Origin: Candidatus Scalindua sp.
GTDB lineage: Bacteria > Planctomycetota > Brocadiia > Brocadiales > Scalinduaceae
Direction: 5' to 3'
NCBI GenBank assembly: GCA_031316155.1
Contig: JALDRB010000010.1
Span: 124,001 to 188,000, forward strand
DNA: 64,000 nucleotides
Shown here: positions 1 to 64,000 of the stretch, piece after piece
Numbering within the stretch: position 1 is the stretch's first letter
How the letters are laid out: the number at the start of each line of letters is the position of its first letter
Notes under the pieces: generated by a model
The model's input: only the letters and a program-made list of their open reading frames with translations
Databases searched by the model: none
What the model was told of the DNA's origin: nothing
Made by a program: the position numbers and the translations under genes

Positions 1-635
1 TCTATTTTGAAAAATATATCAGCGAATATAAGTTCTGTTAAACAAAAAGTAATGGTTGTCTGTTTGTGAAAATAGCCAAAAAGATGTACTGATGTTTTAT
101 AATATAGTTTAATTGAATGAATATGTACAAGTAGTATGCCTCATTTGTAACTTGACTTAATTATACTCATCTCGTAATGGTTTTCGGATAAAATTCAAGA
201 TAAAATTGAGCGAGTAAAGTCCTCGGTGCCTTTTGTCCGGTGATACCTTCACCAAGATTTGGTTTCCAGAAAAACCGAAAACCAAATCGGTTTTACTATA
301 TCAGGTTTCTATTTCTTATGATATGTACCACAATGGTGATGTTGAATACTCTTCCGGTACGGGCGGTAAAAAATATTGCTTGTATGGAAGCTGAACCTGT
401 TATATACTGAATTTAATCATTATTTTGGCATAGCATACAATCTGGGACAACTGAAAGATAAATAGATGTTGCAGCTGATTCTCGCTAATGAAAAAGGAAT
501 GAGATTGTTGTGCTTTAGGCGAAAATTCATTTATCATACAATTTACATAACTGAGTTCTTCTTTCAGGATATCTGTGGAATGTAAATTTTTATAATCACC
601 ATTTATCATTGTTGGTCAGCAAAATTGGAGAAAAT
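1..635. other. Region without a supported gene before the kinase
   Basis: Apart from the repeat at 162-300, nothing here reads as coding. The short minus-strand open frame at 400-609 has no recognisable domain and no convincing ribosome binding site. The last bases hold a GGAG at 627-630 that serves the kinase start at 636. Confidence 0.5.
162..300 (+). repeat. MITE-like repeat, copy 1 of 4
   Basis: About 140 bp beginning TATACTCATCT and ending near CTATA. It shares with copies at 26817, 30343 and 32581 the core words GGTTTTCGGATAAAAT, GAGTAAAGTCCTCGG, GATACCTTCACCAAG and AAACCAAATCGGTTTT. Both ends, read inward, start with TATACT and contain GGTTTTCGG, so they form imperfect terminal inverted repeats with a possible TA target duplication. 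It has no open reading frame. This copy lacks the extra internal hairpin found in the two copies that flank the YdbH-like gene. Confidence 0.75.
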
Positions 636-2726
636 ATGATCAAGGCTATTCCTTTATACGTTGCTACTGGATTGGAAGATACTAACAGAAAAAAAATTAT
701 TAAAGAAATCTTTTTAATTTTACAAGACGGAAAACCTGTGATTATGGGAAGCGGCAGATATGCCAATGTAGCTTTGGCTTCAAATTCATCTAATCCTGCG
801 AGTACGACTGAGTTTTATGCAATTAAATTCCTTAAATATGATGACCAAAGTCTCATGTTTTCTCAAATAGCATTGAAAAGATTTTATGAGGAGATAAACA
901 AAACAAGAATTTTTGGTATAGACAAATTTGACCACTTTGTCCAGTATGTCGGCTTTTCAAATATCTTTACTACACCACCTTATGAAAGTATTATACGAGA
1001 AGAATCAAGAGACGAGAAAGAGGTTCTAGAATATGTTAGCAGGGAGCAATACGAGGAGTCATCGAAAAGAAATAATGTCAATATTCCAAATAACATTCCT
1101 AAAGAATTTCTGGATACACTTCAGGGTGATTTTTTTGTAATGAAAGCCGAACATGGTACTTTAGATGATTTAATTGTCTACCAACATCCCTGGCGTGACC
1201 ATAACTTATATACCATAAGTAACAAACTTAATAATGCTTTAAAAGAATTTCGAAAAAGAAAAGAGAACTGTATTAGAAGGCTCTTTAAAGATCTTAATGA
1301 TAAAGCTAAGTTAACAGAGAGGGTTGAGGTTGATCAGATAAGTGATTTTAGCGGCATTAATATTTTACGCTTGATAGGGAAACTGTCAAACCCTCTGAAA
1401 TATCGAATAATAATAGATTTATTTTCTCAAATTCTCGCGTCCGTAAGGAATATCCATGAAACTGAATCTGAAGATGGAGCATTGGCACATAGGGATATTA
1501 AACCCGGTAATTTTTTGATTTCATTGCAACCTCCTGAAATCAATTATTTTAACATTAAAATCACCGATCTGGGTTTTGTTAGTGGTGTTCATTCTATTGT
1601 TAATGGTTCTGATACAATGGCCAGAAGTTCCAAGGAGCCAGGTGCTTTGGCTTTGGGCACAATACCATTTCGGGCGCCGGAGCAAATAGATAACGGGTAT
1701 GAAATCCATTTTACGATTTCCGATGAAACTAGCAATAATGGTGAGAATGAAACGACAATAACATTTCTCAATACAGGCGACAAAATACTCGAACCCGGAG
1801 ACTGGCTTCAAAGTCAAGAGGTGTTTTTCGGGAGCAAAGAAAATACAAACCAAAACACAAAGATAGAAGATATAATAATAGAGGATAATCTTTTTAAAGT
1901 GTCTTTAAAAACAAAAATAATACCTATTGTTCCTAAATTATACTACCATGCCTATATTGTTAAACAAACTAGCCAGCACAGTGATATTTTTTCATTGGGA
2001 TCGATTTTGTATTTTTTGTCTTCTGGAGGGAAAAATCCGGAAAAATTTTACACGAAATGTTTGGAACCTTCTTTATCACAAGAAGATGAAGATATAAAGA
2101 AAATTCATGGATCCTGTATGTCATTGGCTATTGCATTGTGTTTGGATGATATTAATACGGTAAAGGGAGAAATCGAAGCGAATAAGTACGAAAAATATTC
2201 TACAGAGTTTGATAAAGAGCTTATGAAATTCAAGAAGGATTCTCTATTTGAATTAAAAGAAAAAACGATATTTGGGTATATAGTGCACAGAACGCAGAGC
2301 TCAAGGATTGGAGCAAACGAATTACTGCATGGGTATCTTAAATCCATGAAAATAAACCCTGTTATAAAGTATTATTTGACTGACACTAATGGTGATCCAA
2401 TACCATTTTCTATCCTTTTCGAAATTATTAAATGTATGTCCAGAAATAAAAGGCACAGTTATGTTACTACAGTGAATGGAATCAGCAAACTTGATAAGAG
2501 AGAAGGGGATAGTTCTGGAAATGACCTATCTTTAACAAGAAAAGCGAAATCATTTACTGAATTAGATCTCAAAGAGTTGGTGGGGGAAATATATAAAAAT
2601 TTAGTAAGTATAAAAGAATCAAAAACCGTAAGTTGTAATTATAACATACAACCATACTCTGAACTCGGGGAACCTGCAGATAAGATATTGATGTCCCTGA
2701 GGATGTGCCTGCCATTGACAAACTGA
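636..2726 (+). CDS. Ser/Thr protein kinase-like protein with an insert in the catalytic domain
   Basis: Eukaryotic-type protein kinase fold, probably cytoplasmic because no membrane segment is visible. Seen: a glycine-rich loop GSGRYANVALAS near residue 37, the ATP-anchoring lysine in YAIKF near 64, the catalytic loop HRDIKPGNFLI near 284, a DLG variant of the DFG metal motif, and APEQ near 347. The DIFSLG motif (family DxWSLG) comes only near residue 450, so about 80 extra residues sit between APE and that helix. The region from roughly 90 to 250 is also longer than usual. A tail of about 190 residues has no recognised domain. I start at the ATG at 636, which has GGAG five bases upstream, rather than the TTG at 609. 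Substrate and pathway are unknown; no partner phosphatase or FHA gene is adjacent. Confidence 0.75.
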   Translation: MIKAIPLYVATGLEDTNRKKIIKEIFLILQDGKPVIMGSGRYANVALASNSSNPASTTEFYAIKFLKYDDQSLMFSQIALKRFYEEINKTRIFGIDKFDHFVQYVGFSNIFTTPPYESIIREESRDEKEVLEYVSREQYEESSKRNNVNIPNNIPKEFLDTLQGDFFVMKAEHGTLDDLIVYQHPWRDHNLYTISNKLNNALKEFRKRKENCIRRLFKDLNDKAKLTERVEVDQISDFSGINILRLIGKLSNPLKYRIIIDLFSQILASVRNIHETESEDGALAHRDIKPGNFLISLQPPEINYFNIKITDLGFVSGVHSIVNGSDTMARSSKEPGALALGTIPFRAPEQIDNGYEIHFTISDETSNNGENETTITFLNTGDKILEPGDWLQSQEVFFGSKENTNQNTKIEDIIIEDNLFKVSLKTKIIPIVPKLYYHAYIVKQTSQHSDIFSLGSILYFLSSGGKNPEKFYTKCLEPSLSQEDEDIKKIHGSCMSLAIALCLDDINTVKGEIEANKYEKYSTEFDKELMKFKKDSLFELKEKTIFGYIVHRTQSSRIGANELLHGYLKSMKINPVIKYYLTDTNGDPIPFSILFEIIKCMSRNKRHSYVTTVNGISKLDKREGDSSGNDLSLTRKAKSFTELDLKELVGEIYKNLVSIKESKTVSCNYNIQPYSELGEPADKILMSLRMCLPLTN

Positions 2727-3335
2727 AAGTCAGCAAATATAAGTTACTGAAAGGGCGTTTCTAAGCCAAAACCTGGGTTTTACCGAAATTACCTCCTAAT
2801 GGTTTCTTGGGATAACAGGTGACTTGTATTCCTGTTGATTTTTTAGGTATTTGTTTACTATTTGGACAGGCAAATGAGCACATTTGTGGCTATAACATCG
2901 GAAAAGTATCATTAAAATTGATCTTGATTATCTTCACCGGGGAACAAGCTTTTAACAAAAATGTCAACAATGCTGTTCGGAATAGAAGGTTTTCAGAATA
3001 ATAGATGTATCAATTTTTGAGTCATTAAATCTTAGCTGAGCTCAATTTATCCTCTTGTACATACTCCCGCAGTGATACATCTCGTGACATCTATTATGCC
3101 AATTCCTTTAACGAATATTCCTCATTAAACTGTTATATGGTGTTAAAAAAAGGGTTTAAGTGAATTTTGGTATCATAATTGCTAAATTTTAACCGTAGTG
3201 GTAATATATATCGATTTCATGAAATTTATCAAATCAACTGGTTCCCAGATTATAATAAAAAACTATAGATTTATTCAATGTGATCGATAAGTATCTTATG
3301 ATAATGTACTATGGATTATTATTTCAGATGCGCAT
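2727..3335. other. AT-rich gap, no gene seen
   Basis: About 600 bases between the kinase and the polysaccharide export gene. A 60-codon open frame at 2819-3001 has no recognisable features and no good ribosome binding site. I see no clear terminator or RNA gene. Confidence 0.4.
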
Positions 3336-3428
3336 ATGAATTTCGTGAATAATTGGTACCTTACGGTTTTTCTCTCATTTAATTGTTTGAAATTTTATTT
3401 GCATTTATTTTGTAGGAGTTGTAAACTA

Positions 3429-4280
3429 GTGTACCTTAAATTTCCTTTAAAGGTAATTTTACTAAGCCTTTGCTTCATTACTTTTTTCCATATCTCACCT
3501 TTCGGTCTTTGCGCTCAAGACTTTGATGATGAATACCCTATTGGAATAGACGATACTCTAGATATACAGGTATGGGATAATAAGGATTTAAATTGTGTTG
3601 TTGAGGTTACGAAAGAGGGATCATTTACTTTTCCACTCATCGGTAAGGTTTATACTGCGGGACTTTCTACATTCGAACTTGAAAATCATATCAAAACACG
3701 ATTGTCTGATGGTTATTTGATAAACCCGGAAGTGTCTGTTACTATCAAAACCTATAATAATCAGAAAGTTTTTCTCCTTGGTGAGGTAAAAAACCCCGGG
3801 AACTACATTTTAAAAAATAAAACCCATATTTTGGAATTGATTTCTATGGCTGGTGGTTTTACAGATGCGGCAGGAAGAATTATCAAAATCTTAAGACCGA
3901 TGAAGCTCGAACAAAATAAAAGCGTTAGAAAAACCATTGATCCTGGGAAAAATAGCATAATAATGATAGATCTTGGTAAATACCGTGATGGTGTTGCATT
4001 TAACATGTTTTATGTCGCCAGTGGTGACACGATTTACGTTAACGAGGTACCAAGAATATTTGTAAATGGAGAGGTCAGAAAACCGGGTGAATTCGAATGG
4101 GAAGCAGGCCTAACAGTTCGTCAAGCTGTTTCCCTCGCTGGTGGGTATACAGATAAGGCTGCCTTGAAGCGTACGACTACTATCCGTTTGATAAACGGCA
4201 AAGAAAAAGAGATTAATACGAACATGGGCGACACAGTAATGCCTGATGACATTATAAAGGTTCCAGGACGATATTTTTAA
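3429..4280 (+). CDS. Wza-like polysaccharide export protein (Poly_export and SLBB domains)
   Basis: Periplasmic or outer-membrane part of a capsule/exopolysaccharide exporter. A hydrophobic signal segment (VILLSLCFITFF) ends near GLCAQ. The mature part starts with the family's IGIDDTLDIQVW motif and a Poly_export domain, followed by two SLBB-like repeats, each with a G(E)V-x-PG core (LLGEVKNPGNYIL and VNGEVRKPGEFEW). An open frame reaches back to an ATG at 3336, but the GTG at 3429 has AGGAG ten bases upstream and puts the signal peptide at the N-terminus, so I prefer it (283 residues). The next gene, 24 bases away, is the Wzc-like kinase, so the pair is probably one operon for polymer length control and export. 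Confidence 0.85.
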   Translation: MYLKFPLKVILLSLCFITFFHISPFGLCAQDFDDEYPIGIDDTLDIQVWDNKDLNCVVEVTKEGSFTFPLIGKVYTAGLSTFELENHIKTRLSDGYLINPEVSVTIKTYNNQKVFLLGEVKNPGNYILKNKTHILELISMAGGFTDAAGRIIKILRPMKLEQNKSVRKTIDPGKNSIIMIDLGKYRDGVAFNMFYVASGDTIYVNEVPRIFVNGEVRKPGEFEWEAGLTVRQAVSLAGGYTDKAALKRTTTIRLINGKEKEINTNMGDTVMPDDIIKVPGRYF

Positions 4281-4304
4281 CCTTTAAATTCTAGGATAAC
4301 TTAA

Positions 4305-6947
4305 ATGAAAAATAAAACGAATCAAGAGCTTTCTTCTACCAAAATATCGTTTGACCAGGAAGTGCATCTCGCTGACTATCTGAACATCATATGGAAACGT
4401 AAATGGATTGCTATCACCTTTTTTATCGTTGTGGTTTGCGTAGTATCTGTCAAAACATACTATACAAAACCTGAATATTTAGCAACAGCACAGATCAGTA
4501 TTAAAGATATTTCTTCTCCTGTGAAAGGTATGGATCAGGTTTCTGAAATGGTGAACACTGGTTTTGAAACACAATGTGAATTGCTCAAAGGCAGTGACAT
4601 TGTGAGAGAGATTTGTGAAAATCTGCAGTTAGAGGAATATGTTACGGCTAACAGGGAAAAACCAAATGTTTTCTCTTCGATGTTGAACAGGATTCAAGGA
4701 TTTATCAGAAAATCTTTGAATCCTGAGAGTTCAAAGACGCCAAAGACTTTCCCTTCATCACTTAAAAAGACCGGGGAGAATGATGAAGAGGAGCTTCTTC
4801 ATCAACAATGGGTAGTGGATTGGTATCTGTCAAAACTCACGGTTAAATCTCTGCCAACTACGAACTTAGTTAACATTAGCTTTTATGACCACTCTCCAGA
4901 AATGGCCGCACGTATTGCCAATTTACATGCAAAAACGTTTGTCGAGAGAAATAATCAATTAAGAATTGAAACTTCCCGAAATACCTTTAACTGGTTAAGA
5001 AAGGAGCTTCGGGAGCAGAAATTGAAGGTTGAAAAATCTGATTTAGCGATTAACAAATTTGCTTTTGAAGAACTCAATTTTCATCAAGTCGATAGCGACA
5101 GTTTTTTTGCCTTACCAGAAATCAAGGAACATTTTGTCATTCAGGACCTTCGCAGACAACTGGTTAATCTGAAGACTAAGAAGATGGAAATGAATACGAA
5201 GTTTGGTCCCAAGCATCCGAAGATGATTGAGATTGACTCCAGCATAAATCAGGTGAAAAAAAGTATTGTTGATGAGGTGAGCCAGTTAAAAGAGACAATA
5301 AGGATAGAGTTGGAACGTGCAGCAGTTGCTGTGGATACTGAAAAGGATGATTTGAGAGAACAGAAACCGCAGATAGCGCAGGTTGATTTGCATGATCAGG
5401 AGAAGTTTACGAATTATGGGATGTTGCAGTTAGAGGCAGATAGTGATAAGGAGATTTATGATATTCTGCTTAAACAAGCCAAAGAGATAGACCTTACCGG
5501 TAACGTGGATGGCAACAACATCAGTATTGTAGATGCGGCAGTTATACCACGGATACCTATAAAACCGAATGTCATCTTTAATCTTCTCTTGTCGATTGTT
5601 ATGGGTTTGGTCTTTGGTGTAGGTTTTGCGTTCTTTTTTGAATATATGGATAAGACTCTGAGGACTCCAGATGATATTATGCAATACCTCGAACTTCCTG
5701 TCTTGGGTTTGTTGCCTTATAACAAGCACTTTAAAAAAACAGAGTCCCTTGTTTTACCAACAAACGGGACACACCTTAAATTAAATGAGCCTCCCAAGGA
5801 GAGGGGGAAAAATAGGACATCATATTATAATGTAACTAGTAATATTATTAGCGGGTTACCTTTTGTTCGGTCAGGAATTTCCGGACAAGTACTTTTATTT
5901 GAGAGTGCTACTGCCGGTGAAGGAAAGTCGACGGTCCTTGCAAACTCAGCCTTGAATCTGGCAAAGGGAGGGCTTCGCGTTGCAATGGTTGATGCAGACA
6001 TGCAACGACCATCCTTGCATATCAAGTTTGGTTTGGATAACGGCAATGTGAACGGGTTGTTAAATATTATGACAAGAATCCTCTCAACAAAAATAGATCA
6101 TGGGAATTTAGACAGTTGCAGCATTGATGATCTGTTTTTTCTTATTTCTTTAAAGAAACAGAGTGGAAAGCTCATTGTTAAAGATGATTCCCAGACAATG
6201 ACCGCTGTCTTTGAAAATGGCCGGCTCATCCATATTCAAAGTCAGGAAGTCCCTTTTGCAAATCGTTTGGGAACAATGCTCCTTCGGGGAGGTTTTATTG
6301 ATGAGAATCAACTGAAAGATGCCTTAGAGAGAAACGAGCGCACAGGACAGCCTATGGGATATATTCTTATTAATTCAGGTTATATTAATCAAAGCAAATT
6401 GCAGGGACCTTTAAAACTTCAAATGGAAGAACATCTTCATAAATTGTTTAGTTGGAAACGTGGTAATTTTGTTTTTGAATCAGGATATGTAGAGACCTAT
6501 GAGGACAGAAGAATCCATTTCCAAGAAGATTATTCACCAATAATAAGTCGTTTGGGCCGCATGGCAGGTAGTCGGTTGGTCGAAAACGAGGTTCTCTCAT
6601 GCTTAAAATCTATAGAGGGTCTTAACCTTTCATTATTAACCGGAGGTATGGATGATTTAAGAAATGAAGGTCCACAGTATTTCACGTTTCTAACAAAGGT
6701 TCTGGATATTTTAAAACAACGTTTTGATGTCGTGCTTGTTGATGCTCCACCGTTATTGGATACAATAGGTAGTGTAAGGTCATTACTCCAGCTGGTTGAC
6801 GGTGTAATCTTTGTGGTTAAATCGGGGCACGCTACCGTAAAAATGGTTAATCAAGCCGCTAGTTACTTGAAAGAGTCCGATGCTAATGTCGTTGGTGCCG
6901 TACTGAATCAATCTAAAAAGGACAGTGGTTACAATTACTATCGATAA
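4305..6947 (+). CDS. Wzc-like tyrosine autokinase with a DUF4388-type domain inside the kinase
   Basis: Inner-membrane polysaccharide co-polymerase fused to a bacterial tyrosine kinase. Order: Wzz domain with TM1 near residues 35-50, a periplasmic coiled-coil stretch, TM2 near 424-447 preceded by a proline-rich PRIPIKP, then the kinase. Walker A TAGEGKST lies near 536-543, Walker A' VDADMQRP near 562 and Walker B VLVDAPP near 813. In the family A' and B are roughly 80 residues apart; here they are about 250 apart. The extra segment (about 614-728) reads like DUF4388/PATAN: SGKLIVKD, FENGRLIH, then two LG-type repeats (RLGTMLLRGGFIDENQL; MGYILINSGYINQSKL), ending KLFSWKRGNFVFESG. The C-terminal tyrosine cluster is reduced to GYNYYR. 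Follows the Wza-like gene by 24 bases. Core function is secure; the role of the insert is unknown. Confidence 0.88.
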   Translation: MKNKTNQELSSTKISFDQEVHLADYLNIIWKRKWIAITFFIVVVCVVSVKTYYTKPEYLATAQISIKDISSPVKGMDQVSEMVNTGFETQCELLKGSDIVREICENLQLEEYVTANREKPNVFSSMLNRIQGFIRKSLNPESSKTPKTFPSSLKKTGENDEEELLHQQWVVDWYLSKLTVKSLPTTNLVNISFYDHSPEMAARIANLHAKTFVERNNQLRIETSRNTFNWLRKELREQKLKVEKSDLAINKFAFEELNFHQVDSDSFFALPEIKEHFVIQDLRRQLVNLKTKKMEMNTKFGPKHPKMIEIDSSINQVKKSIVDEVSQLKETIRIELERAAVAVDTEKDDLREQKPQIAQVDLHDQEKFTNYGMLQLEADSDKEIYDILLKQAKEIDLTGNVDGNNISIVDAAVIPRIPIKPNVIFNLLLSIVMGLVFGVGFAFFFEYMDKTLRTPDDIMQYLELPVLGLLPYNKHFKKTESLVLPTNGTHLKLNEPPKERGKNRTSYYNVTSNIISGLPFVRSGISGQVLLFESATAGEGKSTVLANSALNLAKGGLRVAMVDADMQRPSLHIKFGLDNGNVNGLLNIMTRILSTKIDHGNLDSCSIDDLFFLISLKKQSGKLIVKDDSQTMTAVFENGRLIHIQSQEVPFANRLGTMLLRGGFIDENQLKDALERNERTGQPMGYILINSGYINQSKLQGPLKLQMEEHLHKLFSWKRGNFVFESGYVETYEDRRIHFQEDYSPIISRLGRMAGSRLVENEVLSCLKSIEGLNLSLLTGGMDDLRNEGPQYFTFLTKVLDILKQRFDVVLVDAPPLLDTIGSVRSLLQLVDGVIFVVKSGHATVKMVNQAASYLKESDANVVGAVLNQSKKDSGYNYYR

Positions 6948-7522
6948 TGACTTTGTAAATTCTATAAACAGCTGAATGTATCGAATAATAGCGGAGGCAG
7001 GTACGAAGAGGTTTCCAAGGTCAACACCGGCAATTATCTGTGATCAGTTATTGGTTAGAAGACGTGTTCACGGTTACAAAAACGAAGTTTAAAAGATTTC
7101 ATGTTCCTGTGTTTCAATACTAATCCATCTGCACGCACTCACCTCCTTTTAATACAAAGAAAAATTGTAAAAGATTACCAGATATAATATCGGTGTGAAT
7201 TGACTCCTGGACATTCTCACAGGTTTGGGACATAGGGGTCTCTCACAATTTACTGTTACAAGAGCCATTCTTGCAAAGTTCTTTTGCTCATGTTGCTCAT
7301 GTTATTTAAAACACTGTCAGGCTGAGGAAGTAATACATAACAATCAAAATACTGTTTAAACACCACCGTTTTCATTCAGCTTAAAAGAGAAGCAGGGTAG
7401 GCATAAACGAAAATATATATATATGTACTTAAATACCACCATGTTATAAGGAAAGAAGATCCGATGTATGAAAATGCGACTATAAAGGCGGCGCCGAGAT
7501 TTGGTTTTCCTGATTAATGATT
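6948..7522. other. AT-rich gap after the exopolysaccharide pair
   Basis: No gene is supported. Bases 7390-7520, read on the minus strand, may hold the decayed 3' part of the DUF350 gene. Bases 7487-7505 (GGCGCCGAGATTTGGTTTT) resemble words of the MITE-like repeat, but too little matches to call a copy. Confidence 0.4.
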
Positions 7523-7957
7523 TCATTGGTCAGTATTTGCAATTCCAACAATAGCACCCGCGTAACTGATACCAACTGCTACATTGTCCTTTTCAATGTG
7601 CTCGTGAATACAATAAGGTGTAATGAAATTATTATTAAACGTATACAATATCGCTTTATCATTGATAATTGTAGATATATTCATCGATACGATAGCGATT
7701 GGAACGTAAATAAAAATATCAATTTGGTCAGCTAATATACCTGCCGATTCACCTGCCACTACTTTACCGATCGCAAATACTAAACCTATGTAATAACCAA
7801 CAAGCGAAAGTGCAAAGGCGCAGTTGTCCTTATTAACCAACTCTTCGCTAACACTTAAATCCCTGTAGATTAGATTGTATTCAAGTTTTCCCAACCAAAA
7901 AAGGAAGTAACAGCATACGAGAAAAATAACAGCCGAGATAAGATTATCAAAAATCAT
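7523..7957 (-). pseudogene. DUF350 membrane protein, 3' end decayed
   Basis: Small integral membrane protein of the DUF350 (YjfL/UPF0719) type. It has an N-terminal hydrophobic segment, a second segment FALSLVGYYIGLVFAIG and a third IFIYVPIAIVSMNISTII. The family motif continues as EKDNVAVGISYAGAIVGIA, but the frame stops a few codons later (ANTDQ, stop), in the middle of the expected next helix. Further down the minus strand other frames give AAFIVAFSYIGSSFLI, which looks like a continuation broken by frameshifts. The start ATG at 7957 follows GGAGGAGG. Function of the family is not established. It could instead be a real short version of the protein. Confidence 0.55.
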
Positions 7958-8338
7958 TTATTTCCCGAAACCTCCTCCTCTTCTTCGAAATGGACTCTGG
8001 CTTCTTTCAATTTTCTGTCCAACTCTGTTTTGCCATCTTTCTTGCAAAGAAATTCTTATGCGTTTGTTTTGTAATAGTACCATTTGTTCCGTATTGATTG
8101 GTTTAACCGTAATATGGCCTGTTATTTGTCCGGTAGTTGGTGTATGTATTAAATCATTTTTCTTGACCTAGGTGATTTTGTTATTATAATCAAAATTTTT
8201 ACCATTATGGTTTTTCTGTAAGGATTTCTTATCTCAATTACCAACAGGTTAAATAGTTTCGTAAAGAAATAAAATAGACAATTTTATGACATTTTCAAAA
8301 TAGTCAGTAATCATTAAACATCAAAAGGAGGTAAATTA
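7958..8338. other. Divergent upstream region of DUF350 and fhs
   Basis: Holds the fhs promoter (8163-8190) and an untranslated leader of about 140 bases. On the minus strand, 7960-8150 is an open frame ending in RRRGGGFGK whose stop (TAA) abuts the DUF350 start. It has no credible upstream start codon, so I do not call it a gene; it may be the 3' end of another decayed gene of that unit. Confidence 0.35.
8163..8190 (+). promoter_or_regulatory. Sigma70-type promoter of fhs
   Basis: TTGACC at 8163-8168 and TATAAT at 8185-8190 with a 16-base spacer. The predicted transcript would start near 8197, leaving a leader of about 140 bases before an AAAGGAGGT ribosome binding site just ahead of the ATG at 8339. 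Confidence 0.6.
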
Positions 8339-10105
8339 ATGGCTTTGGATCCTACTAAACATGCGGATTGGGAAATAGCAGAAGATGCTGAGACTCGCAT
8401 GAAAACAGTTTATCAATTAGCCGAAGAGTTAGGTTTGGAGAAGGAGGAGTTGCTCCCCCATGGACACTATGTGGCGAAGATTGATTTTAACAGGGCAATC
8501 AACCGTCTTGGGAACAAACCGGATGGGAAATATGTCGATGTGACTGCCATCACACCCACTCCTTTAGGTGAGGGGAAATCTACTACAACGATGGGTCTAG
8601 TACAAGGTTTGGGAAAAAGAGACAAGAACGTAGTAGGGGCTATCCGCCAGCCTTCTGGCGGTCCAACCATGAACATAAAAGGTTCGGCTGCTGGAGGAGG
8701 ACTTTCTCAATGTATTCCGCTGACACCATTTTCTCTTGGACTTACAGGAGACATCAATGCGATAATGAATGCGCACAACTTGGGGATGGTTGCCATTACC
8801 TCAAGGTTGCAGCATGAATTTAACTATAATGACGAACAACTTGCGAAAAGGAATCTGAAACGCCTTGATATCGATCCCAGCAGGATAGAATTTAAGTGGA
8901 TTATGGACTTCTGTGCACAGGCTCTTCGTGACATTATCATAGGTATTGGCGGGAAGATGGATGGTTTCATGATGAGCTCTGGATTTGCAATTGCCGTTTC
9001 ATCAGAAATTATGGCAATCTTGTCGGTTGCAAAGGATTTAAAAGATATGCGTGAGCGTATGGGGAGGATCGTTGTCGCTTATTCGAAATCAGGAAAACCG
9101 GTAACTACCGCTGATCTGGAAGTTGATGGTGCGATGACGGCGTGGATGGTGAATGCCATTAATCCGAACCTTATGCAGACTATTGAGGGGCAACCGGTTT
9201 TAGTACATGCCGGCCCTTTTGCAAATATTGCTATTGGTCAGTCATCGATTGTGGCTGACAGACTGGGTCTCAAGTTGGGTGATTACACCGTAACCGAATC
9301 CGGTTTCGGTGCAGATATAGGATTTGAGAAATTCTGGAACCTGAAGTGCCGTTTTTCAGGAAATAAACCCCATGCGGCGGTTCTTGTTGCCACTATCAGG
9401 GCGCTCAAATGTCATGGTGGTGCACCGATTCCTGTTCCTGGACACCCCTTGCATCCATCTTATAAGGAAGAAAATGTTGAATGGGCAGTTAAAGGGGCCG
9501 AAACAAATCTTCTCCATCTTATTAATGTGGTTAAGAAGGCTGGTATCAATCCTGTTGTTTGTATAAACCATTTCTACACTGATACAGACCGTGAAGTCAA
9601 AGCAGTTAGAAAGGTGGCTGAAGATGCCGGAGCCCGTGTTGCCCTTTCCAAGCATTGGGAAAAAGGTGGTGAAGGAGCCTTGGAGCTGGCTGATGCCGTA
9701 ATAGATGCCTGCAATGAAGAAAACAACTTTAAATTTCTCTATGAATTAGATACTCCCTTAAGAACACGAATAGAGTTAATTGCCGAGCAGGTATATGGTG
9801 CAGACGGAGTAGATTACACGCCCGATGCATTGGCAAAGGCCAAAGCTATGGAAGCTGACCCTGAGATTGCCAAAATGGGAACCTGCATGGTGAAAACCCA
9901 TCTTTCGCTTACAGACAATCCTCAGTTGTAAGGGGCTCCTAAAGATTGGAGATTGTGTATTAGAGATATATTGACTTTCAAGGGAGCTGGATTTGTTGTT
10001 CCAATTGCAGGTGCGATCAAACTCATGCCTGGTACGTGTTCAGATCCTGCTTTCCGACGAGTAGATGTAGATGTAAAGACAGGGAAGGTAAAGGGTCTTT
10101 TCTAA
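8339..10105 (+). CDS. fhs: Formate-tetrahydrofolate ligase, interrupted by an in-frame TAA
   Basis: ATP-dependent ligation of formate to tetrahydrofolate, a cytoplasmic one-carbon step. Seen: the P-loop-like [13 protein letters not shown] near residue 77, and conserved blocks [27 protein letters not shown] and [16 protein letters not shown]-like sequence. The uninterrupted frame ends at a TAA at 9929-9931 (residue 531) within the family motif LSLTDNPQL. The next codons in the same frame read [41 protein letters not shown] and TGKVKGLF, the expected C-terminus, ending at a second TAA at 10103-10105. A hairpin terminator follows at 10178. So the conserved gene is 588 codons with one nonsense codon where K or similar is expected. 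Error, mutation or readthrough cannot be told apart here. Start fixed by a strong AAAGGAGGT. Confidence 0.9.
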
Positions 10106-10177
10106 ATCCTTTCACGTTAGATTATTGATATTCTTTTTTGTGGTAGAAAAAAATTGAATAATCTATTTGTGGCAGAA

Positions 10178-10207
10178 GGGATGAGAATGCTTAACGATTC
10201 TCATCCC
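10178..10207 (+). terminator. Hairpin terminator after fhs
   Basis: GGGATGAGAAT pairs with ATTCTCATCCC: an 11-bp perfect stem with an 8-base loop. Only a weak T-rich stretch follows. It lies 72 bases after the second (10103) stop of fhs, consistent with that being the original gene end. Confidence 0.6.
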
Positions 10208-10277
10208 TCAGTTTATAGTTTACTTTTAAGTTTGAAAATTTAGTTTGGTTTTTAAGGAGAAGGGGTTCGTCTTTATC

Positions 10278-10784
10278 ATGGGAATACATTCCGGGCATTT
10301 TCTAAAGAAATTCATTACGTTTTCTATAATTAGCACAATCTTTTTAATATCTTGTAAACAAGAGAAAGTTGAACAACGTTCTGATACTTCTGAATGGTAT
10401 ACCAAACTTGGTTTTAAGGAAGTGATGGAACAAATGAAGAAGGACACCAGTTTATTAACCCGTAAAATAACATGGGAAGAGTGGGAAGAATCGAAGGAGT
10501 TATGTAAAAAAATAAGTAATTCCTTTAATACTTTAGACCTTGAAAACCCAGAAATTCCTGAGGAGTTTTCTGAATTTAAAGAGTCATTTAACGATACGAT
10601 TGCGAAGCTTCTTCTTGTCTTTGAGGATAAAGAAGTGGAAACGGCAAAAAGAAGATTAAATGCCGTAAAGCAGTCGTGCCGGTCATGCCATATTAGATAT
10701 CGCAAGGAATTGGATATCTTCAATGAGGAAACAGAACATGGTGTAGCGCTGGAAAAGTTGTTTAAGGAAGAAGACAAAAGATGA
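10278..10784 (+). CDS. Monohaem c-type cytochrome lipoprotein (cytochrome c'-like)
   Basis: Exported electron-carrier-type protein of 168 residues. The N-terminus is a signal peptide ending in the lipobox LISC (Cys 26), so it is probably lipid-anchored outside the cytoplasm. A single haem-binding motif CRSCH lies near residues 134-138, close to the C-terminus, followed by IRYRKEL. The mostly helical body with a C-terminal CxxCH suits the class II / cytochrome c' fold, but no closer family can be named. I start at the ATG at 10278; an in-frame TTG at 10245 has no ribosome binding site in front. It stands alone between two hairpin terminators, so it is probably transcribed singly. Confidence 0.75.
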   Translation: MGIHSGHFLKKFITFSIISTIFLISCKQEKVEQRSDTSEWYTKLGFKEVMEQMKKDTSLLTRKITWEEWEESKELCKKISNSFNTLDLENPEIPEEFSEFKESFNDTIAKLLLVFEDKEVETAKRRLNAVKQSCRSCHIRYRKELDIFNEETEHGVALEKLFKEEDKR

Positions 10785-11138
10785 GGTATTAAATACTACT
10801 TTATTGCTTTTATTTTGTAAAAGATGGAGGCATTTCTAGGAGTGAGTGTTTTAGTTTTACGCTGAATGTCAATATCCACACCTTTATGAAACCTTAACAT
10901 CTGATCAATATTATCAGATGTTAAGGTGATTATAAGCTTTCACGATTATGCTTGTGTATATGTTGTCAGGTGAAAATAATCATCAATATTTGAATGAATT
11001 ATAGTGATGTTTCTCTTGACTTAAATTTGTTAACACCTTAAATGACATACCATTTTACATATGAAACTGCTTTGGCAAATTTAAAAAAAGAAAGAATGTA
11101 GCGGTTTGCAAACAGCTATAAAAAAAGCAGACAGTATG
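10785..11138. other. Convergent intergenic region
   Basis: Separates the plus-strand cytochrome from minus-strand rpsI. Apart from the strong hairpin at 10892-10926 I see no gene or RNA. Confidence 0.5.
10892..10926. terminator. Strong hairpin between convergent genes
   Basis: CCTTAACATCTGAT and ATCAGATGTTAAGG form a perfect 14-bp stem with a 7-base loop. Lying between the cytochrome gene and rpsI, which converge, it could end transcription from both sides. No long T tract follows on either side. Confidence 0.6.
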
Positions 11139-11537
11139 TTATCTTTTCGTCCACTGGAAACTTTTTCTCGCACCTTTTTGACCATATTTTTTTCGTTCCT
11201 TCATCCTGCTGTCACGAGTCAAGAGGCCTGCACTTCTTAAACTGTCTGCCAAAGTCTTGTCTGTCTTTATGAGAGCTCTTGCAATACCCAGAGAAGCTGC
11301 ACCAGCCTGGCCCGTTAAGCCACCACCACTAACGTTAACAAAGACATCATATTGGTCAAGATTTTTCGTGGTCTTTAATGGTAACCGAACCGCAAAGCGG
11401 TCTCTGTCCCTGGGGAAAAATTCGTCCACATCTTTTTTGTTTACGACAATCGTTCCACTACCTTTCCTGACTCGTACCCTAGCCACGGAAGTTTTTCGTC
11501 TTCCTGTACCCCAACAAAATCCTGTGTTATCAATCAT
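11139..11537 (-). CDS. rpsI: 30S ribosomal protein S9
   Basis: Small-subunit ribosomal protein, 132 residues, normal length. Seen: the N-terminal GTGRRKTSVARVRVRKGSG block, GGGLTGQAGA, GIARALI, and the basic tail KKYGQKGARKSFQWTKR whose final KR reaches the P-site in known ribosomes. It lies 18 bases downstream of rplM, the standard L13-S9 operon, driven by the promoter at 12119-12147. Confidence 0.97.
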   Translation of the reverse strand: MIDNTGFCWGTGRRKTSVARVRVRKGSGTIVVNKKDVDEFFPRDRDRFAVRLPLKTTKNLDQYDVFVNVSGGGLTGQAGAASLGIARALIKTDKTLADSLRSAGLLTRDSRMKERKKYGQKGARKSFQWTKR

Positions 11538-11555
11538 TCTTCAATTACCCTTACA

Positions 11556-11987
11556 TTAAATTTCTAAAATATTTGGTTGCTGAGCTTCATGGGGATGCTC
11601 TGCCCCGGCGTAAACCTTTAACTTTTTCAACATCGTATTCCCAAGTTTTGTTTTGGGCAGCATTCCTCTAACCGCTAATTTTGTTACCATATCCGGATGT
11701 TTATCTATCCAGGTTTTCACGGGGTGCTTCTTGAACCCGCCTGGATATCCTGAATGGGTATAATAAGCCTTATCTTCCATTTTATTACCTGTCAGCTTTA
11801 CCTTTTCTGCGTTAATTACGATTACAAAATCTCCAGTATCAACATGAGGAGTATATACGGGTTTCGTTTTTCCCTGAAGAATCATGGCGATAGTACTCGC
11901 CATTCTTCCTAAAATTTTGTCTTTGGCGTCAATTAAGTACCAATCTCTTTGTACGTTCTCTGTTTTTGCTATATATGTCTTCAACAT
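11556..11987 (-). CDS. rplM: 50S ribosomal protein L13
   Basis: Large-subunit ribosomal protein, 143 residues, normal length. Seen: the N-terminal [16 protein letters not shown] motif, the [22 protein letters not shown] block, [10 protein letters not shown] and the [20 protein letters not shown] signature. First gene of the L13-S9 pair, about 130 bases downstream of a near-consensus promoter. Confidence 0.97.
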
Positions 11988-12118
11988 GATAGTATAAGAT
12001 AACTTTCAAAAATTTTCCACCTGCCATATAAACTGCAAACATTACTTTGTATACTACTTCAGGCATTTAGTAAAATGCTATCAACAAAATACAAAATCAT
12101 TTGCAAACTAAAAGGAAA

Positions 12119-12147
12119 TTTATAACACAGATACTATATATTGTCAA
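12119..12147 (-). promoter_or_regulatory. Promoter of rplM-rpsI
   Basis: On the minus strand TTGACA (12142-12147) and TATAAA (12119-12124) are separated by exactly 17 bases. The transcript would start near 12112, about 125 bases before the L13 start. Confidence 0.7.
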
Positions 12148-12174
12148 TGTTTTTATTGAAAAGTACATTTTAAC

Positions 12175-12203
12175 TTGACAACAAAATCCTGCTGTGCTAT
12201 TTT
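12175..12203 (+). promoter_or_regulatory. Promoter of the L,D-transpeptidase gene
   Basis: TTGACA at 12175-12180 and TATTTT at 12198-12203 with a 17-base spacer, about 100 bases ahead of the start codon at 12311. Confidence 0.6.
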
Positions 12204-12310
12204 CGAATTCAGAATTAATTAGTTGAAATTAAGGTAGTGTGTAATATGAGAAAATTGGCATTCCTTAGTTAGACAAGCGTATTTATAAAACTCGGTCAGT
12301 AAAGGTAAAA

Positions 12311-13264
12311 ATGTATTTTCCAAGAGTTTCTTTTGATAAGATGTCGAGCACAAAAAACTTTGTTTCGATTCTCTTTTTAGTAAACACGCTGTGTTTTGTT
12401 GGTCTGGATATTTTAAATGTTACCGTGGATGTTTTTGCGGATAATAAAGGTAAAGACTTTATTTATGAGAATGACATAATAGAAATCCCAGATGACGCCG
12501 TTAGTGAACACCAGGAAAAAGTTTTAAAAAAAGAGAGTGCGACTGACAAGAAAGAATCACTGAATTCTCTTGAGTTAGCATTTGGATACATTGAAAAAGG
12601 CAATAAATATGAAGCAAGAAACATTTTGTCTGATTTGTATTTAACTGAAACGGATCATGCTAAGAAAATAAAAATAAAGGAACAACTTGACATATTGAAT
12701 AAAGAAATTGTTTTTTCTCAGGCTTCAAGTCCTGATGCTTTTTTTTATACAGTTAAACCGGGTGATAGTCTCATTAAGATTGCTGATAATTTTAATACTC
12801 CCCATAAGCTTATAATGCAGATAAATCATAAAAGCCGTTCGCTGATACGAGTAGGGGAGAGATTAAAGATTTTAAAAGGTGAAATATCGCTTCTGGTTGA
12901 TAAAAGTGACTTCACGTTAACGGTACTGCTAAACGGTCACTATATCAAGCAGTTTCCTGTCGGTATTGGTAAGGATAATAAAACTCCGGAAGAAGTATTT
13001 TTTGTCAAGGACAAATTAGAGGACCCTGTGTGGTATTCTCCGGAAGGCGTATTCCCATTTGGGCATCCCAAGAATGTTTTGGGGACACGTTGGATCGGAT
13101 TTGAGGAAAAAGAGGGTCTTTACGGTTATGGTATCCACGGAACAGCAGAACCTGAATCTATTGGTAAGGCTGAATCTAATGGATGTATTCGGTTAAGAAA
13201 TGAGGACGTTGAGGAACTTTTTGACTTTGTGGAAACGAAGACAAAAGTTGTTATACAAAAATAG
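12311..13264 (+). CDS. LysM and YkuD-type L,D-transpeptidase
   Basis: Likely cross-links or tethers peptidoglycan in the periplasm. Of 317 residues, an N-terminal hydrophobic segment (about 18-32) acts as signal or anchor. Residues 85-130 look helical, TPR-like. A LysM peptidoglycan-binding domain spans about 145-188 (YTVKPGDSLIKIADNF). The YkuD catalytic domain spans about 192-315, with the catalytic motif HGT (His 276) and SNGCIRL (Cys 292). The ATG at 12311 has AAAGG a few bases upstream and a promoter at 12175. Peptidoglycan enzymes fit the view that planctomycetes have a wall. Substrate specificity is not visible. Confidence 0.88.
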   Translation: MYFPRVSFDKMSSTKNFVSILFLVNTLCFVGLDILNVTVDVFADNKGKDFIYENDIIEIPDDAVSEHQEKVLKKESATDKKESLNSLELAFGYIEKGNKYEARNILSDLYLTETDHAKKIKIKEQLDILNKEIVFSQASSPDAFFYTVKPGDSLIKIADNFNTPHKLIMQINHKSRSLIRVGERLKILKGEISLLVDKSDFTLTVLLNGHYIKQFPVGIGKDNKTPEEVFFVKDKLEDPVWYSPEGVFPFGHPKNVLGTRWIGFEEKEGLYGYGIHGTAEPESIGKAESNGCIRLRNEDVEELFDFVETKTKVVIQK

Positions 13265-13470
13265 ATAATACGGTGTTTTCGTCTTCCCGTTAGTCATCTT
13301 AAACCCTTCCCACTGTTTGATTTTCACTCAGAAATTGAAATCATCGCTTTATTATTTGTGTTGTTTCCCCTTTCTTCATATTATAATTTAAGTAATAAGG
13401 TATGGTGTGATAATGAACGATTCCAGAATTACACATTATAAGCAGCTGTTTTTTTAGTAGAATAAAGAGA

Positions 13471-14505
13471 ATGATCCAGGAACTTTCAAGATATGCACAA
13501 CAAGTACTATTCAAACCAATTGGAATTGATAATCAGAAGACATTAATGAAGAGTTACGCCATAGTAATAGGTTGCGGTGCTCTTGGAAGTGTCTCGTCAA
13601 GTTATCTTGCCCGTGCAGGCATTGGACATATCAGAATTATTGATCGAGATTTCATAGAAGAGAGTAATCTTCAAAGACAAATACTTTTTGATGAAGACGA
13701 TATGAGAAACAATCTTCCCAAAGCAATTGTCGCTCAAAAAAAGTTGAAAACAATTAATTCCCACATAAACATAGAAGGCATCGTTACTGATGTTAATCAC
13801 ACGAACATTGAAGACTTGGTTCACGGTGCAGACATAATCCTGGATGGAACTGACAATTTCGAGACTCGCTTTCTCTTAAATGATGTCTGTGTAAAGAAAA
13901 GCATTCCATGGATATATGCGGCATGTTTAGGGAGTAAAGGTTTAACCATGAATATTGTACCTTCAACGACCCCATGTTTACGTTGTGTTTTTGAAAGTTT
14001 ACCTAAGACAGGTACGTTTCCGACATGTAATACGGCAGGGATTATCGGACCTATTGCAAGTGTTATCGCATCCATACAAGTAACTGAGGCGTTTAAGATT
14101 CTTATAAAAGATTTTAAATCACTTAATAAAACGCTCTTTGAAATTGATGTATGGGATACAAAATTTAAACAGATTGATGTCGGTGAATTACGAAGCGAGA
14201 ACAATTGTCAAACTTGCAGATTAAATAAGTATGAATTCCTGGAAGCAAAGGACGGAGTGCTGACAACACTGCTTTGTGGGAAAAATGCAATTCAGGTAAC
14301 ATATCGCAATGCCGGAGACACAAATATAGCACAGTTAGCACAAAGGTTGAGGTCTACTCTGGATGTCAGCTGCAACGAATTTATGTTACGGTTTACGGTT
14401 AATGGTTTTGGTTTTACCGTTTTTCCTGATGGCAGAGCAATAATTACGGGCACAGATGATAAAAATACCGCAAAGAGTCTCTACGCAAAATACCTCGGCA
14501 TGTAG
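13471..14505 (+). CDS. ThiF/MoeB-type E1-like adenylyltransferase
   Basis: Cytoplasmic enzyme that adenylates the C-terminal glycine of a ThiS/MoaD-type sulfur carrier in this family. Seen: the nucleotide-binding motif GCGALGS near residues 34-40, the RID-RD acidic motif near 56-60, NLQRQ near 66-70, the DGTDNFETRFLLND block, and two zinc-binding pairs (CLRC and CQTC). A C-terminal region of about 90 residues after CQTC has no clear identity; a rhodanese domain is not visible. No thiS or moaD gene is adjacent, so the partner is unknown. Its TAG stop is the first triplet of a palindromic repeat element (14503-14628). Confidence 0.85.
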   Translation: MIQELSRYAQQVLFKPIGIDNQKTLMKSYAIVIGCGALGSVSSSYLARAGIGHIRIIDRDFIEESNLQRQILFDEDDMRNNLPKAIVAQKKLKTINSHINIEGIVTDVNHTNIEDLVHGADIILDGTDNFETRFLLNDVCVKKSIPWIYAACLGSKGLTMNIVPSTTPCLRCVFESLPKTGTFPTCNTAGIIGPIASVIASIQVTEAFKILIKDFKSLNKTLFEIDVWDTKFKQIDVGELRSENNCQTCRLNKYEFLEAKDGVLTTLLCGKNAIQVTYRNAGDTNIAQLAQRLRSTLDVSCNEFMLRFTVNGFGFTVFPDGRAIITGTDDKNTAKSLYAKYLGM

Positions 14506-14628
14506 TGGTTGAACCAACTGCCCACCTTCTTCGTTGCTGTAAAAATTCCTTAATCCTCACGTACTTGAGTACGCTCCGGTTAAAAAATTTATACGTGCCT
14601 TGTATCTGGGCAGTTGGTTCAACCACTA
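14503..14628. repeat. Palindromic element with perfect 22-bp terminal repeats, copy 1 of 2
   Basis: A 126-bp element whose two 22-bp ends (14503-14524 and 14607-14628, beginning TAGTGGTTGAAC) are perfect inverted repeats. The interior carries CGTTGCTG, TAATCCTCACGTAC, GTACGCTCCGGTTA and CGTGCCTTG, shared with a second element at 47008-47136. The first three bases are the stop codon of the upstream gene in both cases. It can fold into one long hairpin and could end transcription. A RAYT-type transposase pseudogene begins 166 bases downstream. Confidence 0.8.
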
Positions 14629-14793
14629 TGTGATAGTATGCATAGCTTACAATATTTGATACACTTCGACTCGTAGCCTGAACATGCTGTAATGGTAGGT
14701 GCTCAGTGTGATGCCATTCTAAGACAATAGGGTCAGACCTTGAATATGGAATATGCTTGACAAGCAGGAGTATAAGATTAATAATATGCCGCT

Positions 14794-15735
14794 ATGGCAC
14801 GACCCTGGAGAATACAATATGAAGGTGCAATTTATCACGTCATGTCGAGAGGTGTAGGCAGAGGAGAGATTTTTCTTACCAATGACGATTATTCAAGATT
14901 TTTGGAATATATGGCAAGCGCCAGAGAAAAGTTTAATTTAGATATATTTGCATTTGTCTTGATGGCTAATCATTACCATATTCTTTTAAGAACGAATGAT
15001 GCAAATCTTTCAAGGGTCATGCAATGGATACAGACCGTCATAGCATTTATTACAATCGTAATCATAATCGCTGTGGACATCTTTTCAGGGAAGATATATA
15101 AGAGCGTTTTGTCGAAAACACGAATCTTACTGTCACATTTTAAGTTTATATATACATTTGAACCATACGAGCCGGCATGGTTGAAAAGGTGGAAGAGTAT
15201 AACGAGTAGCTATCACAGATTATGTTAACGTCAGGAAAAGAAACAAGTGGGAACAGCTGAAGCTGTTTTAGAGTGGGACATGTAGTGACAAAGAAGAACC
15301 AGAGGGAATATAGAAAATTGATCCGGAAAGCATCCGGCAGAGAAAATGACTTTCTTGAAGACATAAAGTATGGAATGATTTTGGGAAGTGATAAGTTTGT
15401 GGAGCGGGCGGCATGAAGTTTAGACCGAATTGGGAAATAAATATGCTGACTTCTACCACAAAAAAAAGAGAATAAGTGATGATGGTGTGACTGAAAAGGT
15501 AATAGAAGATAATACAATTGGCAAAATAGATAAGACCACGCTACCACAAAGAAAAAAGAATACTGAGCTTTAGAGATGTAAGTACGTATACATTGAAGAC
15601 GTATACAGGGCTATCAAATAAAGCAACAGTGAGTGAGATGTTTATAAGTATGGGGCGCAGTAAATAAAGCAATACACAACAAGCAAAGTAAACAAGTAAA
15701 GCCTTTAGAAGTGAATGAGAGATTACGCATTCAAG
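14794..15735 (+). pseudogene. REP-associated tyrosine transposase (RAYT, Y1_Tnp), frameshifted
   Basis: IS200-like single-strand transposase of the kind that mobilises short palindromic repeats. Intact at first: MARPWRIQYEGAIYHVMSRG, FLTNDDYSRFL, and the HUH-type motif NHYHILLRT. After MQWIQ the frame is lost; other frames give YYNRNHNRCGHLF, GRY-type basic sequence, YIHLN, then KKNQREYRKLIRKAS, DFLEDIKYGMILGSDKFVE, and finally TYTGLSNKATVSEMF, the C-terminal helix-turn-helix. At least four frameshifts or stops, so not functional as shown. A GGGTCAGACCTTGAAT motif just upstream (about 14729) resembles sequences that flank such genes. Confidence 0.8.
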
Positions 15736-15744
15736 CTTTCGAAG

Positions 15745-16815
15745 GTCTGGACCTGGTTTCCATGACCCGGGTTTCAAGAACGATGTTTTCGAGCGATCCT
15801 TGTGGGGCACCTGTTATGTTGACATAAACCTCGATTTGAGCTGCCCTGGAATATGGAGATCCGGTAGAGCATATTCCATGGGCTACAATGGAAAGAGTCC
15901 GACTGCACACCAAGCCTAAGATATTTCTTCGTTGGGCAATATCTTTCCAAGAAGAAGGCTGTACAATTGTGTCGTTGAAAAAATTTATTTGAATCGGTAG
16001 AATATGTTGTTGAATGTGACTAAAGCATCGGAACTGATAATATCAACGCAATTGGTATTGATGAGAGCAATATTTAAAAGGACACAAACATTTGACATTG
16101 GTTTATCAAATAGACTTGCTTCAAAGATTGTTATTGTAGGTCAGAAATAGATCAGCGAAAAATTTCGAAAGCATCTCTTATTGGTTTTGGCAAAGAACGA
16201 TCTCAAACACTCAAAGGTAATTTGCAGTGACTTTGAAACCATATTGCGTTGTAAAACGTAAAGCTCCAGAGGTTATTCATTCTCGATCGATTTCATGATG
16301 AAATATCTCAATGATGCAGTTGATGAATGCAGAGCAGAGATTGCACAATTAAAATGAGATGGTTGCTGAACCGATCCTGGAGAAATCTCAAGCTGGTGTT
16401 TATTGAAGAACAAAAGAACTAGAAGACATCACAATTATAAAACATGTAACTGTTCAATTATAATCTAAAAGATAGCATGTTGTTATTATCAAAGAAGCGT
16501 TTCGGGCATTTCTGGACGTACAAAACACGCTATGGTGCCGAGGTCTTTAAGAACCTGGACAACGAGGGCTATGGATCAAAGGTTTCGAAATAAAGAAAGT
16601 GGCCAAACGTTATAAGCATATGGAGCTTTTATTGAACTATTTTTCTGTCAAAGAGCGTCTATTCAATAGTGTTGTTAAAGGTTTAACCTTAAAGCTAAAC
16701 TGACTATGAGAAGATTCGGTTTCTTGCACTTTCAAATCAATAGAAGTCATTATATCATACGCTTGAAAAAGCTACTAGAGCCTCCAATACCTGCACACAG
16801 ATTCTACTGAGGAGG
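15745..16815 (+). pseudogene. ISL3-family transposase, heavily decayed
   Basis: Remnant of an IS transposase spread over three frames. Recognisable stretches: a CPG-type region then VEHIPWAT; AIGIDESN with KGHK and LTLVYQID (family VDExxxxKGHxYxTLVYD); KAPEVIH; MKYLNDAVDECRAE; IIKEAFRAF; KVAKRYKHMELLLNYFSVKERLFNSVVKGLTLKAK in pieces; and LLEPPIPAHRFY at the end. These match the ISL3 order from the zinc-binding N-terminus to the C-terminus. Many stops and shifts; no terminal repeats could be set. Confidence 0.75.
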
Positions 16816-17078
16816 CGAAAAGAGAAATGAGGTAATCCAATCCTTATAATCCAGCGAACGTCTTACAGCCGCCAAGCGATTTTTCTGTTAGCGAACTATA
16901 GACGAGTAGAAATAGTACCGATTTTATAGGAAGTATAAAAACTGTTAAAATGATAAAATAGTTCTCAAGGAAACATAGAGTTGAAAATTGGATGTGAATT
17001 GTCTTTTTTGGTTTATAAACTGAAAAATGTAGCTGATATTCTCAGCACGATAGATGACAAAAACTGAGAGGAAATTAT

Positions 17079-17344
17079 ATGAAAAAGCATAAAAGCTTTA
17101 ATATCACAAGCAACATCTTACAGGGAAATTGGTGAGTTTTGGGACACACATGATTTAGCAGATTTTTGGGATAAAACAAAAGAGACTTCTTTTGAGGTTG
17201 CTATAGAATCTGAGGTTACTTACTATGCTGTTGATAAAATACTTTCTGAAAAGATTCAGGCTATCGCTCAAAAACGTGGAGTTATCATTATTACTCGAAG
17301 TTAATCTTTGGGTTCAGGGAAAACTACAAGAAACAAAAGACATC
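17079..17344 (+). pseudogene. CopG-type antitoxin remnant
   Basis: The frame from about 17083 reads SYREIGEFWDTHDLADFWD, FEVAIESE, YYAVDKILSEKIQAIAQKRGV, the pattern of CopG_antitoxin (BrnA-like) proteins: an acidic FWxTHDxADxWD front and a ribbon-helix-helix end. The ATG at 17079 is in another frame, and after RGV the natural ending (NLWVQGKLQE) is in a third frame, so at least two frameshifts. No intact toxin is next to it. Confidence 0.6.
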
Positions 17345-17433
17345 TTAAACAAAATTTTAAAGTACCACAGAGGGACGCGTTTGCCGACTATATCGAAGAG
17401 CTTATGAAAAACGCTTTAGAAAAAAGTTGCCCG

Positions 17434-17640
17434 ATGACATTAGGCCATTAGAGGTACGAGATGCTGAAAAACGAAGGAGAAAATCACAAAATACGGCGAA
17501 TAGATCAAACAAAGGAAAGTTTAGTTCTTTTAAAAGTTCTTTCTCAAAGCAAAAAGAGTTTAAATGAGGGAAAATATAAAACTCATACAAAAGCTTTTCG
17601 TGACTTAAAGAACAAATCAAGAAAATTCAATGAAATTTGA
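17434..17640 (+). pseudogene. Phd/YefM-like antitoxin remnant
   Basis: One frame reads MTLGH, an in-frame TAG, then RYEMLKNEGENHK and IDQTKESLVLLKVLSQSKK to a stop at 17638. The YEML step and the acidic/helical C-terminus resemble Phd/YefM antitoxins. Its stop overlaps the start of a ParE-like toxin remnant, the usual arrangement of such modules. Short and weak evidence on its own. Confidence 0.4.
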
Positions 17641-17758
17641 AGTCTTTTTAATTTCTGATGCAGAAAAAGATATAAAAGATATAATAAGGATATATAGCTA
17701 TATCATTTTCATCAATTCTAAGGAAAAGTATGAGTATGTATTTCATAAAAGTGAGTAA
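17630..17758 (+). pseudogene. ParE/RelE-like toxin, truncated
   Basis: 42 codons beginning MKFEVFLISDAEKDIKDI and containing EKYEYVF. This is the N-terminal half of the ParE/RelE fold (about 90-100 residues in the family); the catalytic C-terminal half is missing. It overlaps the preceding antitoxin remnant. Confidence 0.5.
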
Positions 17759-17975
17759 ATATGCAAAAACTTTTTTTCCTTACTCAATGAAGAATATTAT
17801 TAAGTGGCAACGATTTTGTGGAACTTAACAATTAGCATATAAAAATAGTTCTTTTTTTTGTATTTTTTCATTACTTAATTTGTGATGAAAGCATTTCGCA
17901 ATCCGAATCTTCCAAAATTCACGATGAACGGTGAACCTGAAAGGTTACTAAGGTGACGGAGCTAATAAAAAAATC

Positions 17976-19337
17976 ATGTCTGTTAAAATAAGAAAGAAAA
18001 CCGGTCAATTGCCAGATTTTTGGGACCGTAGTATTGTTTTCTTTGCTAACGTCCTCTCCATCTTTTTTGAAAACAGTGGTGAAATCGAGAATCTCAAACA
18101 ACAGATTCATGGTATGGAAACTTATGGGGGTCGCCTTATTCCGATTATTGACATTTTATTCAAAGGGCAGAACAATTTGCTTGTTCTGGAAAAAGCACCC
18201 GATCAAACCTTGATAAAGTATTTCCAGGAGGAGCTGAGTTTGAGCCTTCCGGACATTGTGATCGTACCACATTCGGTTTATACTACAGTACTTCCTGAAA
18301 TAAACAAAATCAACAAAAAAGAGATCAGCTCGGCTTTGACTTCAATTTGTCAGCATAATGCATCATGGATTGATGGGTTTGTGAGCGATTCAACATTGAT
18401 AAAGATTGCACAGGCTCTCAATAAACTGACTATAAGCAGCCTGAAGGCAGCAGGAAAGGAACAAGTTCTTACTCCATGAATATTTAGCCGAGAGTGGGTA
18501 CCTGGCTTCTTGGATACATTTTCAGCATCATCCCCTGATGAGGTGTCCTCTTGTGTTACTATGCTACACAAGAAAGGTTATAAGGAAGTGGTCATAAAAG
18601 CTCAAATTGGTGCTTCAGGTATTGGTATGGTAAAGCTTTCAACCGAATCCTGTAAACCAAACGATATTCCGGATCACCTTTTCTTTGAGGGGCCCTGTAT
18701 GGTACAGGGGTGGCTTGATGAAACTACTGCAAATGTACGCCATCTCGGATCGCCGAGTGTTCAAATGTTCCTGGATGATGATACTGTAACGTTTTATGAT
18801 ATCACGGAACAGATTCTCAGTAATGAAAGTATTCATGAAGGTAACATGTCTCCTCCGCCTTATTTTTCACCAGGAGATTATATTCACGAAGAACTGTTGA
18901 GACAGTCGACATCGGCAGGGTCCTGGCTCCATGAACAGGGATACAGGGGTACGGCAAGCATCGACTTTCTTGTTGTAGAGCGCCTGGGTGTTATTGAAGT
19001 AAGGGCCTGTGAAATCAATGCACGGGTAACAGGCGCTACGTATCCATCTGTACTGGCACGTTATTTTAAACCGCATGGAGCGTGGGTTATGAGGAATCTG
19101 AGGTTTATTCTGCCGCTGAGGGATACGAGTATTTTGGAAGTATTGGATCAGACAGGTAAACTCTTTCACCCCGGAATGGAAACGGGTATTATACCTGTTA
19201 ATTTCAACATTGACGAAAAGAGTGGCATTCAAAAGGGTCAGTTTCTCTCTTTAGGATCAAATTTAGAGGATTGTTTGAGGATTTTTAAAGAGATAGAATC
19301 AATTCTTCCTGTAAGCTGGTTTTATGACAGAGACTAA
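17976..19337 (+). pseudogene. ATP-grasp ligase-like protein interrupted by an in-frame TGA
   Basis: Two open frames (17976-18479 and 18510-19337) are in the same frame and joined by a TGA at 18477-18479, so this is one gene of about 453 codons with one stop. The second part has ATP-grasp features: VVIKAQIGASGIGMVKL (ATP lysine and glycine loop), CMVQGWLDE, the substrate part SIDFLVVE and metal-binding EVRACEINARVTGATYP. The first part is a probable pre-ATP-grasp domain (LPDIVIVPHS, ASWIDGFVSD, ALNKLTISSL). The layout recalls PGM1-related peptide ligases, though the product is unknown. An M20 peptidase gene follows 74 bases later, so amide-bond formation and cleavage may be linked. Either a real pseudogene or a sequence error. 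Confidence 0.65.
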
Positions 19338-19411
19338 TCTCTTACGTTAAACAAATTAATAAAAAAGTTGTCGAGTTTGGATACAAATCAGGCATATTGA
19401 TAGAGAGGTTT

Positions 19412-20527
19412 ATGAAACAGTCATCAACAGAATTGCAAAGGAGACTTGTAGCCTTAACGAGGGACTTAATTTTGATCCCGAGTGATGAATCACGTCCTGA
19501 TGACATTGCAAGATGTCTGGATTTTGTGATTAATCATGTGGAAACGTTGGAGAATATCACCATAAAAAGATACTGTCATAAAGATGTACCATCGATAGTC
19601 ATCCTTCCTAAAAATATTGTGAAACCTAAAGTTCTTTTTTGTGCACATCTTGATGTCATTACTCATCCTGATACACAGGAATATCGTTCTCATATTGATG
19701 ATGGCAGGATTTATGGTCCTGGATCCGCTGACATGAAAGGACCTCTGGCAATCCTGCTTGAAATCTTCAGGAGTTTCCATACACGATATGATAATCTTTC
19801 ACTGGGATTAGTAATAACATCTGATGAGGAGAGAGGGGGGGATTCAGGGATTCGATTCCTTTTTGATGAAATTGGACTTCGGTGTGACGTTGCCTTGATT
19901 CCAGACGGAGGCTCCCTGAATGAGGTAATCGTAGAAGAGAAAGGGCTACTCCATCTTAAAATACGGTGTCAGGGGCATTCATCACATGCAGCACGCCCCT
20001 GGCTGGGAGATAACTCCCTGGAAAGAATCGTTGACGCCTCAACCCGCATTCGGAATTATTTTGCATCTTTCAAACAAGACGATGACCACTGGTATCCTAC
20101 TTGCTCACTGACGATTGTTCGTACATCGAATCAAACGGTAAATCGCATTCCTTCTGAAGCTGAAGGTATCCTTGATATTCGTTTTCCAAGTCCGCATACG
20201 GTTAATGATATGATGAGACGTATTTACGCGGTCCTGGGTGAAAGTGTAGAGGTCAATGAAATGATCAGTGCAGAACCTACTCATCTCTCACCCGATCCAA
20301 TCTATCTTAAGGTTACCGAGTCCATTACAGGGGTGCCTACAACTCTTTGCAGGGAAGACGGAGGAAGTGATGCACGCTTTGTCGGGGCTCATGATATCCC
20401 TGTAATCGTCTCAAGGCCTGTTGTAGGAGAACTTCACTCTAAAGATGAGTGGATCGATATCTCATCAATGGAAACGTTTTACCGTATTTACGAGGCCTAT
20501 CTTAAGCGGAAACTGCTCAACGGTTGA
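19412..20527 (+). CDS. M20-family metallopeptidase (ArgE/DapE type)
   Basis: Zinc-dependent amidohydrolase, probably cytoplasmic. Seen: the metal motif CAHLDV, GRIYGPGSADMKG (second metal ligand Asp), the catalytic DEERGG, and the dimerisation-domain motif GHSSHAARP. About 371 residues, normal for the family. The ATG at 19412 follows AGAGG; an in-frame TTG at 19397 is less likely. Members cleave N-acyl amino acids or dipeptides; the exact substrate cannot be read here. It follows an ATP-grasp gene and may act on that product. Confidence 0.85.
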   Translation: MKQSSTELQRRLVALTRDLILIPSDESRPDDIARCLDFVINHVETLENITIKRYCHKDVPSIVILPKNIVKPKVLFCAHLDVITHPDTQEYRSHIDDGRIYGPGSADMKGPLAILLEIFRSFHTRYDNLSLGLVITSDEERGGDSGIRFLFDEIGLRCDVALIPDGGSLNEVIVEEKGLLHLKIRCQGHSSHAARPWLGDNSLERIVDASTRIRNYFASFKQDDDHWYPTCSLTIVRTSNQTVNRIPSEAEGILDIRFPSPHTVNDMMRRIYAVLGESVEVNEMISAEPTHLSPDPIYLKVTESITGVPTTLCREDGGSDARFVGAHDIPVIVSRPVVGELHSKDEWIDISSMETFYRIYEAYLKRKLLNG

Positions 20528-20612
20528 TAGTAGGAATGAAGTTCCTTTGTTAGGGATTTTGGAAAAATTAGCGAGGATGGTCTGCCTTGAGCGGGAAAAT
20601 AATTGCACGATA

Positions 20613-21308
20613 TCAGAAAGTTATAGAATTATCGTCATTTTTGTCGCTTTCAGGATTACCCTCTTGATTGCTGTTGTTTCTTTTTTTTAAAACCTCCTCT
20701 AAGGCTTTCCCTAATTCATCGACCTTTTTTCTAATTTCTGGCATGTGTTTCTCCCAGGCTTCCCGTATCTTTTCTGAAGTGACTGAACTCAATTCGTTCA
20801 TATTCTTCTCAATTTCCGGAATTTTTTGTTTTAAGTCCTCCAGGGATTTTTTCATCTTCTCTGAAAACTCATCACCAAAATCACGAATGTTGTCTAACAT
20901 TTCTGAGAAGGCATTGTGAATAGGAAAAGTAGATTTTGTCTGTTTATAATCTACTTTCCACACTCCTTCTTCAGTTATCAAAATGGTTCGGAGCGGTATC
21001 GTTTCCTCTGAATCGTTCTTACGTATTTTTATCGTAGTCTCTATTGTCGTTCTGTTTCCATCAATCAATATCTTACCGAATGTTACTTCCGTAACATGAA
21101 GTTGTTCATCGAGCAGATCAATTGAATTCTGAGAATTCATTGTGGAATACTTAAGAGCATTGTCAGATTCATGAGCCTTTATGGCATCCCAAAATCTTTT
21201 GGCAACATCCTGGGGGGATTTTGATTCCAGACATCCTGAAATCAACACAGCTGATAATAATATCAAACAGACCAGACTGGTATTATATAGTTTAATTTTT
21301 AATGTCAT
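20613..21308 (-). CDS. Lipoprotein with NTF2-like front and coiled-coil tail
   Basis: 231 residues. The N-terminus is a signal peptide with lipobox LISGC, so it is a membrane-anchored lipoprotein. Residues 30-110 (SPQDVAKRFWDAIKAHE, TITEEGVWKVDYKQT-like ending) resemble DUF4878/NTF2-like lipoproteins. The rest is a charged coiled coil (EKMKKSLEDLKQKIPEIEKNMN) with a polar end. Its ATG overlaps the TGA of the dCMP deaminase gene, so translation is probably coupled. Function unknown. Confidence 0.7.
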   Translation of the reverse strand: MTLKIKLYNTSLVCLILLSAVLISGCLESKSPQDVAKRFWDAIKAHESDNALKYSTMNSQNSIDLLDEQLHVTEVTFGKILIDGNRTTIETTIKIRKNDSEETIPLRTILITEEGVWKVDYKQTKSTFPIHNAFSEMLDNIRDFGDEFSEKMKKSLEDLKQKIPEIEKNMNELSSVTSEKIREAWEKHMPEIRKKVDELGKALEEVLKKRNNSNQEGNPESDKNDDNSITF

Positions 21309-21811
21309 TGTTGTTTCTGGGTTTTGTTTGTGTATTGTTGATGTTCATTGTGTTTGTACACGATTTCGATTCCTACTTCTTTAAACATCTTTTCAGAGGC
21401 TTCTCCCTGATGATATTTTCTCTCGCAGACAACTCTCTTAATCCCACAATTAATAATAAGCATGGCGCAGGTCCTGCACGGAGTCATTCTGGTGTAAATT
21501 GTGGCACCCGCAATTGAAACACCTATCTTGGCAGCTTGGCAAATAGCGTTTTGTTCAGCATGAACCGTACGCATGCAATGTTCCGTTACTTCTCCATTCT
21601 CGTGGGTTACCTTTTTTATCTGGTGTCCGGCTTCGTCACAATGTGGAAACCCTGTTGGAGAGCCGACATATCCGGATACTATAAGTTGTCTGTCTCGAGC
21701 AATAACACAACCACTCTTTCCACGGTCGCAAGTAGCCCTTTTTGAAATAGCATGTGCGACCTCCATAAAGTAGTCGTCCCATGAAGGGCGTTTATTATTT
21801 GTTCTGCTCAT
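21305..21811 (-). CDS. dCMP deaminase
   Basis: Zinc enzyme that converts dCMP to dUMP for thymidylate synthesis. Seen: WDDYFMEVAHAISKRATC, VGSPTGFPHCDEAGH, the catalytic HAEQNAI (His and Glu) and the zinc pair TPCRTCAMLI. 168 residues, normal. It lies 13 bases after msrA on the minus strand and overlaps the following lipoprotein gene by four bases, so the three are probably one operon. Confidence 0.92.
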   Translation of the reverse strand: MSRTNNKRPSWDDYFMEVAHAISKRATCDRGKSGCVIARDRQLIVSGYVGSPTGFPHCDEAGHQIKKVTHENGEVTEHCMRTVHAEQNAICQAAKIGVSIAGATIYTRMTPCRTCAMLIINCGIKRVVCERKYHQGEASEKMFKEVGIEIVYKHNEHQQYTNKTQKQQ

Positions 21812-21824
21812 ATCTTCAAGGAAA

Positions 21825-22442
21825 TTACTGAGTATCAGTTTTCCATGTTTCTTTTAAATATTGTTCTCTACCTGATCCGGACTTATACCTATTGTATCTG
21901 ACAGGGCATTTTTCATAGTATTTTTGGTGGTATTCTTCGGCCACATAAAATTTTGTTGCCGGTGTTATTTCGGTAACGATTGGTTTTTCAAATCTTTCTG
22001 ACTGTTCCATTACAATTTTTGATAATTCAGCGGTTCGATGCTGTTCTTCGCTGTGATAGAAAATGGCCGTTCTATATTGCGTGCCGGCGTCTGCAAATTG
22101 TCTGTTACGTGTTGTGGGATCAATGTTTCTCCAGAAAACATCTAATAATTCGGAATAGGTTATTCGTGAGGGATCGTATAAAATCTCAATGGCCTCAGTG
22201 TGTCCTGTACTGCCAGCGCAAACTTCTTCATAAGTGGGATCCTCCTTGTGGCCACCGGTATAGCCAACAGATGTTGAAACTACACCCTCCAAATCATCAA
22301 AAGGGTGCTGCATACACCAGAAACACCCCCCTGCGAAGGTTGCTTTTTCTTGCTTTGTGTTACGACTCTCGATATCGGCCATAACTGAACGCATGGTAAA
22401 CATTATAACAAAATTCAGCAGGAACGGTATGAAATTATTCAT
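21825..22442 (-). CDS. msrA: Peptide methionine sulfoxide reductase MsrA
   Basis: Reduces methionine-S-sulfoxide in proteins. The catalytic motif AGGCFWC (active Cys 40) is followed by GVVSTSVGYTGGH, YEEVCAGSTGHTEAIEI, DPTTRNRQFADAGTQYR and YHQKYYEK, all typical. Residues 1-24 form a hydrophobic segment, so the enzyme may be exported to the periplasm. MsrB is not adjacent. It precedes the dCMP deaminase gene by 13 bases. Confidence 0.93.
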   Translation of the reverse strand: MNNFIPFLLNFVIMFTMRSVMADIESRNTKQEKATFAGGCFWCMQHPFDDLEGVVSTSVGYTGGHKEDPTYEEVCAGSTGHTEAIEILYDPSRITYSELLDVFWRNIDPTTRNRQFADAGTQYRTAIFYHSEEQHRTAELSKIVMEQSERFEKPIVTEITPATKFYVAEEYHQKYYEKCPVRYNRYKSGSGREQYLKETWKTDTQ

Positions 22443-22560
22443 ACATAGCCTCTTTTTCCCATGAAATAAGGTATGGCTCTATGCAGTAGAAATTATCACA
22501 TACTCGTGTAAATTGCAAAATGTTTTGTTTTTGTTTGTTTTTGTTAAGAGCCACTTTATT

Positions 22561-23883
22561 CTATGAATTGCGATTATCAATCTTTTTCAGATACTTAAAT
22601 TTTTGAGTGAGAGAACCATTTTGAGTAACAACAGCGTTCCGAATGACATTCGGCAGGGCATGATGATTTGTAACGTCAGTAATTCCGTGGACTGCGATTT
22701 GATACACAAAATCCCGGATCTGTTCCGCAAATTCCGTTGAGGATTCTCTGGGAAATTCACAAGGTAAATTGTCAATGGCCATTACGGCAATCCCGCTTTT
22801 TTTCAGATCATTGGTTATTTTTCCTGAAACGGGATCATAAACATAAGCAGGTTCTGCTGCAGTGGTGACCCTTTTGGTAATTTGTACTGTACCGCCTATG
22901 TCGCATGATAAATCACCAATTACTGACAAACGAAAATCGGTATTCACACGGGAAAGCTTTCTCAGCATGTTTTCTGGTAACAGACGTGGATAACGACTGT
23001 CCCAGTAGCTGGCATTAATAAGGATAGTAATATATGGGAGAAATGTATCTAGATTTGACTCAAATCGCTCCGGGTGTTGAAGGTATTCTTCAAAGTAAAA
23101 GTTCTTGCCCTTTTTGGACCTGAGTATTTCTTCCCGCTGGAAAACAAGCTTGTAAATTGTTTTTTTGTGTGAGCACCTGCTGTGGACCAGCGACTCTATA
23201 TCCTTAGGATGTATATCAACTGCCCCAATGTGTTCAAGCATCTCCTGTGCTCCCCTTGAGACATTCCCGTGTCCGAGAATCCCGATCACAAGGGGCACAA
23301 GTTTTTTATTAAAACCTTTTCGTTTAATAGTTTCAGCTACAAGATCAAGAGCCTTTTTTGCAGAACGATAATTACCGTAATAAAGTGCATTATTTACCTC
23401 TGAGAAGGGATTAGGGTTTCCCTGAAGCTTTTGTTTCAGGCCGAACACATGCAGCGTATCAACCATTCCACAGATACCTGCAAATCTTCCGAAATAAACC
23501 AGTCTCTGTCCGAGGGAACCGATTATATGCTCATAATCAATGAGCGTGATTTTCTTTTTAAGGAATGCGGCAAGAAGCTTCCGGTTATATTTCTGTCCCT
23601 TGGTAGTATGAGAAAATACCATATAAATGGTTTCAGGTATCAATGTCTCAATAGGTGGTTCTTTTATACCCAAAAGGAGTTTAGCTTTTTGAAATTTTGA
23701 GACAATTTTAGCACCCGCACGCTTATATTGAGAATCATTATAAATCCGCAGGTTACTGGTGGCAACTTCAACCTGAATATTTTTTTTGATCAGCCACGCA
23801 ACATCTTCGGGCCTTAGGGGTGTCCTTCGCTCCCATATATTTTTTGATTCAGGCAAAATGCCGACGACAAGACTCATTCTCAT
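22561..23883 (-). CDS. Lysine-ketoglutarate-reductase / saccharopine-dehydrogenase-like protein
   Basis: Member of the alanine dehydrogenase/PNT-like fold, most like the LOR half of aminoadipic semialdehyde synthase. Seen: VVGILPESKNIWERRTPLRPEDV at the N-terminus (split here by length, begins VVGILPE), LIGIKEPP-type LLGIKEPP, YFGRFAGICGM, the Rossmann motif IGILGHGNVSRGAQEML, INASYWDSRYPRLL, GDLSCDIGG and AIDNLPCEFPRESS. The open frame reaches back to 23970, but homology begins at the MRMSLVVG methionine (23883), which I take as start, although no ribosome binding site is clear. The reaction would be NAD(P)-linked saccharopine or related amino-acid metabolism. Confidence 0.75.
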   Translation of the reverse strand: MRMSLVVGILPESKNIWERRTPLRPEDVAWLIKKNIQVEVATSNLRIYNDSQYKRAGAKIVSKFQKAKLLLGIKEPPIETLIPETIYMVFSHTTKGQKYNRKLLAAFLKKKITLIDYEHIIGSLGQRLVYFGRFAGICGMVDTLHVFGLKQKLQGNPNPFSEVNNALYYGNYRSAKKALDLVAETIKRKGFNKKLVPLVIGILGHGNVSRGAQEMLEHIGAVDIHPKDIESLVHSRCSHKKTIYKLVFQREEILRSKKGKNFYFEEYLQHPERFESNLDTFLPYITILINASYWDSRYPRLLPENMLRKLSRVNTDFRLSVIGDLSCDIGGTVQITKRVTTAAEPAYVYDPVSGKITNDLKKSGIAVMAIDNLPCEFPRESSTEFAEQIRDFVYQIAVHGITDVTNHHALPNVIRNAVVTQNGSLTQKFKYLKKIDNRNS

Positions 23884-24282
23884 AATAGTGTTGATCTGTT
23901 GTGTTTTTTTCCTGTCTTCACTCCTTTTACTCGAAGTAAAATTACCACAAGCCCTTTGTAACATTCGCATAGATCATGGATATAAGAACTGAGATTAAGT
24001 TTCCAACGAAAAAATAGGTATTAGATATATCAAGTTCCTTTCCCTCATGTAGTCTGATTTTCAATTTAAGTGCCAAACGTAACAATTTGGTCACCCCTTG
24101 AAATTTATCTCCCAAAGTGGTTTCGTTCTTACTTTGTGTTTTGTTTAAACGTTACATAAAGGTTTAAATCTCCTTACTGATACATGATCGAAAACGAGAG
24201 GAAAAGATCCTCTCAACGACGATGGGTAAAAAGGGAATCTCCTCTCTCTCATAAACAGTTATCAAAGGAATGAAAAGGTTGT
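23884..24282. other. Gap between typA and the LOR-like gene
   Basis: No gene seen beyond the possible N-terminal extension of the LOR-like frame (to 23970) and the hairpin at 24196-24214. Confidence 0.4.
24196..24214 (-). terminator. Hairpin terminator of typA
   Basis: GAGAGGA and TCCTCTC form a 7-bp stem with a 5-base loop, 69 bases past the typA stop. On the minus strand it is followed by CGTTTTC, a short T run. Confidence 0.4.
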
Positions 24283-26106
24283 TTAAATCGAGAGATCCTT
24301 TGTCGTTTTCTGCCGTTTACGGTCATTCTCCTTTAACAATTTCTTTCTGAGTCGAAAAGTCTTTGGTGTGATCTCTATGAGTTCGTCATCTTCTATGTAT
24401 TCCAATGCCATTTCCAGTGACAGCTCCCTTGGAGGGGCTAGTTTTATTCCCTTATCCGCTGTTGCAGATCGTATGTTCGTAGCCTTTTTTGCACGGCAGG
24501 CATTCACGGCTATATCATTTTGTTCACAGTGTTCACCAATGATCATTCCTTCATACACTTTAAAGCCAGGTTTAAAAAACATCACTCCCCGTTCGCGTAA
24601 TCCATCCAGAGCATATGCTGTTGTTTCACCAGTAGAAGAGGACACAAGGACACCTTGTGTCCTGTGTGGTATAACACCCTTAAAATACTCGTATTCGTGA
24701 AAATTGTGGTACATTACGGCATTACCCTGTGTAGAACGCAGGAGTCTTAACCTCAAACCCACCAAACCGCGTGAAGGAATCTTAAATTCAAAATGTGTAC
24801 GGGTATTAACTTCTCTCATGTTCAACAATTCTCCCTTACGGATTCCCAATAGGGAGATAACCTGGCCTTCGAACTCTTTAGGGACATCGATTACTACGAT
24901 TTCGACCGGCTCTGCTTTTTTCCCATTAATTTCCTTGAAAATTACCTTTGGTTTTGAAACCTGAAGTTCATAGCCCTCTCTTCTCATATTCTCTATTAAT
25001 ACAGACAGGTGCAACAAACCTCTTCCTGAAACATGAAAAGATTCGGTACTATTTGTGTCATGTACTTTTAGAGAGACATTGGAACGCAGTTCTCTATAGA
25101 GCCTTTCTCTCAAGTTTCTGCTTGTTACGTATTTTCCATCAAGGCCTGCAAATGGAGAGTCATTAACAGAAAATATCATGGTTAACGTAGGTTCATCAAT
25201 TTCGATAATAGGGAGAGGTTTGGGGTCTTCCGTACTCGCCAGTGTATCTCCAATTTCAATATTTTCTATTCCCGTTATCGCTACAATATCTCCGGCCGGT
25301 GCGCTTTGTACCCGTTCACGTCCCAGTCCGACAAAGGAATAGATGTCTCTTACTCTCTCGTTAGATCTTCCACCATTTCTACTGAACCATACGACTCCGG
25401 TATTTGATCGTATGCTTCCATTTACAATCTTTCCGATTCCTATTTTACCTTCGTATTCGCTGTAATCCAGGGTGTGAACGAGCATCTGAAATGGTTTATC
25501 AAGGCTTACGTTTGGTTGTGGGATATGCGTGAGAATAGCATCGAACAGAGGTGTTAAATCAATATTTTCATCCTCTATTTCACGTTTTGCGTAACCGTTC
25601 CTGGCACTCGCGTATATGACAGGGAAATCAAGTTGGCTGTCATTAGCGTTCAAGTCTACAAACAGATCAAATATCTCCTCCAGGACATCAGATGGCCTTG
25701 CATCAGACCTGTCAATTTTGTTAATTACGACAATTGGTTTGAGATGGAAATCAAGAGCCTTCTGTAAAACGTACCTCGTCTGGGGCATTGGTCCTTCATA
25801 CGAGTCCACCAGTAAGAGAACACCTTCTGCCATCTTTAAAATACGCTCAACCTCACCTCCAAAGTCAGAATGCCCAGGTGTATCTATGATATTGAATTTA
25901 ATACCTTTATACTGAATTGAAAAATTTTTAGCAACAATCGTGATACCTCGTTCTTTTTCCTGATCATTAGAATCAAGAACACGTTCAGCCACCTCTTGAT
26001 TTGAACGAAATACTCCTGTCTGTTTTAACATCTGATCTACAAGCGTTGTTTTTCCGTGATCCACGTGTGCAATAATTGCGATATTTCTCATCTCTTTCTG
26101 TTCCAT
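24283..26106 (-). CDS. typA: Ribosome-binding GTPase TypA/BipA
   Basis: Translational GTPase that acts on the ribosome in stress and assembly. 607 residues, normal. Seen: G1 AHVDHGKTTLVDQML, G2 region RGITIVAKNFS, G3 DTPGHSDFGGEVER, G4 NKIDR, and the TypA-specific tail with TQGNAVMYHNFHEYEYFKG, RTQGVLVS, CEQNDIAVNACRAKKATNIRSA and a basic C-terminus. It follows the YdbL-like gene by 44 bases on the same strand and may be co-transcribed. Confidence 0.95.
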   Translation of the reverse strand: MEQKEMRNIAIIAHVDHGKTTLVDQMLKQTGVFRSNQEVAERVLDSNDQEKERGITIVAKNFSIQYKGIKFNIIDTPGHSDFGGEVERILKMAEGVLLLVDSYEGPMPQTRYVLQKALDFHLKPIVVINKIDRSDARPSDVLEEIFDLFVDLNANDSQLDFPVIYASARNGYAKREIEDENIDLTPLFDAILTHIPQPNVSLDKPFQMLVHTLDYSEYEGKIGIGKIVNGSIRSNTGVVWFSRNGGRSNERVRDIYSFVGLGRERVQSAPAGDIVAITGIENIEIGDTLASTEDPKPLPIIEIDEPTLTMIFSVNDSPFAGLDGKYVTSRNLRERLYRELRSNVSLKVHDTNSTESFHVSGRGLLHLSVLIENMRREGYELQVSKPKVIFKEINGKKAEPVEIVVIDVPKEFEGQVISLLGIRKGELLNMREVNTRTHFEFKIPSRGLVGLRLRLLRSTQGNAVMYHNFHEYEYFKGVIPHRTQGVLVSSSTGETTAYALDGLRERGVMFFKPGFKVYEGMIIGEHCEQNDIAVNACRAKKATNIRSATADKGIKLAPPRELSLEMALEYIEDDELIEITPKTFRLRKKLLKENDRKRQKTTKDLSI

Positions 26107-26150
26107 GTGTTTCTTATGAACTCCTTCATTTCCAATTGTTTATAATAAAT

Positions 26151-26753
26151 TTATTTCTGGCTCCATGTTCCTTTCTGATCCTTAAACCAGTCGCCCACTT
26201 TAGCCTTGTCCCTACGAGTTTGTGCAAAGATTGTCTTTATCTTTTCAATCTCTGACAGTGAAATCTTGTTTGCAGTAGCTAATTCCTTATAAAGCATTTC
26301 CCGGTCACTGTTTTCCGCACTCAACAATCTTTTAACAGTTCTGATATCTTCTCCGGTAAGACCTCCCATATCCCGAATAACGAGAGTACCGTCATAGCTT
26401 TCTCCAACTACACCAATATCATTAAAACGCACAATTTCTTGATATCTCGTCTTCATTCTCTCAATTATCGTCCGTATAGCAGGAGTCGTTATATTGAGAT
26501 CGATATTCTCCGCGTAAACTGTACTATTTCCAATAGAATACTGGGGAATAGTTTTCCAGAATTGGCTTTGCTGTTTATTCTCTTCAGGTATTGTCTGAGG
26601 TTCTTCTCCACTTTTAATTTCATTAATGATTTTTTCGGCCGCCTTTTCAACTGCTTCTGTTGGGAAATAGATGTTGACCGTAATAACAGCACAGTTAACG
26701 ACAAAGAATACCAATAATGGAATCCAAAAATATTTTACCGTTTGTCTTTTCAT
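26151..26753 (-). CDS. YdbL-like DUF1318 protein
   Basis: 200 residues. N-terminal hydrophobic segment with VVNCAVITVNIYFP, which can act as lipobox (Cys 21) and matches the family start. EAVEKAAEKIINEI follows, then a variable Q/E-rich stretch. The DUF1318 core contains RMKTRYQEIVRFND, GVVGESYDGTLVI and ends GDWFKDQKGTW. In E. coli ydbL lies with ydbH and ynbE, and YdbH is an AsmA-like protein for lipid transport between membranes. Here a YdbH-like gene lies upstream on the same strand, 536 bases away, with a MITE-like repeat in between. I found no ynbE in the gap. Confidence 0.75.
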   Translation of the reverse strand: MKRQTVKYFWIPLLVFFVVNCAVITVNIYFPTEAVEKAAEKIINEIKSGEEPQTIPEENKQQSQFWKTIPQYSIGNSTVYAENIDLNITTPAIRTIIERMKTRYQEIVRFNDIGVVGESYDGTLVIRDMGGLTGEDIRTVKRLLSAENSDREMLYKELATANKISLSEIEKIKTIFAQTRRDKAKVGDWFKDQKGTWSQK

Positions 26754-26816
26754 TTATTACTCCCTTCAAAGATAACTTAGCACCTTTCGGGCGCCAGAAT
26801 GAATTTTAGATTGTTT

Positions 26817-26983
26817 TATACTCATCTGATAATGGTTTTCGGATAAAATCCGGTATAAATATTGAGCGAGTAAAGTCCTCGGCGCCTTTTGTCCAGGGAT
26901 ACCTTCACCAAGATTTGGTTTCCAGCCTGCCTGTGCGATGCACGCAGACAGGTAAAACCGAAAACCAAATCGGTTTTAGTATA
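26817..26983 (+). repeat. MITE-like repeat, copy 2 of 4
   Basis: About 167 bp from TATACTCATCT to TTTAGTATA. Same core words as copies at 162, 30343 and 32581, plus an inner hairpin CTGTGCGATGCACGCAGACAG that only this copy and the 30343 copy share. It lies 64 bases before the YdbL-like start, between the YdbL-like and YdbH-like genes. Confidence 0.85.
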
Positions 26984-27289
26984 TAATTGTAAACCCATAT
27001 CTGTAAAATACTACATACCATATCTTAAAATTCCTATATTTCCCGTCTGAGTGAGAAAATATTGTTACGTGGTGAAGCTGTTGAGGAACTTCCCAAATAT
27101 CTGACAAACGAACAGCAAATGAGCAGAAATAGTACCATAAGTTACTGAATTACTCAATAAGATAAATCGTAATGAAGGTTTGGAGGCGGCAGTGCAGTAT
27201 ACTTGATTTCCTTCTGCCGGAGAGTTGTGATTAGAATCTGAAAGTGTAATAAAACAGTCTGTAGAGCATAATCACCGTTTATATGTTTA
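26984..27289. other. Gap between MITE copy 2 and the YdbH-like gene
   Basis: About 300 bases. I looked on the minus strand for a YnbE-like short lipoprotein and found no such open frame, and nothing else coding. Confidence 0.4.
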
Positions 27290-30200
27290 TTATTTAAACT
27301 GTAGCTGAGTATCTTCAAAATTGGAACTCAAGATCCCCATAAATGAAGTAACAAATTTTTTATAGGGTATTTTCTTGTTCGCATCGTGAAAGACAATTTC
27401 GAGTTTCTTCAGCCCTGCACCTTTCATAAAAAGATCTTTACCTCCTTCTCTGACGGCACCTCTCAGGGTAATGTAATCGTTTTTCAGAACGGCGTGCAGA
27501 CCCATTACCGAATAACGGTAATTTGTGAGACCGACTGTCTCCAGCACGGTTCCAATACCGGGAACAAATTTCTTCAGGAATTTTGCACTCACCGTTTGTT
27601 TCGTATCTGCAGCCTGATCTGTCTTTAAAAGTATATTAAAACCGGAAGGTTCTCCGGCAACGAATCTGAAATCCTTTATCTCTCCGTTTACGATTCCCGT
27701 AATGGCTCCCCATTCTCGATACGTATCAGACATCTCTCCCAGGTTCAGACTGTTAATTTCTGCTGAAAACCCGATGCCCATGAGAGGGGTGAGAAAATTG
27801 TTTACTCTGAAATTGCTTATGGTGATATTTCCTCCGAAGAGATCAATTTTCATTTCACCTTGAGAATAAAGCCGATCTCTTTTCTGCACAAAAGGGAGGA
27901 GAGAACTGTTTAAGGTTCCCACTGTTGGTGTTAAGTTATACGTGGCTGTGATCTCTTCAAGGTTAATATCCTGAAACTGAAATGCTAATTTAATTTTTCG
28001 ATCGGGGTTTATCATGTTTTCCACAGAAACATCTTTGATCTCTATTGCTCCCCCAAAGATTGGAATTTTCAACGAATCTTTGATAAAGAAATTGTTTGTA
28101 ATTATAATGGGACTCAAGTTTAAATCTACTATTTCAAGAGGGCCCTGAGTTATTTTCTTTATTTTCACTGTTCCATATCGTGTGTCTGGGACATCCTGTT
28201 TTTGAATTGGGTCTTTTGACAGAGGATAAGAAATTGAAATGGGAAGATCAACATTAAGATCGTCCAGAGAAAAATCTTTTAAGGTAACGTTTGATTCTTT
28301 TATGTTGATATTCCCGTCAACATCCATACTGTTTTGAGAGCCAAATACGTGAAACTGCCCGTTAAATTTTCCCTCTATGCGGGACTGAAACAGTGAGGGA
28401 TGTGAATATTGAATCGTATCTTTTACGAAGGTCTCAAAGAGGGAAGTATGAGACAATTCCTTCATTACAACATGTATATCCATATGCGGTTTTTCTGTCA
28501 GGCTGAGTAGCTCTCCATCAATGGTGATTGTCCCTATATCCTCCCATGATAATGCACCTCTGATGTTTGAAAGGTTTTTATTCTCGGGTGCATAACCTCC
28601 TGAAAAGGAAAAGAGTGTCTGTCTGTTTTTCATATCAGTAGTAAAAGAGCCAAGCTGTATAAGAAAGGGTTCGAGTACGCAATTAGTGTGAAATGAGAAT
28701 CGATTGAACAGCGAGTCTATGGTAAGGTCTACTTTGATGTTTCCGTCAATGTTTTCTCCAAAATAGTCATAGTCTGGTGAGTTAAAACCAAGATCTGCCA
28801 GGGAAATGTTGGTACTTATTGTTGTTCCATCTGTTTTCTTCTCATTTTCTGGAATTAAGGCTATGTCCAGAGAAATACAGCCATTGAACTCCCACTCTTT
28901 ATAAAATTCGGGTATGAGGTATTTCAGAGTTTTTGATAATTTATTGCAGTCTATTTCATCTATCTTGATGGTTGAATTACTGAGAGCCTTTTTCCCCATG
29001 TCGAATGTTCCGGAAAGAAATATCGGGTCTGAAAATTTAGTTTGTATAGATACCTCGATATTTATGTTATTCGGTTGATCCAGATTCAGGTTCATCTGCA
29101 AATCTGATATAAGTTCATCGATAGGGTATGGGTGATTATCGAAAAAGAGGCTACCCTTCATTGCATGAGAAGAGACTGTTGCTGTATTCGGATATTCCAT
29201 GGAAAAATGGATGGGGATGTCTATGGTCATCATTTGTTGACCTTCTATCGAAAACTGACCTCCCTTTATGATACATGTTCCCTCTGCATCTGTTTTGTCA
29301 TTCAAGGCATAAGGTGAAATGATTGCCACAAAGGGGATTTCAAGATACTTTGCTTCAAAGATCAATCTTTTATTCGTAACCGTGAGATCGTTTACAGATA
29401 TATTTGCTGTCACTCTAAATTTGTTGAGATCGCCCTTAACAGTAAGTTCAACGTTAGCCGTTCCTGTTAAGGTTGGTAAGGAAATATTCTTCATGCCCAA
29501 TTCAGTCAGAATAGGGAGGATTGCGCTGATTGTAATGTTCCGAGAATTTACCATGAAATCCAGGCTAGGGTTTGCCGTGAGTGAACGGGCATTTCCACCA
29601 ATCTTGAGTACACCAATTTGATCTAAGACAACGTGTGAAGTGTTATCCAGAATTAACTTGTCATTCATCAGGTCATATCTGCCATCCATTGTAACTTGAC
29701 CGGTAACACTTGAAAGAGCATCTGGAGAAGTTGCAATGGAAATTGTACTGGATAATGAAAATTCTGGCTTTCCATCAGGTTGAAAATTGGTGATGTGCAT
29801 GTCAGTTCCGGAGAGCACTATTGTTCTGTTTCTCTGCTTCAGTCTCATCGTAGTATTATTAAGAGTTACATCCTCAATATTGATGTAATCCGGGATCCAA
29901 TCTTTGATACTCAGTGCAGGTTCTTCTGTATCATGAAGATCTGTTGATTGTGCCGGTCTCATCTTATCAGCTTCAAGGGCAACATCAAAGGTGGTATCTG
30001 AAAGGGAGATGTTTTGTATGTTACCTTTCACTATCCCCAAGAGTTTGTATTGTATGGCAAAAGTTTTACACGTGAAAGCAAATGGTTTCTCAAACCCTGA
30101 ACTCTCTATACTTATATCATGAAAGGTTATTCCGGAAAAGACGTTCACATGGACATGGCCGATATTGACATCAAGGTCTGCTATCTTGTGAATCTGTTGT

Positions 30201-30319
30201 TCAAGCAGAAAGATTAATTTGTCGTTATTTATTAATATGATGAAGGTTAAGATAGTCGTTATCATTAAGATGAAAAGAGTAGAGAGTATGATGGCAATTT
30301 TTACCTTTAAGCTTCTCAT
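27290..30319 (-). CDS. AsmA-like (YdbH-type) envelope protein
   Basis: 1009 residues with one N-terminal membrane segment (IAIILSTLFILMITTILTF) and then a very long beta-rich periplasmic part, as in AsmA-like proteins that form lipid-transfer bridges between inner and outer membranes. The N-terminal pattern DVNIGHVHVNVFSGITFHDI is typical of AsmA/DUF748-like chains. The C-terminal region (INSLNLGEMSDTY, GIVNGEIKDFRF, GIGTVLETVGLTNYRYSV, HDANKKIPYKKFV) fits dicarboxylate-like YdbH domains. The linkage to a YdbL-like gene supports YdbH over TamB or YhdP. Its transport role here is inferred. Inverted copies of the MITE-like repeat lie on either side. Confidence 0.72.
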   Translation of the reverse strand: MRSLKVKIAIILSTLFILMITTILTFIILINNDKLIFLLEQQIHKIADLDVNIGHVHVNVFSGITFHDISIESSGFEKPFAFTCKTFAIQYKLLGIVKGNIQNISLSDTTFDVALEADKMRPAQSTDLHDTEEPALSIKDWIPDYINIEDVTLNNTTMRLKQRNRTIVLSGTDMHITNFQPDGKPEFSLSSTISIATSPDALSSVTGQVTMDGRYDLMNDKLILDNTSHVVLDQIGVLKIGGNARSLTANPSLDFMVNSRNITISAILPILTELGMKNISLPTLTGTANVELTVKGDLNKFRVTANISVNDLTVTNKRLIFEAKYLEIPFVAIISPYALNDKTDAEGTCIIKGGQFSIEGQQMMTIDIPIHFSMEYPNTATVSSHAMKGSLFFDNHPYPIDELISDLQMNLNLDQPNNINIEVSIQTKFSDPIFLSGTFDMGKKALSNSTIKIDEIDCNKLSKTLKYLIPEFYKEWEFNGCISLDIALIPENEKKTDGTTISTNISLADLGFNSPDYDYFGENIDGNIKVDLTIDSLFNRFSFHTNCVLEPFLIQLGSFTTDMKNRQTLFSFSGGYAPENKNLSNIRGALSWEDIGTITIDGELLSLTEKPHMDIHVVMKELSHTSLFETFVKDTIQYSHPSLFQSRIEGKFNGQFHVFGSQNSMDVDGNINIKESNVTLKDFSLDDLNVDLPISISYPLSKDPIQKQDVPDTRYGTVKIKKITQGPLEIVDLNLSPIIITNNFFIKDSLKIPIFGGAIEIKDVSVENMINPDRKIKLAFQFQDINLEEITATYNLTPTVGTLNSSLLPFVQKRDRLYSQGEMKIDLFGGNITISNFRVNNFLTPLMGIGFSAEINSLNLGEMSDTYREWGAITGIVNGEIKDFRFVAGEPSGFNILLKTDQAADTKQTVSAKFLKKFVPGIGTVLETVGLTNYRYSVMGLHAVLKNDYITLRGAVREGGKDLFMKGAGLKKLEIVFHDANKKIPYKKFVTSFMGILSSNFEDTQLQFK

Positions 30320-30342
30320 TGTCTATCAATAAAATGTTATGA

Positions 30343-30506
30343 TATACTAAAACCGATTTGGTTTTCGGTTTTACCTGTATGCGTGCATCGCACAGGTAGG
30401 CTGAAAACCAAATCTTGGTGAAGGTATCCCCGGACCAGGCGCCGAGGACTTTACTCGCTCAATTTTATCTCGGATTTTATCCGAAAACCATTATGAGATG
30501 AGTAAA
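30343..30506 (-). repeat. MITE-like repeat, copy 3 of 4, inverted
   Basis: Reverse orientation relative to the other copies, from TATACTAAAACC to AGATGAGTA. It carries the same inner hairpin (rich in GTGCATCGCAC) as copy 2. It begins 23 bases upstream of the YdbH-like start, so copies 2 and 3 bracket that gene as an inverted pair. Confidence 0.85.
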
Positions 30507-30640
30507 TCACGTGATTCTGAGGATTAAAGCTCCTGCTGTAAAAAACGCTATAAACCTGAATATTTCCGAATATTACAACAAATCCACGATAGGTCTTGAT
30601 TATAATTATATCGAGATCTTACAAAAATAGCAGGAATTTC

Positions 30641-30770
30641 ATGGAAAAGATTGCTGAAAAGCATAATCTGTTCCTGGTACTTCTTTACGGATCTTATGCA
30701 CGGGGGAGATTCGGAAAGATAGAGACATTAATATTGCAGTATTAAGGGTTAGACCAATTTCTTTTAAAGA
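30641..30770 (+). pseudogene. MNT-type nucleotidyltransferase fragment, frameshifted
   Basis: MEKIAEKHNLFLVLLYGSYARG is the front of a minimal nucleotidyltransferase (family GSxARGxxxxxSDID). Then the frame shifts and the expected second motif appears as RDINIAVLRV, followed by SFKDLISLNNEFSG, ending at the lpxD gene. Such domains serve as antitoxin partners in HEPN-MNT modules; no HEPN gene is visible. Confidence 0.6.
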
Positions 30771-30814
30771 CCTGATCAGCCTGAACAACGAATTTTCGGG
30801 TAATTCTTTGCCAG

Positions 30815-31816
30815 TTAAGGGGAAATATTTTTTATTTTTCTGTACATTTCCGGAAGTCTCTTCAGTAATGCCTGTATTCTTTTCTCGAGGGTAATTGGTT
30901 TGGCAGGAGATCCCCAGACCACAGATCCCGGCTCCAGACTCTTATACACATTTGAACCGCCACCAATGATGCAGTTGTCACCAATTACTGCATGATCTGT
31001 GATGCCTACATCTTCAGCAATCATGACATTCTTGCCGATTCTTGCCCCTCCGGCGATTTTGGCATAAGCAATAAGCATGGTGTTTTCTCCAATAATGACG
31101 TTGTGTGCTATATGTGAGTGATTATCAATTTTTACACCGGAACGTATGATTGTTTTGTCAAGGGTTGCCCGGTCAATTGTTACATTGGAGCCGATTTCTA
31201 CGTCATCGCCGATTTCAACTGAGCCAACCTGTGGTATTTTCACATGTTTCTGCTCAACTTGAAGATATCCAAATCCGTCTCCACCAATGGTTGTACCAGA
31301 ATGGATAATTACCCGATCTCCCATTATGACATCTTCTCTGATTGTTACATTTGGATATATCGTGCAGTTATTGCCAATTGCAGAGCGTTTTCCGATAAAA
31401 ACATTCGGATATATAGTGACATTGTTTCCAATTTTCGCCGATTCATCAATGACAACATGTGCGCCGACAGATATCTCTTCTCCAAGAGAGACTGTTTTTG
31501 CTATTTTTGCAGATTCATGGATAATAAACTCTTGTGATTTTTTTTGATCTGATACTATCTGTAAAAATTTAGTAAACGCCAGGAATGGTTTTTTTACGAC
31601 AATTAATGCTTTCTCTGCTTCTTCTATTGGTCTGTGTACGACTACGGCAGATGCATTTGTTTCCAAAACTTTGTGTACAAGACTTTCATCTTTGATAAAG
31701 CTGATATCACCTTTTTTTGCGAGTTCGATACTCGAAATACCCGTAATGAGTGTATCTTGATTGCCGATAAGCCGGCCATCAATAATTTCATTAATCTGTT
31801 TTAAGGTAAATTTCAT
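30815..31816 (-). CDS. lpxD: UDP-3-O-acylglucosamine N-acyltransferase LpxD
   Basis: Third enzyme of lipid A synthesis: transfers a hydroxyacyl chain to the 2-amino group of UDP-3-O-acylglucosamine, in the cytoplasm. 333 residues. N-terminal domain with SSIELAKKGDISFI and AVVVHRP; then a left-handed parallel beta helix of hexapeptide repeats (AKIGNNVTIYPNVFIG and similar); the catalytic region HSHIAHNVIIG; and the end GSNVYKSLEPGSVVWGSPAKP. Its presence implies lipid A and an outer membrane. It is not in a visible lpx cluster here. Confidence 0.95.
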   Translation of the reverse strand: MKFTLKQINEIIDGRLIGNQDTLITGISSIELAKKGDISFIKDESLVHKVLETNASAVVVHRPIEEAEKALIVVKKPFLAFTKFLQIVSDQKKSQEFIIHESAKIAKTVSLGEEISVGAHVVIDESAKIGNNVTIYPNVFIGKRSAIGNNCTIYPNVTIREDVIMGDRVIIHSGTTIGGDGFGYLQVEQKHVKIPQVGSVEIGDDVEIGSNVTIDRATLDKTIIRSGVKIDNHSHIAHNVIIGENTMLIAYAKIAGGARIGKNVMIAEDVGITDHAVIGDNCIIGGGSNVYKSLEPGSVVWGSPAKPITLEKRIQALLKRLPEMYRKIKNISP

Positions 31817-32001
31817 TTACAATTATGTTTAAATAGGGCACTCGTATCGATGTATTATGAAAAGTTCATCTGTGTACATGAAAGTTACGGTAACATAATG
31901 CCATAAATCTGTCAAATTGAACTTTCATGTTGACAATTGGTAAGGCCCGAAATAGTATTTCATGTGAACTGAATTTCCATATTAAATGAGAAAAGCATTA
32001 T

Positions 32002-32514
32002 ATGAATGATGAGAGCGTAGAGTTATTGCGTAGTGAGTTGCTGAAGTTAGGGGCTACTGCTTCCAGGTTGATCGCCACAGAGAGTGTTATAGTTGAGCCC
32101 TGGGTTCAGTTAAAATGCCGTTTTGGCTGTTCGAAATACGGTAAATATATGACATGCCCTCCCTATACGCCTTCGTATAAAGAAACACAGGAGTTATTAA
32201 ACTCTTATACGAGAGCGATTCTGATAGAAGGTCAACCGCCTGGCAGAGATTTTAAAGATATGCTTCTTGGTATTGAACAGAGAGCAAATTTTGCAGGGTT
32301 CTATAAAGCCTTTGCTCTGGGTGCCGGGCCATGCCCTCTCTGTTCTGAGTGTAAAATAGAGGAAACATGTCTCAAACCAAAAGAAGCGAGGCCGTCTATG
32401 GAGGCATGTGGTATTGATGTGTTTGGTACTGTCCGGAATAATGGTTTTGAGATAAAGTTTCTTGAACACAAGAATGAATATGTAAAGTACTTTGGTTTAC
32501 TTTTGCTTGAATAA
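32002..32514 (+). CDS. DUF2284 metal-binding protein
   Basis: 170 residues, cytoplasmic. The family pattern of conserved cysteines is clear: KCRFGCSKYGKYMTCPPYTP near residues 35-55, and GPCPLCSECKIEETCLKP near 110-127, followed by RPSMEACGIDV. These Cys sets could bind metal or an Fe-S cluster. Function is unknown; members are often found in anaerobes and methanogens. No operon partner is obvious. Confidence 0.8.
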   Translation: MNDESVELLRSELLKLGATASRLIATESVIVEPWVQLKCRFGCSKYGKYMTCPPYTPSYKETQELLNSYTRAILIEGQPPGRDFKDMLLGIEQRANFAGFYKAFALGAGPCPLCSECKIEETCLKPKEARPSMEACGIDVFGTVRNNGFEIKFLEHKNEYVKYFGLLLLE

Positions 32515-32580
32515 AAATACAATGTAAAGAATGGTAACCGTTCACTGTTCATTGATTCAGAGTTCGTCGGGAACCTGTAC

Positions 32581-32720
32581 TATACTCATCTTATTATGGT
32601 TTTCGGATAAAATCCAAAAATTATTTTACCCGAGTAAAGTCCTCGGCGTCTTTTGTCCGGGGATACCTTCACCAAGCTTTGGTTTTTAGAATAATCTAAA
32701 ACCAAATCGGTTTTGCTATA
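32581..32720 (+). repeat. MITE-like repeat, copy 4 of 4
   Basis: About 140 bp from TATACTCATCT to GCTATA, 66 bases after the DUF2284 stop. Like copy 1 it lacks the inner CG-rich hairpin. It shares GAGTAAAGTCCTCGG, GGGGATACCTTCACCAAG and AAACCAAATCGGTTTT with the others. Confidence 0.8.
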
Positions 32721-33300
32721 TACGTTAAAAGGTTAGAATCGTTAATTTGCGACTTTTAAGATAGAAATGACATAAGATGGTTTCATAAGGTACTTGCTGG
32801 TCTACAATTCAAGGTTAAAGAAAGAAAGGTAATCCGGAACGGTGAACTTTGAACCTGTAAATACTTACCAGTAAATACTTACCAGAAATTTGACCAGTTG
32901 GCTTAATCTACTTTTCTCCTGAGTCAGCGTAGATTTGGTATCAAAATCCTGCATCCTAAAACCATATTCTGCAACGTATCTGTTCCATCCGGACAGTCAG
33001 TTATCGGTACGAATTAAACTACCCGATATGCCTTCTTGCCGCTTATATCCATTCCAGCACGACAAGGAAGTTCCGGTGAGGATCAACCAGAGTATATAAT
33101 TTAGGTAGGGGCAGGTGGAAAATAGTTTTTTAGCAGGGGTATCCGTTAAAACGGTCAATAATTTTCTCACAATTATTAAATTATCCGGTTTTAATCTTAT
33201 AGCTTTATTACACCAATCCATCAATTATTTTACTTGTAATACATATTGATATTTTTATAATTAATTTTTTTTGAAATCCAGAACTAACGAGTAAAGGTAA
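32721..33300. other. Gap before threonine synthase
   Basis: About 580 bases. A 75-codon minus-strand open frame (32997-33224) has no features I recognise and no good ribosome binding site. A short tandem repeat of AATACTTACCAGTA occurs near 32865-32885. Confidence 0.35.
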
Positions 33301-34636
33301 ATGATGAATTATAAAGCCTGGTTTCAGTGCGCTTCAGGCTGCGATGAGCAGTATGAACTAAACGAGATTATTTACAAATGTAGAAAATGTGGTGGTCTGC
33401 TTGAGGTGAGGCACGACATTGAGAAGCTGAAAAAAGGAACCCTGAATCCTGGAAGAAACTCTTTGATCAACGCTACAGAAGGACCGCATGGCCATATGGT
33501 AGTGCTGTCTGGGGCAAAAAAGAGATGGTATGTCCAAATGTAACGAATGATAATATTGTTTCCCTTTATGAAGGAGAAGCAATCTTTTCTGGGCTGAACG
33601 TCTCGGAAAAATGATTGGAATCGAAGGCTTATGGATTAAACAGTGCGGTAATGCTCATACCGGTTCGTTTAAAGATCTGGGCATGACTGTACTGGTGTCG
33701 ATGGTGAAACAGATGATTGCTGAGGGGAGACAGATACGGGGAGTTGCATGTGCTTCAACAGGTGATACTTCTGCCTCTCTTGCAGCATATTGTGCAGCTG
33801 CAGGAATTCCTGCGATAGTATTCCTGCCGAAAGACAAAGTCTCTACTGCACAGCTAATTCAACCAATAGCTAATGGAGCTCTGACTCTTTCCTTAAATAC
33901 TGATTTTGATGGTTGTATGGAAATAGTGCAGGAGATTTGCAGCGAAAACAATATTTATCTTGCTAATTCGATGAATTCTCTCAGAATTGAGGGGCAAAAG
34001 ACCGTCAGCATTGAATTGGTGCAGCAATTTGATTGGGAAGTACCTGACGTAATTATCATACCGGGAGGTAATTTGGGGAATATCAGTGCCCTGGGTAAGG
34101 GGTTTCTCCTGATGAAAGAACTTGGTATGATCAAGAAACTTCCCAGGATTGTGTGTGTTCAGGCTGCCAAGGCAAATCCACTCTACCGGAGTTATCTAAA
34201 GGGTTTTAAGGAATATCATCCGATAAAGGCGAAAAAAACATTAGCAAATGCGATTCAAATTGGAAACCCTGTGAGTATTAACAAGGCCATTAAGATTCTG
34301 AAGAAGTTTGATGGCCTTGTGGAACAGGCAACGGAAGACGAACTTGCAAATGCTGCAGCTTTAGCTGATACTACGGGGCTGTTCAACTGTCCACATACGG
34401 GAGTAGCCTTGGCAGCATTGTTTAAATTGGCAAAAAGAAAACAGATTAAGAAGGACGAACGAATTGTGATTATTTCAACCGCACATGGTTTGAAATTTAC
34501 AGAATTTAAAATCAGGTATCATGAGAATAAATTGGAAGAAGTTAAACCAAAGCATGTCAATTTGCCGGTTGAACTCCCTCCGGAATACAAGAGAGTAAAG
34601 GAGACCATCATGAAAAGACTTGAAATCGGTACCTAA
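33301..34636 (+). CDS. thrC: Threonine synthase, disrupted by two frameshifts
   Basis: PLP enzyme that makes threonine from O-phosphohomoserine. The N-terminal zinc-ribbon-like part ([15 protein letters not shown]) is in the first frame up to DIEKLKK near 33437. The frame then shifts and continues [38 protein letters not shown], then shifts again into the main frame from 33611: [20 protein letters not shown] (PLP lysine in SFKD), [32 protein letters not shown] and the end. Both shifts fall on A runs (AAAAAA at 33436-33441; AAAAA near 33608) and each is repaired by one extra A. That suggests sequencing error, although a real mutation or slippage is possible. A hairpin terminator follows at 34676. 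Confidence 0.88.
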
Positions 34637-34675
34637 TCTAAAAACCATTCCTCTCGTAATATCGAATTATATTGA

Positions 34676-34714
34676 TTTCAATGGGGAATCCAAACCATGA
34701 ATTCCCCATTGAAA
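34676..34714 (+). terminator. Terminator after threonine synthase
   Basis: TTTCAATGGGGAAT and ATTCCCCATTGAAA make a perfect 14-bp stem with an 11-base loop, 40 bases after the stop. Confidence 0.6.
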
Positions 34715-34820
34715 AACTGGTTAACAAAAAAAACAGACAGATACCTTTTTCAAGGGAAACTATTAAATTTCCCCTGCTGATTTGAGATTACCAGAAATGG
34801 CAGAATAGCAGTACTTAAAC

Positions 34821-35075
34821 CTAACTACTCTTCCTTCCCTGATGATGCTCCTCGGTATGCACCTTCTTAGCCTTTTCTTTTCTTTGCTCTTTGGCTGTAT
34901 TTACGGGATGTTTTTTCAAGTTTTCTAGATACTCGTTATACAGTTTCTTGTCATTGTAACTGGAACATTTTGAGTGGTGCCATCTATCATGTGGTTCTTC
35001 GTAAACAGCACAATGATCCCCCAAATTTAAAATACAATCATAACATTTTCTTACCGTTTTGCCTTTTGTATGCAT
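34821..35075 (-). CDS. Small Cys/His-rich protein of unknown function
   Basis: 84 residues. The N-terminal half has CYDCILNLGDHCAVYEEPHD, then WHHSKCSSYND, with four to five cysteines and several histidines spaced as in a metal-binding knuckle. The second half is strongly basic and acidic (KEQRKEKAKK) and ends in HHQGRKSS. No signal peptide. The pattern suggests a small zinc or iron protein. I do not recognise the family. It stands alone on the minus strand. Confidence 0.6.
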   Translation of the reverse strand: MHTKGKTVRKCYDCILNLGDHCAVYEEPHDRWHHSKCSSYNDKKLYNEYLENLKKHPVNTAKEQRKEKAKKVHTEEHHQGRKSS

Positions 35076-35854
35076 ACATTAACCCCTCTCTAATGGTTTA
35101 AATGTAAACTTATTCCTGCATTTTATCGAAAAATTTCTGGAAGTCAAGCAGGCAGAAATTTTTTGTAAGGGAGAATTTTTTTCGATTTGATGTGTAATTT
35201 TTTTCTTCTTGACAGAAGAGTTTTCACTCATTTCCACCTAAGTTGAGCGATTTATAATCGGCAAAAAAGCTTAAAACTCACTTAAAAGGCGATAGGGATT
35301 TGTTATAATGCATTTTCGAAAAAACAAAAACTATCACCCAATAAGTCCTGCCCGACTAAGTCGTTTCAGGAGGGGAGGAAAGTATTATGAAGAAAAATGA
35401 TTTTAAAAGCAAGTGTAAGATTACCAATATAGGCATAACAAATGATACATTAACCGGCAGAGGAGGAATGGCGTTATTCGTATTCGGAAGGTATTACGAA
35501 CGATGTTTATTTGGAGGTTAAGACTCGAAAAACCTGATCTAATCGACTTAACAATAGATACGTATGTCTATATGTGATGAAATCATCGGTTTTAGCAGTA
35601 TGATGTAATGCAGCACAAACATTTTGTGGTTACGATAAATATCCTGCACATTTAAGGTTTGAGAATACCTGAATGCAGAAAGTAGTTTTTTCTAAGGGAT
35701 GTATCCCCGTGAATATAGGGTAATTATCGTATTTGTCAATTAATTTTTGTAAATTAAGAATAATATCTGTGCAGTTTACTATTGTTAATAGCAGGATATT
35801 TTTTTGTATTAGCCTGATCATATATTATGTTAATCTAAGGTGAGAGGAAATTGA
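35076..35854. other. Gap holding an IS remnant
   Basis: About 780 bases. Contains the IS1380-like remnant (35387-35545) and two TATAAT-like boxes (near 35251 and 35309). A 63-codon minus-strand frame (35630-35821) shows no recognisable feature. Confidence 0.4.
35387..35545 (+). mobile_element. IS1380-like transposase N-terminal remnant
   Basis: A strong ribosome binding site (AGGAGGGGAGG) precedes MKKNDFKSKCKITNIGI and then NDTLTGRGGMALFV, the way IS1380-family transposases begin. The frame breaks soon after; in another frame GITNDVYLEVKTRKT-like sequence follows to about 35545. Only the first tenth or so of a transposase is left. Confidence 0.5.
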
Positions 35855-36628
35855 ATGATTGAAATACTGAAAAAATTACCAAAGACAAACTGTGGCGAGT
35901 GTGGGGAACTTACCTGTATGGCTTTTGCGCTTCAGGTCAACCATGCAAAACGGAAAATAACAGATTGCCCTTTTGCACCTGGAGAATTAAGCGAAGTATC
36001 GTCCAGCAAATCACCGGTTACACTGGAGGATAATTACGGACGGGTAAGTGATGAGCTGGAAAAGGAAACCAGTCAAACGGACTTTAAAAAATCTGCTCAT
36101 GCAATTGGCGGGTTTTATGAAAACAGAAATGGCGTAGAAACTATTTCGCTCAAGTTGATGGACAAAATTTACGAATTGCGGAGGGAAGGTCTCTTTGAAA
36201 ATAGTGAGTACTGTAGAGATTCATGGACGAAGATCATCGTCTATGACTATATCCGAAGAATGGGAGAGGAACCTTTATCCGGAGAGTGGGTAACTTTGGG
36301 ATGTTTCAGAAATACGGCCTCACATGTCAAGGCATTTCAGAAAAAGGCGGAAGAGAAAATTGCCGATGTTTTCAATAACAATCTTAACGGACTCAAGGTA
36401 CGTTGTAAAAAATTTGACGGAAAAGAAGACCCGGGGAAAATAAAGGCCGATTACGTCTGCCGTTTTGACCTTTTGCCACGTATACCTCTCTATTTGTGCT
36501 TCTGGGAAGCTGATGAAGAGTATCAGGCCAGCTGCAAACTCTTCATCGACAGCAATGCAGAGGCTTACATTGATATTGAATACCTTGCTTACCTCGTAGA
36601 AAGTTTTGTTGAACTGTTTGTTCAGTAA
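35855..36628 (+). CDS. Fe-S and DUF3786 protein
   Basis: 257 residues. The N-terminus LPKTNCGECGELTCMAFA followed by DCPFA is the four-Cys 4Fe-4S motif seen in corrinoid Fe-S proteins and related electron carriers. The remainder (GGFYENRNGVETISLKLMDKIYEL, SGEWVTLGCFRNTASHVKAF, YVCRFDLLPRIPLYLCFWEADEE, LFIDSNAEAYIDIEYLAYL) matches DUF3786. Cytoplasmic, function unknown; such proteins occur with acetyl-CoA pathway or corrinoid genes in anaerobes, which fits an organism that keeps formate-THF ligase. Confidence 0.8.
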   Translation: MIEILKKLPKTNCGECGELTCMAFALQVNHAKRKITDCPFAPGELSEVSSSKSPVTLEDNYGRVSDELEKETSQTDFKKSAHAIGGFYENRNGVETISLKLMDKIYELRREGLFENSEYCRDSWTKIIVYDYIRRMGEEPLSGEWVTLGCFRNTASHVKAFQKKAEEKIADVFNNNLNGLKVRCKKFDGKEDPGKIKADYVCRFDLLPRIPLYLCFWEADEEYQASCKLFIDSNAEAYIDIEYLAYLVESFVELFVQ

Positions 36629-36752
36629 AGTCTCACCAGATATTCCTGCTCCACTGTTTACTTTACCAGAGACCCTAATTCAGGCTCGTGAATGCAGATT
36701 GAAGAATCAGTTTATTTATACCCACTGCAAAAAAACTAAATGACGGGAATGG

Positions 36753-36932
36753 TCACCGTAACATGTTTAAGACATACTCCCGAACCTGAGGCATACAAAA
36801 AACCAAAACCGCAAGGATAATGACAAAAAAGGCAATCTTGAAGAAAATTCTCATGGTCGTAAAGAAGATTTTTAGAATAAAAAACAGTGCGATAACGGCA
36901 AGGAACACAATTACATAATGAGAGATTTCCAT
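36753..36932 (-). CDS. Small hydrophobic membrane protein (59 aa)
   Basis: The frame reads MEISHYVIVFLAVIALFFIL, FKIAFFVIILAVLVFC, then a short charged tail REYVLNMLR. Two membrane segments are separated by a basic loop. The ATG has AAGGAA seven bases upstream. It lies between the DUF3786 gene (opposite strand) and the superoxide-reductase-like gene. The product is unrecognised. Overlapping longer frames read as nonsense. Confidence 0.55.
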   Translation of the reverse strand: MEISHYVIVFLAVIALFFILKIFFTTMRIFFKIAFFVIILAVLVFCMPQVREYVLNMLR

Positions 36933-36949
36933 GGTTTATTCCTTCGATT

Positions 36950-37060
36950 GGCACATCCAGCCCGCCAGAACCGCTCGTCGGGCTGGCGCAACTCTTTCAA
37001 AATTGCTACCTCGTCCCCGCCAGAATGGATTCATCCGGGCAACAACATCCATGCCCTGTT
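36950..37060. repeat. GC-rich dispersed repeat, copy A
   Basis: Unlike its AT-rich surroundings. It shares CAACTCTT, CAAAAT, GCTAC, TCGTCC and GGGCAAC, ACATCCA with a stretch at 48810-48965, and CGCCAGAA, CCGGGC words with 60968-61065. It lies between two minus-strand genes. Confidence 0.5.
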
Positions 37061-37121
37061 GAATAATACTTAAGAAGACGTTTGAGGTCCGGTAAAATTT
37101 ATTGGTATGGTTCGTGCCATT

Positions 37122-37550
37122 TTAGGCCTTGAACTCCGTTACCCACAGATCATGTAGGTTGCAAAAACTCGTTGCATACAGTGTAGTGCGAACCCAAGCA
37201 TAATCTGATCGACCGGAAGAGATCTCAAATACAGAGATAGCCTCAGTATCAGATGAGGAAAAGGTCTTTTCACCCAGGACTTCACCGTTTTGAGAAACCA
37301 CAGTATGCTTCACGATGTAGTGAGCATCAGACATACCATGATTCGTTTTTACCGTTACCTTATTACCTTCCACGGTAACATTTGGTACGTGTCCTTCAAC
37401 CTTTTGAGACCATTTACCCGGATTTTCCCTGGTATAGACAATTCCTTTGGGGAAAGAAACGGAGTCAGCCATTGCGGGGGTCACATGACCGGCAGCTACA
37501 CCGACTGCCACAGCTAATGAAGTTTTCATAAACACTCTTCTGTTTGACAT
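37122..37550 (-). CDS. Tat-exported superoxide-reductase-like protein
   Basis: 142 residues. The N-terminus has a twin-arginine signal (NRRVFMK, then a hydrophobic stretch and AMA cleavage), so the folded protein is exported. The mature part is a neelaredoxin/superoxide reductase domain: iron ligands are all present as His 54 (GHVP), His 71 and His 77 (NHGMSDAHY), Cys 130 and His 133 (CNLH). The N-terminal desulforedoxin domain of desulfoferrodoxin is absent, so it is the one-iron type. The family reduces superoxide to peroxide at an Fe(His)4Cys site. Some homologues bind iron without that role. A promoter lies at 37643-37672. Confidence 0.78.
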   Translation of the reverse strand: MSNRRVFMKTSLAVAVGVAAGHVTPAMADSVSFPKGIVYTRENPGKWSQKVEGHVPNVTVEGNKVTVKTNHGMSDAHYIVKHTVVSQNGEVLGEKTFSSSDTEAISVFEISSGRSDYAWVRTTLYATSFCNLHDLWVTEFKA

Positions 37551-37642
37551 AACATTACTCCTTTCAAATTAAAAAAGTTAGTCCTGCATGTATGAATTTT
37601 CCTTAATAGAGTTTCCCGATACAAATCTTAAACAAATTATAC

Positions 37643-37672
37643 TTATTATCTAGAATGTTTTAAGATTGTCAA
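37643..37672 (-). promoter_or_regulatory. Possible promoter of the superoxide-reductase-like gene
   Basis: On the minus strand TTGACA (37667-37672) and TAATAA (37643-37648) are 18 bases apart, about 90 bases before the start codon. Confidence 0.45.
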
Positions 37673-38255
37673 TTTTTTACTGATTTTTTATCAAATAATA
37701 ATTAGAAAAAACTTCTCCCTTATCATTTAAAGATTGCGTTTCCGTATAATCAAAAATTTCGTTTTTTATAGTAAGCTAATTCAAAAATTGTAACAATAAA
37801 TACACAGCTCACCTCTTTTCCCGTACGCACCTGCATACACATTCATGAAAGGGAAGATGAATTATTTGATCTGTATATATTTCGTTTAGCATCTATCGCA
37901 TATACCTGAAACGTACATGGTGATAGCCTTTTTACCTTTCTGTAATAAAATCCTTGCAAAATAAGTGTAAAATGATATATTTAATTTTTAACTTTCGTTG
38001 CGAAAGCATGGTTTAAATACTCAGTATTTAACACCTCAGATGATACAGAAAGTAAGACACCTCTTATCTAAGTCTAACAAATTCAAAATCTCATTACAGA
38101 CCTAAAGAGAGAGAATTATTCCTTAAACTCTATCACTTCATCAAATGTTGATGATCATAACATCTATTATCGTAACCAATAATTCAGCCAATGGATACAT
38201 GAAACAAAAAGTGAACCAGGCGTTGCTATCCAGTTGAAAAGCAATACATAATCAG
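37673..38255. other. AT-rich gap before the glycosyltransferase cluster
   Basis: No gene recognised. A weak promoter-like pair (TTGCAA, 16 bases, TATATT) near 37962-37990 could serve the phosphotransferase gene. Confidence 0.35.
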
Positions 38256-39434
38256 ATGAAATCAGACGTTTCACCACAATATAAATATGTTAAACTAGAC
38301 TGTTACTATTTCTGCTTCCAGCAAAGTCTCGCTGTTCTGGCATGGATACTTTTTTTTAAAAGAGAAGACTTAATTACAATTCAGCCATGGCTTAAGAAGG
38401 ATTTTCCTCGCTGGAAAACGGTTTATTTCCGACACCAGTGGAAAATCTTTAAACGTAATCTGACAAATCTGGTTTTCTTTGTTCAATGCCGGCTTGGTTT
38501 CCGTAATTTGGACACAGTGTATTTACCTGTTTATGGACATTTTGGTATTTATGTTCATAAAGGGTATAAAATATTTAATCTTTGGAGTGGCATAGTAACA
38601 AAAATATTCGATACTGATGTGAACAAGTCAATTATACTGAACGAAATAGAGCAACTGAAGAAAGTATCTCAAATTGATTTTGTCCCCACTCTCAAAAGAT
38701 GGGATATTAATCAAAGGTGGTCTGAAGAAGACTATATCAGGAGCAGCATACCTTTTTCACACAGAGCAGCTGATTCAGTTACATTCTTGAATGCATTTAA
38801 TAAAGAGGCCTCGCCATGCATTAATAGTCTTATATTATTTCAACCTCAGGAGACCAAAAACCTTGCTGTGTACTTTAGGAAACTCATCGAAGTTCTTGAA
38901 AGCAGCAAATTATCAAAAAAGAGCCCGGACTCAAAAGAATCGATTATTTTCAGAGATTTTATCCATTTTATGGTTAAGGAATTAGATGCTGAGGGTGACC
39001 TCCCTGTTCATCTTGTTTTTACTCATGGAGATTTCTGTCCTGCAAATTTATTAAATACAAAAAATGGATTAAGAATTGTTGATTGGGAAACCGCAAAGCA
39101 TAGAAGTTTATTGTTTGATTTTTACAGTTATTTTTTTTATCGGATCACTTCAGGCAAACTCTCTGTTAATAAAGTAGTTTCCGAAATAAATGAAGCTTTA
39201 CCAAATTTTTTATCTGAATTGTCTTTGAGAGTTCCCGATATTACAAAAAACATATTCGATTTCGTGAAAGTATACCGCTTTCTCTTTTATGTCGAGTATG
39301 TGTGTAAACTTGTAGAACGAGACCTCACAGACAATAGATTGAATATGACGCATTATATCTGTTTGAACATTGATGCTTTTAATCAATATGAAAGTACACT
39401 ACGTACTCAGATTACGGAGATCAAAAATGATTAA
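38256..39434 (+). CDS. APH-like phosphotransferase (kinase fold)
   Basis: 392 residues. The C-terminal half has the aminoglycoside phosphotransferase/choline kinase pattern: FTHGDFCPANLL (Brenner motif with catalytic Asp), then GLRIVDWE (metal Asp), and a helical end. The N-terminal region is variable; FGIYVHKGYKIFNLWSG could hold the nucleotide-binding strands. It overlaps the next glycosyltransferase gene by eight bases, so it is likely to phosphorylate a sugar or alcohol in glycan synthesis rather than give drug resistance. Substrate unknown. Confidence 0.75.
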   Translation: MKSDVSPQYKYVKLDCYYFCFQQSLAVLAWILFFKREDLITIQPWLKKDFPRWKTVYFRHQWKIFKRNLTNLVFFVQCRLGFRNLDTVYLPVYGHFGIYVHKGYKIFNLWSGIVTKIFDTDVNKSIILNEIEQLKKVSQIDFVPTLKRWDINQRWSEEDYIRSSIPFSHRAADSVTFLNAFNKEASPCINSLILFQPQETKNLAVYFRKLIEVLESSKLSKKSPDSKESIIFRDFIHFMVKELDAEGDLPVHLVFTHGDFCPANLLNTKNGLRIVDWETAKHRSLLFDFYSYFFYRITSGKLSVNKVVSEINEALPNFLSELSLRVPDITKNIFDFVKVYRFLFYVEYVCKLVERDLTDNRLNMTHYICLNIDAFNQYESTLRTQITEIKND

Positions 39435-40377
39435 TCGTACACCACCTTTGGTTACAATTGGAATGCCAACGTATAATCGTGCCAATAATTACCTAAAACA
39501 AGCAATTCAATGTGCTGTTAACCAAACATACCCAAATATTGAGATTATAGTTTCAGATAATTGTTCATCGGACAATACCGAAACACTTTTTAAAAGTTTC
39601 AATAATCCAATGATAAAATATTTCAGGCAAAGCAGAAATATTGGCGGGCAAAACAATGTCCAATTCTGTCTTGAACAGGCACAGGGTGATTATTTTTTGC
39701 TACTACACGATGATGACCTTATTGATGATGATTTTGTAAAGGTATGTATTGAAGCTGCCGATTACGATACTAGTTATGGCATTATCCTCACAGGAACACG
39801 TGTGATTGACGAGAACGGCACAGTTCTGCAGGGATCTACAAATGAGGCTGAAGAATGCCCGATTACTGATTTTATCCTTAAATGGTTTGATCATAAGGTG
39901 CCTTTATACTTATGCAGTACGCTTTATAATACGAGAAGGTTAAAAGAATTGGGAGGCTTCAGATCAAAATATAACCTCTACGAAGACAATATTGTTCTGT
40001 TCCAGTTAGCGGCAAAATTCGGAAGAAAAGATGTTCATGATGTAAAAGCAAGTTTTCGAAGACATTCCGATAATATTGGTTCGGCAGCCCACATTAATGA
40101 GTGGTGTGAGGATAGCCTTCATCTATTGAATGTCATATGTGATGTGGTACCGGATAACAAAGAACTGCTAAAATCTCGAGGATTAAACTACTTCAGTGTT
40201 GATAATTATATCAGGGCTGCAAGAATCCAATCACCTTTTAAACGCTTTTACGCTTACCTAATTGTCTATAAAAATTTTGAATATTCATATTCTCCTTTTC
40301 ATTATATCTTTGCAAAAAACATCATTTACAGGAAGGCCTTCCGTGCACTACGTTACCTGAAAAGGAAAACGAAATAA
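39427..40377 (+). CDS. Glycosyltransferase family 2
   Basis: 316 residues, GT-A fold. Seen: PLVTIGMPTYNRANNYLKQA, IEIIVSDNCSSDNT, and the metal-binding LLLHDDDLI. The open frame starts at 39370, but the ATG at 39427 has GGAG eight bases upstream and begins the family fold, so I use it; it overlaps the phosphotransferase stop by eight bases. Donor and acceptor are unknown. Part of a plus-strand glycan cluster. Confidence 0.85.
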   Translation: MINRTPPLVTIGMPTYNRANNYLKQAIQCAVNQTYPNIEIIVSDNCSSDNTETLFKSFNNPMIKYFRQSRNIGGQNNVQFCLEQAQGDYFLLLHDDDLIDDDFVKVCIEAADYDTSYGIILTGTRVIDENGTVLQGSTNEAEECPITDFILKWFDHKVPLYLCSTLYNTRRLKELGGFRSKYNLYEDNIVLFQLAAKFGRKDVHDVKASFRRHSDNIGSAAHINEWCEDSLHLLNVICDVVPDNKELLKSRGLNYFSVDNYIRAARIQSPFKRFYAYLIVYKNFEYSYSPFHYIFAKNIIYRKAFRALRYLKRKTK

Positions 40378-40503
40378 GCATTGGCACAGTCTCCAGTGAA
40401 TTGATACTTAAGAGTTATCACCCTCTTTTTTGTACCTGGATTTCACCCTGTTGATTCTCTCGCGGTGATGACAAATAATCCGGAAACCTAAACGGTAAAA
40501 TTA

Positions 40504-41499
40504 ATGCAAGAACAACCTTTATTTTCAGTGATAATGCCAAACTTTAACAACGGCATCTATATTAAAGAGGCAATTGAAAGTGTTTTGACACAGAGATATA
40601 ATAATTGGGAATTAGTAATCGTTGATGACGCATCTACTGATAATTCACTCGAAATTATTGAACCCTTTCTTACTAATCTTAAAATAAAACTGATTAAGAA
40701 TGCCAGTAACAAAGGAGTGGCACATGCTGCAAAGCAGGCAGTTGAAAACTCGTCCGGCGAGATCATCGGCACCCTGGATTCCGATGATATTTTATATGAA
40801 GATGCTTTATTGGTTATGGTCAACGAATATATCGCTGAACCTGATTATGGCTTAATTTACTCAAATCATTATATAGTTGATAAAAATTCAGTAATACGCA
40901 GCATAGCAAAATGGCTTGATCCGTGGTCCGAAGATACCTGTCTTCAGGAAGTTTTTATCAACCGGCTATTTGATAAAATCACAATATCAATGCATTTTCG
41001 TACATTTAAAAGAAGCGCCTACAACAAGACAGAGGGATATGATACTTCTTTATTAAGTTATGAAGATCGGGACTTATATTATAAGCTTGAAAAGGTAACC
41101 AAAATAAAAGGCATTAATAAATGTCTTTACGGCTATCGACATACCGATGAGAGGGGAGCATTCAGGAACAATCCCAAAACTCAATATTACTGGTTTATCT
41201 GTGAATATAAGGAAACAAAAAGAAGACTTGGGATTAACTTACCATATGCCGATAAAGAGAAAATATCTCCCTTCTTATCCAATGTAATGTATAGGTATTT
41301 ATGTAAGCGAGCTAATATGAAAAAAGAAAATCTTCGGGCAAAGCTTCACTCACTTCTCTCAGTAATGGGACATGCCAATCTAAAATCCAATAAAATACTG
41401 GCAATTCTTTACTTTCTTAATTCATGGGCGTATGGCAATGTGCCAATTACGTTTAAGGCAATAAAAAAAATTATCAATCCTGAGCTTCTGGGTAAATGA
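40504..41499 (+). CDS. Glycosyltransferase family 2
   Basis: 331 residues. Seen: PLFSVIMPNFNNGIYIKEAI, WELVIVDDASTDNS, the metal-binding GTLDSDDIL, and a family-like ending with SYEDRDLYYKLEK. It is 126 bases after the first GT2 gene and overlaps the next gene by four bases (ATGA), so translation is coupled with the GT4 gene. Confidence 0.87.
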   Translation: MQEQPLFSVIMPNFNNGIYIKEAIESVLTQRYNNWELVIVDDASTDNSLEIIEPFLTNLKIKLIKNASNKGVAHAAKQAVENSSGEIIGTLDSDDILYEDALLVMVNEYIAEPDYGLIYSNHYIVDKNSVIRSIAKWLDPWSEDTCLQEVFINRLFDKITISMHFRTFKRSAYNKTEGYDTSLLSYEDRDLYYKLEKVTKIKGINKCLYGYRHTDERGAFRNNPKTQYYWFICEYKETKRRLGINLPYADKEKISPFLSNVMYRYLCKRANMKKENLRAKLHSLLSVMGHANLKSNKILAILYFLNSWAYGNVPITFKAIKKIINPELLGK

Positions 41500-42704
41500 A
41501 AATACTGTATATTTGTGACAAGCTGATAACCTTTATCTTGAATGAAATAATAGATCTTCACAACAATAATGACATTTTCATCCTGTCAGAGCATTCTGAA
41601 AAAGCTTATGAAGTTATAAACAAACCTATTTTAATTAAAAATGGCCTCGACAGGAACTATCATAAATTCATCAGCTTTAAAAACAGAAAAGAGAAATATT
41701 TTCATTTCATAACTAAGATATTGTATGATTTTGTTGTTCATCCAATATGCGCCTGTAGAGCTGTAATCAATATTCTAAAATATTATCCAAACCTTAATTA
41801 TGGAATTTCAGATTATCTCGATGTGAGATATTTTTTTGATGCTGAGATCGATGTTATACATTCACCATTTTCAACACCTTCGATAATAGATAAAGCATTT
41901 TTATTATCAAAGATACTTAACGTTCCTTTTACCTTGTCCTTCAGGGCACATGATATTTACGAAGGAGATAATAGTTTAAAAACCCAGAAAAGAATTAAAA
42001 AAATCAGGGAAGCCTCTCAAATAATGACAATCTCTGATTACAATAAAAAATATTTAGAAAAAGCTTTTCATATCAATAAAAATATAGAAATTATCCACAG
42101 CTCAATAGATCCCGACTTTTTCAAGCCAACGAATTTAACGAGATCGCCAAAATCCATAGTTACTGTCTGCAGGCTGCATGAACAAAAAGGCCTTATCTAT
42201 CTTATTAATGCTTGCAACATATTAAATAAAAGAAATATTGACTACACCTGCACAATAATAGGAGAAGGATCAGAAAAGCAGAAATACGATAAGCTTATTG
42301 AAGATTTACAGATTCCCAACATTATCTTTATCAATAATTTGCCATATAACGAAGTTAAAAATCATTTAAATAATTATACGGTATTTGTATTACCTTGTAT
42401 AATTGCTTCTGACGGGAAGAGGGATATTTTAGCGAATTCTCTGAAAGAAGCAATGTCAATGGAGATTCCGGTTATAACATCAAACATTTGTGGTATTGAA
42501 GAATTGGTGGATGATGGTATTAATGGATTTTTAGTTCCTCCTCAAAATGCTCAGGCTATTGCCGATGCTATTGAAAAAATATTCAACAACCCCGACCTTG
42601 GAAGAAAAATTGGTAAAGAGGGTAGAAAAAAAATAAAGAAAGAATTCAACATAAAAATTGAAGCAGGAAAAATAGAAAAAATTTTTAAAGAAGTAAAATT
42701 ATAG
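41496..42704 (+). CDS. Glycosyltransferase family 4
   Basis: 402 residues, GT-B fold. N-terminal half: ILYICDKLITFILNEI, the segment LDVRYFFDAEIDVIHSPFS and FTLSFRAHDIYEG. C-terminal half: SIVTVCRLHEQKGLIYLI, TIIGEGSEK, FVLPCIIASDGKRDILANSLKEAMSMEIPVI and GIEELVDDGINGFLV, the donor-sugar site with the conserved Glu. Starts on ATGA overlapping the GT2 stop. Its 3' end lies against a minus-strand TonB-receptor gene with no intergenic space. Confidence 0.9.
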   Translation: MKILYICDKLITFILNEIIDLHNNNDIFILSEHSEKAYEVINKPILIKNGLDRNYHKFISFKNRKEKYFHFITKILYDFVVHPICACRAVINILKYYPNLNYGISDYLDVRYFFDAEIDVIHSPFSTPSIIDKAFLLSKILNVPFTLSFRAHDIYEGDNSLKTQKRIKKIREASQIMTISDYNKKYLEKAFHINKNIEIIHSSIDPDFFKPTNLTRSPKSIVTVCRLHEQKGLIYLINACNILNKRNIDYTCTIIGEGSEKQKYDKLIEDLQIPNIIFINNLPYNEVKNHLNNYTVFVLPCIIASDGKRDILANSLKEAMSMEIPVITSNICGIEELVDDGINGFLVPPQNAQAIADAIEKIFNNPDLGRKIGKEGRKKIKKEFNIKIEAGKIEKIFKEVKL

Positions 42705-44266
42705 CCCAAACTAAACTCAAATGTATTGATCTTTTCCGGATCAAGGTTGGGATTACCTAACCTGGACGTGTTGTTTTTCGTAAACATTTCCACGAAACTT
42801 GGAGCCCTGAAGGCAGTCGCAAAAAGCAGCTTCAGATGCGCGTCTTCCATAAATCGCCATGTCAACCCAGCCCTTGGATTGGTTGTGCCTCCAAATCTTG
42901 AATAATCGTCATGCCTCACACCAATCGTGAAATCAATGTCTTCTGTAATGTTCCACTCATCCTGCAAATAAACCGCCCATAACTGTTGGGTTAATCTTTT
43001 TCGCCAGATAGGCAAGGTATCAGTAAAGTCTGTAAGTGATAGTAGTGGAGCAGATGTTAAAGGATGAAAATTGGTATCATAATTTATATCACTCTGATGT
43101 ATCCATTCGTATTGAAAACCTGCCGTCAATCTATTTCTCTCAGAAACATCATAATTAACTTGATTTTCAAAACCAATAATCCTTATTTTGTTACGTGGGT
43201 GCATCTTCACACCATCAGGATAAACAAATGGCCCCGATGCAAAACCCTTTGGAAATGCTTCAAAAAACACATTATAGTTAAACTGATCATAATATACTTT
43301 AGGAATTATGTCCAGTTTATCAGCCAGGTTCAGGTTATATCCCAACTCAGAAAATATATGGGTATTTCTTTCCTCAGTATCATCATTTAAGGCATCATTA
43401 ATACCTATATATGCTTCCCTTCTCTTCTTCATATACTTGGTTTTTAATTCCAGATTTTTGTATGACAGCTTCAAATTAAGGTCTGTTTTCTCTTTCTCAT
43501 TCTGAGACCTCCCGGGACTCTTGGAAAAAGGTGCCGGGAAAAGAGCATCCTGTTCAACTATTTCACTATGACCTCCGGTGTCAAAGTAATCGAAATAACC
43601 GGAAATCTTCAGCTCTCCGCATTCCTTACCAAATAGCATGTTGTAATTCTGCGTATCAAAGCTTCCACCAGCTGCTGTCCATTGAAAGCCGTCAATATCA
43701 TCTGTGTCCTTTGTTATCACGTTAATAACAGCAAGAAACGCATTCCGGCCATAAAGAGCTGAACCTGGCCCTCTGATAATTTCTATTTTCTTAGCATTCT
43801 CGAGAACAAGATCGTTATAGTGATTAGTGAAACCGCCGGCAAACGGCCAATTCATCGAATGGCCGTCAATCAATAACTTTAATTTGGGAGAACTGAAATC
43901 AAGCACACCTCTCATACCAAACTCTTCTTCTCCTGTCCTGTCATTAGATATATCAAAACCCGGCACTATTCTCAAGAGATCCGCTAATGTCCTGAATCCC
44001 ATCTCTTTTATCTGGTTTGCCGTGATTACGGCAACGATACCCGGTGCCTTGCTGATTGGGGTTTCGTGTCTTGTTGTAATGCTTACCATTCCCTCTGCCT
44101 GTAACCATCTGAGTTCTTCCAAGATTGACGGTGATGGTTTCTGACTTTCAGCAGGAATTGAAGTTTCTTCTGAAAAGAGCGAAAAAGTTAAACTGAATAT
44201 AATTGCAGTGAGTGTGATTAAACCCGAAGGTACCGGTAATAGAGTGACAACTTTTATATTTCTCAT
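42551..44266 (-). CDS. TonB-dependent receptor, C-terminus truncated
   Basis: Outer-membrane beta-barrel uptake receptor. A signal segment (VTLLPVPSGLITLTAIIF), then a plug domain with ISKAPGIVAVITANQIKEMG, LADLLRIVPGFDI, GMRGV and IIRGPGSALYGRNAFLAVINVITK. The barrel begins (DEWNITEDIDFTIGVRHDDY, RAGLTWRFMEDAHLKLLFATAFRAP, NPNLDPEKINTFEFSLGY) but after about 42705 the frame is only the antisense of the glycosyltransferase end. A complete receptor would have roughly 100-200 more residues. So the real receptor part ends near 42705 and the barrel is incomplete: a rearrangement removed its end. Ligand unknown. Confidence 0.75.
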   Translation of the reverse strand: MRNIKVVTLLPVPSGLITLTAIIFSLTFSLFSEETSIPAESQKPSPSILEELRWLQAEGMVSITTRHETPISKAPGIVAVITANQIKEMGFRTLADLLRIVPGFDISNDRTGEEEFGMRGVLDFSSPKLKLLIDGHSMNWPFAGGFTNHYNDLVLENAKKIEIIRGPGSALYGRNAFLAVINVITKDTDDIDGFQWTAAGGSFDTQNYNMLFGKECGELKISGYFDYFDTGGHSEIVEQDALFPAPFSKSPGRSQNEKEKTDLNLKLSYKNLELKTKYMKKRREAYIGINDALNDDTEERNTHIFSELGYNLNLADKLDIIPKVYYDQFNYNVFFEAFPKGFASGPFVYPDGVKMHPRNKIRIIGFENQVNYDVSERNRLTAGFQYEWIHQSDINYDTNFHPLTSAPLLSLTDFTDTLPIWRKRLTQQLWAVYLQDEWNITEDIDFTIGVRHDDYSRFGGTTNPRAGLTWRFMEDAHLKLLFATAFRAPSFVEMFTKNNTSRLGNPNLDPEKINTFEFSLGYNFTSLKIFSIFPASIFMLNSFFIFFLPSLPIFLPRSGLLNIFSIASAIA

Positions 44267-44980
44267 GATCTGTTAAAAAGAACTATTTCTTGGGATTAGT
44301 TCTTCACTTACAAAATACGAGACAGTTATACTAATCCTCTGATAACCAGGCTTGCCTCTGTTTATCCATAAATCTCTTGATGAAACATCTTTCTGCTAAA
44401 ATCGTAGAACCAGATGAGAACAATGCAGAATGGTATTTGTAAATTTTAGCTTCTGTAATTTATAGACCCATTATAATATACCTCTTTTGTCAAACATCAT
44501 TTATAGAGATGCTATAATCGACTAACGGACTTAAATTTTCAATATTGATGCCCCTATTGATATTGAGTCTTTGACGTCATGTATTTCTCTTCAGCTCTTT
44601 AACTTGTCCTTTTTTGATCCAACCCTGCGCAGAAACACTGTTGTGTTGCGGATTAACTTATGGCGAATAATAGCGCTTTATATCCTTTTTGGCTATCATA
44701 GTCAATGTTAATAGTTTTTTTGCAATCCTGATTAAACAAAGCGCAAAAAAACCGCTTGATCTAAAATTAAAATTTACTTTCTCCTCATAGGTACAGTTAC
44801 GAAGTAGGATAATAAATAAACCGGTTTCTTGTAACCATTGGTATGTACTCCTGATTAACAAATAAACATCTAAAGGAAACCGCACAGACTATTGCCGACA
44901 TATAATAGTTGCTTCAAGGCATGTAATCTATCATAATAGTTCTCTGATAAGAAATTAAGTGTTTACGAGTAAGGCGACTT
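44267..44980. other. Gap between the receptor gene and hpt
   Basis: About 710 bases, AT-rich. The small minus-strand frame 44658-44885 has no recognisable feature. I see nothing else. Confidence 0.4.
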
Positions 44981-45520
44981 ATGGAAGCAGAGATCGAAAA
45001 AATCATTATTAGTGAAGCCGATATCAAAGATCGTGTACGGGAACTGGCAGAAAGAATAATTGCTGACTATGAACGTAAAGAGCTGACGATGATTGGAATA
45101 TTAAATGGAGGCCTTATATTTCTCGCCGACTTGATTCGCCATATTCCCTTTGCGGTTAAGATTGATACTGTTCGGGTTAATGCGTATGCAGGAAACGCAA
45201 CCTACCCGAAAAGAGAAGCAGATATTGTTGACAGCATCAGATTAAACGTAAAAGATGAACATGTCCTTGTTGTCGACGACATACTTGATACCGGGAAAAC
45301 GCTTCTAAAAACTCTCGACATTGTAAAAAAACTGAATCCTTTATCGGTTAAGGTATGTGTACTCCTCAACAAACAGGAAAGAAGAGAAAGAGAGATCAAT
45401 CCGGACTATTGTTGTTTCGAAGTTGAAAATAGATTTGTGGTTGGTTATGGCCTCGATTATGACAACAGATACAGGAATCTGCCATACATTGCAGTATTGA
45501 GAGAGAAACAGGATAAATGA
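44981..45520 (+). CDS. hpt: Hypoxanthine phosphoribosyltransferase
   Basis: Purine salvage enzyme that joins hypoxanthine or guanine to PRPP. 179 residues. Seen: LTMIGILNGGLIFLADLIRHI, the PRPP-binding loop VLVVDDILDTGKTLLKTL, VCVLLNKQERRE, and VVGYGLDYDNRYRNLPYIAVL. All standard. It stands alone, with repeats on the downstream side. Confidence 0.93.
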   Translation: MEAEIEKIIISEADIKDRVRELAERIIADYERKELTMIGILNGGLIFLADLIRHIPFAVKIDTVRVNAYAGNATYPKREADIVDSIRLNVKDEHVLVVDDILDTGKTLLKTLDIVKKLNPLSVKVCVLLNKQERREREINPDYCCFEVENRFVVGYGLDYDNRYRNLPYIAVLREKQDK

Positions 45521-45639
45521 GCGAATGCCCGTTCAGTTGTTGTTAGTCCTTAATTGAAAATATTTGGTTCATCTCCCAATTAGTTGAAGAAAATGGCAAC
45601 CAATAATGACAATAATGAATTAACCTATTGAAAAAATTG

Positions 45640-45828
45640 GACATCCAATAATAAGCACCAAATAATAAAAATTAAATAACAGACAAATTCCAATGATTAA
45701 AATTCAAAATGTCCTAAAAGATTGGTTTTGATCATTACTGCCTCCCGATAGGGAGCCGAACATTGTGATTTGTGATTTATTTGTAATTTGTGTTTTGAGA
45801 TTTGTAATTTATTATCTTTTGTTTGGTT
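45640..45828. repeat. AT-rich imperfect inverted repeat
   Basis: Left arm CAAATAATAAAAATTAAAT with ACAAATTCCAATGATTAAA; right arm ATTTGTGATTTATTTGTAAT with GTAATTTATTATC. The arms are loosely complementary and could fold into a long hairpin around CCTCCCGATAGGGAG. It fills most of the gap between hpt and the radical SAM gene. No coding potential. Confidence 0.4.
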
Positions 45829-45945
45829 GTGGCTTGAGCAGGTTGGGAGAAAAAATGAATTTTTGAAAAATATTGTTTCGTATATTGCATTTTAGCAAAT
45901 TATTAGTTGCTTTTTCACGAACTATCTGATTAATTGTTACCTATT

Positions 45946-47010
45946 ATGAAAGCAGAATCTGTGCCGGAACAACCGGTAAAACTCATTTCACAAAAAAAAG
46001 TCCGTAGGAGTATTGGTCCAAAAAAGACTTTTCGTAATACCCTCTTTGCCCTCTCTTCAAATACCATCGGGAAAGGAACCACAAAACTCCTTTTCAAACT
46101 GTACGATCTCGGAAGATTTGACATTTTTGGGAAACCGGCAGGCGCTATTAGTTCATTTGATATAACAAACAGATGTAACCTGCGTTGTAAACACTGTTAT
46201 TTCTATGCTCATGATTACGAAGCCGAAAAGGAACTTACAGACGATGAATGGATTGACAAATTGGAGGAATTAAAGGAAACTGATTTCCCGTTTTATCAAT
46301 GCTCATGGATAGGGGGGGAACCTCTCTTACGCAAAGACCTGATAGAAAGATGCATGAAGTATTTCAAATCAAACCTGGTTGCTACGAACGGTACGATACC
46401 TCTTCCTGACTGGCCAGATGTTAATTTCTATATTGCCGTAGATGGGCCGGAAGAGATGCATGATGAGATACGGGGAAAAGGGTGTTACGCCAAGATCAGA
46501 AAAAATGCAAACAGGCCTGATTTAAAGATAATTGTCTCCATGGTTGTAAACAAGATCAACTATACCGGGATAGAAAGGTTTCTTGAAGATTGGGTTAATA
46601 CCCCCGTAAAAGGGTGCCTTTTCCAAATGCATACACCGGTGAAGGGATTAGAGTATAACGACCAACTCTGGCCTGGTTGGGATCTCAGAGACCGTATTAT
46701 TGACAAATTAATACAGCTAAAGGAAGAAAAATACGGTGATTTTATAGCGGTCCCAAGATATGTTCTTGAGATGATGAAGTCAGAAAAGTCTAAAGAGATA
46801 ACTGCCAATTGTCTCTTTCGGCAAGTCTCTTTTTGTCTTGACCCGCAGGGCAGGAGAAAGCGGCCGTGCATGATGGGGCCGCTGGCTGACTGCGGACGTT
46901 GCGGTTGTGTATTACCATTTCACCTGAAGGCACTGGAGGATAAGAAATTGGTGTTTCGGGAAATGATTATGAATCTGAAGCGAAAGGTTGGTCGAAAGGT
47001 TTTCAATTAG
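45946..47010 (+). CDS. Radical SAM enzyme with an extra Cys-rich C-terminus
   Basis: 354 residues. The SAM/4Fe-4S motif CNLRCKHCY is near residues 77-85 (C77, C81, C84), then SWIGGEPLLR and the strand INFYIAVDGPEEM-like VNFYIAVDGPEEMHDEI. A C-terminal set of cysteines (CLFRQVSFCLDP, RPCMMGPLADCGRCGCV) could bind a second cluster, as in SPASM-type proteins. Chemistry and substrate are not readable. I begin at the ATG at 45946 rather than the TTG at 45934. The stop TAG is the first triplet of a palindromic element at 47008. No clear partner gene. Confidence 0.78.
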   Translation: MKAESVPEQPVKLISQKKVRRSIGPKKTFRNTLFALSSNTIGKGTTKLLFKLYDLGRFDIFGKPAGAISSFDITNRCNLRCKHCYFYAHDYEAEKELTDDEWIDKLEELKETDFPFYQCSWIGGEPLLRKDLIERCMKYFKSNLVATNGTIPLPDWPDVNFYIAVDGPEEMHDEIRGKGCYAKIRKNANRPDLKIIVSMVVNKINYTGIERFLEDWVNTPVKGCLFQMHTPVKGLEYNDQLWPGWDLRDRIIDKLIQLKEEKYGDFIAVPRYVLEMMKSEKSKEITANCLFRQVSFCLDPQGRRKRPCMMGPLADCGRCGCVLPFHLKALEDKKLVFREMIMNLKRKVGRKVFN

Positions 47011-47136
47011 TGTTTGAACGAAAACTACCCGCCTACTGCGTTGCTGCAGCAATTTCATAATCCTCAAGTACATTAGTACGTTCCGGTTACGAAATTGTTA
47101 CGCGCCTTGAATCTGTGCAGTTTTGGTTCAAACACA
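47008..47136. repeat. Palindromic element with terminal inverted repeats, copy 2 of 2
   Basis: About 129 bp from TAGTGTTTGAACGAAAACT to GTTCAAACACA. Terminal repeats are imperfect (about 17 of 20 positions). The interior GTTGCTG, AATCCTCAAGTAC, AGTACGTTCCGGTTA and GCGCCTTGAATCTG repeats that of the element at 14503. It begins at the TAG stop of the radical SAM gene. Confidence 0.75.
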
Positions 47137-47387
47137 GGGTTTCCATTCAAGCACTAATTAGCAATATATCAATATTTTGTCTTCTTTGTTGTCTTATACC
47201 ATACACTCTGCATCGTATAAAATTGAACAAATTCTTATTGTATTGCTTTCGTTTAGCAGTAAATACAAATCCCCGAATTTTAGAAAAATAACTCTGACTC
47301 AGTTATCAGGAATGTTCTCATCACGTTAGTTCCATAGTTAGAACCTGTCTTTTATTACCATCTATTTATTGCAATCTCTGAAGATAA

Positions 47388-48737
47388 ATGATGAGAAAGA
47401 TATTGAAAAATTATACATTGAAGCCGGGTATGACTATTGTTACAAGTTTCATTATCTTCATAATCATTGGAACAGGACTGTTGATGACTCCACATGCGAC
47501 AACCGACGGGAAGGGAACGTCTTTGGTCGATGCTCTCTTCACGTCCACTTCAGCAGTTTGTGTTACCGGTTTAATAGTACAGGACACGCCACTTTATTTC
47601 TCTCGATTTGGCCATATTATCATACTGATACTGATACAAATTGGCGGATTGGGCATTATGACGTCTTACGTATTCTTCAGCCTCGCTGTGAGAAAACGTC
47701 TCTTAATTTCTCAGCAGGTTGCTATGAAAGGTGTATTTGATACCGTGAATGTCGGTGAAATTAAAAAGACCGTCTTATTTATTGTGATCTCAACTTTGGT
47801 TATTGAAGCGGCAGGAACCTCTGTTTTGGCAATCCATTGGTCTGGAGAGCCCTTTGGTGAAGATATATTCTATTCACTCTTTCATTCAATCAGTGCATTT
47901 TGCAACGCAGGTTTCTCGCTCTTTAGTGATAGCCTGGCAACCTATCATAACGACATCACCGTAACCATTACGTTCGGACTGCTCATTGTTTTCGGTGGGG
48001 TGGGGTTTGTCGTCTTAATCAATCTGTTTGAACTTTTTACCTCTCTTGCGGGAAGAAACAAAAACAGAAGGCTTAATATGCATACCAAGATAGTGTTGAC
48101 CACGACAGCAATATTAATTATATTGGGGGCAATTCTCTTTTATACATTTGAGCATGAACAGACGTTATCTTCCCTTTCAGTTAAGAATAAGATTTTTGTT
48201 TCTGTTTTTCAGTCTGTTACAACACGAACAGCAGGTTTTTCAATGGTTGATATTGGCAGCCTCACATCACCGACGTTTTTGTATTTTATGTTTTTCATGT
48301 TCATTGGTGGTTCTCCCTGTTCGACTGCCGGAGGGGTTAAAACGACTACGGTATTTGTGATTTTTGCACTTGTTTACAGCATATTTCAGGGAAAAGAAGA
48401 GTTGGTGGTATATGGACGAACGATTCACAAACGGATTGTACTGAAAGCTGTTTCTCTCTTAACAATCTCCCTCTTGACAATTATGTTATTCGGCCTCATT
48501 TTGCTTTACACAGAAGAGGCATCCTTCAAAGTCATCATTTTTGAAGTATTTTCGGCGTTTGGAACCGTAGGCCTCAGTGGCGGATTAACATCTGAACTGA
48601 CTCCGGCAGGCAAAATAACCGTTAGCATATTGATATTCATAGGGAGAATCGGCCCCTTGACCTTGGCATTAATAATCGGGAGGAATATCGTAGAGAGGAA
48701 AATCCGCTTCCCGGAAGGAAGAGTATTAGTGGGTTAA
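47388..48737 (+). CDS. TrkH/KtrB-type potassium uptake channel
   Basis: Inner-membrane K+ channel subunit, 449 residues, with four pore-loop repeats. Seen: TSTSAVCVTGLIV, SAFCNAGFSLFSD, TTRTAGFSMVDI and FGTVGLSGGLT, the four selectivity-filter segments, and many hydrophobic helices. The length and the first filter (CVTGL) fit KtrB/TrkH. A TrkA-like regulatory gene follows 312 bases later, giving a complete system. Confidence 0.92.
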   Translation: MMRKILKNYTLKPGMTIVTSFIIFIIIGTGLLMTPHATTDGKGTSLVDALFTSTSAVCVTGLIVQDTPLYFSRFGHIIILILIQIGGLGIMTSYVFFSLAVRKRLLISQQVAMKGVFDTVNVGEIKKTVLFIVISTLVIEAAGTSVLAIHWSGEPFGEDIFYSLFHSISAFCNAGFSLFSDSLATYHNDITVTITFGLLIVFGGVGFVVLINLFELFTSLAGRNKNRRLNMHTKIVLTTTAILIILGAILFYTFEHEQTLSSLSVKNKIFVSVFQSVTTRTAGFSMVDIGSLTSPTFLYFMFFMFIGGSPCSTAGGVKTTTVFVIFALVYSIFQGKEELVVYGRTIHKRIVLKAVSLLTISLLTIMLFGLILLYTEEASFKVIIFEVFSAFGTVGLSGGLTSELTPAGKITVSILIFIGRIGPLTLALIIGRNIVERKIRFPEGRVLVG

Positions 48738-48809
48738 TTTCTCGCTTCATTTTACTATCGAGTTAAGCGCATTCTGGGCAAAAAGTAAAGAAATATTGAA
48801 TTTTCTATA

Positions 48810-48965
48810 CATCGGGTTAGTGCATACTGCACAACTCTTACAAAATGGCTACTTCGTCCGAATGGTCTGTTGGCCGGGCGGGCAACGACATCCAAGTCCC
48901 TGGTTCACGTCGTCTTGGATACCTGCCCGAATGACTGCCCGCCTGAATGAAGAAATAGGGCAGGG
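48810..48965. repeat. GC-rich dispersed repeat, copy B
   Basis: Fills the gap between the TrkH and TrkA genes. It shares CACAACTCTTACAAAATGGC, TTCGTCC, GGGCAACGACATCCA with copy A at 36950, and CCTGCCCGAATGACT with CCTGCCCGGATGACT in copy C at 61017. No coding sense. Confidence 0.55.
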
Positions 48966-49049
48966 TTCAGACGGGTGTGCTTACGCAAGACAATGTAACC
49001 TGCAGATTTATTTGTATTTATAAGGTAAATTCCAATATAATAAATTTTT

Positions 49050-49742
49050 ATGAGACAGTTCGCCATAATTGGTTTAGGAAGATTCGGTTTTAAGATTGCT
49101 GAGACCCTGGGAGAAAAGGGAGCACAGGTTATCGCAATAGATAAAAATCATACTTTGGTAGAAAAGATCAAGGATATTGTTACTGAAGCAGTTCAGTTGG
49201 ATAGTACCGATGAAGAGGCTTTGAGGAAAAGCGGGGTAAAAGACGTAGATGTAGCCGTAGTCTGTATTGGAGAAGATGTAGAGTCCAATATACTGACTAC
49301 TACTAACTTGAAGAATCTGGGCATCAAAGAAATCGTTTCGAGAGCGGGCACAAAATTACATGCCCAGATTTTAAAGGAGGTAGGCGCAACAAGGGTTGTA
49401 TTTCCGGAAGAGGATATGGGTTTGCGTGTAGCTAATAGCGTTTTTGCCCCAGGGGTCCTTGAATATATTGAACTGGGGGCACATTATAATCTGGCGGAGA
49501 TAGAGGTTAAGGGTGACTTTATTGGGAAACCGCTGAAAGAGCTCAATATTAAATATAAATATCGTGTCAATATCATTATGATCATGAAAAAGATACTACA
49601 GGAACATGGCAAGAAAGGCAAATTTTCTGAAAAAGAGATCAAAGAACTCCCGTCTCCTGATTATGTATTGAAAGAAAAGGATATTCTGGTTGTCGTTGGC
49701 GATAGTAATGATATAGAAGTGCTTGAAAAAAGTTTTGCCTAA
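49050..49742 (+). CDS. TrkA/KtrA-type potassium regulatory protein
   Basis: Cytoplasmic ring protein that gates the TrkH channel. 230 residues: RCK N-domain with the nucleotide-binding motif IGLGRFGFKIAETL and acidic IAIDKN, then a RCK C-domain (AEIEVKGDFIGKPLKEL, DILVVVGDSNDIEVLEK). It follows the TrkH gene and is 14 bases ahead of ParA. Confidence 0.92.
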   Translation: MRQFAIIGLGRFGFKIAETLGEKGAQVIAIDKNHTLVEKIKDIVTEAVQLDSTDEEALRKSGVKDVDVAVVCIGEDVESNILTTTNLKNLGIKEIVSRAGTKLHAQILKEVGATRVVFPEEDMGLRVANSVFAPGVLEYIELGAHYNLAEIEVKGDFIGKPLKELNIKYKYRVNIIMIMKKILQEHGKKGKFSEKEIKELPSPDYVLKEKDILVVVGDSNDIEVLEKSFA

Positions 49743-49756
49743 GAAATAGATTTTAG

Positions 49757-50554
49757 ATGCGTATCATAGCAATAACAAATCAAAAAGGTGGAGTTGCGAA
49801 AACGACAACCGCCGTTAATCTGGGCGCCTGCATAGCAAAGCTGCGCAGGAAAGTTCTCCTGGTTGATCTTGATCCTCAGGGTAATCTGAGTTCCTGGTTG
49901 GGTATCAGAATTAATGAGTTGGAGAAATCAATGACTAATGTGTTTAATAATGATGTCCCGTTGAAAGATATTATCAGTGAGACTTGCGTAAAACAACTTT
50001 GGGTGGCTCCTTCCAATGTCACGTTGGCTTCCGTAGAAAGGACAATCATAAACAGAGAGGACAAAGATACTATACTCAAGGATCGACTTGAACTCATAGC
50101 AAATTGTTACGATTATGTTCTCTTTGACTGCCCACCTTCCCTTGGATTACTTACGGTAAATGCCTTAACGGCAGCGCGTGAGGTTGTTATCCCTTTAGAA
50201 ACTAAAGTCATGGCCCTCAATGGTCTTGTAACCTTAATTAATACGGTCAATCTTGTTAAAGAGACTCTCAATCCCGCTTTAGAAGTAACCGGTATTATTG
50301 CCTGTATGTTTGATATGAGAACAAATCTGAGTAACGAGGTGGTTGGAATGATTAAGGAAAAATTTAGCGATAAACTGTTTAAGTCTCTTATAAGGGAAAG
50401 TACAAAACTTGCAGAATGTCCTATTTCCGGTCAACCCATCACGTTGTACGCACCGGAAAGCCGGGGAACAAAGGACTATATGGAATTGGCAAAAGAGATT
50501 CTCGCCTTGGAAAAGAGAGAGGGTTGGTGGATGTCCCGCTGGATGAGAGGATAA
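49757..50554 (+). CDS. ParA/Soj-type ATPase
   Basis: Chromosome or cargo partition ATPase, 265 residues. Seen: deviant Walker A ITNQKGGVAKTTTAVNLGA, VLLVDLDPQGNLSSWLGI, Walker B region YVLFDCPPSLGLLTVNALTA, and the end YMELAKEILALEKR. No parB gene is next to it, so this may be an orphan ParA used for positioning. Starts 14 bases after the TrkA-like gene, likely co-transcribed. Confidence 0.9.
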   Translation: MRIIAITNQKGGVAKTTTAVNLGACIAKLRRKVLLVDLDPQGNLSSWLGIRINELEKSMTNVFNNDVPLKDIISETCVKQLWVAPSNVTLASVERTIINREDKDTILKDRLELIANCYDYVLFDCPPSLGLLTVNALTAAREVVIPLETKVMALNGLVTLINTVNLVKETLNPALEVTGIIACMFDMRTNLSNEVVGMIKEKFSDKLFKSLIRESTKLAECPISGQPITLYAPESRGTKDYMELAKEILALEKREGWWMSRWMRG

Positions 50555-50596
50555 ACTAACCCCAACGGTTCTTTTTTCAGGGAAAAAAGAAAAAGT

Positions 50597-51634
50597 ATGA
50601 GAATTGTTGATTTACGAAGTGACACGGTAACCAAACCAACGACAAAAATGCTTCATGCCATGAACGATGCCGAAACAGGTGATGATGGTTTTGGTGAAGA
50701 TATTACGACGAACAGGTTTGAAAAAATAGCTGCCGAAAAAATTGGAAAGGAAAAAGCTCTCTTTGTTCCCAGTGGTGTGATGGGAAACGTTATTGCCATA
50801 ATGGTTCACACGAAACCGGGAGAAGGTTTGATCTGTGATAAAAACGCACACATAAATACCATGGTATCCGGAAATACCGCAGCATTAGCCGGAATAACAA
50901 CCAGCCAGATAGATGCGGACGAATCAGGGAATCTCGATATCAAAGAGATAGAGACACACATAAAACTTGATGAAATAATTTGTCCCAAAACTACGTTACT
51001 GGTCTATGAAAATACAAACAACCTCGCCGGCGGAACTATCGTTACCCCTGAAAAATCATATGAACTCTACAAGATTTCCAAAAAATACGGCTTACGCGTT
51101 CACCTGGATGGTGCAAGGATATTCAATTCTGCTGTTGCCCAGCGCATTGATGTTGCTGAGTTGACAAAGGACTGTGATTCGATTATGTTTTGTATTTCAA
51201 AAGGATTGGCGTCACCGGTCGGATCTATCCTGGCAGGAACAAAAGAGTTTATCAATGAGGCGAGACGTGTTAGGAAAATGCTGGGAGGTGGCATGCGACA
51301 AACCGGAATCCTGGCTTCCTGTGGAATAATATCGTTAGAGGAAATGGTTGACAGATTGGCCGAAGATCATGATAATGCAAGATTTCTCGCAGAAGGTCTT
51401 GCTACAATTGATGGTTTTCATATTAAACTTGAAACAGTTAACACAAATATTGTCTGTTTCACCTTTCATCTCCCAAGATTGAACTGCAGAGAGCTTGTAG
51501 AAACAATGGGGAAAAAAGGGGTGAAAGCTATCTGTTTCAATAAAAATCTTGGAAGGATGGTAACACACAAAGATATTAACAGGTCCGATATCATCTACAC
51601 ATTGGAAGTAGTTAAAAAGATAATTTATCCATGA
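50597..51634 (+). CDS. Low-specificity L-threonine aldolase
   Basis: PLP enzyme that cleaves threonine or allo-threonine into glycine and acetaldehyde. 345 residues. Seen: RSDTVTKPTTKMLHAMNDAE, FGEDITTNRFE, LFVPSGVMGN, the PLP-aspartate region VHLDGARIFNSAVA and the Schiff-base lysine in CISKGLASPVGS. 42 bases after parA. Reversible, so could also supply glycine. Confidence 0.9.
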   Translation: MRIVDLRSDTVTKPTTKMLHAMNDAETGDDGFGEDITTNRFEKIAAEKIGKEKALFVPSGVMGNVIAIMVHTKPGEGLICDKNAHINTMVSGNTAALAGITTSQIDADESGNLDIKEIETHIKLDEIICPKTTLLVYENTNNLAGGTIVTPEKSYELYKISKKYGLRVHLDGARIFNSAVAQRIDVAELTKDCDSIMFCISKGLASPVGSILAGTKEFINEARRVRKMLGGGMRQTGILASCGIISLEEMVDRLAEDHDNARFLAEGLATIDGFHIKLETVNTNIVCFTFHLPRLNCRELVETMGKKGVKAICFNKNLGRMVTHKDINRSDIIYTLEVVKKIIYP

Positions 51635-51903
51635 CATTAGTTTCTTTATAAAAATATTTTGACATTCCCTGTTTCAAATCTGTAGTGACAAGCTTTTAGT
51701 TTGCGATTTGAAAATTGTTATATATAATTCCGTTTTGTTTCAGCTCGGACAGGCAGGACAAAACAGATACCATCCATTTAATGTTTTTTGTTGACTAAGC
51801 TTGTATTTTTTGCTAAGTTTCCGAAACTAAATTGTGTGATCCAATGTGTCTGTAGTGTTCCACTTTTTGATTTTAACATTAAGACTCCTAAGTAGTTATT
51901 ACC

Positions 51904-52260
51904 ATGCTAATCGGTTATATCCCTATCTTAATAATCCTTATCGTTGCGGTGGTTTTCGCCATTTCCAATGTTGGCATTTCCGCTCTTTTCGGGCGCAATA
52001 AACCCTCTCAAGAAAAGCTTTCTCCCTATGAGTGCGGGGTTGAACCTGTAGGCAGTTCAAGAGAGAGATTTTCTATAAAATTTTTTTTAGTTGCGATGAT
52101 GTTTGTTATCTTTGATATTGAGGTGGTATTTCTTTACCCATGGGCTGTAGTGTTCAAGTCGTTAAAGCTTTTCGGCCTGATCGAAATGGCAGTATTTATG
52201 GCAATCTTATTGATCTGCTATGTTTATATTTGGAAAAGAGGTGGCTTTGAATGGGATTAG
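51904..52260 (+). CDS. nuoA: NADH-quinone oxidoreductase subunit A
   Basis: Small membrane subunit with three helices, 118 residues. Seen: [13 protein letters not shown] (family ExGxxP loop) and [15 protein letters not shown]. First gene of the nuo operon; its end overlaps the nuoB start by ten bases. Confidence 0.95.
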
Positions 52261-52736
52261 AGACGGCTTTTGGCGACACGATACTTACGACTACAATTGA
52301 TAAGATAGTGAACTGGTCTAGAAAGAATTCGCTTTGGCCAATGCCTTTTGGTTTGGCATGCTGTGCAATTGAGATGATGGCGGTTGTTGCACCCAGATAC
52401 GATCTTGCCAGATTTGGTGCTGAAGTCTTTCGGTTTTCACCTCGCCAATCTGATTTGATGATCGTTGCCGGTACCGTAACATACAAAATGGCAGCTGTAA
52501 CAAAAAAAATATATGATCAGATGCCAGAACCCAAATGGGTGATAGCAATGGGTGCCTGTGCTACATCCGGTGGCATCTTTGATACCTATAGCACCGTCCA
52601 GGGAGTGGGTGAGATTATTCCTGTTGATATTTATCTGCCGGGATGTCCGCCACGGCCTGAGGCCCTGATCCATGCTGTAATGGAATTACAAAAGAAAATT
52701 AGTAAGGAATCTGTTTTAGACGACGGTCCTGAATGA
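52251..52736 (+). CDS. nuoB: NADH-quinone oxidoreductase subunit B
   Basis: Carries the N2 4Fe-4S cluster next to the quinone site. 161 residues. Seen: [14 protein letters not shown] (paired Cys), [32 protein letters not shown] and [15 protein letters not shown]. All four cluster cysteines are present. Confidence 0.97.
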
Positions 52737-52780
52737 GAGAAACAAAATTCTAAGTTTATACTATTTAGTCGCACTTAACC

Positions 52781-53293
52781 ATGCCAGAAGATAGCAGCGT
52801 TGTAGAAAAAAGATTAAGGGATAAATTCCCTAATGCCATTCTGAATCTAAAGATATTCAAAGATGAACTTACCTTTTACATAGAAAAGGATTCTATCCTT
52901 GAAGTTTGCCGGTTTCTTCGCGATGATGAGAAACTTGCCTTTAATTTTCTTTCAGATTTGTGTGGTGTGGATACAACATCGCTGGGTGAAAGTAATTCAT
53001 TAGAGGTAGTTTATCATCTCTATTCGATAAAACGAAATCACCGGGTCAGACTTAAGGTAACAATACCAGCATCAAAACCAACTATCAAATCTGTCACAAG
53101 TGTATGGGAAACTGCTAACTGGCATGAAAGGGAAGCCTACGATATGTTCGGGATCACCTTTGAGGGACATCCGAATCTCACAAGAATATTGACACCGGAC
53201 GGTTTCGAAGGACATCCTTTGAGAAAAGATTACCCCCTGAAAGGAAGACAACCTGATTCTCTCAGGAAAATTTACAGAAAAGCAGAAGAATGA
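52781..53293 (+). CDS. nuoC: NADH-quinone oxidoreductase subunit C
   Basis: Peripheral-arm subunit, 170 residues. Seen: LSDLCGVDTT, VYHLYSI, then VWETANWHEREAYDMFGITFEGHPNLTRIL and the ending GHPLRKDYPLKGRQ. Overlaps nuoD by four bases (ATGA). Confidence 0.95.
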   Translation: MPEDSSVVEKRLRDKFPNAILNLKIFKDELTFYIEKDSILEVCRFLRDDEKLAFNFLSDLCGVDTTSLGESNSLEVVYHLYSIKRNHRVRLKVTIPASKPTIKSVTSVWETANWHEREAYDMFGITFEGHPNLTRILTPDGFEGHPLRKDYPLKGRQPDSLRKIYRKAEE

Positions 53294-54465
53294 CAAAAAC
53301 ACAACAAGTCATGACTATCAATATGGGCCCTCAGCATCCGAGCACACATGGTGTTTTGAGGCTGGTACTTGAATTGGATGGTGAGACTGTTGTTAACGTT
53401 ACTCCTCATATTGGGTATCTTCATCGGGGTGTTGAGAAACTCGCCGAGCATAAAACATATCACCAATTTATTACGCTTACCGATCGTCTGGATTATTTAG
53501 CACCCTTATCCAATAATCTGGGTTATGTCCTTGCGGTTGAAAAACTGTTGGACATAGAAATACCGAAGAGAGCACAGTATATAAGAGTTTTACTCTGTGA
53601 ACTCACAAGGATATCTTCCCATCTGTTATGGTTTGCAACTCACGCGCTTGACCTGGGAGCAATGACTGCTTTTTTTTATTGTTTCAGAGAGAGGGAGACA
53701 ATAAACGATCTGTTTGAAATGGTTGCAGGAGCTCGAATGAACCTTTCGTATATAAGAATTGGCGGTGTTGCCAGAGATGTACCAGAGGGTTTCATAGAAA
53801 AGACTCGTGAATTCATCAACACATTCCCGGCTAAATTAAAGGAGTACGAAACTCTTTTAACAAAAAATAAAATCTGGATGATGAGGACGAAAGATGTTGG
53901 AATAATTTCTGATGGAGACGCTATAAATTACGGGCTCAGTGGGCCGAGCATCAGGGGTTCCGGTGTAAAGTGGGACGTTCGTAAAGCGGAACCTTATTCT
54001 TCGTATGAAGAATTTGATTTTCTTGTTCCCGTTGGTAAAAATGGTGATGTGTATGACAGATATATTGTGCGGGTTGAAGAAATGCGCCAGAGTAATGAGA
54101 TTGTCCGACAGGCTCTAGACAATCTCCCCAAAGGCCGCTATATGGCAGACGCGCCTGATATAACCCCACCTCAGAAAGAGGATCTTAAAAGCAGCATGGA
54201 ATCCCTGATTCACCATTTCAAAATAGTTACCGAAGGGATTTGCCCACCAGTTGGCGAGGTATATGTCAGTATAGAAGCTCCTAAGGGAGAACTCGGATTT
54301 TACATAGTCAGTGATGGGACAAAGAAGCCTTACCGGGTGAAGATCCGGCCTCCTTCTTTTGTTAATTTAGAAGCACTCCAAAAAATGGTTGTTGGCCGTC
54401 TGCTTGCTGACGTTGTGGCTGTAGTTGGAAGTTTAGATATTGTCCTGGGAGAAATTGATCGATAA
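53290..54465 (+). CDS. nuoD: NADH-quinone oxidoreductase subunit D
   Basis: 49-kDa subunit homologue that forms the quinone site with NuoB. 391 residues. Seen: INMGPQHPSTHGVLRLVLEL, PHIGYLHRGVEKLAE, YLAPLSNNLGY, and GELGFYIVSDGTKKPYR with the C-terminal IVLGEIDR. Lacks the hydrogenase NiFe cysteines as expected for complex I. Coupled to nuoC. Confidence 0.97.
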   Translation: MTKTQQVMTINMGPQHPSTHGVLRLVLELDGETVVNVTPHIGYLHRGVEKLAEHKTYHQFITLTDRLDYLAPLSNNLGYVLAVEKLLDIEIPKRAQYIRVLLCELTRISSHLLWFATHALDLGAMTAFFYCFRERETINDLFEMVAGARMNLSYIRIGGVARDVPEGFIEKTREFINTFPAKLKEYETLLTKNKIWMMRTKDVGIISDGDAINYGLSGPSIRGSGVKWDVRKAEPYSSYEEFDFLVPVGKNGDVYDRYIVRVEEMRQSNEIVRQALDNLPKGRYMADAPDITPPQKEDLKSSMESLIHHFKIVTEGICPPVGEVYVSIEAPKGELGFYIVSDGTKKPYRVKIRPPSFVNLEALQKMVVGRLLADVVAVVGSLDIVLGEIDR

Positions 54466-54505
54466 ATTATTTTCCGTGTAAGAATATGGAATCTGTACTA
54501 TAGAG

Positions 54506-55000
54506 ATGAATACATTAAACAGACAAAAGCGTGACCAAAACGAGGAAATAGACTTTTCCAAAGCAGAAGAGATTCTTGATGCATACGAAGGCGTTCATGG
54601 AGCACTGATCCCTGTCTTACAAAAAATACAGGCAGCATACGGATACCTGCAGGAACCAGTAATTAATCTTGTCGCTGAAAGAATGAACATGAATGCCAGT
54701 GAAATAGTTGGAGTTGCAACGTTCTACGCACAGTTCCATTTACAGCCAAGAGGCGTTCATATTATAAAAGTATGCTGTGGTACGGCATGCCACGTAAAGG
54801 GGGCTCCTAAGATTGTAGAAAAATTTAGTGCTGAACTGGATGTACCTGTTGGATCAACTACCAAGGATAAGTTATTTACTCTTGAGGAAGTGGCATGTCT
54901 TGGTGCGTGTTCTCTGGCTCCCGTTGCAATGATTGACGAAGACGTTCATGGAAAACTTGCCCCTGACAATGTAACACAGGTAATTCAAAAAACAAAATAG
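54506..55000 (+). CDS. nuoE: NADH-quinone oxidoreductase subunit E
   Basis: Thioredoxin-fold 2Fe-2S subunit, 164 residues. Seen: GALIPVLQKIQAAYGYL, VGVATFYAQF, the cluster cysteines CCGTACHVKGA and CLGACSLAPVAMI. The next gene (nuoF) carries a second such domain at its N-terminus. Confidence 0.95.
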   Translation: MNTLNRQKRDQNEEIDFSKAEEILDAYEGVHGALIPVLQKIQAAYGYLQEPVINLVAERMNMNASEIVGVATFYAQFHLQPRGVHIIKVCCGTACHVKGAPKIVEKFSAELDVPVGSTTKDKLFTLEEVACLGACSLAPVAMIDEDVHGKLAPDNVTQVIQKTK

Positions 55001-55034
55001 TTGAAAACGAAAAATTCTGTTTTATCACGTTGAA

Positions 55035-56882
55035 ATGTCAAAGAAAACAACTACAAGCGTACAAAAAAAGAGAACGGCAAAAAGAGCAAAGATCATGATT
55101 GGCATGGGTACCTGCGGCCTTGGTGCAGGAGCCAAAGGGGTCTTAAGGTGCATAGAAGAGGAGATTAAGAAACAAAAGCTTACCGCAGACATTATACCTA
55201 CAGGCTGCATCGGTTTGTGCACACAAGAGGTACTGGTTGACGTAATTCTTCCCGGTACAACAAGGGTAACCTACAAAAACGTAGAACCAGATATGGTAGC
55301 CCAAATTCTGGAGGAACATGTAAAAGATGGAAAAGTAGTGAAGAAATATGCATTGTCACAAATGTATCATGACGGTAAGGATGTTGCCCTCTATGAAGAT
55401 TTGCCATTTTTTGAAGAACTTGAGGTTAATAAGAACCAGTTGAAGTATGTTACCAGGAATTGTGGAATCATTGATCCCGATAGTATCGAAGAATATATTG
55501 CGAATGGTGGCTACCAGGCACTCGAAAAGGTTATAAAAAACATGAAACCTGAAGAAGTCATTAATGAAGTAAGCAAGGCGGGCCTTAGAGGGAGGGGAGG
55601 GGGCGGATTCTCGGCTGGCTGGAAATGGGGATCATGCGCTAAATACGATTCTGATGAAAAATACATTCTCTGTAACGCAGATGAAGGAGATCCCGGTGCC
55701 TTTATGGATAGGAGCCTTTTAGAAGGAGATCCTCACGCAGTTCTTGAAGGGATGATTATTGCAGGATATGCTATCGGGGCCAACAGCGGATACTTATATG
55801 TACGAGCTGAATACCCGTTAGCAGTTAAAAGATTAAAACATACTATTGAACAGGCAGAAAAGAATAACTTTCTCGGTAAAAATATTTTACATAGCGGTTA
55901 CAATCTTGACATTGCCGTAAAGGAGGGGGCCGGTGCCTTTGTTTGTGGTGAGTCAACCGCACTTCAATTTTCTATCGAGGGTAAACGGGGAATGCCCAGA
56001 ACAAGACCTCCTCAATCTGTAGAAGCCGGATTGTGGGATAAACCAACGTGTCTGAACAATGTGGAAACCTTTGCTAATGTTCCCCTCATCATTAATAGAG
56101 GTGCAGACTGGTACTCCAGTATTGGAACAGAAAACAGTAAAGGTACGAAAATATTTTCACTAACCGGAAAGATAAAACAGGCTGGACTGGTTGAGGTACC
56201 GATGGGTACTTCTATCCGTGACATCGTTTTCAGTATGGGAGGAGGAATCCAGAAGAGAAAAAGATTCAAAGCTGTACAGATTGGAGGCCCATCAGGTGGA
56301 TGCATACCCGAATCGCTTTTAGATTCTCCCGTTGACTTTGAATCATTAAAGGAAGCAGGGGCAATGATGGGTTCAGGCAGCTTTGTTGTTGTTGACGAAA
56401 CTACGTGCATGGTAGATATGGCAAGATTTTTTCTGGATTTTTGTGCAAAAGAGTCCTGCGGGAAATGTCCGCCTTGCAGAATAGGAACCACCCTCATGCT
56501 GGATATCCTTAATCGCATTACCAGTGGAGAGGGAGAAGAACGTGACATGGAGGTACTGGAACAGATGTGCGATGAAGTAAAGACAATGTCGCTTTGTGGC
56601 CTGGGACAGTCTGCACCCAATCCCGTGAAGTCAACTATTCGATATTTTCGAGATGAATATATGGCACACATCAGAGATAAAGAGTGTCCAACAGCAACAT
56701 GTGTTGCACTTCACCGGTATGAGATTGTTTCCGACAAATGTACAAAATGTTTGCTTTGTGTCAAGAACTGTCCGGTTAAAGCAATTTCGGGATCACGTGA
56801 AGAAGATGTGTTCATTCACAAAGACAAGTGTATTCAGTGCAACCTGTGTTATGAAAAGTGCAATTTTATGGCAATTAAATAA
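55035..56882 (+). CDS. nuoF: NuoF fused to an N-terminal 2Fe-2S domain and a C-terminal ferredoxin
   Basis: NADH-binding FMN subunit, 615 residues against roughly 430 in ordinary NuoF. Residues 1-105 are a thioredoxin-like 2Fe-2S domain (Cys 27, 39, 58, 62). The NuoF core has SKAGLRGRGGGGFSAGWKW, CNADEGDPGAF, GAYVCGESTAL-like AFVCGESTAL, and the N3 cluster motif SCGKCPPCRIGT. The last 60 residues hold two 4Fe-4S motifs (CTKCLLCVKNCP and CIQCNLCYEKC). This layout is known in HndC-type NAD(P)-linked hydrogenase and formate dehydrogenase subunits. Its stop shares a base with the nuoG start. Confidence 0.93.
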   Translation: MSKKTTTSVQKKRTAKRAKIMIGMGTCGLGAGAKGVLRCIEEEIKKQKLTADIIPTGCIGLCTQEVLVDVILPGTTRVTYKNVEPDMVAQILEEHVKDGKVVKKYALSQMYHDGKDVALYEDLPFFEELEVNKNQLKYVTRNCGIIDPDSIEEYIANGGYQALEKVIKNMKPEEVINEVSKAGLRGRGGGGFSAGWKWGSCAKYDSDEKYILCNADEGDPGAFMDRSLLEGDPHAVLEGMIIAGYAIGANSGYLYVRAEYPLAVKRLKHTIEQAEKNNFLGKNILHSGYNLDIAVKEGAGAFVCGESTALQFSIEGKRGMPRTRPPQSVEAGLWDKPTCLNNVETFANVPLIINRGADWYSSIGTENSKGTKIFSLTGKIKQAGLVEVPMGTSIRDIVFSMGGGIQKRKRFKAVQIGGPSGGCIPESLLDSPVDFESLKEAGAMMGSGSFVVVDETTCMVDMARFFLDFCAKESCGKCPPCRIGTTLMLDILNRITSGEGEERDMEVLEQMCDEVKTMSLCGLGQSAPNPVKSTIRYFRDEYMAHIRDKECPTATCVALHRYEIVSDKCTKCLLCVKNCPVKAISGSREEDVFIHKDKCIQCNLCYEKCNFMAIK

Positions 56883-59512
56883 TGATAAATCTTATTATTG
56901 ATAACAAAAATATAACTGTCCCCAGAGGTACTGATATTTTTTTGGCTGCTAAGAACAATGGTATCTACATTCCCGGTTTGTGTTACCATCCAAAGTTATC
57001 TCAATATGGAGGTTGCAGGCTTTGCATGGTTGAAGTGACAGAACGTGGTCGAACGAGACACAAATTTTCCTGCGCACAGCCGGTTTCTGAGGGTATGCAA
57101 GTCAAAACAAAAACTCCTGAAATCATAAAATATACGAAATCTGTCATGGAATACCTTCTCGCCCATCATCCGCTTGATTGCCCGACCTGCGATAAATCTG
57201 GAGAGTGCGGATTGCAGGACATAACCCATGATCTTAAATTGTCCAAAGGAAGATTTAAAACGGTGAGGATGAACAAACCCATGAGAAGAGATAATCCTCT
57301 TCTGGAGTTTAATGCTAATCGGTGTATCTTATGTGGAAGATGTGTAAAACTGTGTAAAGATGTTGAGGGGGTTGGGGCCATAGATTTTCAGAACAGAGGG
57401 ATTAATACTATTATCGGTACAGCTTTTGACAAACCTTTAGACTGCAGTTTTTGTGGCGGATGCCTCTCGGTATGTCCTACCGGCTCATGGCAGGATAGAA
57501 CATTTAAATTCAGGGCAAGACACTGGGAATTAAAAAAGACTACTTCTATTTGTCCGTATTGTGCTGTAGGATGTACAATTGAAACCAATACGAAAGACAA
57601 CACTGTTCTGAAGATTACATCAAATGATGCGCGGGGGATGAATGAAGGAAACCTCTGTATAAAAGGGAGGTTTGGTCACGATTTTGTTCACTCAGACAAA
57701 CGAATTAAAACTCCGCTCATTAAAAAGAACGGTGTTTTAAGCCCGGTATCATGGGATGACGCTATTGGCTATGTGGCAAAAAGATTCCGGGAAATCAAAA
57801 ATGTTTACGGTGGAAAAGCAATAGGAGGTATCGGTTCGGAAAAATGTACCAATGAAGATAATTATGTTTTCCAGAAATTTTGTAGAATGGTACTGGAAAC
57901 GAATAATATCGATAACCTCTCCAATATGAAGTCTCCTTTACTGAACACGCTCATTCACAAATCAATTGTGCACGGTTTCACATCAACAACATCACTGAAG
58001 AAGATAGAGAAAGCGGATACGCTATTTTTTGTCGGGGCGGATGTAACAGAAGCGCATCCTGTAATCGGGACTTTAGCACGAAAGGCCATACGATTAAACA
58101 AAGCTGACCTTATCATTGCAAACCTGAGAAATGTGCGTTTTGACAGCATCGCAAAAAATGATATCCGCTTAATCCATAAACTCGGTACGCAGGCTCCATT
58201 GATTAATGCCTTAATTAAGACAATCATTGACGAAAAACTTGTTGATCTTAAAAGAGTAGAAAAAGCAACTGATGGTTTGAGAGAATTAAAATCTCTTTTA
58301 AAAACATTTACGATAAAGAAAGCTTCTCAAATAACCGGTGTTTCCGAAGAAACCATACGAAAGGCATCGGCTTTAGTGGCAAAACCAGGTAACTGCTATA
58401 TTGTCTGTGGTAAAGATATTGAGGAAGACCCTTCCGGACCTGACACGATTAAGGCCCTCATGAATCTCTGTGCGCTAATTAATACGGCTTCTTCACTAAA
58501 AACAGACGCTGGAAAGATTTCTCTCGTATTTTCAAGGCTTAATAATAATTCTCAAGGTGCAAACGATATGGGTGTAGTTCCTGATTTTTTCCCCGGCTAT
58601 CTTGATATTGATGATCAATCAAACCGAAAAAGATTTGAAAAATCATGGGATACGAAACTATCAGATACTATCAGAAAGGGTACCGCTTTCAATTTAATAG
58701 ATCTTGCACTGAAAAAGAAGTTAAAAGCCATGTTTGTCATGGGAGAGAATCCAATCGTAAATTTCCCGAATGGAAAAACGGTAAAGGAAGCCTTTCGCCA
58801 GCTTGAATTTATCGTTGTCCAGGATACCTTCTTAACTGAGACGGCACAACTGGCTGATGTCGTGTTTCCCACTGCAACTTTTGCGGAAAAAGAGGGTACA
58901 TACACCAATATGGCAATGGAAGTACAACGTCTAAACATTGCCATACCTCCTGTTTGTAACGCCAGACAGGATTGGCAGATTCTCTGTGATATAGCAAAAA
59001 AGATGGGAGTAACCCTTTTCTATGAATCTTCCAAGGAGATCTTAGATGAAATAGAAAATACCGTACCAATATTTTCAGGCATCTATTATGAGCGTTTGAT
59101 AAGACAAAGTTTTAATTGGGTTACAGCGCATAAATTAAAATCAAGGAAGTACAAATTTGAGATTTTAAATCCAAAATCAGTTACGGTTAAAAAAAAGAGA
59201 GACTATCCATTTCTCTTGTTAACTGGGCCAAGTTTGCATCACTTGGGCAGTTTTTCCAGAAACTCAAATTCGCTCGTATCTGTTGCCTCAGAATGCTTCG
59301 TAGAGGTAAATAGAAAAGATGCTCAACAGATGAATATTCATGATGGTGATGAAGTGTTAATTGAATCAATCCAGGATTCTATGAAATTGAAGGCTAAGGT
59401 TACAAAAAAGTTACCGGAAAACATGATCTTTATTCCGGAAGATTATGAATGGGTTCACGTCAACGTTCTGCGTGACAACGTATATACAAAAGTAAAACTT
59501 TCAAAAGCTTAA
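56882..59512 (+). CDS. nuoG: NuoG, formate-dehydrogenase-like form
   Basis: 876 residues. Order: 2Fe-2S domain (CYHPKLSQYGGCRLCMVEV), His-Cys3 cluster (HHPLDCPTCDKSGECGLQ), two 4Fe-4S motifs (CILCGRCVKLC, CSFCGGCLSVCP), then the CPYCAVGC cluster with GNLCIKGRFGHDFV, a molybdopterin-oxidoreductase domain and a C-terminal molydop-binding domain (LLTGPSLHHLGSFSRNS; DGDEVLIES). This is the FdhF-type chain. At the place of the active Cys/Sec (family NNIDHCARLCHSP) the sequence is NNIDNLSNMKSPLLN, so the formate-oxidising residue is absent. It should act as an electron conduit only. Confidence 0.92.
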   Translation: MINLIIDNKNITVPRGTDIFLAAKNNGIYIPGLCYHPKLSQYGGCRLCMVEVTERGRTRHKFSCAQPVSEGMQVKTKTPEIIKYTKSVMEYLLAHHPLDCPTCDKSGECGLQDITHDLKLSKGRFKTVRMNKPMRRDNPLLEFNANRCILCGRCVKLCKDVEGVGAIDFQNRGINTIIGTAFDKPLDCSFCGGCLSVCPTGSWQDRTFKFRARHWELKKTTSICPYCAVGCTIETNTKDNTVLKITSNDARGMNEGNLCIKGRFGHDFVHSDKRIKTPLIKKNGVLSPVSWDDAIGYVAKRFREIKNVYGGKAIGGIGSEKCTNEDNYVFQKFCRMVLETNNIDNLSNMKSPLLNTLIHKSIVHGFTSTTSLKKIEKADTLFFVGADVTEAHPVIGTLARKAIRLNKADLIIANLRNVRFDSIAKNDIRLIHKLGTQAPLINALIKTIIDEKLVDLKRVEKATDGLRELKSLLKTFTIKKASQITGVSEETIRKASALVAKPGNCYIVCGKDIEEDPSGPDTIKALMNLCALINTASSLKTDAGKISLVFSRLNNNSQGANDMGVVPDFFPGYLDIDDQSNRKRFEKSWDTKLSDTIRKGTAFNLIDLALKKKLKAMFVMGENPIVNFPNGKTVKEAFRQLEFIVVQDTFLTETAQLADVVFPTATFAEKEGTYTNMAMEVQRLNIAIPPVCNARQDWQILCDIAKKMGVTLFYESSKEILDEIENTVPIFSGIYYERLIRQSFNWVTAHKLKSRKYKFEILNPKSVTVKKKRDYPFLLLTGPSLHHLGSFSRNSNSLVSVASECFVEVNRKDAQQMNIHDGDEVLIESIQDSMKLKAKVTKKLPENMIFIPEDYEWVHVNVLRDNVYTKVKLSKA

Positions 59513-59522
59513 AGGGTAAAAA

Positions 59523-59789
59523 ATGGGTAAAAAAGGACAGACGTATTTTTGCGAAGTTTGCAGACAGAAGGTTGAGGTCGTAAAGGGCGGTTTTGGTATA
59601 CTCGTATGCTGTGGCCAGGAGATGAAACGGGTTGAAGCAGGAAGCATGATGGAAACCTGGACGTCGGTACACCATAAGCCAGCTGAAGGAACCTCTTATA
59701 TCTGTAAGGTGTGCGGACAGAAGATCAATGTTATTAACGAAACTACAGGAATATTAGAATGCTGTGGCCAGAGAATGAAAAGGGAATAA
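59523..59789 (+). CDS. Tandem desulforedoxin-domain protein
   Basis: 88 residues made of two copies of the desulforedoxin motif. Domain 1: YFCEVCRQKVEVVKGGFGIL then CCGQEM, Cys 10, 13, 29, 30. Domain 2: YICKVCGQKINVINETTGIL then CCGQRM, Cys 61, 64, 80, 81. Each has the C-x2-C-x15-CC spacing that binds one iron through four cysteines in desulforedoxin and in the N-terminal domain of desulfoferrodoxin. No signal peptide. It sits inside the nuo operon, ten bases after nuoG and 19 before nuoH, in the same strand, so it is co-expressed with complex I. An electron-transfer or assembly role is inference. I know of no standard complex I subunit like it. Confidence 0.85.
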   Translation: MGKKGQTYFCEVCRQKVEVVKGGFGILVCCGQEMKRVEAGSMMETWTSVHHKPAEGTSYICKVCGQKINVINETTGILECCGQRMKRE

Positions 59790-59808
59790 CCCTGAGGAAT
59801 TAATATAT

Positions 59809-60801
59809 ATGTTAGATGTTATTTTGTTTACCTTCATTGCAATCATCAAGATAAGTATAGTTTTCGGGTTACTCCTCCTGACTATTGCCTACCTTATTTG
59901 GATAGAACGAAAAGTTATGGCACATATGCAGGTACGACTTGGTCCAATGAGAGTGGGGTGGCACGGGCTTCTTCAACCCCTTGCAGATGGAATAAAATTG
60001 CTGTTCAAGGAAGATATTGTCCCTTACAAGGCCAGCAAAGTGCTCTTTATCATGGCGCCTGTCATTGCTATTGTCCCCGCTCTTATGTCCTTTGCTGTCA
60101 TTCCTTTTGGTAACAAAATAACCATTTCAGGATATAGCATTGATATGGTTATTACGGACATAAATATCGGTATTCTCTTTATCCTCGCCGTCACTTCGGT
60201 AGGAGTTTATGGTATTATCCTGGCCGGTTGGTCATCCAGCAATAAATATTCCTTGCTGGGAGGGTTGAGATCTTCAGCACAGATGATCAGTTATGAACTC
60301 TCAATAGGTTTATCACTGATAGGCGTTCTCATGATAACTCAATCACTGAGTCTTGTTGACATTGTTAATGCACAATCCAAGTGGTGGTTTGTGTTATTCC
60401 AACCGATAGGGTTTATGGTGTATGCGATAAGTGCTGTTGCAGAGGTGAACAGATGTCCATTTGATTTACCGGAAGCCGAATCTGAGCTGGTTGCAGGATA
60501 CCACACTGAATATAGCAGTATGAAATTCTCACTGTTTTTTATGGCTGAATATGCCAATATTCTTACCGTTTCGGCAATTGCCGTTACCTTTTTCTTTGGA
60601 GGATGGAGGGGGCCGTTCCTTCCACCTGTGATCTGGTTCTTAATTAAGATGTTTTTATGCATATTCTTTTTCGTATGGATACGATCAACGTATCCCAGAT
60701 TCCGGTACGATCAGCTAATGAATTTCGGGTGGAAATTTTTGCTACCCGTTGCTTTAGCAAACATCATTGTTACGGGACTTGTTATAGTACTGATTGGATA
60801 G
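59809..60801 (+). CDS. nuoH: NADH-quinone oxidoreductase subunit H
   Basis: Membrane subunit beside the quinone chamber, 330 residues, about eight helices. Seen: WIERKVMAHMQVRLGPMRVG, LLQPLADGIKLLFKEDI, AEVNRCPFDLPEAESELVAGYHTEYS and WIRSTYPRFRYDQLM. All family landmarks present. Confidence 0.97.
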   Translation: MLDVILFTFIAIIKISIVFGLLLLTIAYLIWIERKVMAHMQVRLGPMRVGWHGLLQPLADGIKLLFKEDIVPYKASKVLFIMAPVIAIVPALMSFAVIPFGNKITISGYSIDMVITDINIGILFILAVTSVGVYGIILAGWSSSNKYSLLGGLRSSAQMISYELSIGLSLIGVLMITQSLSLVDIVNAQSKWWFVLFQPIGFMVYAISAVAEVNRCPFDLPEAESELVAGYHTEYSSMKFSLFFMAEYANILTVSAIAVTFFFGGWRGPFLPPVIWFLIKMFLCIFFFVWIRSTYPRFRYDQLMNFGWKFLLPVALANIIVTGLVIVLIG

Positions 60802-60967
60802 AATTGTTCGAAGAAAATTTTATCTTTTAACTTGCTCGGTTCATATATAGCTTACTATGGAAAGTTAGTCAGTCAAACGAGCATCCTGACGGACCAGGAT
60901 AGCCTAACTTGATTGCAGAGGAATTTTTATTTTAAGACTCAATATACCAATAGTTTACCTTTTTTGT

Positions 60968-61065
60968 GCGTTAGCACATATCAAAATGGCGTAAAGCAAC
61001 GACACGGACGTCGTTGCCTGCCCGGATGACTCCGTGTGGTTCTGGCGGGCAGGATGCACTAATTC
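60968..61065. repeat. GC-rich dispersed repeat, copy C
   Basis: In the 281-base gap between nuoH and nuoI. Contains GCGTTAGCACATATCAAAAT, GCAACGACACGGACGTCGTTGC (near-palindrome), CCTGCCCGGATGACT and CTGGCGGGCAGG. It resembles the repeat at 48810 and shares the CGGGC/GGCGGG words of the one at 36950. Confidence 0.45.
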
Positions 61066-61082
61066 AAGAAAGAAAGTTTAAG

Positions 61083-61502
61083 ATGATAAAACCATTACTT
61101 CAAGGTTTAGCACTTACATTAAAATATTTTATAAGACCTTCTCAGGTAGTAACCATGCAGTATCCTGAAGAGAGATGGACGCCTTATCCACGTTTTAGAG
61201 GTTTACACGAATTACAGAGAGATCAAAATGGTAAAGAGAAATGCGTGGCATGCGGACTTTGCTCCACCGTTTGCCCTTCTGAGTGTATTCATATTGTAAG
61301 TGCCGAAAATGCTCAGGGAGAACGATACTCAGAGGTTTACGAAATAGACATGCTTCGCTGCATTTTTTGTGGATACTGCCAGGAAGTATGCCCTGAAGAC
61401 GCCATCTTTTTGAAGCAGGAGTATGAACTGGCATCTTCAGAGGGAACAGGATTTATTTATGGTAAAGAGAGACTGCTCGCGCCGTTAAAGAAACATAAAT
61501 AA
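61083..61502 (+). CDS. nuoI: NADH-quinone oxidoreductase subunit I
   Basis: Two 4Fe-4S clusters (N6a, N6b) in the hydrophilic arm. 139 residues from the ATG at 61083. Seen: ERWTPYPRFRGLHEL, CVACGLCSTVCPSECIHI, CIFCGYCQEVCPEDAI. The open frame reaches back to 61014, but those codons lie in the GC-rich repeat and are not part of the protein. Confidence 0.95.
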   Translation: MIKPLLQGLALTLKYFIRPSQVVTMQYPEERWTPYPRFRGLHELQRDQNGKEKCVACGLCSTVCPSECIHIVSAENAQGERYSEVYEIDMLRCIFCGYCQEVCPEDAIFLKQEYELASSEGTGFIYGKERLLAPLKKHK

Positions 61503-61593
61503 TGTTTGGTGTAATCGCGTACAAAACAGTTGCGGTATATCACAAACGGGTTGACCTGAAAAAGAGAAGATTCGCATCACGGAGATTTTTATT

Positions 61594-62118
61594 ATGTTAG
61601 AAAGTTTGTTATTTATCATAATGGGTTTGATTGTCATCACTTGTGCTATTGGTGTCGTCTTTCAAAAGAATCCTATCTATAGTGCTGTCTTTCTCATCCA
61701 GACAATGGTCTCTCTAGCTGTTCTATATATTCTTCTGCATGCCCAATTTGTCGCTGCAGTTCAGGTAATGGTCTATGCAGGTGCGGTAATGGTGCTTTTT
61801 GTTTTTGTAATAATGTTGCTTAATGTGCAGAGGGCTGATCAGGAGTTAGGTAAGGACAGATTGATATTCCAGAAAGTATCTGCCATATTTTTGGGTTTAC
61901 TTTTGTTTGCTGTTATTGGTATTGTAACGGTAAGATCTGTCTTACAGGGAACAAAGGGCGAGTATACTCCAGAGCATATGAATGAAATAGGAAACACTCA
62001 GCTTGTAGGAAAATTACTTTTTACAGATTATGTTTTCCCTTTTGAGATCGCTTCCATCTTGTTATTTGCAGCCATCATCGGTGCAATTATTTTAGCAAAA
62101 AAAGAACTGAAGGAATAA
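61594..62118 (+). CDS. nuoJ: NADH-quinone oxidoreductase subunit J
   Basis: Membrane subunit of five helices, 174 residues. Seen: [25 protein letters not shown] in pieces, [22 protein letters not shown], and the late helix [17 protein letters not shown]. Length and layout normal. Confidence 0.93.
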
Positions 62119-62122
62119 GGAA

Positions 62123-62425
62123 ATGATTCCATTAACATGGTATTTAATCTTGTCCGGCGCTCTTTTTACAATAGGAGCAACTGGTGTTCTCATCCGAAGG
62201 AACGCTCTTGTTATTTTGATGTGTATTGAACTCATGTTAAACGCAGTAAATCTGGCCTTTGTAACCTTCTCTCGGCATCACGACTCAATGGATGGACAGA
62301 TATTTGTCTTCTTCATCATGACGGTTGCCGCAGCAGAAGCAGCCGTAGGTCTTGCAATCATAGTCGCTGTCTTTAAAAATAAAGCTACCGTAAACGTTGA
62401 TAAAATAAACTTAATGAAGTGGTAA
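62123..62425 (+). CDS. nuoK: NADH-quinone oxidoreductase subunit K
   Basis: Three-helix membrane subunit, 100 residues. Seen: [30 protein letters not shown] (in pieces) and [23 protein letters not shown]. Starts four bases after nuoJ. Confidence 0.95.
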
Positions 62426-62433
62426 CAGAAAAT

Positions 62434-64000
62434 ATGCCAGGTTTGTTTGGAGAATCATTTTTGGACTTAATCGGTCTTGTACTTTTATTCCCTCTTGCCG
62501 GAGCGATAGTAAACGGTCTCTGTGGAAAAAAACTGAGCCCATCAATTGTAGGCTTTATCGGGTGTGCGACCGTTGGATTGGCATTTCTGATTTCGATTCT
62601 TGTCTTCCTGGATCTCCTGAAACTTTCACCCGAACATCGCCTTTTTGAAAAGGAGTTTTTTACCTGGATCGGTTCCGGTTCATTTACAGCTGTTGCCGGT
62701 TTACAGGTAGATCCACTTTCGACGGTAATGATTCTGGTCGTTACCGGTGTAGGCTTTCTGATACATGTTTATTCCATAGGATACATGCATGGAGATGAAG
62801 GTTTTTATCGTTATTTTACCTATCTGAATTTGTTTACGTTCTCTATGTTGTTGTTAGTTTTGGCAAATAATTTTCTTCTCATGTTTATTGGATGGGAGGG
62901 TGTCGGTTTATGTTCCTATCTGCTGATTGGTTACTGGTTTGAAAAGAAATCTGCATCGAGCGCCGGAAAGAAGGCCTTTATCGTAAACCGTATCGGCGAT
63001 TTTGGTTTTATCCTGGCCATCCTGTTGATTTTTGTTACATTCAACACCGTTGACTTCACTGAGGTCTTCCATTCAGCACCCAAACAGTTGACAACGGGCA
63101 GTCTGGTAGCAACGGTTATTACGCTTTTATTGTTTTTAGGAGCAACGGGTAAATCGGCACAAATACCTCTCTATACTTGGCTTCCAGATGCCATGGAGGG
63201 GCCAACACCCGTCAGCGCACTCATACATGCCGCAACAATGGTGACTGCTGGCGTATACATGGTTGTCAGGTGTAACGTCTTGTTTGTTATGTCGCCTTTT
63301 TCATTGACCATTGTGGCAGTAATCGGGGGAGCTACGGCACTGTTTGCGGCGACTATTGGTCTTGCACAAAATGATATTAAGAGGGTACTGGCGTATTCCA
63401 CGGTCAGCCAGATAGGATATATGTTTCTTGCTTGTGGTGTAGGGGCTTTTGTCACAGGAATATTCCATCTGATCACCCATGCCTTTTTCAAGGCATTGCT
63501 CTTCCTTGGTTCCGGAAGTGTTATCCATGCCCTGGGTGGTGAACAGGATATGCGAAAGATGGGCGGGCTGAAAAAATATTTACCTACGACGTACAAAACG
63601 TTTCTGATTGGAACTCTCGCAATTGCAGGGATACCTCCATTCGCCGGATTTTTCAGTAAGGATGAAATTTTACTTGAGGCATATACCAAAGGGAATCTTC
63701 TTTTCTGGGGTTTGGGAGCATTTGCGGCGCTCCTGACGGCTTTCTACATGTTCAGGCTACTTTTTATGACTTTCCATGGAAAATCGAGAATGGACAAGCA
63801 TGTAGAAGAACACGTCCATGAATCTCCCATGAACATGCTCTTACCCTTAATGATTCTTGCTTTTCTTTCCGTCGTAGGGGGCTTTCTTGGATTCCCGGCT
63901 GCAAGTGCCATAAACAATTTTCTCGCTCCTGTTGTGGGAGGTAGAGGACATATAGGAATGGTTAATGGTGGAGAAACACATCACGTTTCTCAAAATCTCA
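62434..64000 (+). CDS. nuoL: NADH-quinone oxidoreductase subunit L, incomplete at window end
   Basis: Proton-pumping antiporter-like subunit; 522 codons are present and the gene runs off the end. Seen: LLVLANNFLLMFIGWEGVGLCSYLLIG (in pieces), GATGKSAQIPLYTWLPDAMEGPTPVSALIHAATMV (in pieces), VLAYSTVSQIGYMF, LITHAFFKALLFLGSG and FAGFFSKDEIL. Starts at the ATG eight bases after nuoK. nuoM and nuoN would be expected next but are beyond the window. Confidence 0.95.
   Translation, partial: MPGLFGESFLDLIGLVLLFPLAGAIVNGLCGKKLSPSIVGFIGCATVGLAFLISILVFLDLLKLSPEHRLFEKEFFTWIGSGSFTAVAGLQVDPLSTVMILVVTGVGFLIHVYSIGYMHGDEGFYRYFTYLNLFTFSMLLLVLANNFLLMFIGWEGVGLCSYLLIGYWFEKKSASSAGKKAFIVNRIGDFGFILAILLIFVTFNTVDFTEVFHSAPKQLTTGSLVATVITLLLFLGATGKSAQIPLYTWLPDAMEGPTPVSALIHAATMVTAGVYMVVRCNVLFVMSPFSLTIVAVIGGATALFAATIGLAQNDIKRVLAYSTVSQIGYMFLACGVGAFVTGIFHLITHAFFKALLFLGSGSVIHALGGEQDMRKMGGLKKYLPTTYKTFLIGTLAIAGIPPFAGFFSKDEILLEAYTKGNLLFWGLGAFAALLTAFYMFRLLFMTFHGKSRMDKHVEEHVHESPMNMLLPLMILAFLSVVGGFLGFPAASAINNFLAPVVGGRGHIGMVNGGETHHVSQNL

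Follow-up and report, generated by a model that had tools for sequence, protein, structure and literature searches.

A Wzc-type BY-kinase of anammox bacteria with a DUF4388-MshEN module, a predicted c-di-GMP sensor, inside its catalytic domain

The window analysed here, a stretch of 64,000 nucleotides from Candidatus Scalindua, holds an intact open reading frame with an ATG start whose 880-residue product is a Wzc-like polysaccharide co-polymerase and tyrosine autokinase, with a composite DUF4388 module lodged inside its catalytic domain. The kinase gene and its upstream neighbour carry the following features, all on the forward strand.

3336..4280 (+): wza-like outer-membrane polysaccharide export gene, directly upstream of the kinase gene (Poly_export 1.8e-19, SLBB 5.6e-24)
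4305..6947 (+): 880-aa kinase of the Wzc-like kind (polysaccharide co-polymerase and tyrosine autokinase), harbouring the DUF4388-MshEN module
4359..4610 (+): Wzz (chain-length determinant) domain, residues 19-102 (Pfam PF02706, 6.2e-06)
5424..5636 (+): GNVR domain, residues 374-444 (Pfam PF13807, 8.6e-13)
5802..5840 (+): Tyr-containing linker NRTSYYNVTS, residues 500-512, in place of the canonical ExxRxxR helix (alignment, counts)
5904..5933 (+): Walker A, ATAGEGKST, residues 534-543 (sequence; GEGK invariant in a 10-sequence alignment)
5979..6011 (+): Walker A', VAMVDADMQRP, residues 559-569 (both Asp invariant in the same alignment)
6075..6605 (+): inserted composite DUF4388 (PATAN + MshEN) module, residues 591-767 (Pfam, collinearity, predicted fold)
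6099..6242 (+): PATAN beta-sheet half, residues 599-646 (secondary structure of the predicted model)
6264..6335 (+): MshEN motif I, RLGTMLLRGGFIDENQLKDALERN, residues 654-677 (NCBIfam, phmmer, Foldseek)
6336..6350 (+): five-residue spacer ERTGQ, residues 678-682 (length as in MshE, PMC5013675)
6351..6422 (+): MshEN motif II, PMGYILINSGYINQSKLQGPLKLQ, residues 683-706 (NCBIfam, phmmer, Foldseek)
6423..6566 (+): C-terminal PATAN part, with a strand at 721-726 and a helix at 744-754 (alignment, predicted model)
6729..6752 (+): Walker B, VVLVDAPP, residues 809-816 (Asp invariant in the 10-sequence alignment)
6927..6944 (+): short C-terminal tyrosine tail GYNYYR, residues 875-880 (sequence, Tyr counts)

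The framework is that of a periplasmic Wzz and GNVR region fused to a cytoplasmic kinase (Pfam PF02706, PF13807), and a Pfam search of the full protein recovers the P-loop kinase as two fragments, at about 530-590 and 780-870, flanking DUF4388. The Walker lysine, within the core GEGKST at residues 538-543, and the Walker aspartates are invariant in an alignment of ten insert-bearing kinases. The DxDxR sequence of Walker A' reads DADMQ, with glutamine at the arginine position, which is variable across the insert clade, and alignment with canonical kinases shows the PPNP motif lost or variable in the clade. The protein matches BY-kinase entries of the PDB by sequence and VpsO by fold (TMt 0.75). 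We regard it as a divergent BY-kinase relative, supported by homology and by the catalytic motifs apart from the Walker A' arginine, but lacking the ExxRxxR oligomerisation helix, which is usual in characterised members without being a catalytic motif; tyrosine autophosphorylation is inferred, in the absence of activity data.

From D563 of Walker A' to D813 of Walker B the distance is 250 residues, and the Walker A-to-B spacing is 276 residues in the insert clade versus 106 in most canonical kinases of Brocadiales; a few values of 205 or 658, and the listing of a few insert kinases as canonical, are errors of the pattern matching. On its N-terminal side the module comes directly behind the helix after Walker A'; on its C-terminal side the chain rejoins the kinase ahead of the strand that runs into Walker B. 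The same point is occupied in 19 independent genes, so the insertion is neither chance nor an assembly error; an assembly artefact or frameshift fusion was rejected on this ground, the identical insertion recurring in 19 genes of 15 genomes. We likewise rejected an opposite-strand gene, as the minus-strand, frame-1 reading is full of stops.

What is the inserted segment? Pfam assigns residues 599-732 to DUF4388 (PF14332; E 8.8e-20, 71.4 bits against a cut-off of 25), and NCBIfam places an MshE-related c-di-GMP motif, NF053729, at 654-701 (46.6 bits against a cut-off of 38). The layout RLGTMLLRGGFIDENQLKDALERN - ERTGQ - PMGYILINSGYINQSKLQGPLKLQ comprises 24+5+24 residues, which is the spacing that defines MshEN (PMC5013675). 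By phmmer, the insert aligns with c-di-GMP-bound MshE (5htl) at E 2.2e-4, both motifs ungapped, and with PilF (6f8l) at E 3.6e-10. Modelled alone, with an alignment of 36 natural relatives, residues 591-767 are predicted to form a separate domain (pLDDT 84.5, pTM 0.77), in which a four-helix bundle is placed before the last strand of a small beta sheet. Foldseek superposes this bundle on c-di-GMP-bound structures of MshE and of PilF (GSPII-B) with rmsd 0.7-1.2 A over 52-53 columns at probability 1.00, and on 5htl specifically with rmsd 1.0-1.2 A over 53 columns at 36% identity; the Foldseek E-values exceed 0.001 because only about 53 of the 177 residues are shared, the rest of the query being unmatched. 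Stand-alone DUF4388 domains of other planctomycetes are collinear with the whole insert, so the kinase received one complete module. A plain PATAN domain without a nucleotide site was rejected as a full description, since profile, sequence and fold all link the LG repeats to MshEN. We describe the insert as MshEN-like, an assignment inferred from sequence and prediction without binding data: the relaxed motif and the fold are met, the strict consensus is not. How the module meets the enzyme is unresolved: a joint kinase-plus-insert model from ten sequences reached a pLDDT of only 60.8, with the insert at low confidence and its contact with the active site undefined.

A sequence-only reading of this locus had proposed a tyrosine autokinase with a DUF4388-type domain inside its catalytic domain, and this held in position, family and size, as did its figure of about 250 residues between Walker A' and Walker B. 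That reading would have fallen had the segment failed to match Pfam DUF4388 or had structure prediction shown no separate domain, and neither occurred; its further check, whether related Wzc proteins of the phylum carry the insertion, found it at the same point in 15 of 62 Brocadiales genomes. Its description of the segment as DUF4388/PATAN with a repeated LG-type unit held and can be refined: the LG unit is the MshEN c-di-GMP motif pair set in a PATAN fold and not generic PATAN, so the likely signal can be named. The regulatory role it suggested for the insertion is supported as the natural reading, with regulation itself still an inference.

Whether the predicted site is intact is the central question for this interpretation. 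The protein keeps 11 of 14 contact positions drawn from the MshE and PilF papers; when the insert was shuffled 5000 times, the best window nearly always scored 4-8, and it was at most 8 in all but one shuffle, which gave 10. The equivalents of MshE R9, L10, G11, L25, G40, G47, L54 and Q61 are invariant in 17 kinases of the clade, and MshE glycines 11, 18, 40 and 47, corresponding to G656, G663, G685 and G692, are glycine in 15-17 of the 17. By inspection, both motifs fit the relaxed pattern of Wang et al. ([RKPN]hG...[QNKRYWST], PMC5013675). They do not meet the strict extended consensus, with its R/K/L start and Q end: motif I ends in N and motif II begins with P. These deviations are clade-wide, the Q32 equivalent (motif I position 24) being N in 15 of 17 kinases, C in one and S in one, and the R38 equivalent (motif II position 1) being P in all 17, and they are the main reason for doubt. 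Published mutants point both ways. Changes at MshE Gln32 altered affinity no more than about fivefold (PMC5013675), PilF Q190E or Q218E retained binding at 0.5-1 uM (PMC11731258), and PilF GSPII-C, whose sole deviation is P335, binds c-di-GMP, though it has three motifs (PMC11731258); in PilF GSPII-A constructs, Ser at the R38 position caused complete loss of measurable binding (PMC12002112). Within the clade, mean pairwise identity reaches 78% in MshEN; it is 52-59% across the kinase parts, 53% in the part of PATAN N-terminal to the motifs, and 43% across the periplasmic and transmembrane regions. MshEN is thus the most conserved stretch of the protein, and since its identity exceeds that of every other part, the putative sensor is under the strongest constraint. 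We consider it likely that the insert binds c-di-GMP, an inference made without binding data.

The architecture is real and conserved within the anammox lineage: a Wzc-type (PCP-2a) BY-type kinase with an MshEN-PATAN module, predicted to fold autonomously, inside its catalytic domain. Brocadiales yielded 19 insert-bearing copies, spread over three families and 15 of 62 genomes, with two copies in the present genome, including a paralogue, and four in a congener. Named records with the insert come from Ca. Scalindua, Jettenia, Brocadia, Kuenenia and Anammoxibacter and from a metagenome-assembled contig labelled 'Nitrospirae bacterium HyVt-450'. Among 392 genomes sampled across Planctomycetota, no insert-bearing kinase was found outside Brocadiales, all 13 positive genomes belonging to that order; DUF4388 itself occurs in 174 of 294 planctomycete genomes. 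In Nitrospirota, one of 296 sampled genomes has an insert-bearing kinase, and stand-alone DUF4388-MshEN proteins are common there. The plasmid matches inspected were only ordinary tyrosine autokinases with at most about 65% query coverage. A kinase-core tree sets the insert clade apart from its canonical sisters (support 1.0) and nests the Nitrospirota copy, weakly supported, among anammox copies. This placement suggests horizontal transfer of the copy without proving it, and contamination or a binning error of the metagenome-assembled genome is not excluded; donor and direction stay unresolved because deep branches are weak in both the insert and the kinase-core trees. That gene (L037:4410-7073), the only insert-bearing kinase found outside Brocadiales, adjoins Poly_export and BBP2 porin genes.

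The insertion is accompanied by a second change, which the sequence-only reading missed and which is larger than the loss it did report. None of 18 insert-bearing kinases has the ExxRxxR helix that precedes Walker A, and a Tyr-containing linker takes up its position; all six canonical sisters have an ExxR/KxxR form. Linkers of the insert clade carry 2-5 tyrosines, and canonical kinases have at most one there. The claim that the terminal tyrosine cluster is nearly lost held only in part: the cluster is reduced and short, and GYNYYR keeps three tyrosines in the last six residues. Across the clade the last 24 residues hold 1-6 tyrosines, with 2-6 in most members, and these counts reject complete loss. 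In VpsO the cytoplasmic ExxRxxR supports oligomerisation, or ring assembly, and its mutation lowers VPS to levels like those of the deletion (PMC7485978), and Wzc operates via phosphorylation-driven assembly cycles (PMC11986026). From this literature and the loss of ExxRxxR, we infer that the inserted module may govern ring assembly.

The fourth copy of Scalindua SCAELEC01 (L107 / L032) is the most degraded paralogue, with Walker A reading GDGKST, Walker A' reading DTDHQ and the G18 position of MshEN motif I occupied by D; it is possibly drifting toward a pseudokinase.

The genomic setting is one of polysaccharide export. A wza-like gene also lies directly upstream of the kinase in the Jettenia, Brocadia, Anammoxibacter, Kuenenia and Nitrospirae loci that were checked, and CapD-like, UDP-sugar dehydrogenase, ABC transporter and Wzy_C genes lie nearby in several insert-kinase loci. 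The flanking genes of Scalindua SCAELEC01 locus L027 are the same as here, and the paralogue in the present genome (contig C21) is preceded by a WecA/MraY-like gene and a short wza-like gene, as read from the sequence. Genome-wide searches gave 11 GGDEF matches, 11 MshEN matches and one match to a low-molecular-weight tyrosine phosphatase, so both c-di-GMP signalling and a phosphorylation cycle are plausible in this organism. The phosphatase match (C11:33055-33447) falls within a 556-residue open frame, so a fusion with a further domain is possible. Upstream of the wza-wzc pair, at 609-2726, lies a 705-residue open frame for a divergent Ser/Thr protein kinase (Pkinase 1e-12 over part of its length), and such a gene is also upstream in locus L027.

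How does this protein compare with known systems? With Wzc, VpsO, Etk and CapAB (PCP-2a) it has in common Wzz and GNVR, the order of Walker A, A' and B and the Wza neighbour; it differs in some 170 extra residues between A' and B, the Tyr-containing linker before Walker A, the lack of the ExxRxxR helix and PPNP, and the short tyrosine tail. With the MshEN (GSPII) domains of MshE and PilF it shares two 24-residue motifs, a five-residue spacer and a four-helix bundle, which here sit within a PATAN beta fold that itself interrupts the catalytic domain of a different enzyme, with N at motif I position 24 and P at motif II position 1. The stand-alone DUF4388 proteins of Planctomycetota and Nitrospirota are collinear over the whole insert and carry the MshEN pair in the same place, but are stand-alone or terminal and not inside a kinase, and many are stricter (12-14 of 14 contacts). 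NfrB, a c-di-GMP-controlled glycosyltransferase, offers a precedent for MshEN attached to an exopolysaccharide machine (PMC8669469), and an NCBIfam NfrB match covers residues 643-710; the present protein differs in being a co-polymerase/kinase that carries its module internally. The BY pseudokinase EcpK is likewise a divergent BY-kinase fold in EPS synthesis, but it has neither Walker motifs nor a nucleotide sensor and stands as a protein of its own (PMC12004946). In the open-access literature searched (subscription journals were outside its scope), we found no described case of MshEN or c-di-GMP joined with a bacterial tyrosine kinase.

We propose that the protein is a c-di-GMP-gated Wzc controlling exopolysaccharide polymerisation and export, a reading to which we give a modest edge (probability roughly 0.62) and in which both binding and regulation are inferred. 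In this model, c-di-GMP would bind in the MshEN bundle and alter how the module packs on the kinase core; the altered packing would gate ring assembly or tyrosine autophosphorylation, and this in turn would control polymerisation by Wzy and export via the adjacent Wza. The domain architecture, separate fold, near-complete contacts, strong conservation, polysaccharide context and genomic GGDEF are supported by sequence or prediction; ligand binding, direction of control and coupling through oligomerisation are inferred only. c-di-GMP usually raises EPS, and the direction is guessed as activation on that basis. A bolder version holds that c-di-GMP, acting inside the catalytic domain, replaces the lost ExxRxxR contact as the ring-assembly switch; this we offer tentatively, and would lean slightly against it.

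The strongest rival, in our view unlikely, is that the insert is a protein-docking PATAN/DUF4388 domain whose MshEN part no longer binds nucleotide and which recruits a partner to the Wzc ring, such as a glycosyltransferase, Wzy or a type IV pilus/secretion ATPase. In its favour are the two fixed deviations from the strict c-di-GMP motif, the loss of binding in XpsE/GspE-type MshEN domains (PMC5013675), and the fact that a protein interface would equally fit high conservation. PATAN response regulators of cyanobacteria act on type IV pilus machinery (compare PMC7690835, PMC9090330), which also favours docking. Against it, the guanine-pocket glycines and most leucines are kept, unlike in the eight-fold-changed XpsE, and conservation peaks in the ligand-pocket motifs and not in the PATAN beta half (78% versus 53%).

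A different rival concerns the enzyme: the kinase part may be a pseudokinase or ATP-dependent scaffold, with ring state set by c-di-GMP or the insert alone, tyrosine phosphorylation irrelevant and the outcome EcpK-like. The loss of ExxRxxR and PPNP, the replaced DxDxR arginine and the short tyrosine tail speak for it, and BY pseudokinases do exist (EcpK, PMC12004946). We nevertheless find it improbable, as the Walker A lysine, the Walker A' aspartate pair and the Walker B aspartate are invariant in the ten-sequence alignment, EcpK lacks all three Walker motifs and the tail tyrosines, most members here keep 2-6 tail tyrosines, and the genome has a low-molecular-weight phosphatase match. Neutral accretion, a tolerated surface-loop insertion without regulatory consequence, could draw on the insertion point lying in a segment that joins two core elements and on flanks that still align with canonical kinases; it is most improbable, given that the module is retained in 19 copies over 15 genomes of three families and that its MshEN part is more conserved than the surrounding enzyme.

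The cues that control BY-kinases have been called largely unexplored (PMC5035731), and under the c-di-GMP-gated reading a receptor for a named second messenger within the catalytic domain would supply such a cue. Anammox bacteria, which are put to use in nitrogen removal, live as granules that extracellular polymers hold together; the suggested route would tie c-di-GMP to polymer export in them. If the bolder version were true, a single polypeptide would unite c-di-GMP signalling, tyrosine phosphorylation and polymer export in these bacteria. Part of the DUF4388 'domain of unknown function' family also gains a predicted ligand, because many stand-alone members share the motif pair with a stricter consensus. 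Many of those at loci L046-L075 and L110-L124 of Planctomycetota and Nitrospirota carry an MshEN pair with 12-14 of 14 contact positions, and on these contacts long-form DUF4388 is predicted to bind c-di-GMP; shorter DUF4388 matches of about 100 residues, with no room for an MshEN pair, are present as well.

Two further observations concern the rest of the window and were read from the sequence only. At 14794-15228 an open frame begins like a transposase of the REP-associated type and breaks off early, probably as a remnant. On the reverse strand, at 42551-44266, a TonB-receptor-like frame looks truncated, with part of the barrel seemingly missing, and the end encoding its C terminus overlaps a glycosyltransferase frame on the opposite strand by about 150 bases.

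Follow-up and report, generated by a model that had tools for sequence, protein, structure and literature searches.

Dx2, the name used here for the tandem desulforedoxin protein encoded at 59523-59789 of the window (the whole 64,000-nucleotide stretch of DNA that was analysed), is probably a carrier linking NADH to oxygen defence, rather than a structural component of complex I. The specific reading favoured by the sequence comparisons, that Dx2 is an NADH-fed electron carrier for non-haem iron oxygen-defence enzymes, was assigned a probability of about 0.5. Dx2 would be a soluble, cytoplasmic protein of two fused desulforedoxin (Dx) domains, each with a single iron bound by four cysteines. 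Electrons would reach it from the NADH pool via an NADH:rubredoxin-reductase-like (NROR-like) flavoprotein, with the complex I NADH arm (NuoEFG) as a possible further donor, and would pass from it to non-haem iron enzymes acting in peroxide or superoxide removal. The acceptors would be rubrerythrin-type proteins without a rubredoxin domain of their own, and/or a cytoplasmic superoxide reductase (SOR), and the position between nuoG and nuoH would have the carrier made together with the NADH dehydrogenase. In this scheme we infer the iron content of Dx2, its redox role, its donors and acceptors, and its co-expression.

Anammox bacteria are strict anaerobes, and how well they tolerate oxygen bears on marine nitrogen loss and on wastewater treatment. 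The genome containing the window encodes hydrazine synthase alpha (PF18582). For oxygen defence in anammox bacteria, a chain from NADH via Nror and rubredoxin to SOR, rubrerythrin or Fdp has been proposed, both published schemes naming rubredoxin as the carrier (PMC10156729, PMC13253579), and Scalindua nlr/sor, which are not equated here with the Tat-exported SOR-like protein of the window (Tat-SOR), are reported to be strongly induced by oxygen (PMC10156729, PMC13253579). No paper treating anammox and desulforedoxin together, and no description of Dx2, was found in the open-access literature. If Dx2 is indeed a two-iron carrier conserved within the nuo operon, it would be a new component of this defence chain and would tie NADH oxidation to defence in a way open to testing.

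The genes and domains considered in the window are as follows.

37122-37550, minus strand: Tat-SOR-like protein, a one-iron superoxide-reductase-like protein (PF01880, 36.8 bits)
54506-55000, plus strand: nuoE, 164 aa, named by its sequence and by its place between nuoD and nuoF
55035-56882, plus strand: nuoF, 615 aa, with additional N-terminal 2Fe-2S-ferredoxin-like and C-terminal 4Fe-4S ferredoxin regions
56882-59512, plus strand: nuoG, 876 aa, for which TIGR01591 (formate dehydrogenase alpha) outscores TIGR01973 (NuoG)
59523-59789, plus strand: Dx2, tandem desulforedoxin, 88 aa, with no signal peptide (judged by eye) and no membrane-length hydrophobic segment
59529-59630, plus strand: Dx2 desulforedoxin domain 1, Cys 10, 13, 29 and 30 (PF06397, 43.8 bits)
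59631-59684, plus strand: Dx2 linker, with M42, M43, W46, T47 and P53 invariant in the alignment of 38 distinct sequences
59685-59780, plus strand: Dx2 desulforedoxin domain 2, Cys 61, 64, 80 and 81 (PF06397, 34.7 bits)
59809-60801, plus strand: nuoH, 330 aa (PF00146, E 2e-132)

The identities of NuoG, NuoH and NuoF were backed by Pfam, and nuoE homologues occupy the same place in relatives. These genomes also carry NuoF-like and NuoG-like paralogues at other loci, and some of the paralogues contain an in-frame TGA that may encode selenocysteine.

The first-pass annotation had described two complete desulforedoxin motifs in an 88-residue protein between nuoG and nuoH, and the ORF, Pfam and NCBIfam results agree with that description. 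PF06397 (Desulfoferrod_N) matched Dx2 twice (E 2e-19; 69.4 bits against a cut-off of 23), as did NCBIfam TIGR00319 desulf_FeS4 (56.1 bits against a cut-off of 36.05), the cysteine pattern C-x2-C-x15-CC occurs two times, and the gene is separated from the nuoG stop by 10 bases and from the nuoH start by 19 bases. With the motif present and a score above the curated cut-off, Dx2 qualifies as a desulforedoxin domain protein. The two domains are identical at 17 of 29 aligned residues, all eight cysteines are invariant across the 38 aligned sequences, and dN/dS against the nearest relative (G001) was 0.11/2.28, or approximately 0.05, with dS saturated. Dx2 is a real gene under purifying selection, and a chance motif as the source of the pattern was ruled out by conservation and selection together. 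The closest sequence was that of Candidatus Scalindua sp. SCAELEC01, at 80% identity; together with the hydrazine synthase alpha gene, this places the organism among the anammox bacteria of the Scalindua group. A search of PHROGs gave a weak match to residues 6-22 alone, and a promoter and terminator scan of 58500-61100 gave matches no more numerous than in shuffles.

Distribution was determined by protein search in a sample of 59 genomes of the order, with Dx2 counted at E below 1e-30 and tallies made by hand. Dx2 was present in 40 of the 59 genomes, with homologues 61-80% identical, and 34 of the 40 have it between nuoG and nuoH, 8 of them from family f1 and 26 from family f5, to which Brocadia, Jettenia, Kuenenia and Loosdrechtia belong; a contig break falls inside the nuoG-Dx2-nuoH stretch in G043 and G045. 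This gene order spans two anammox families, across which NuoG identity falls to 55-60%, with gaps mostly below about 160 bases and, in some genomes, additional ORFs separating Dx2 from nuoG or from nuoH. PIN-domain-like ORFs, recognised by eye, are inserted between Dx2 and nuoH at two loci (L054, 6072-6449; L060, 6523-6897). A partial second Dx2, comprising the linker and domain 2, was seen downstream of Dx2 in the Brocadiaceae bin G043 (L104, L064), apparently before nuoH, at the contig break.

Outside the sample, a peptide-pattern search of contigs from 84,980 species, which reaches close relatives only, gave 31 loci, 30 of them with anammox, Brocadiaceae or Planctomycetota titles, and the remaining one an archaeal single Dx. 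Among 392 Planctomycetota genomes, matches were confined to members of the order and a single weak match interrupted by a stop codon, and in 292 genomes of an archaeal phylum the matches covered about the first Dx2 domain only. A wide tandem-Dx family beyond anammox was considered, and none was found by the close-relative patterns or in the two phyla searched.

The six remaining copies lie outside nuo, all in f1 (G005, G006, G012, G014, G015 and G016). In these six genomes Dx2 immediately follows, by about 6-132 bases, an NROR-like gene whose product has Pyr_redox_2 and Rubredoxin_C domains. At the loci read, the relocated gene is followed by genes for a 77-aa rubredoxin-like plus Dx protein and two rubrerythrin-type proteins (PF02915), in neither of which a rubredoxin domain was detected by Pfam, and is preceded by a Tat-SOR-like homologue, the G016 contig stopping short of that position. 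Rubrerythrins without a rubredoxin domain would require a separate Fe(Cys)4 partner, so the rubrerythrin-type proteins of this cluster, having no such domain, would need one. In five of the six genomes nuoG adjoins nuoH without Dx2, and in G012 (79% complete) complex I was not found. A tandem pair of nuoF copies was seen within the nuo operon of G005 (L107, 11291-15013).

In the Dx2 tree, the relocated copies formed one clade (99/99) inside the f1 copies, with deeper branches weakly resolved and Dx2 itself short, and in the NuoH tree four of the relocated-Dx2 genomes formed one clade (100/100) beside other Scalindua. Since the trees place this clade within the copies of the Scalindua family, the relocated Dx2 is the same gene, and since both families hold Dx2 in nuo, the simplest history would be a single move out of nuo, the rooting leaving other event orders possible. 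The relocation suggests a role for Dx2 in a chain running from NROR via a carrier to rubrerythrin or SOR, and Dx2 would be useful in nuo as well, given its stable place there; taken by itself, the gene neighbourhood would fit electron transfer, sensing or an accessory iron-binding role alike. Linkage to NROR, rubrerythrin and SOR genes was found in 6 of the 40 genomes and not in the window's own, where a cluster of NROR, rubredoxin/Dx and rubrerythrin-type genes without Dx2 lies on a separate contig (L113, 9103-11259, G000:C4). Because G004 has an NROR-rubrerythrin cluster with Dx2 undetected, and family f4 has an NROR homologue (46-52%) without Dx2, the NROR pathway does not require Dx2, which counts against a simple form of the favoured reading. 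Three roles had been suggested at first pass for the protein at the complex: electron transfer and oxygen protection, taken together, draw support from the relocated copies beside NROR, rubrerythrin and SOR genes, and iron loading or assembly loses support.

The Tat-exported SOR-like protein that had been reported in the window was recovered on the minus strand with its PF01880 match, and its N-terminus, MSNRRVFMKTSLAVAVG, is a twin-arginine-like signal. A direct link between it and Dx2 had been called doubtful, and that doubt holds in one respect, since Tat-SOR has an export signal, which should keep it from direct reduction by a cytoplasmic Dx2, but is weakened in another, the two genes being near neighbours in the sister clade. 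SOR genes besides Tat-SOR are present in most of these genomes.

Family f4 (G019, G021) has no Dx2, though its NuoF and NuoG are of the same type. In G004 (f1), the operon runs straight from nuoD to nuoH and lacks nuoE, nuoF, nuoG and Dx2, NuoF paralogues elsewhere in the genome reaching 47-54% only; in G018 (f3), nuoD adjoins nuoH, with no nuoEFG in the operon and no Dx2. The direct junctions, which may belong to a complex I without its NADH arm, are located as follows.

L112 (G004:C154), 7237-9452: nuoD-nuoH junction, nuoEFG absent
L115 (G018:C7), 5451-7135: nuoD-nuoH junction, nuoEFG absent

Family f2 has no full-length Dx2 and a different complex I, whose NuoH shows about 50% identity; in G003, both nuoH and Dx2 are absent. 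Several other genomes without Dx2 are incomplete or broken at the site, and these absences were left uncounted. The idea that Dx2 owes its presence to an HndC-like NuoF was ruled out, f4 having such a NuoF without Dx2. A gene of approximately 320 aa, PAS-like by eye, was seen between nuoF and nuoG in f4 (L105, 12146-13108; L106, 12903-13856). The natural relocation, and the lineages without both nuoEFG and Dx2, are comparisons that help to separate the hypotheses.

It had been proposed that Dx2 is tied to nuo, and that relatives with the operon and without the gene would make the link chance. The tie is upheld by the 34 copies between nuoG and nuoH in two families, and is limited by the Scalindua clade and f4, which have nuoEFG-nuoH without Dx2; such relatives were found in part of the sample, hence Dx2 is not an essential part of complex I. 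A place for Dx2 in the NADH arm as a lineage-specific accessory subunit or assembly factor, lying near NuoG and NuoF and stabilising the arm or passing electrons into it, is rather doubtful. The nuoG-nuoH position is fixed in 34 genomes, no Dx2 occurs where nuoEFG is absent (G004, G018), and descent is vertical within the two families, but the joint loss in G004 could be the deletion of one block, and unrelated ORFs are tolerated around Dx2 within nuo in several genomes. In five genomes of the Scalindua clade nuoG and nuoH stay side by side and Dx2 lies at another locus, and in f4 NuoF and NuoG of this type occur with no Dx2, so that Dx2 is a conserved nuo neighbour that is not present wherever nuoEFG occurs, as a subunit should be.

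Unlikely, too, is a co-transcribed passenger, that is, an oxidative-stress carrier to which nuo gives constant expression only, with no functional tie to complex I. Dx2 has left the operon yet been retained, in an oxygen-defence cluster, and the nuo operon of f4 manages without it, both as a passenger would allow; the nuo position has nevertheless survived large divergence in two families, and Dx2 is missing where nuoEFG is missing, although G004 has the NROR cluster. A side exit from complex I, in which the NADH arm, with its ferredoxin-extended NuoF and formate-dehydrogenase-like NuoG, would reduce Dx2 directly and so send NADH electrons to oxygen-defence enzymes, was considered distinctly unlikely. 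A role in redox or metal sensing, or in iron storage or delivery, in place of electron transfer, is very improbable for Dx2: small four-cysteine proteins are able to bind zinc or serve as sensors, but the Dx2 domains match desulforedoxin specifically and are accompanied by no DNA-binding or enzyme domain, and the neighbours of relocated Dx2 are a reductase and its likely clients.

Dx2 can be compared with three known systems. Desulfovibrio gigas desulforedoxin (1dxg, 1cfw) belongs to the same Fe(Cys)4 domain family and has the same C-x2-C-x15-CC spacing. It consists of one 36-residue domain, whereas Dx2 has two domains fused in one chain. The D. gigas protein forms a homodimer, and Dx2 is possibly a covalent pseudo-dimer. 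The best solved match to Dx2 is the N-terminal domain of desulfoferrodoxin (Dx-SOR, 2Fe-SOR; 1vzg, E 3e-7), which has a catalytic SOR domain where Dx2 has its second Dx domain. PF01880 is absent from Dx2, and TIGR00320 reached 48 bits against a cut-off of 146.9; a desulfoferrodoxin fragment was ruled out, Dx2 having no SOR domain and a conserved second Dx domain. The rubredoxin, NROR and rubrerythrin-SOR chain of anaerobes resembles the Dx2 neighbourhood in the six Scalindua genomes, and differs from it in that the carrier would be a tandem desulforedoxin, with its gene inside the nuo operon in 34 of the 40 genomes.
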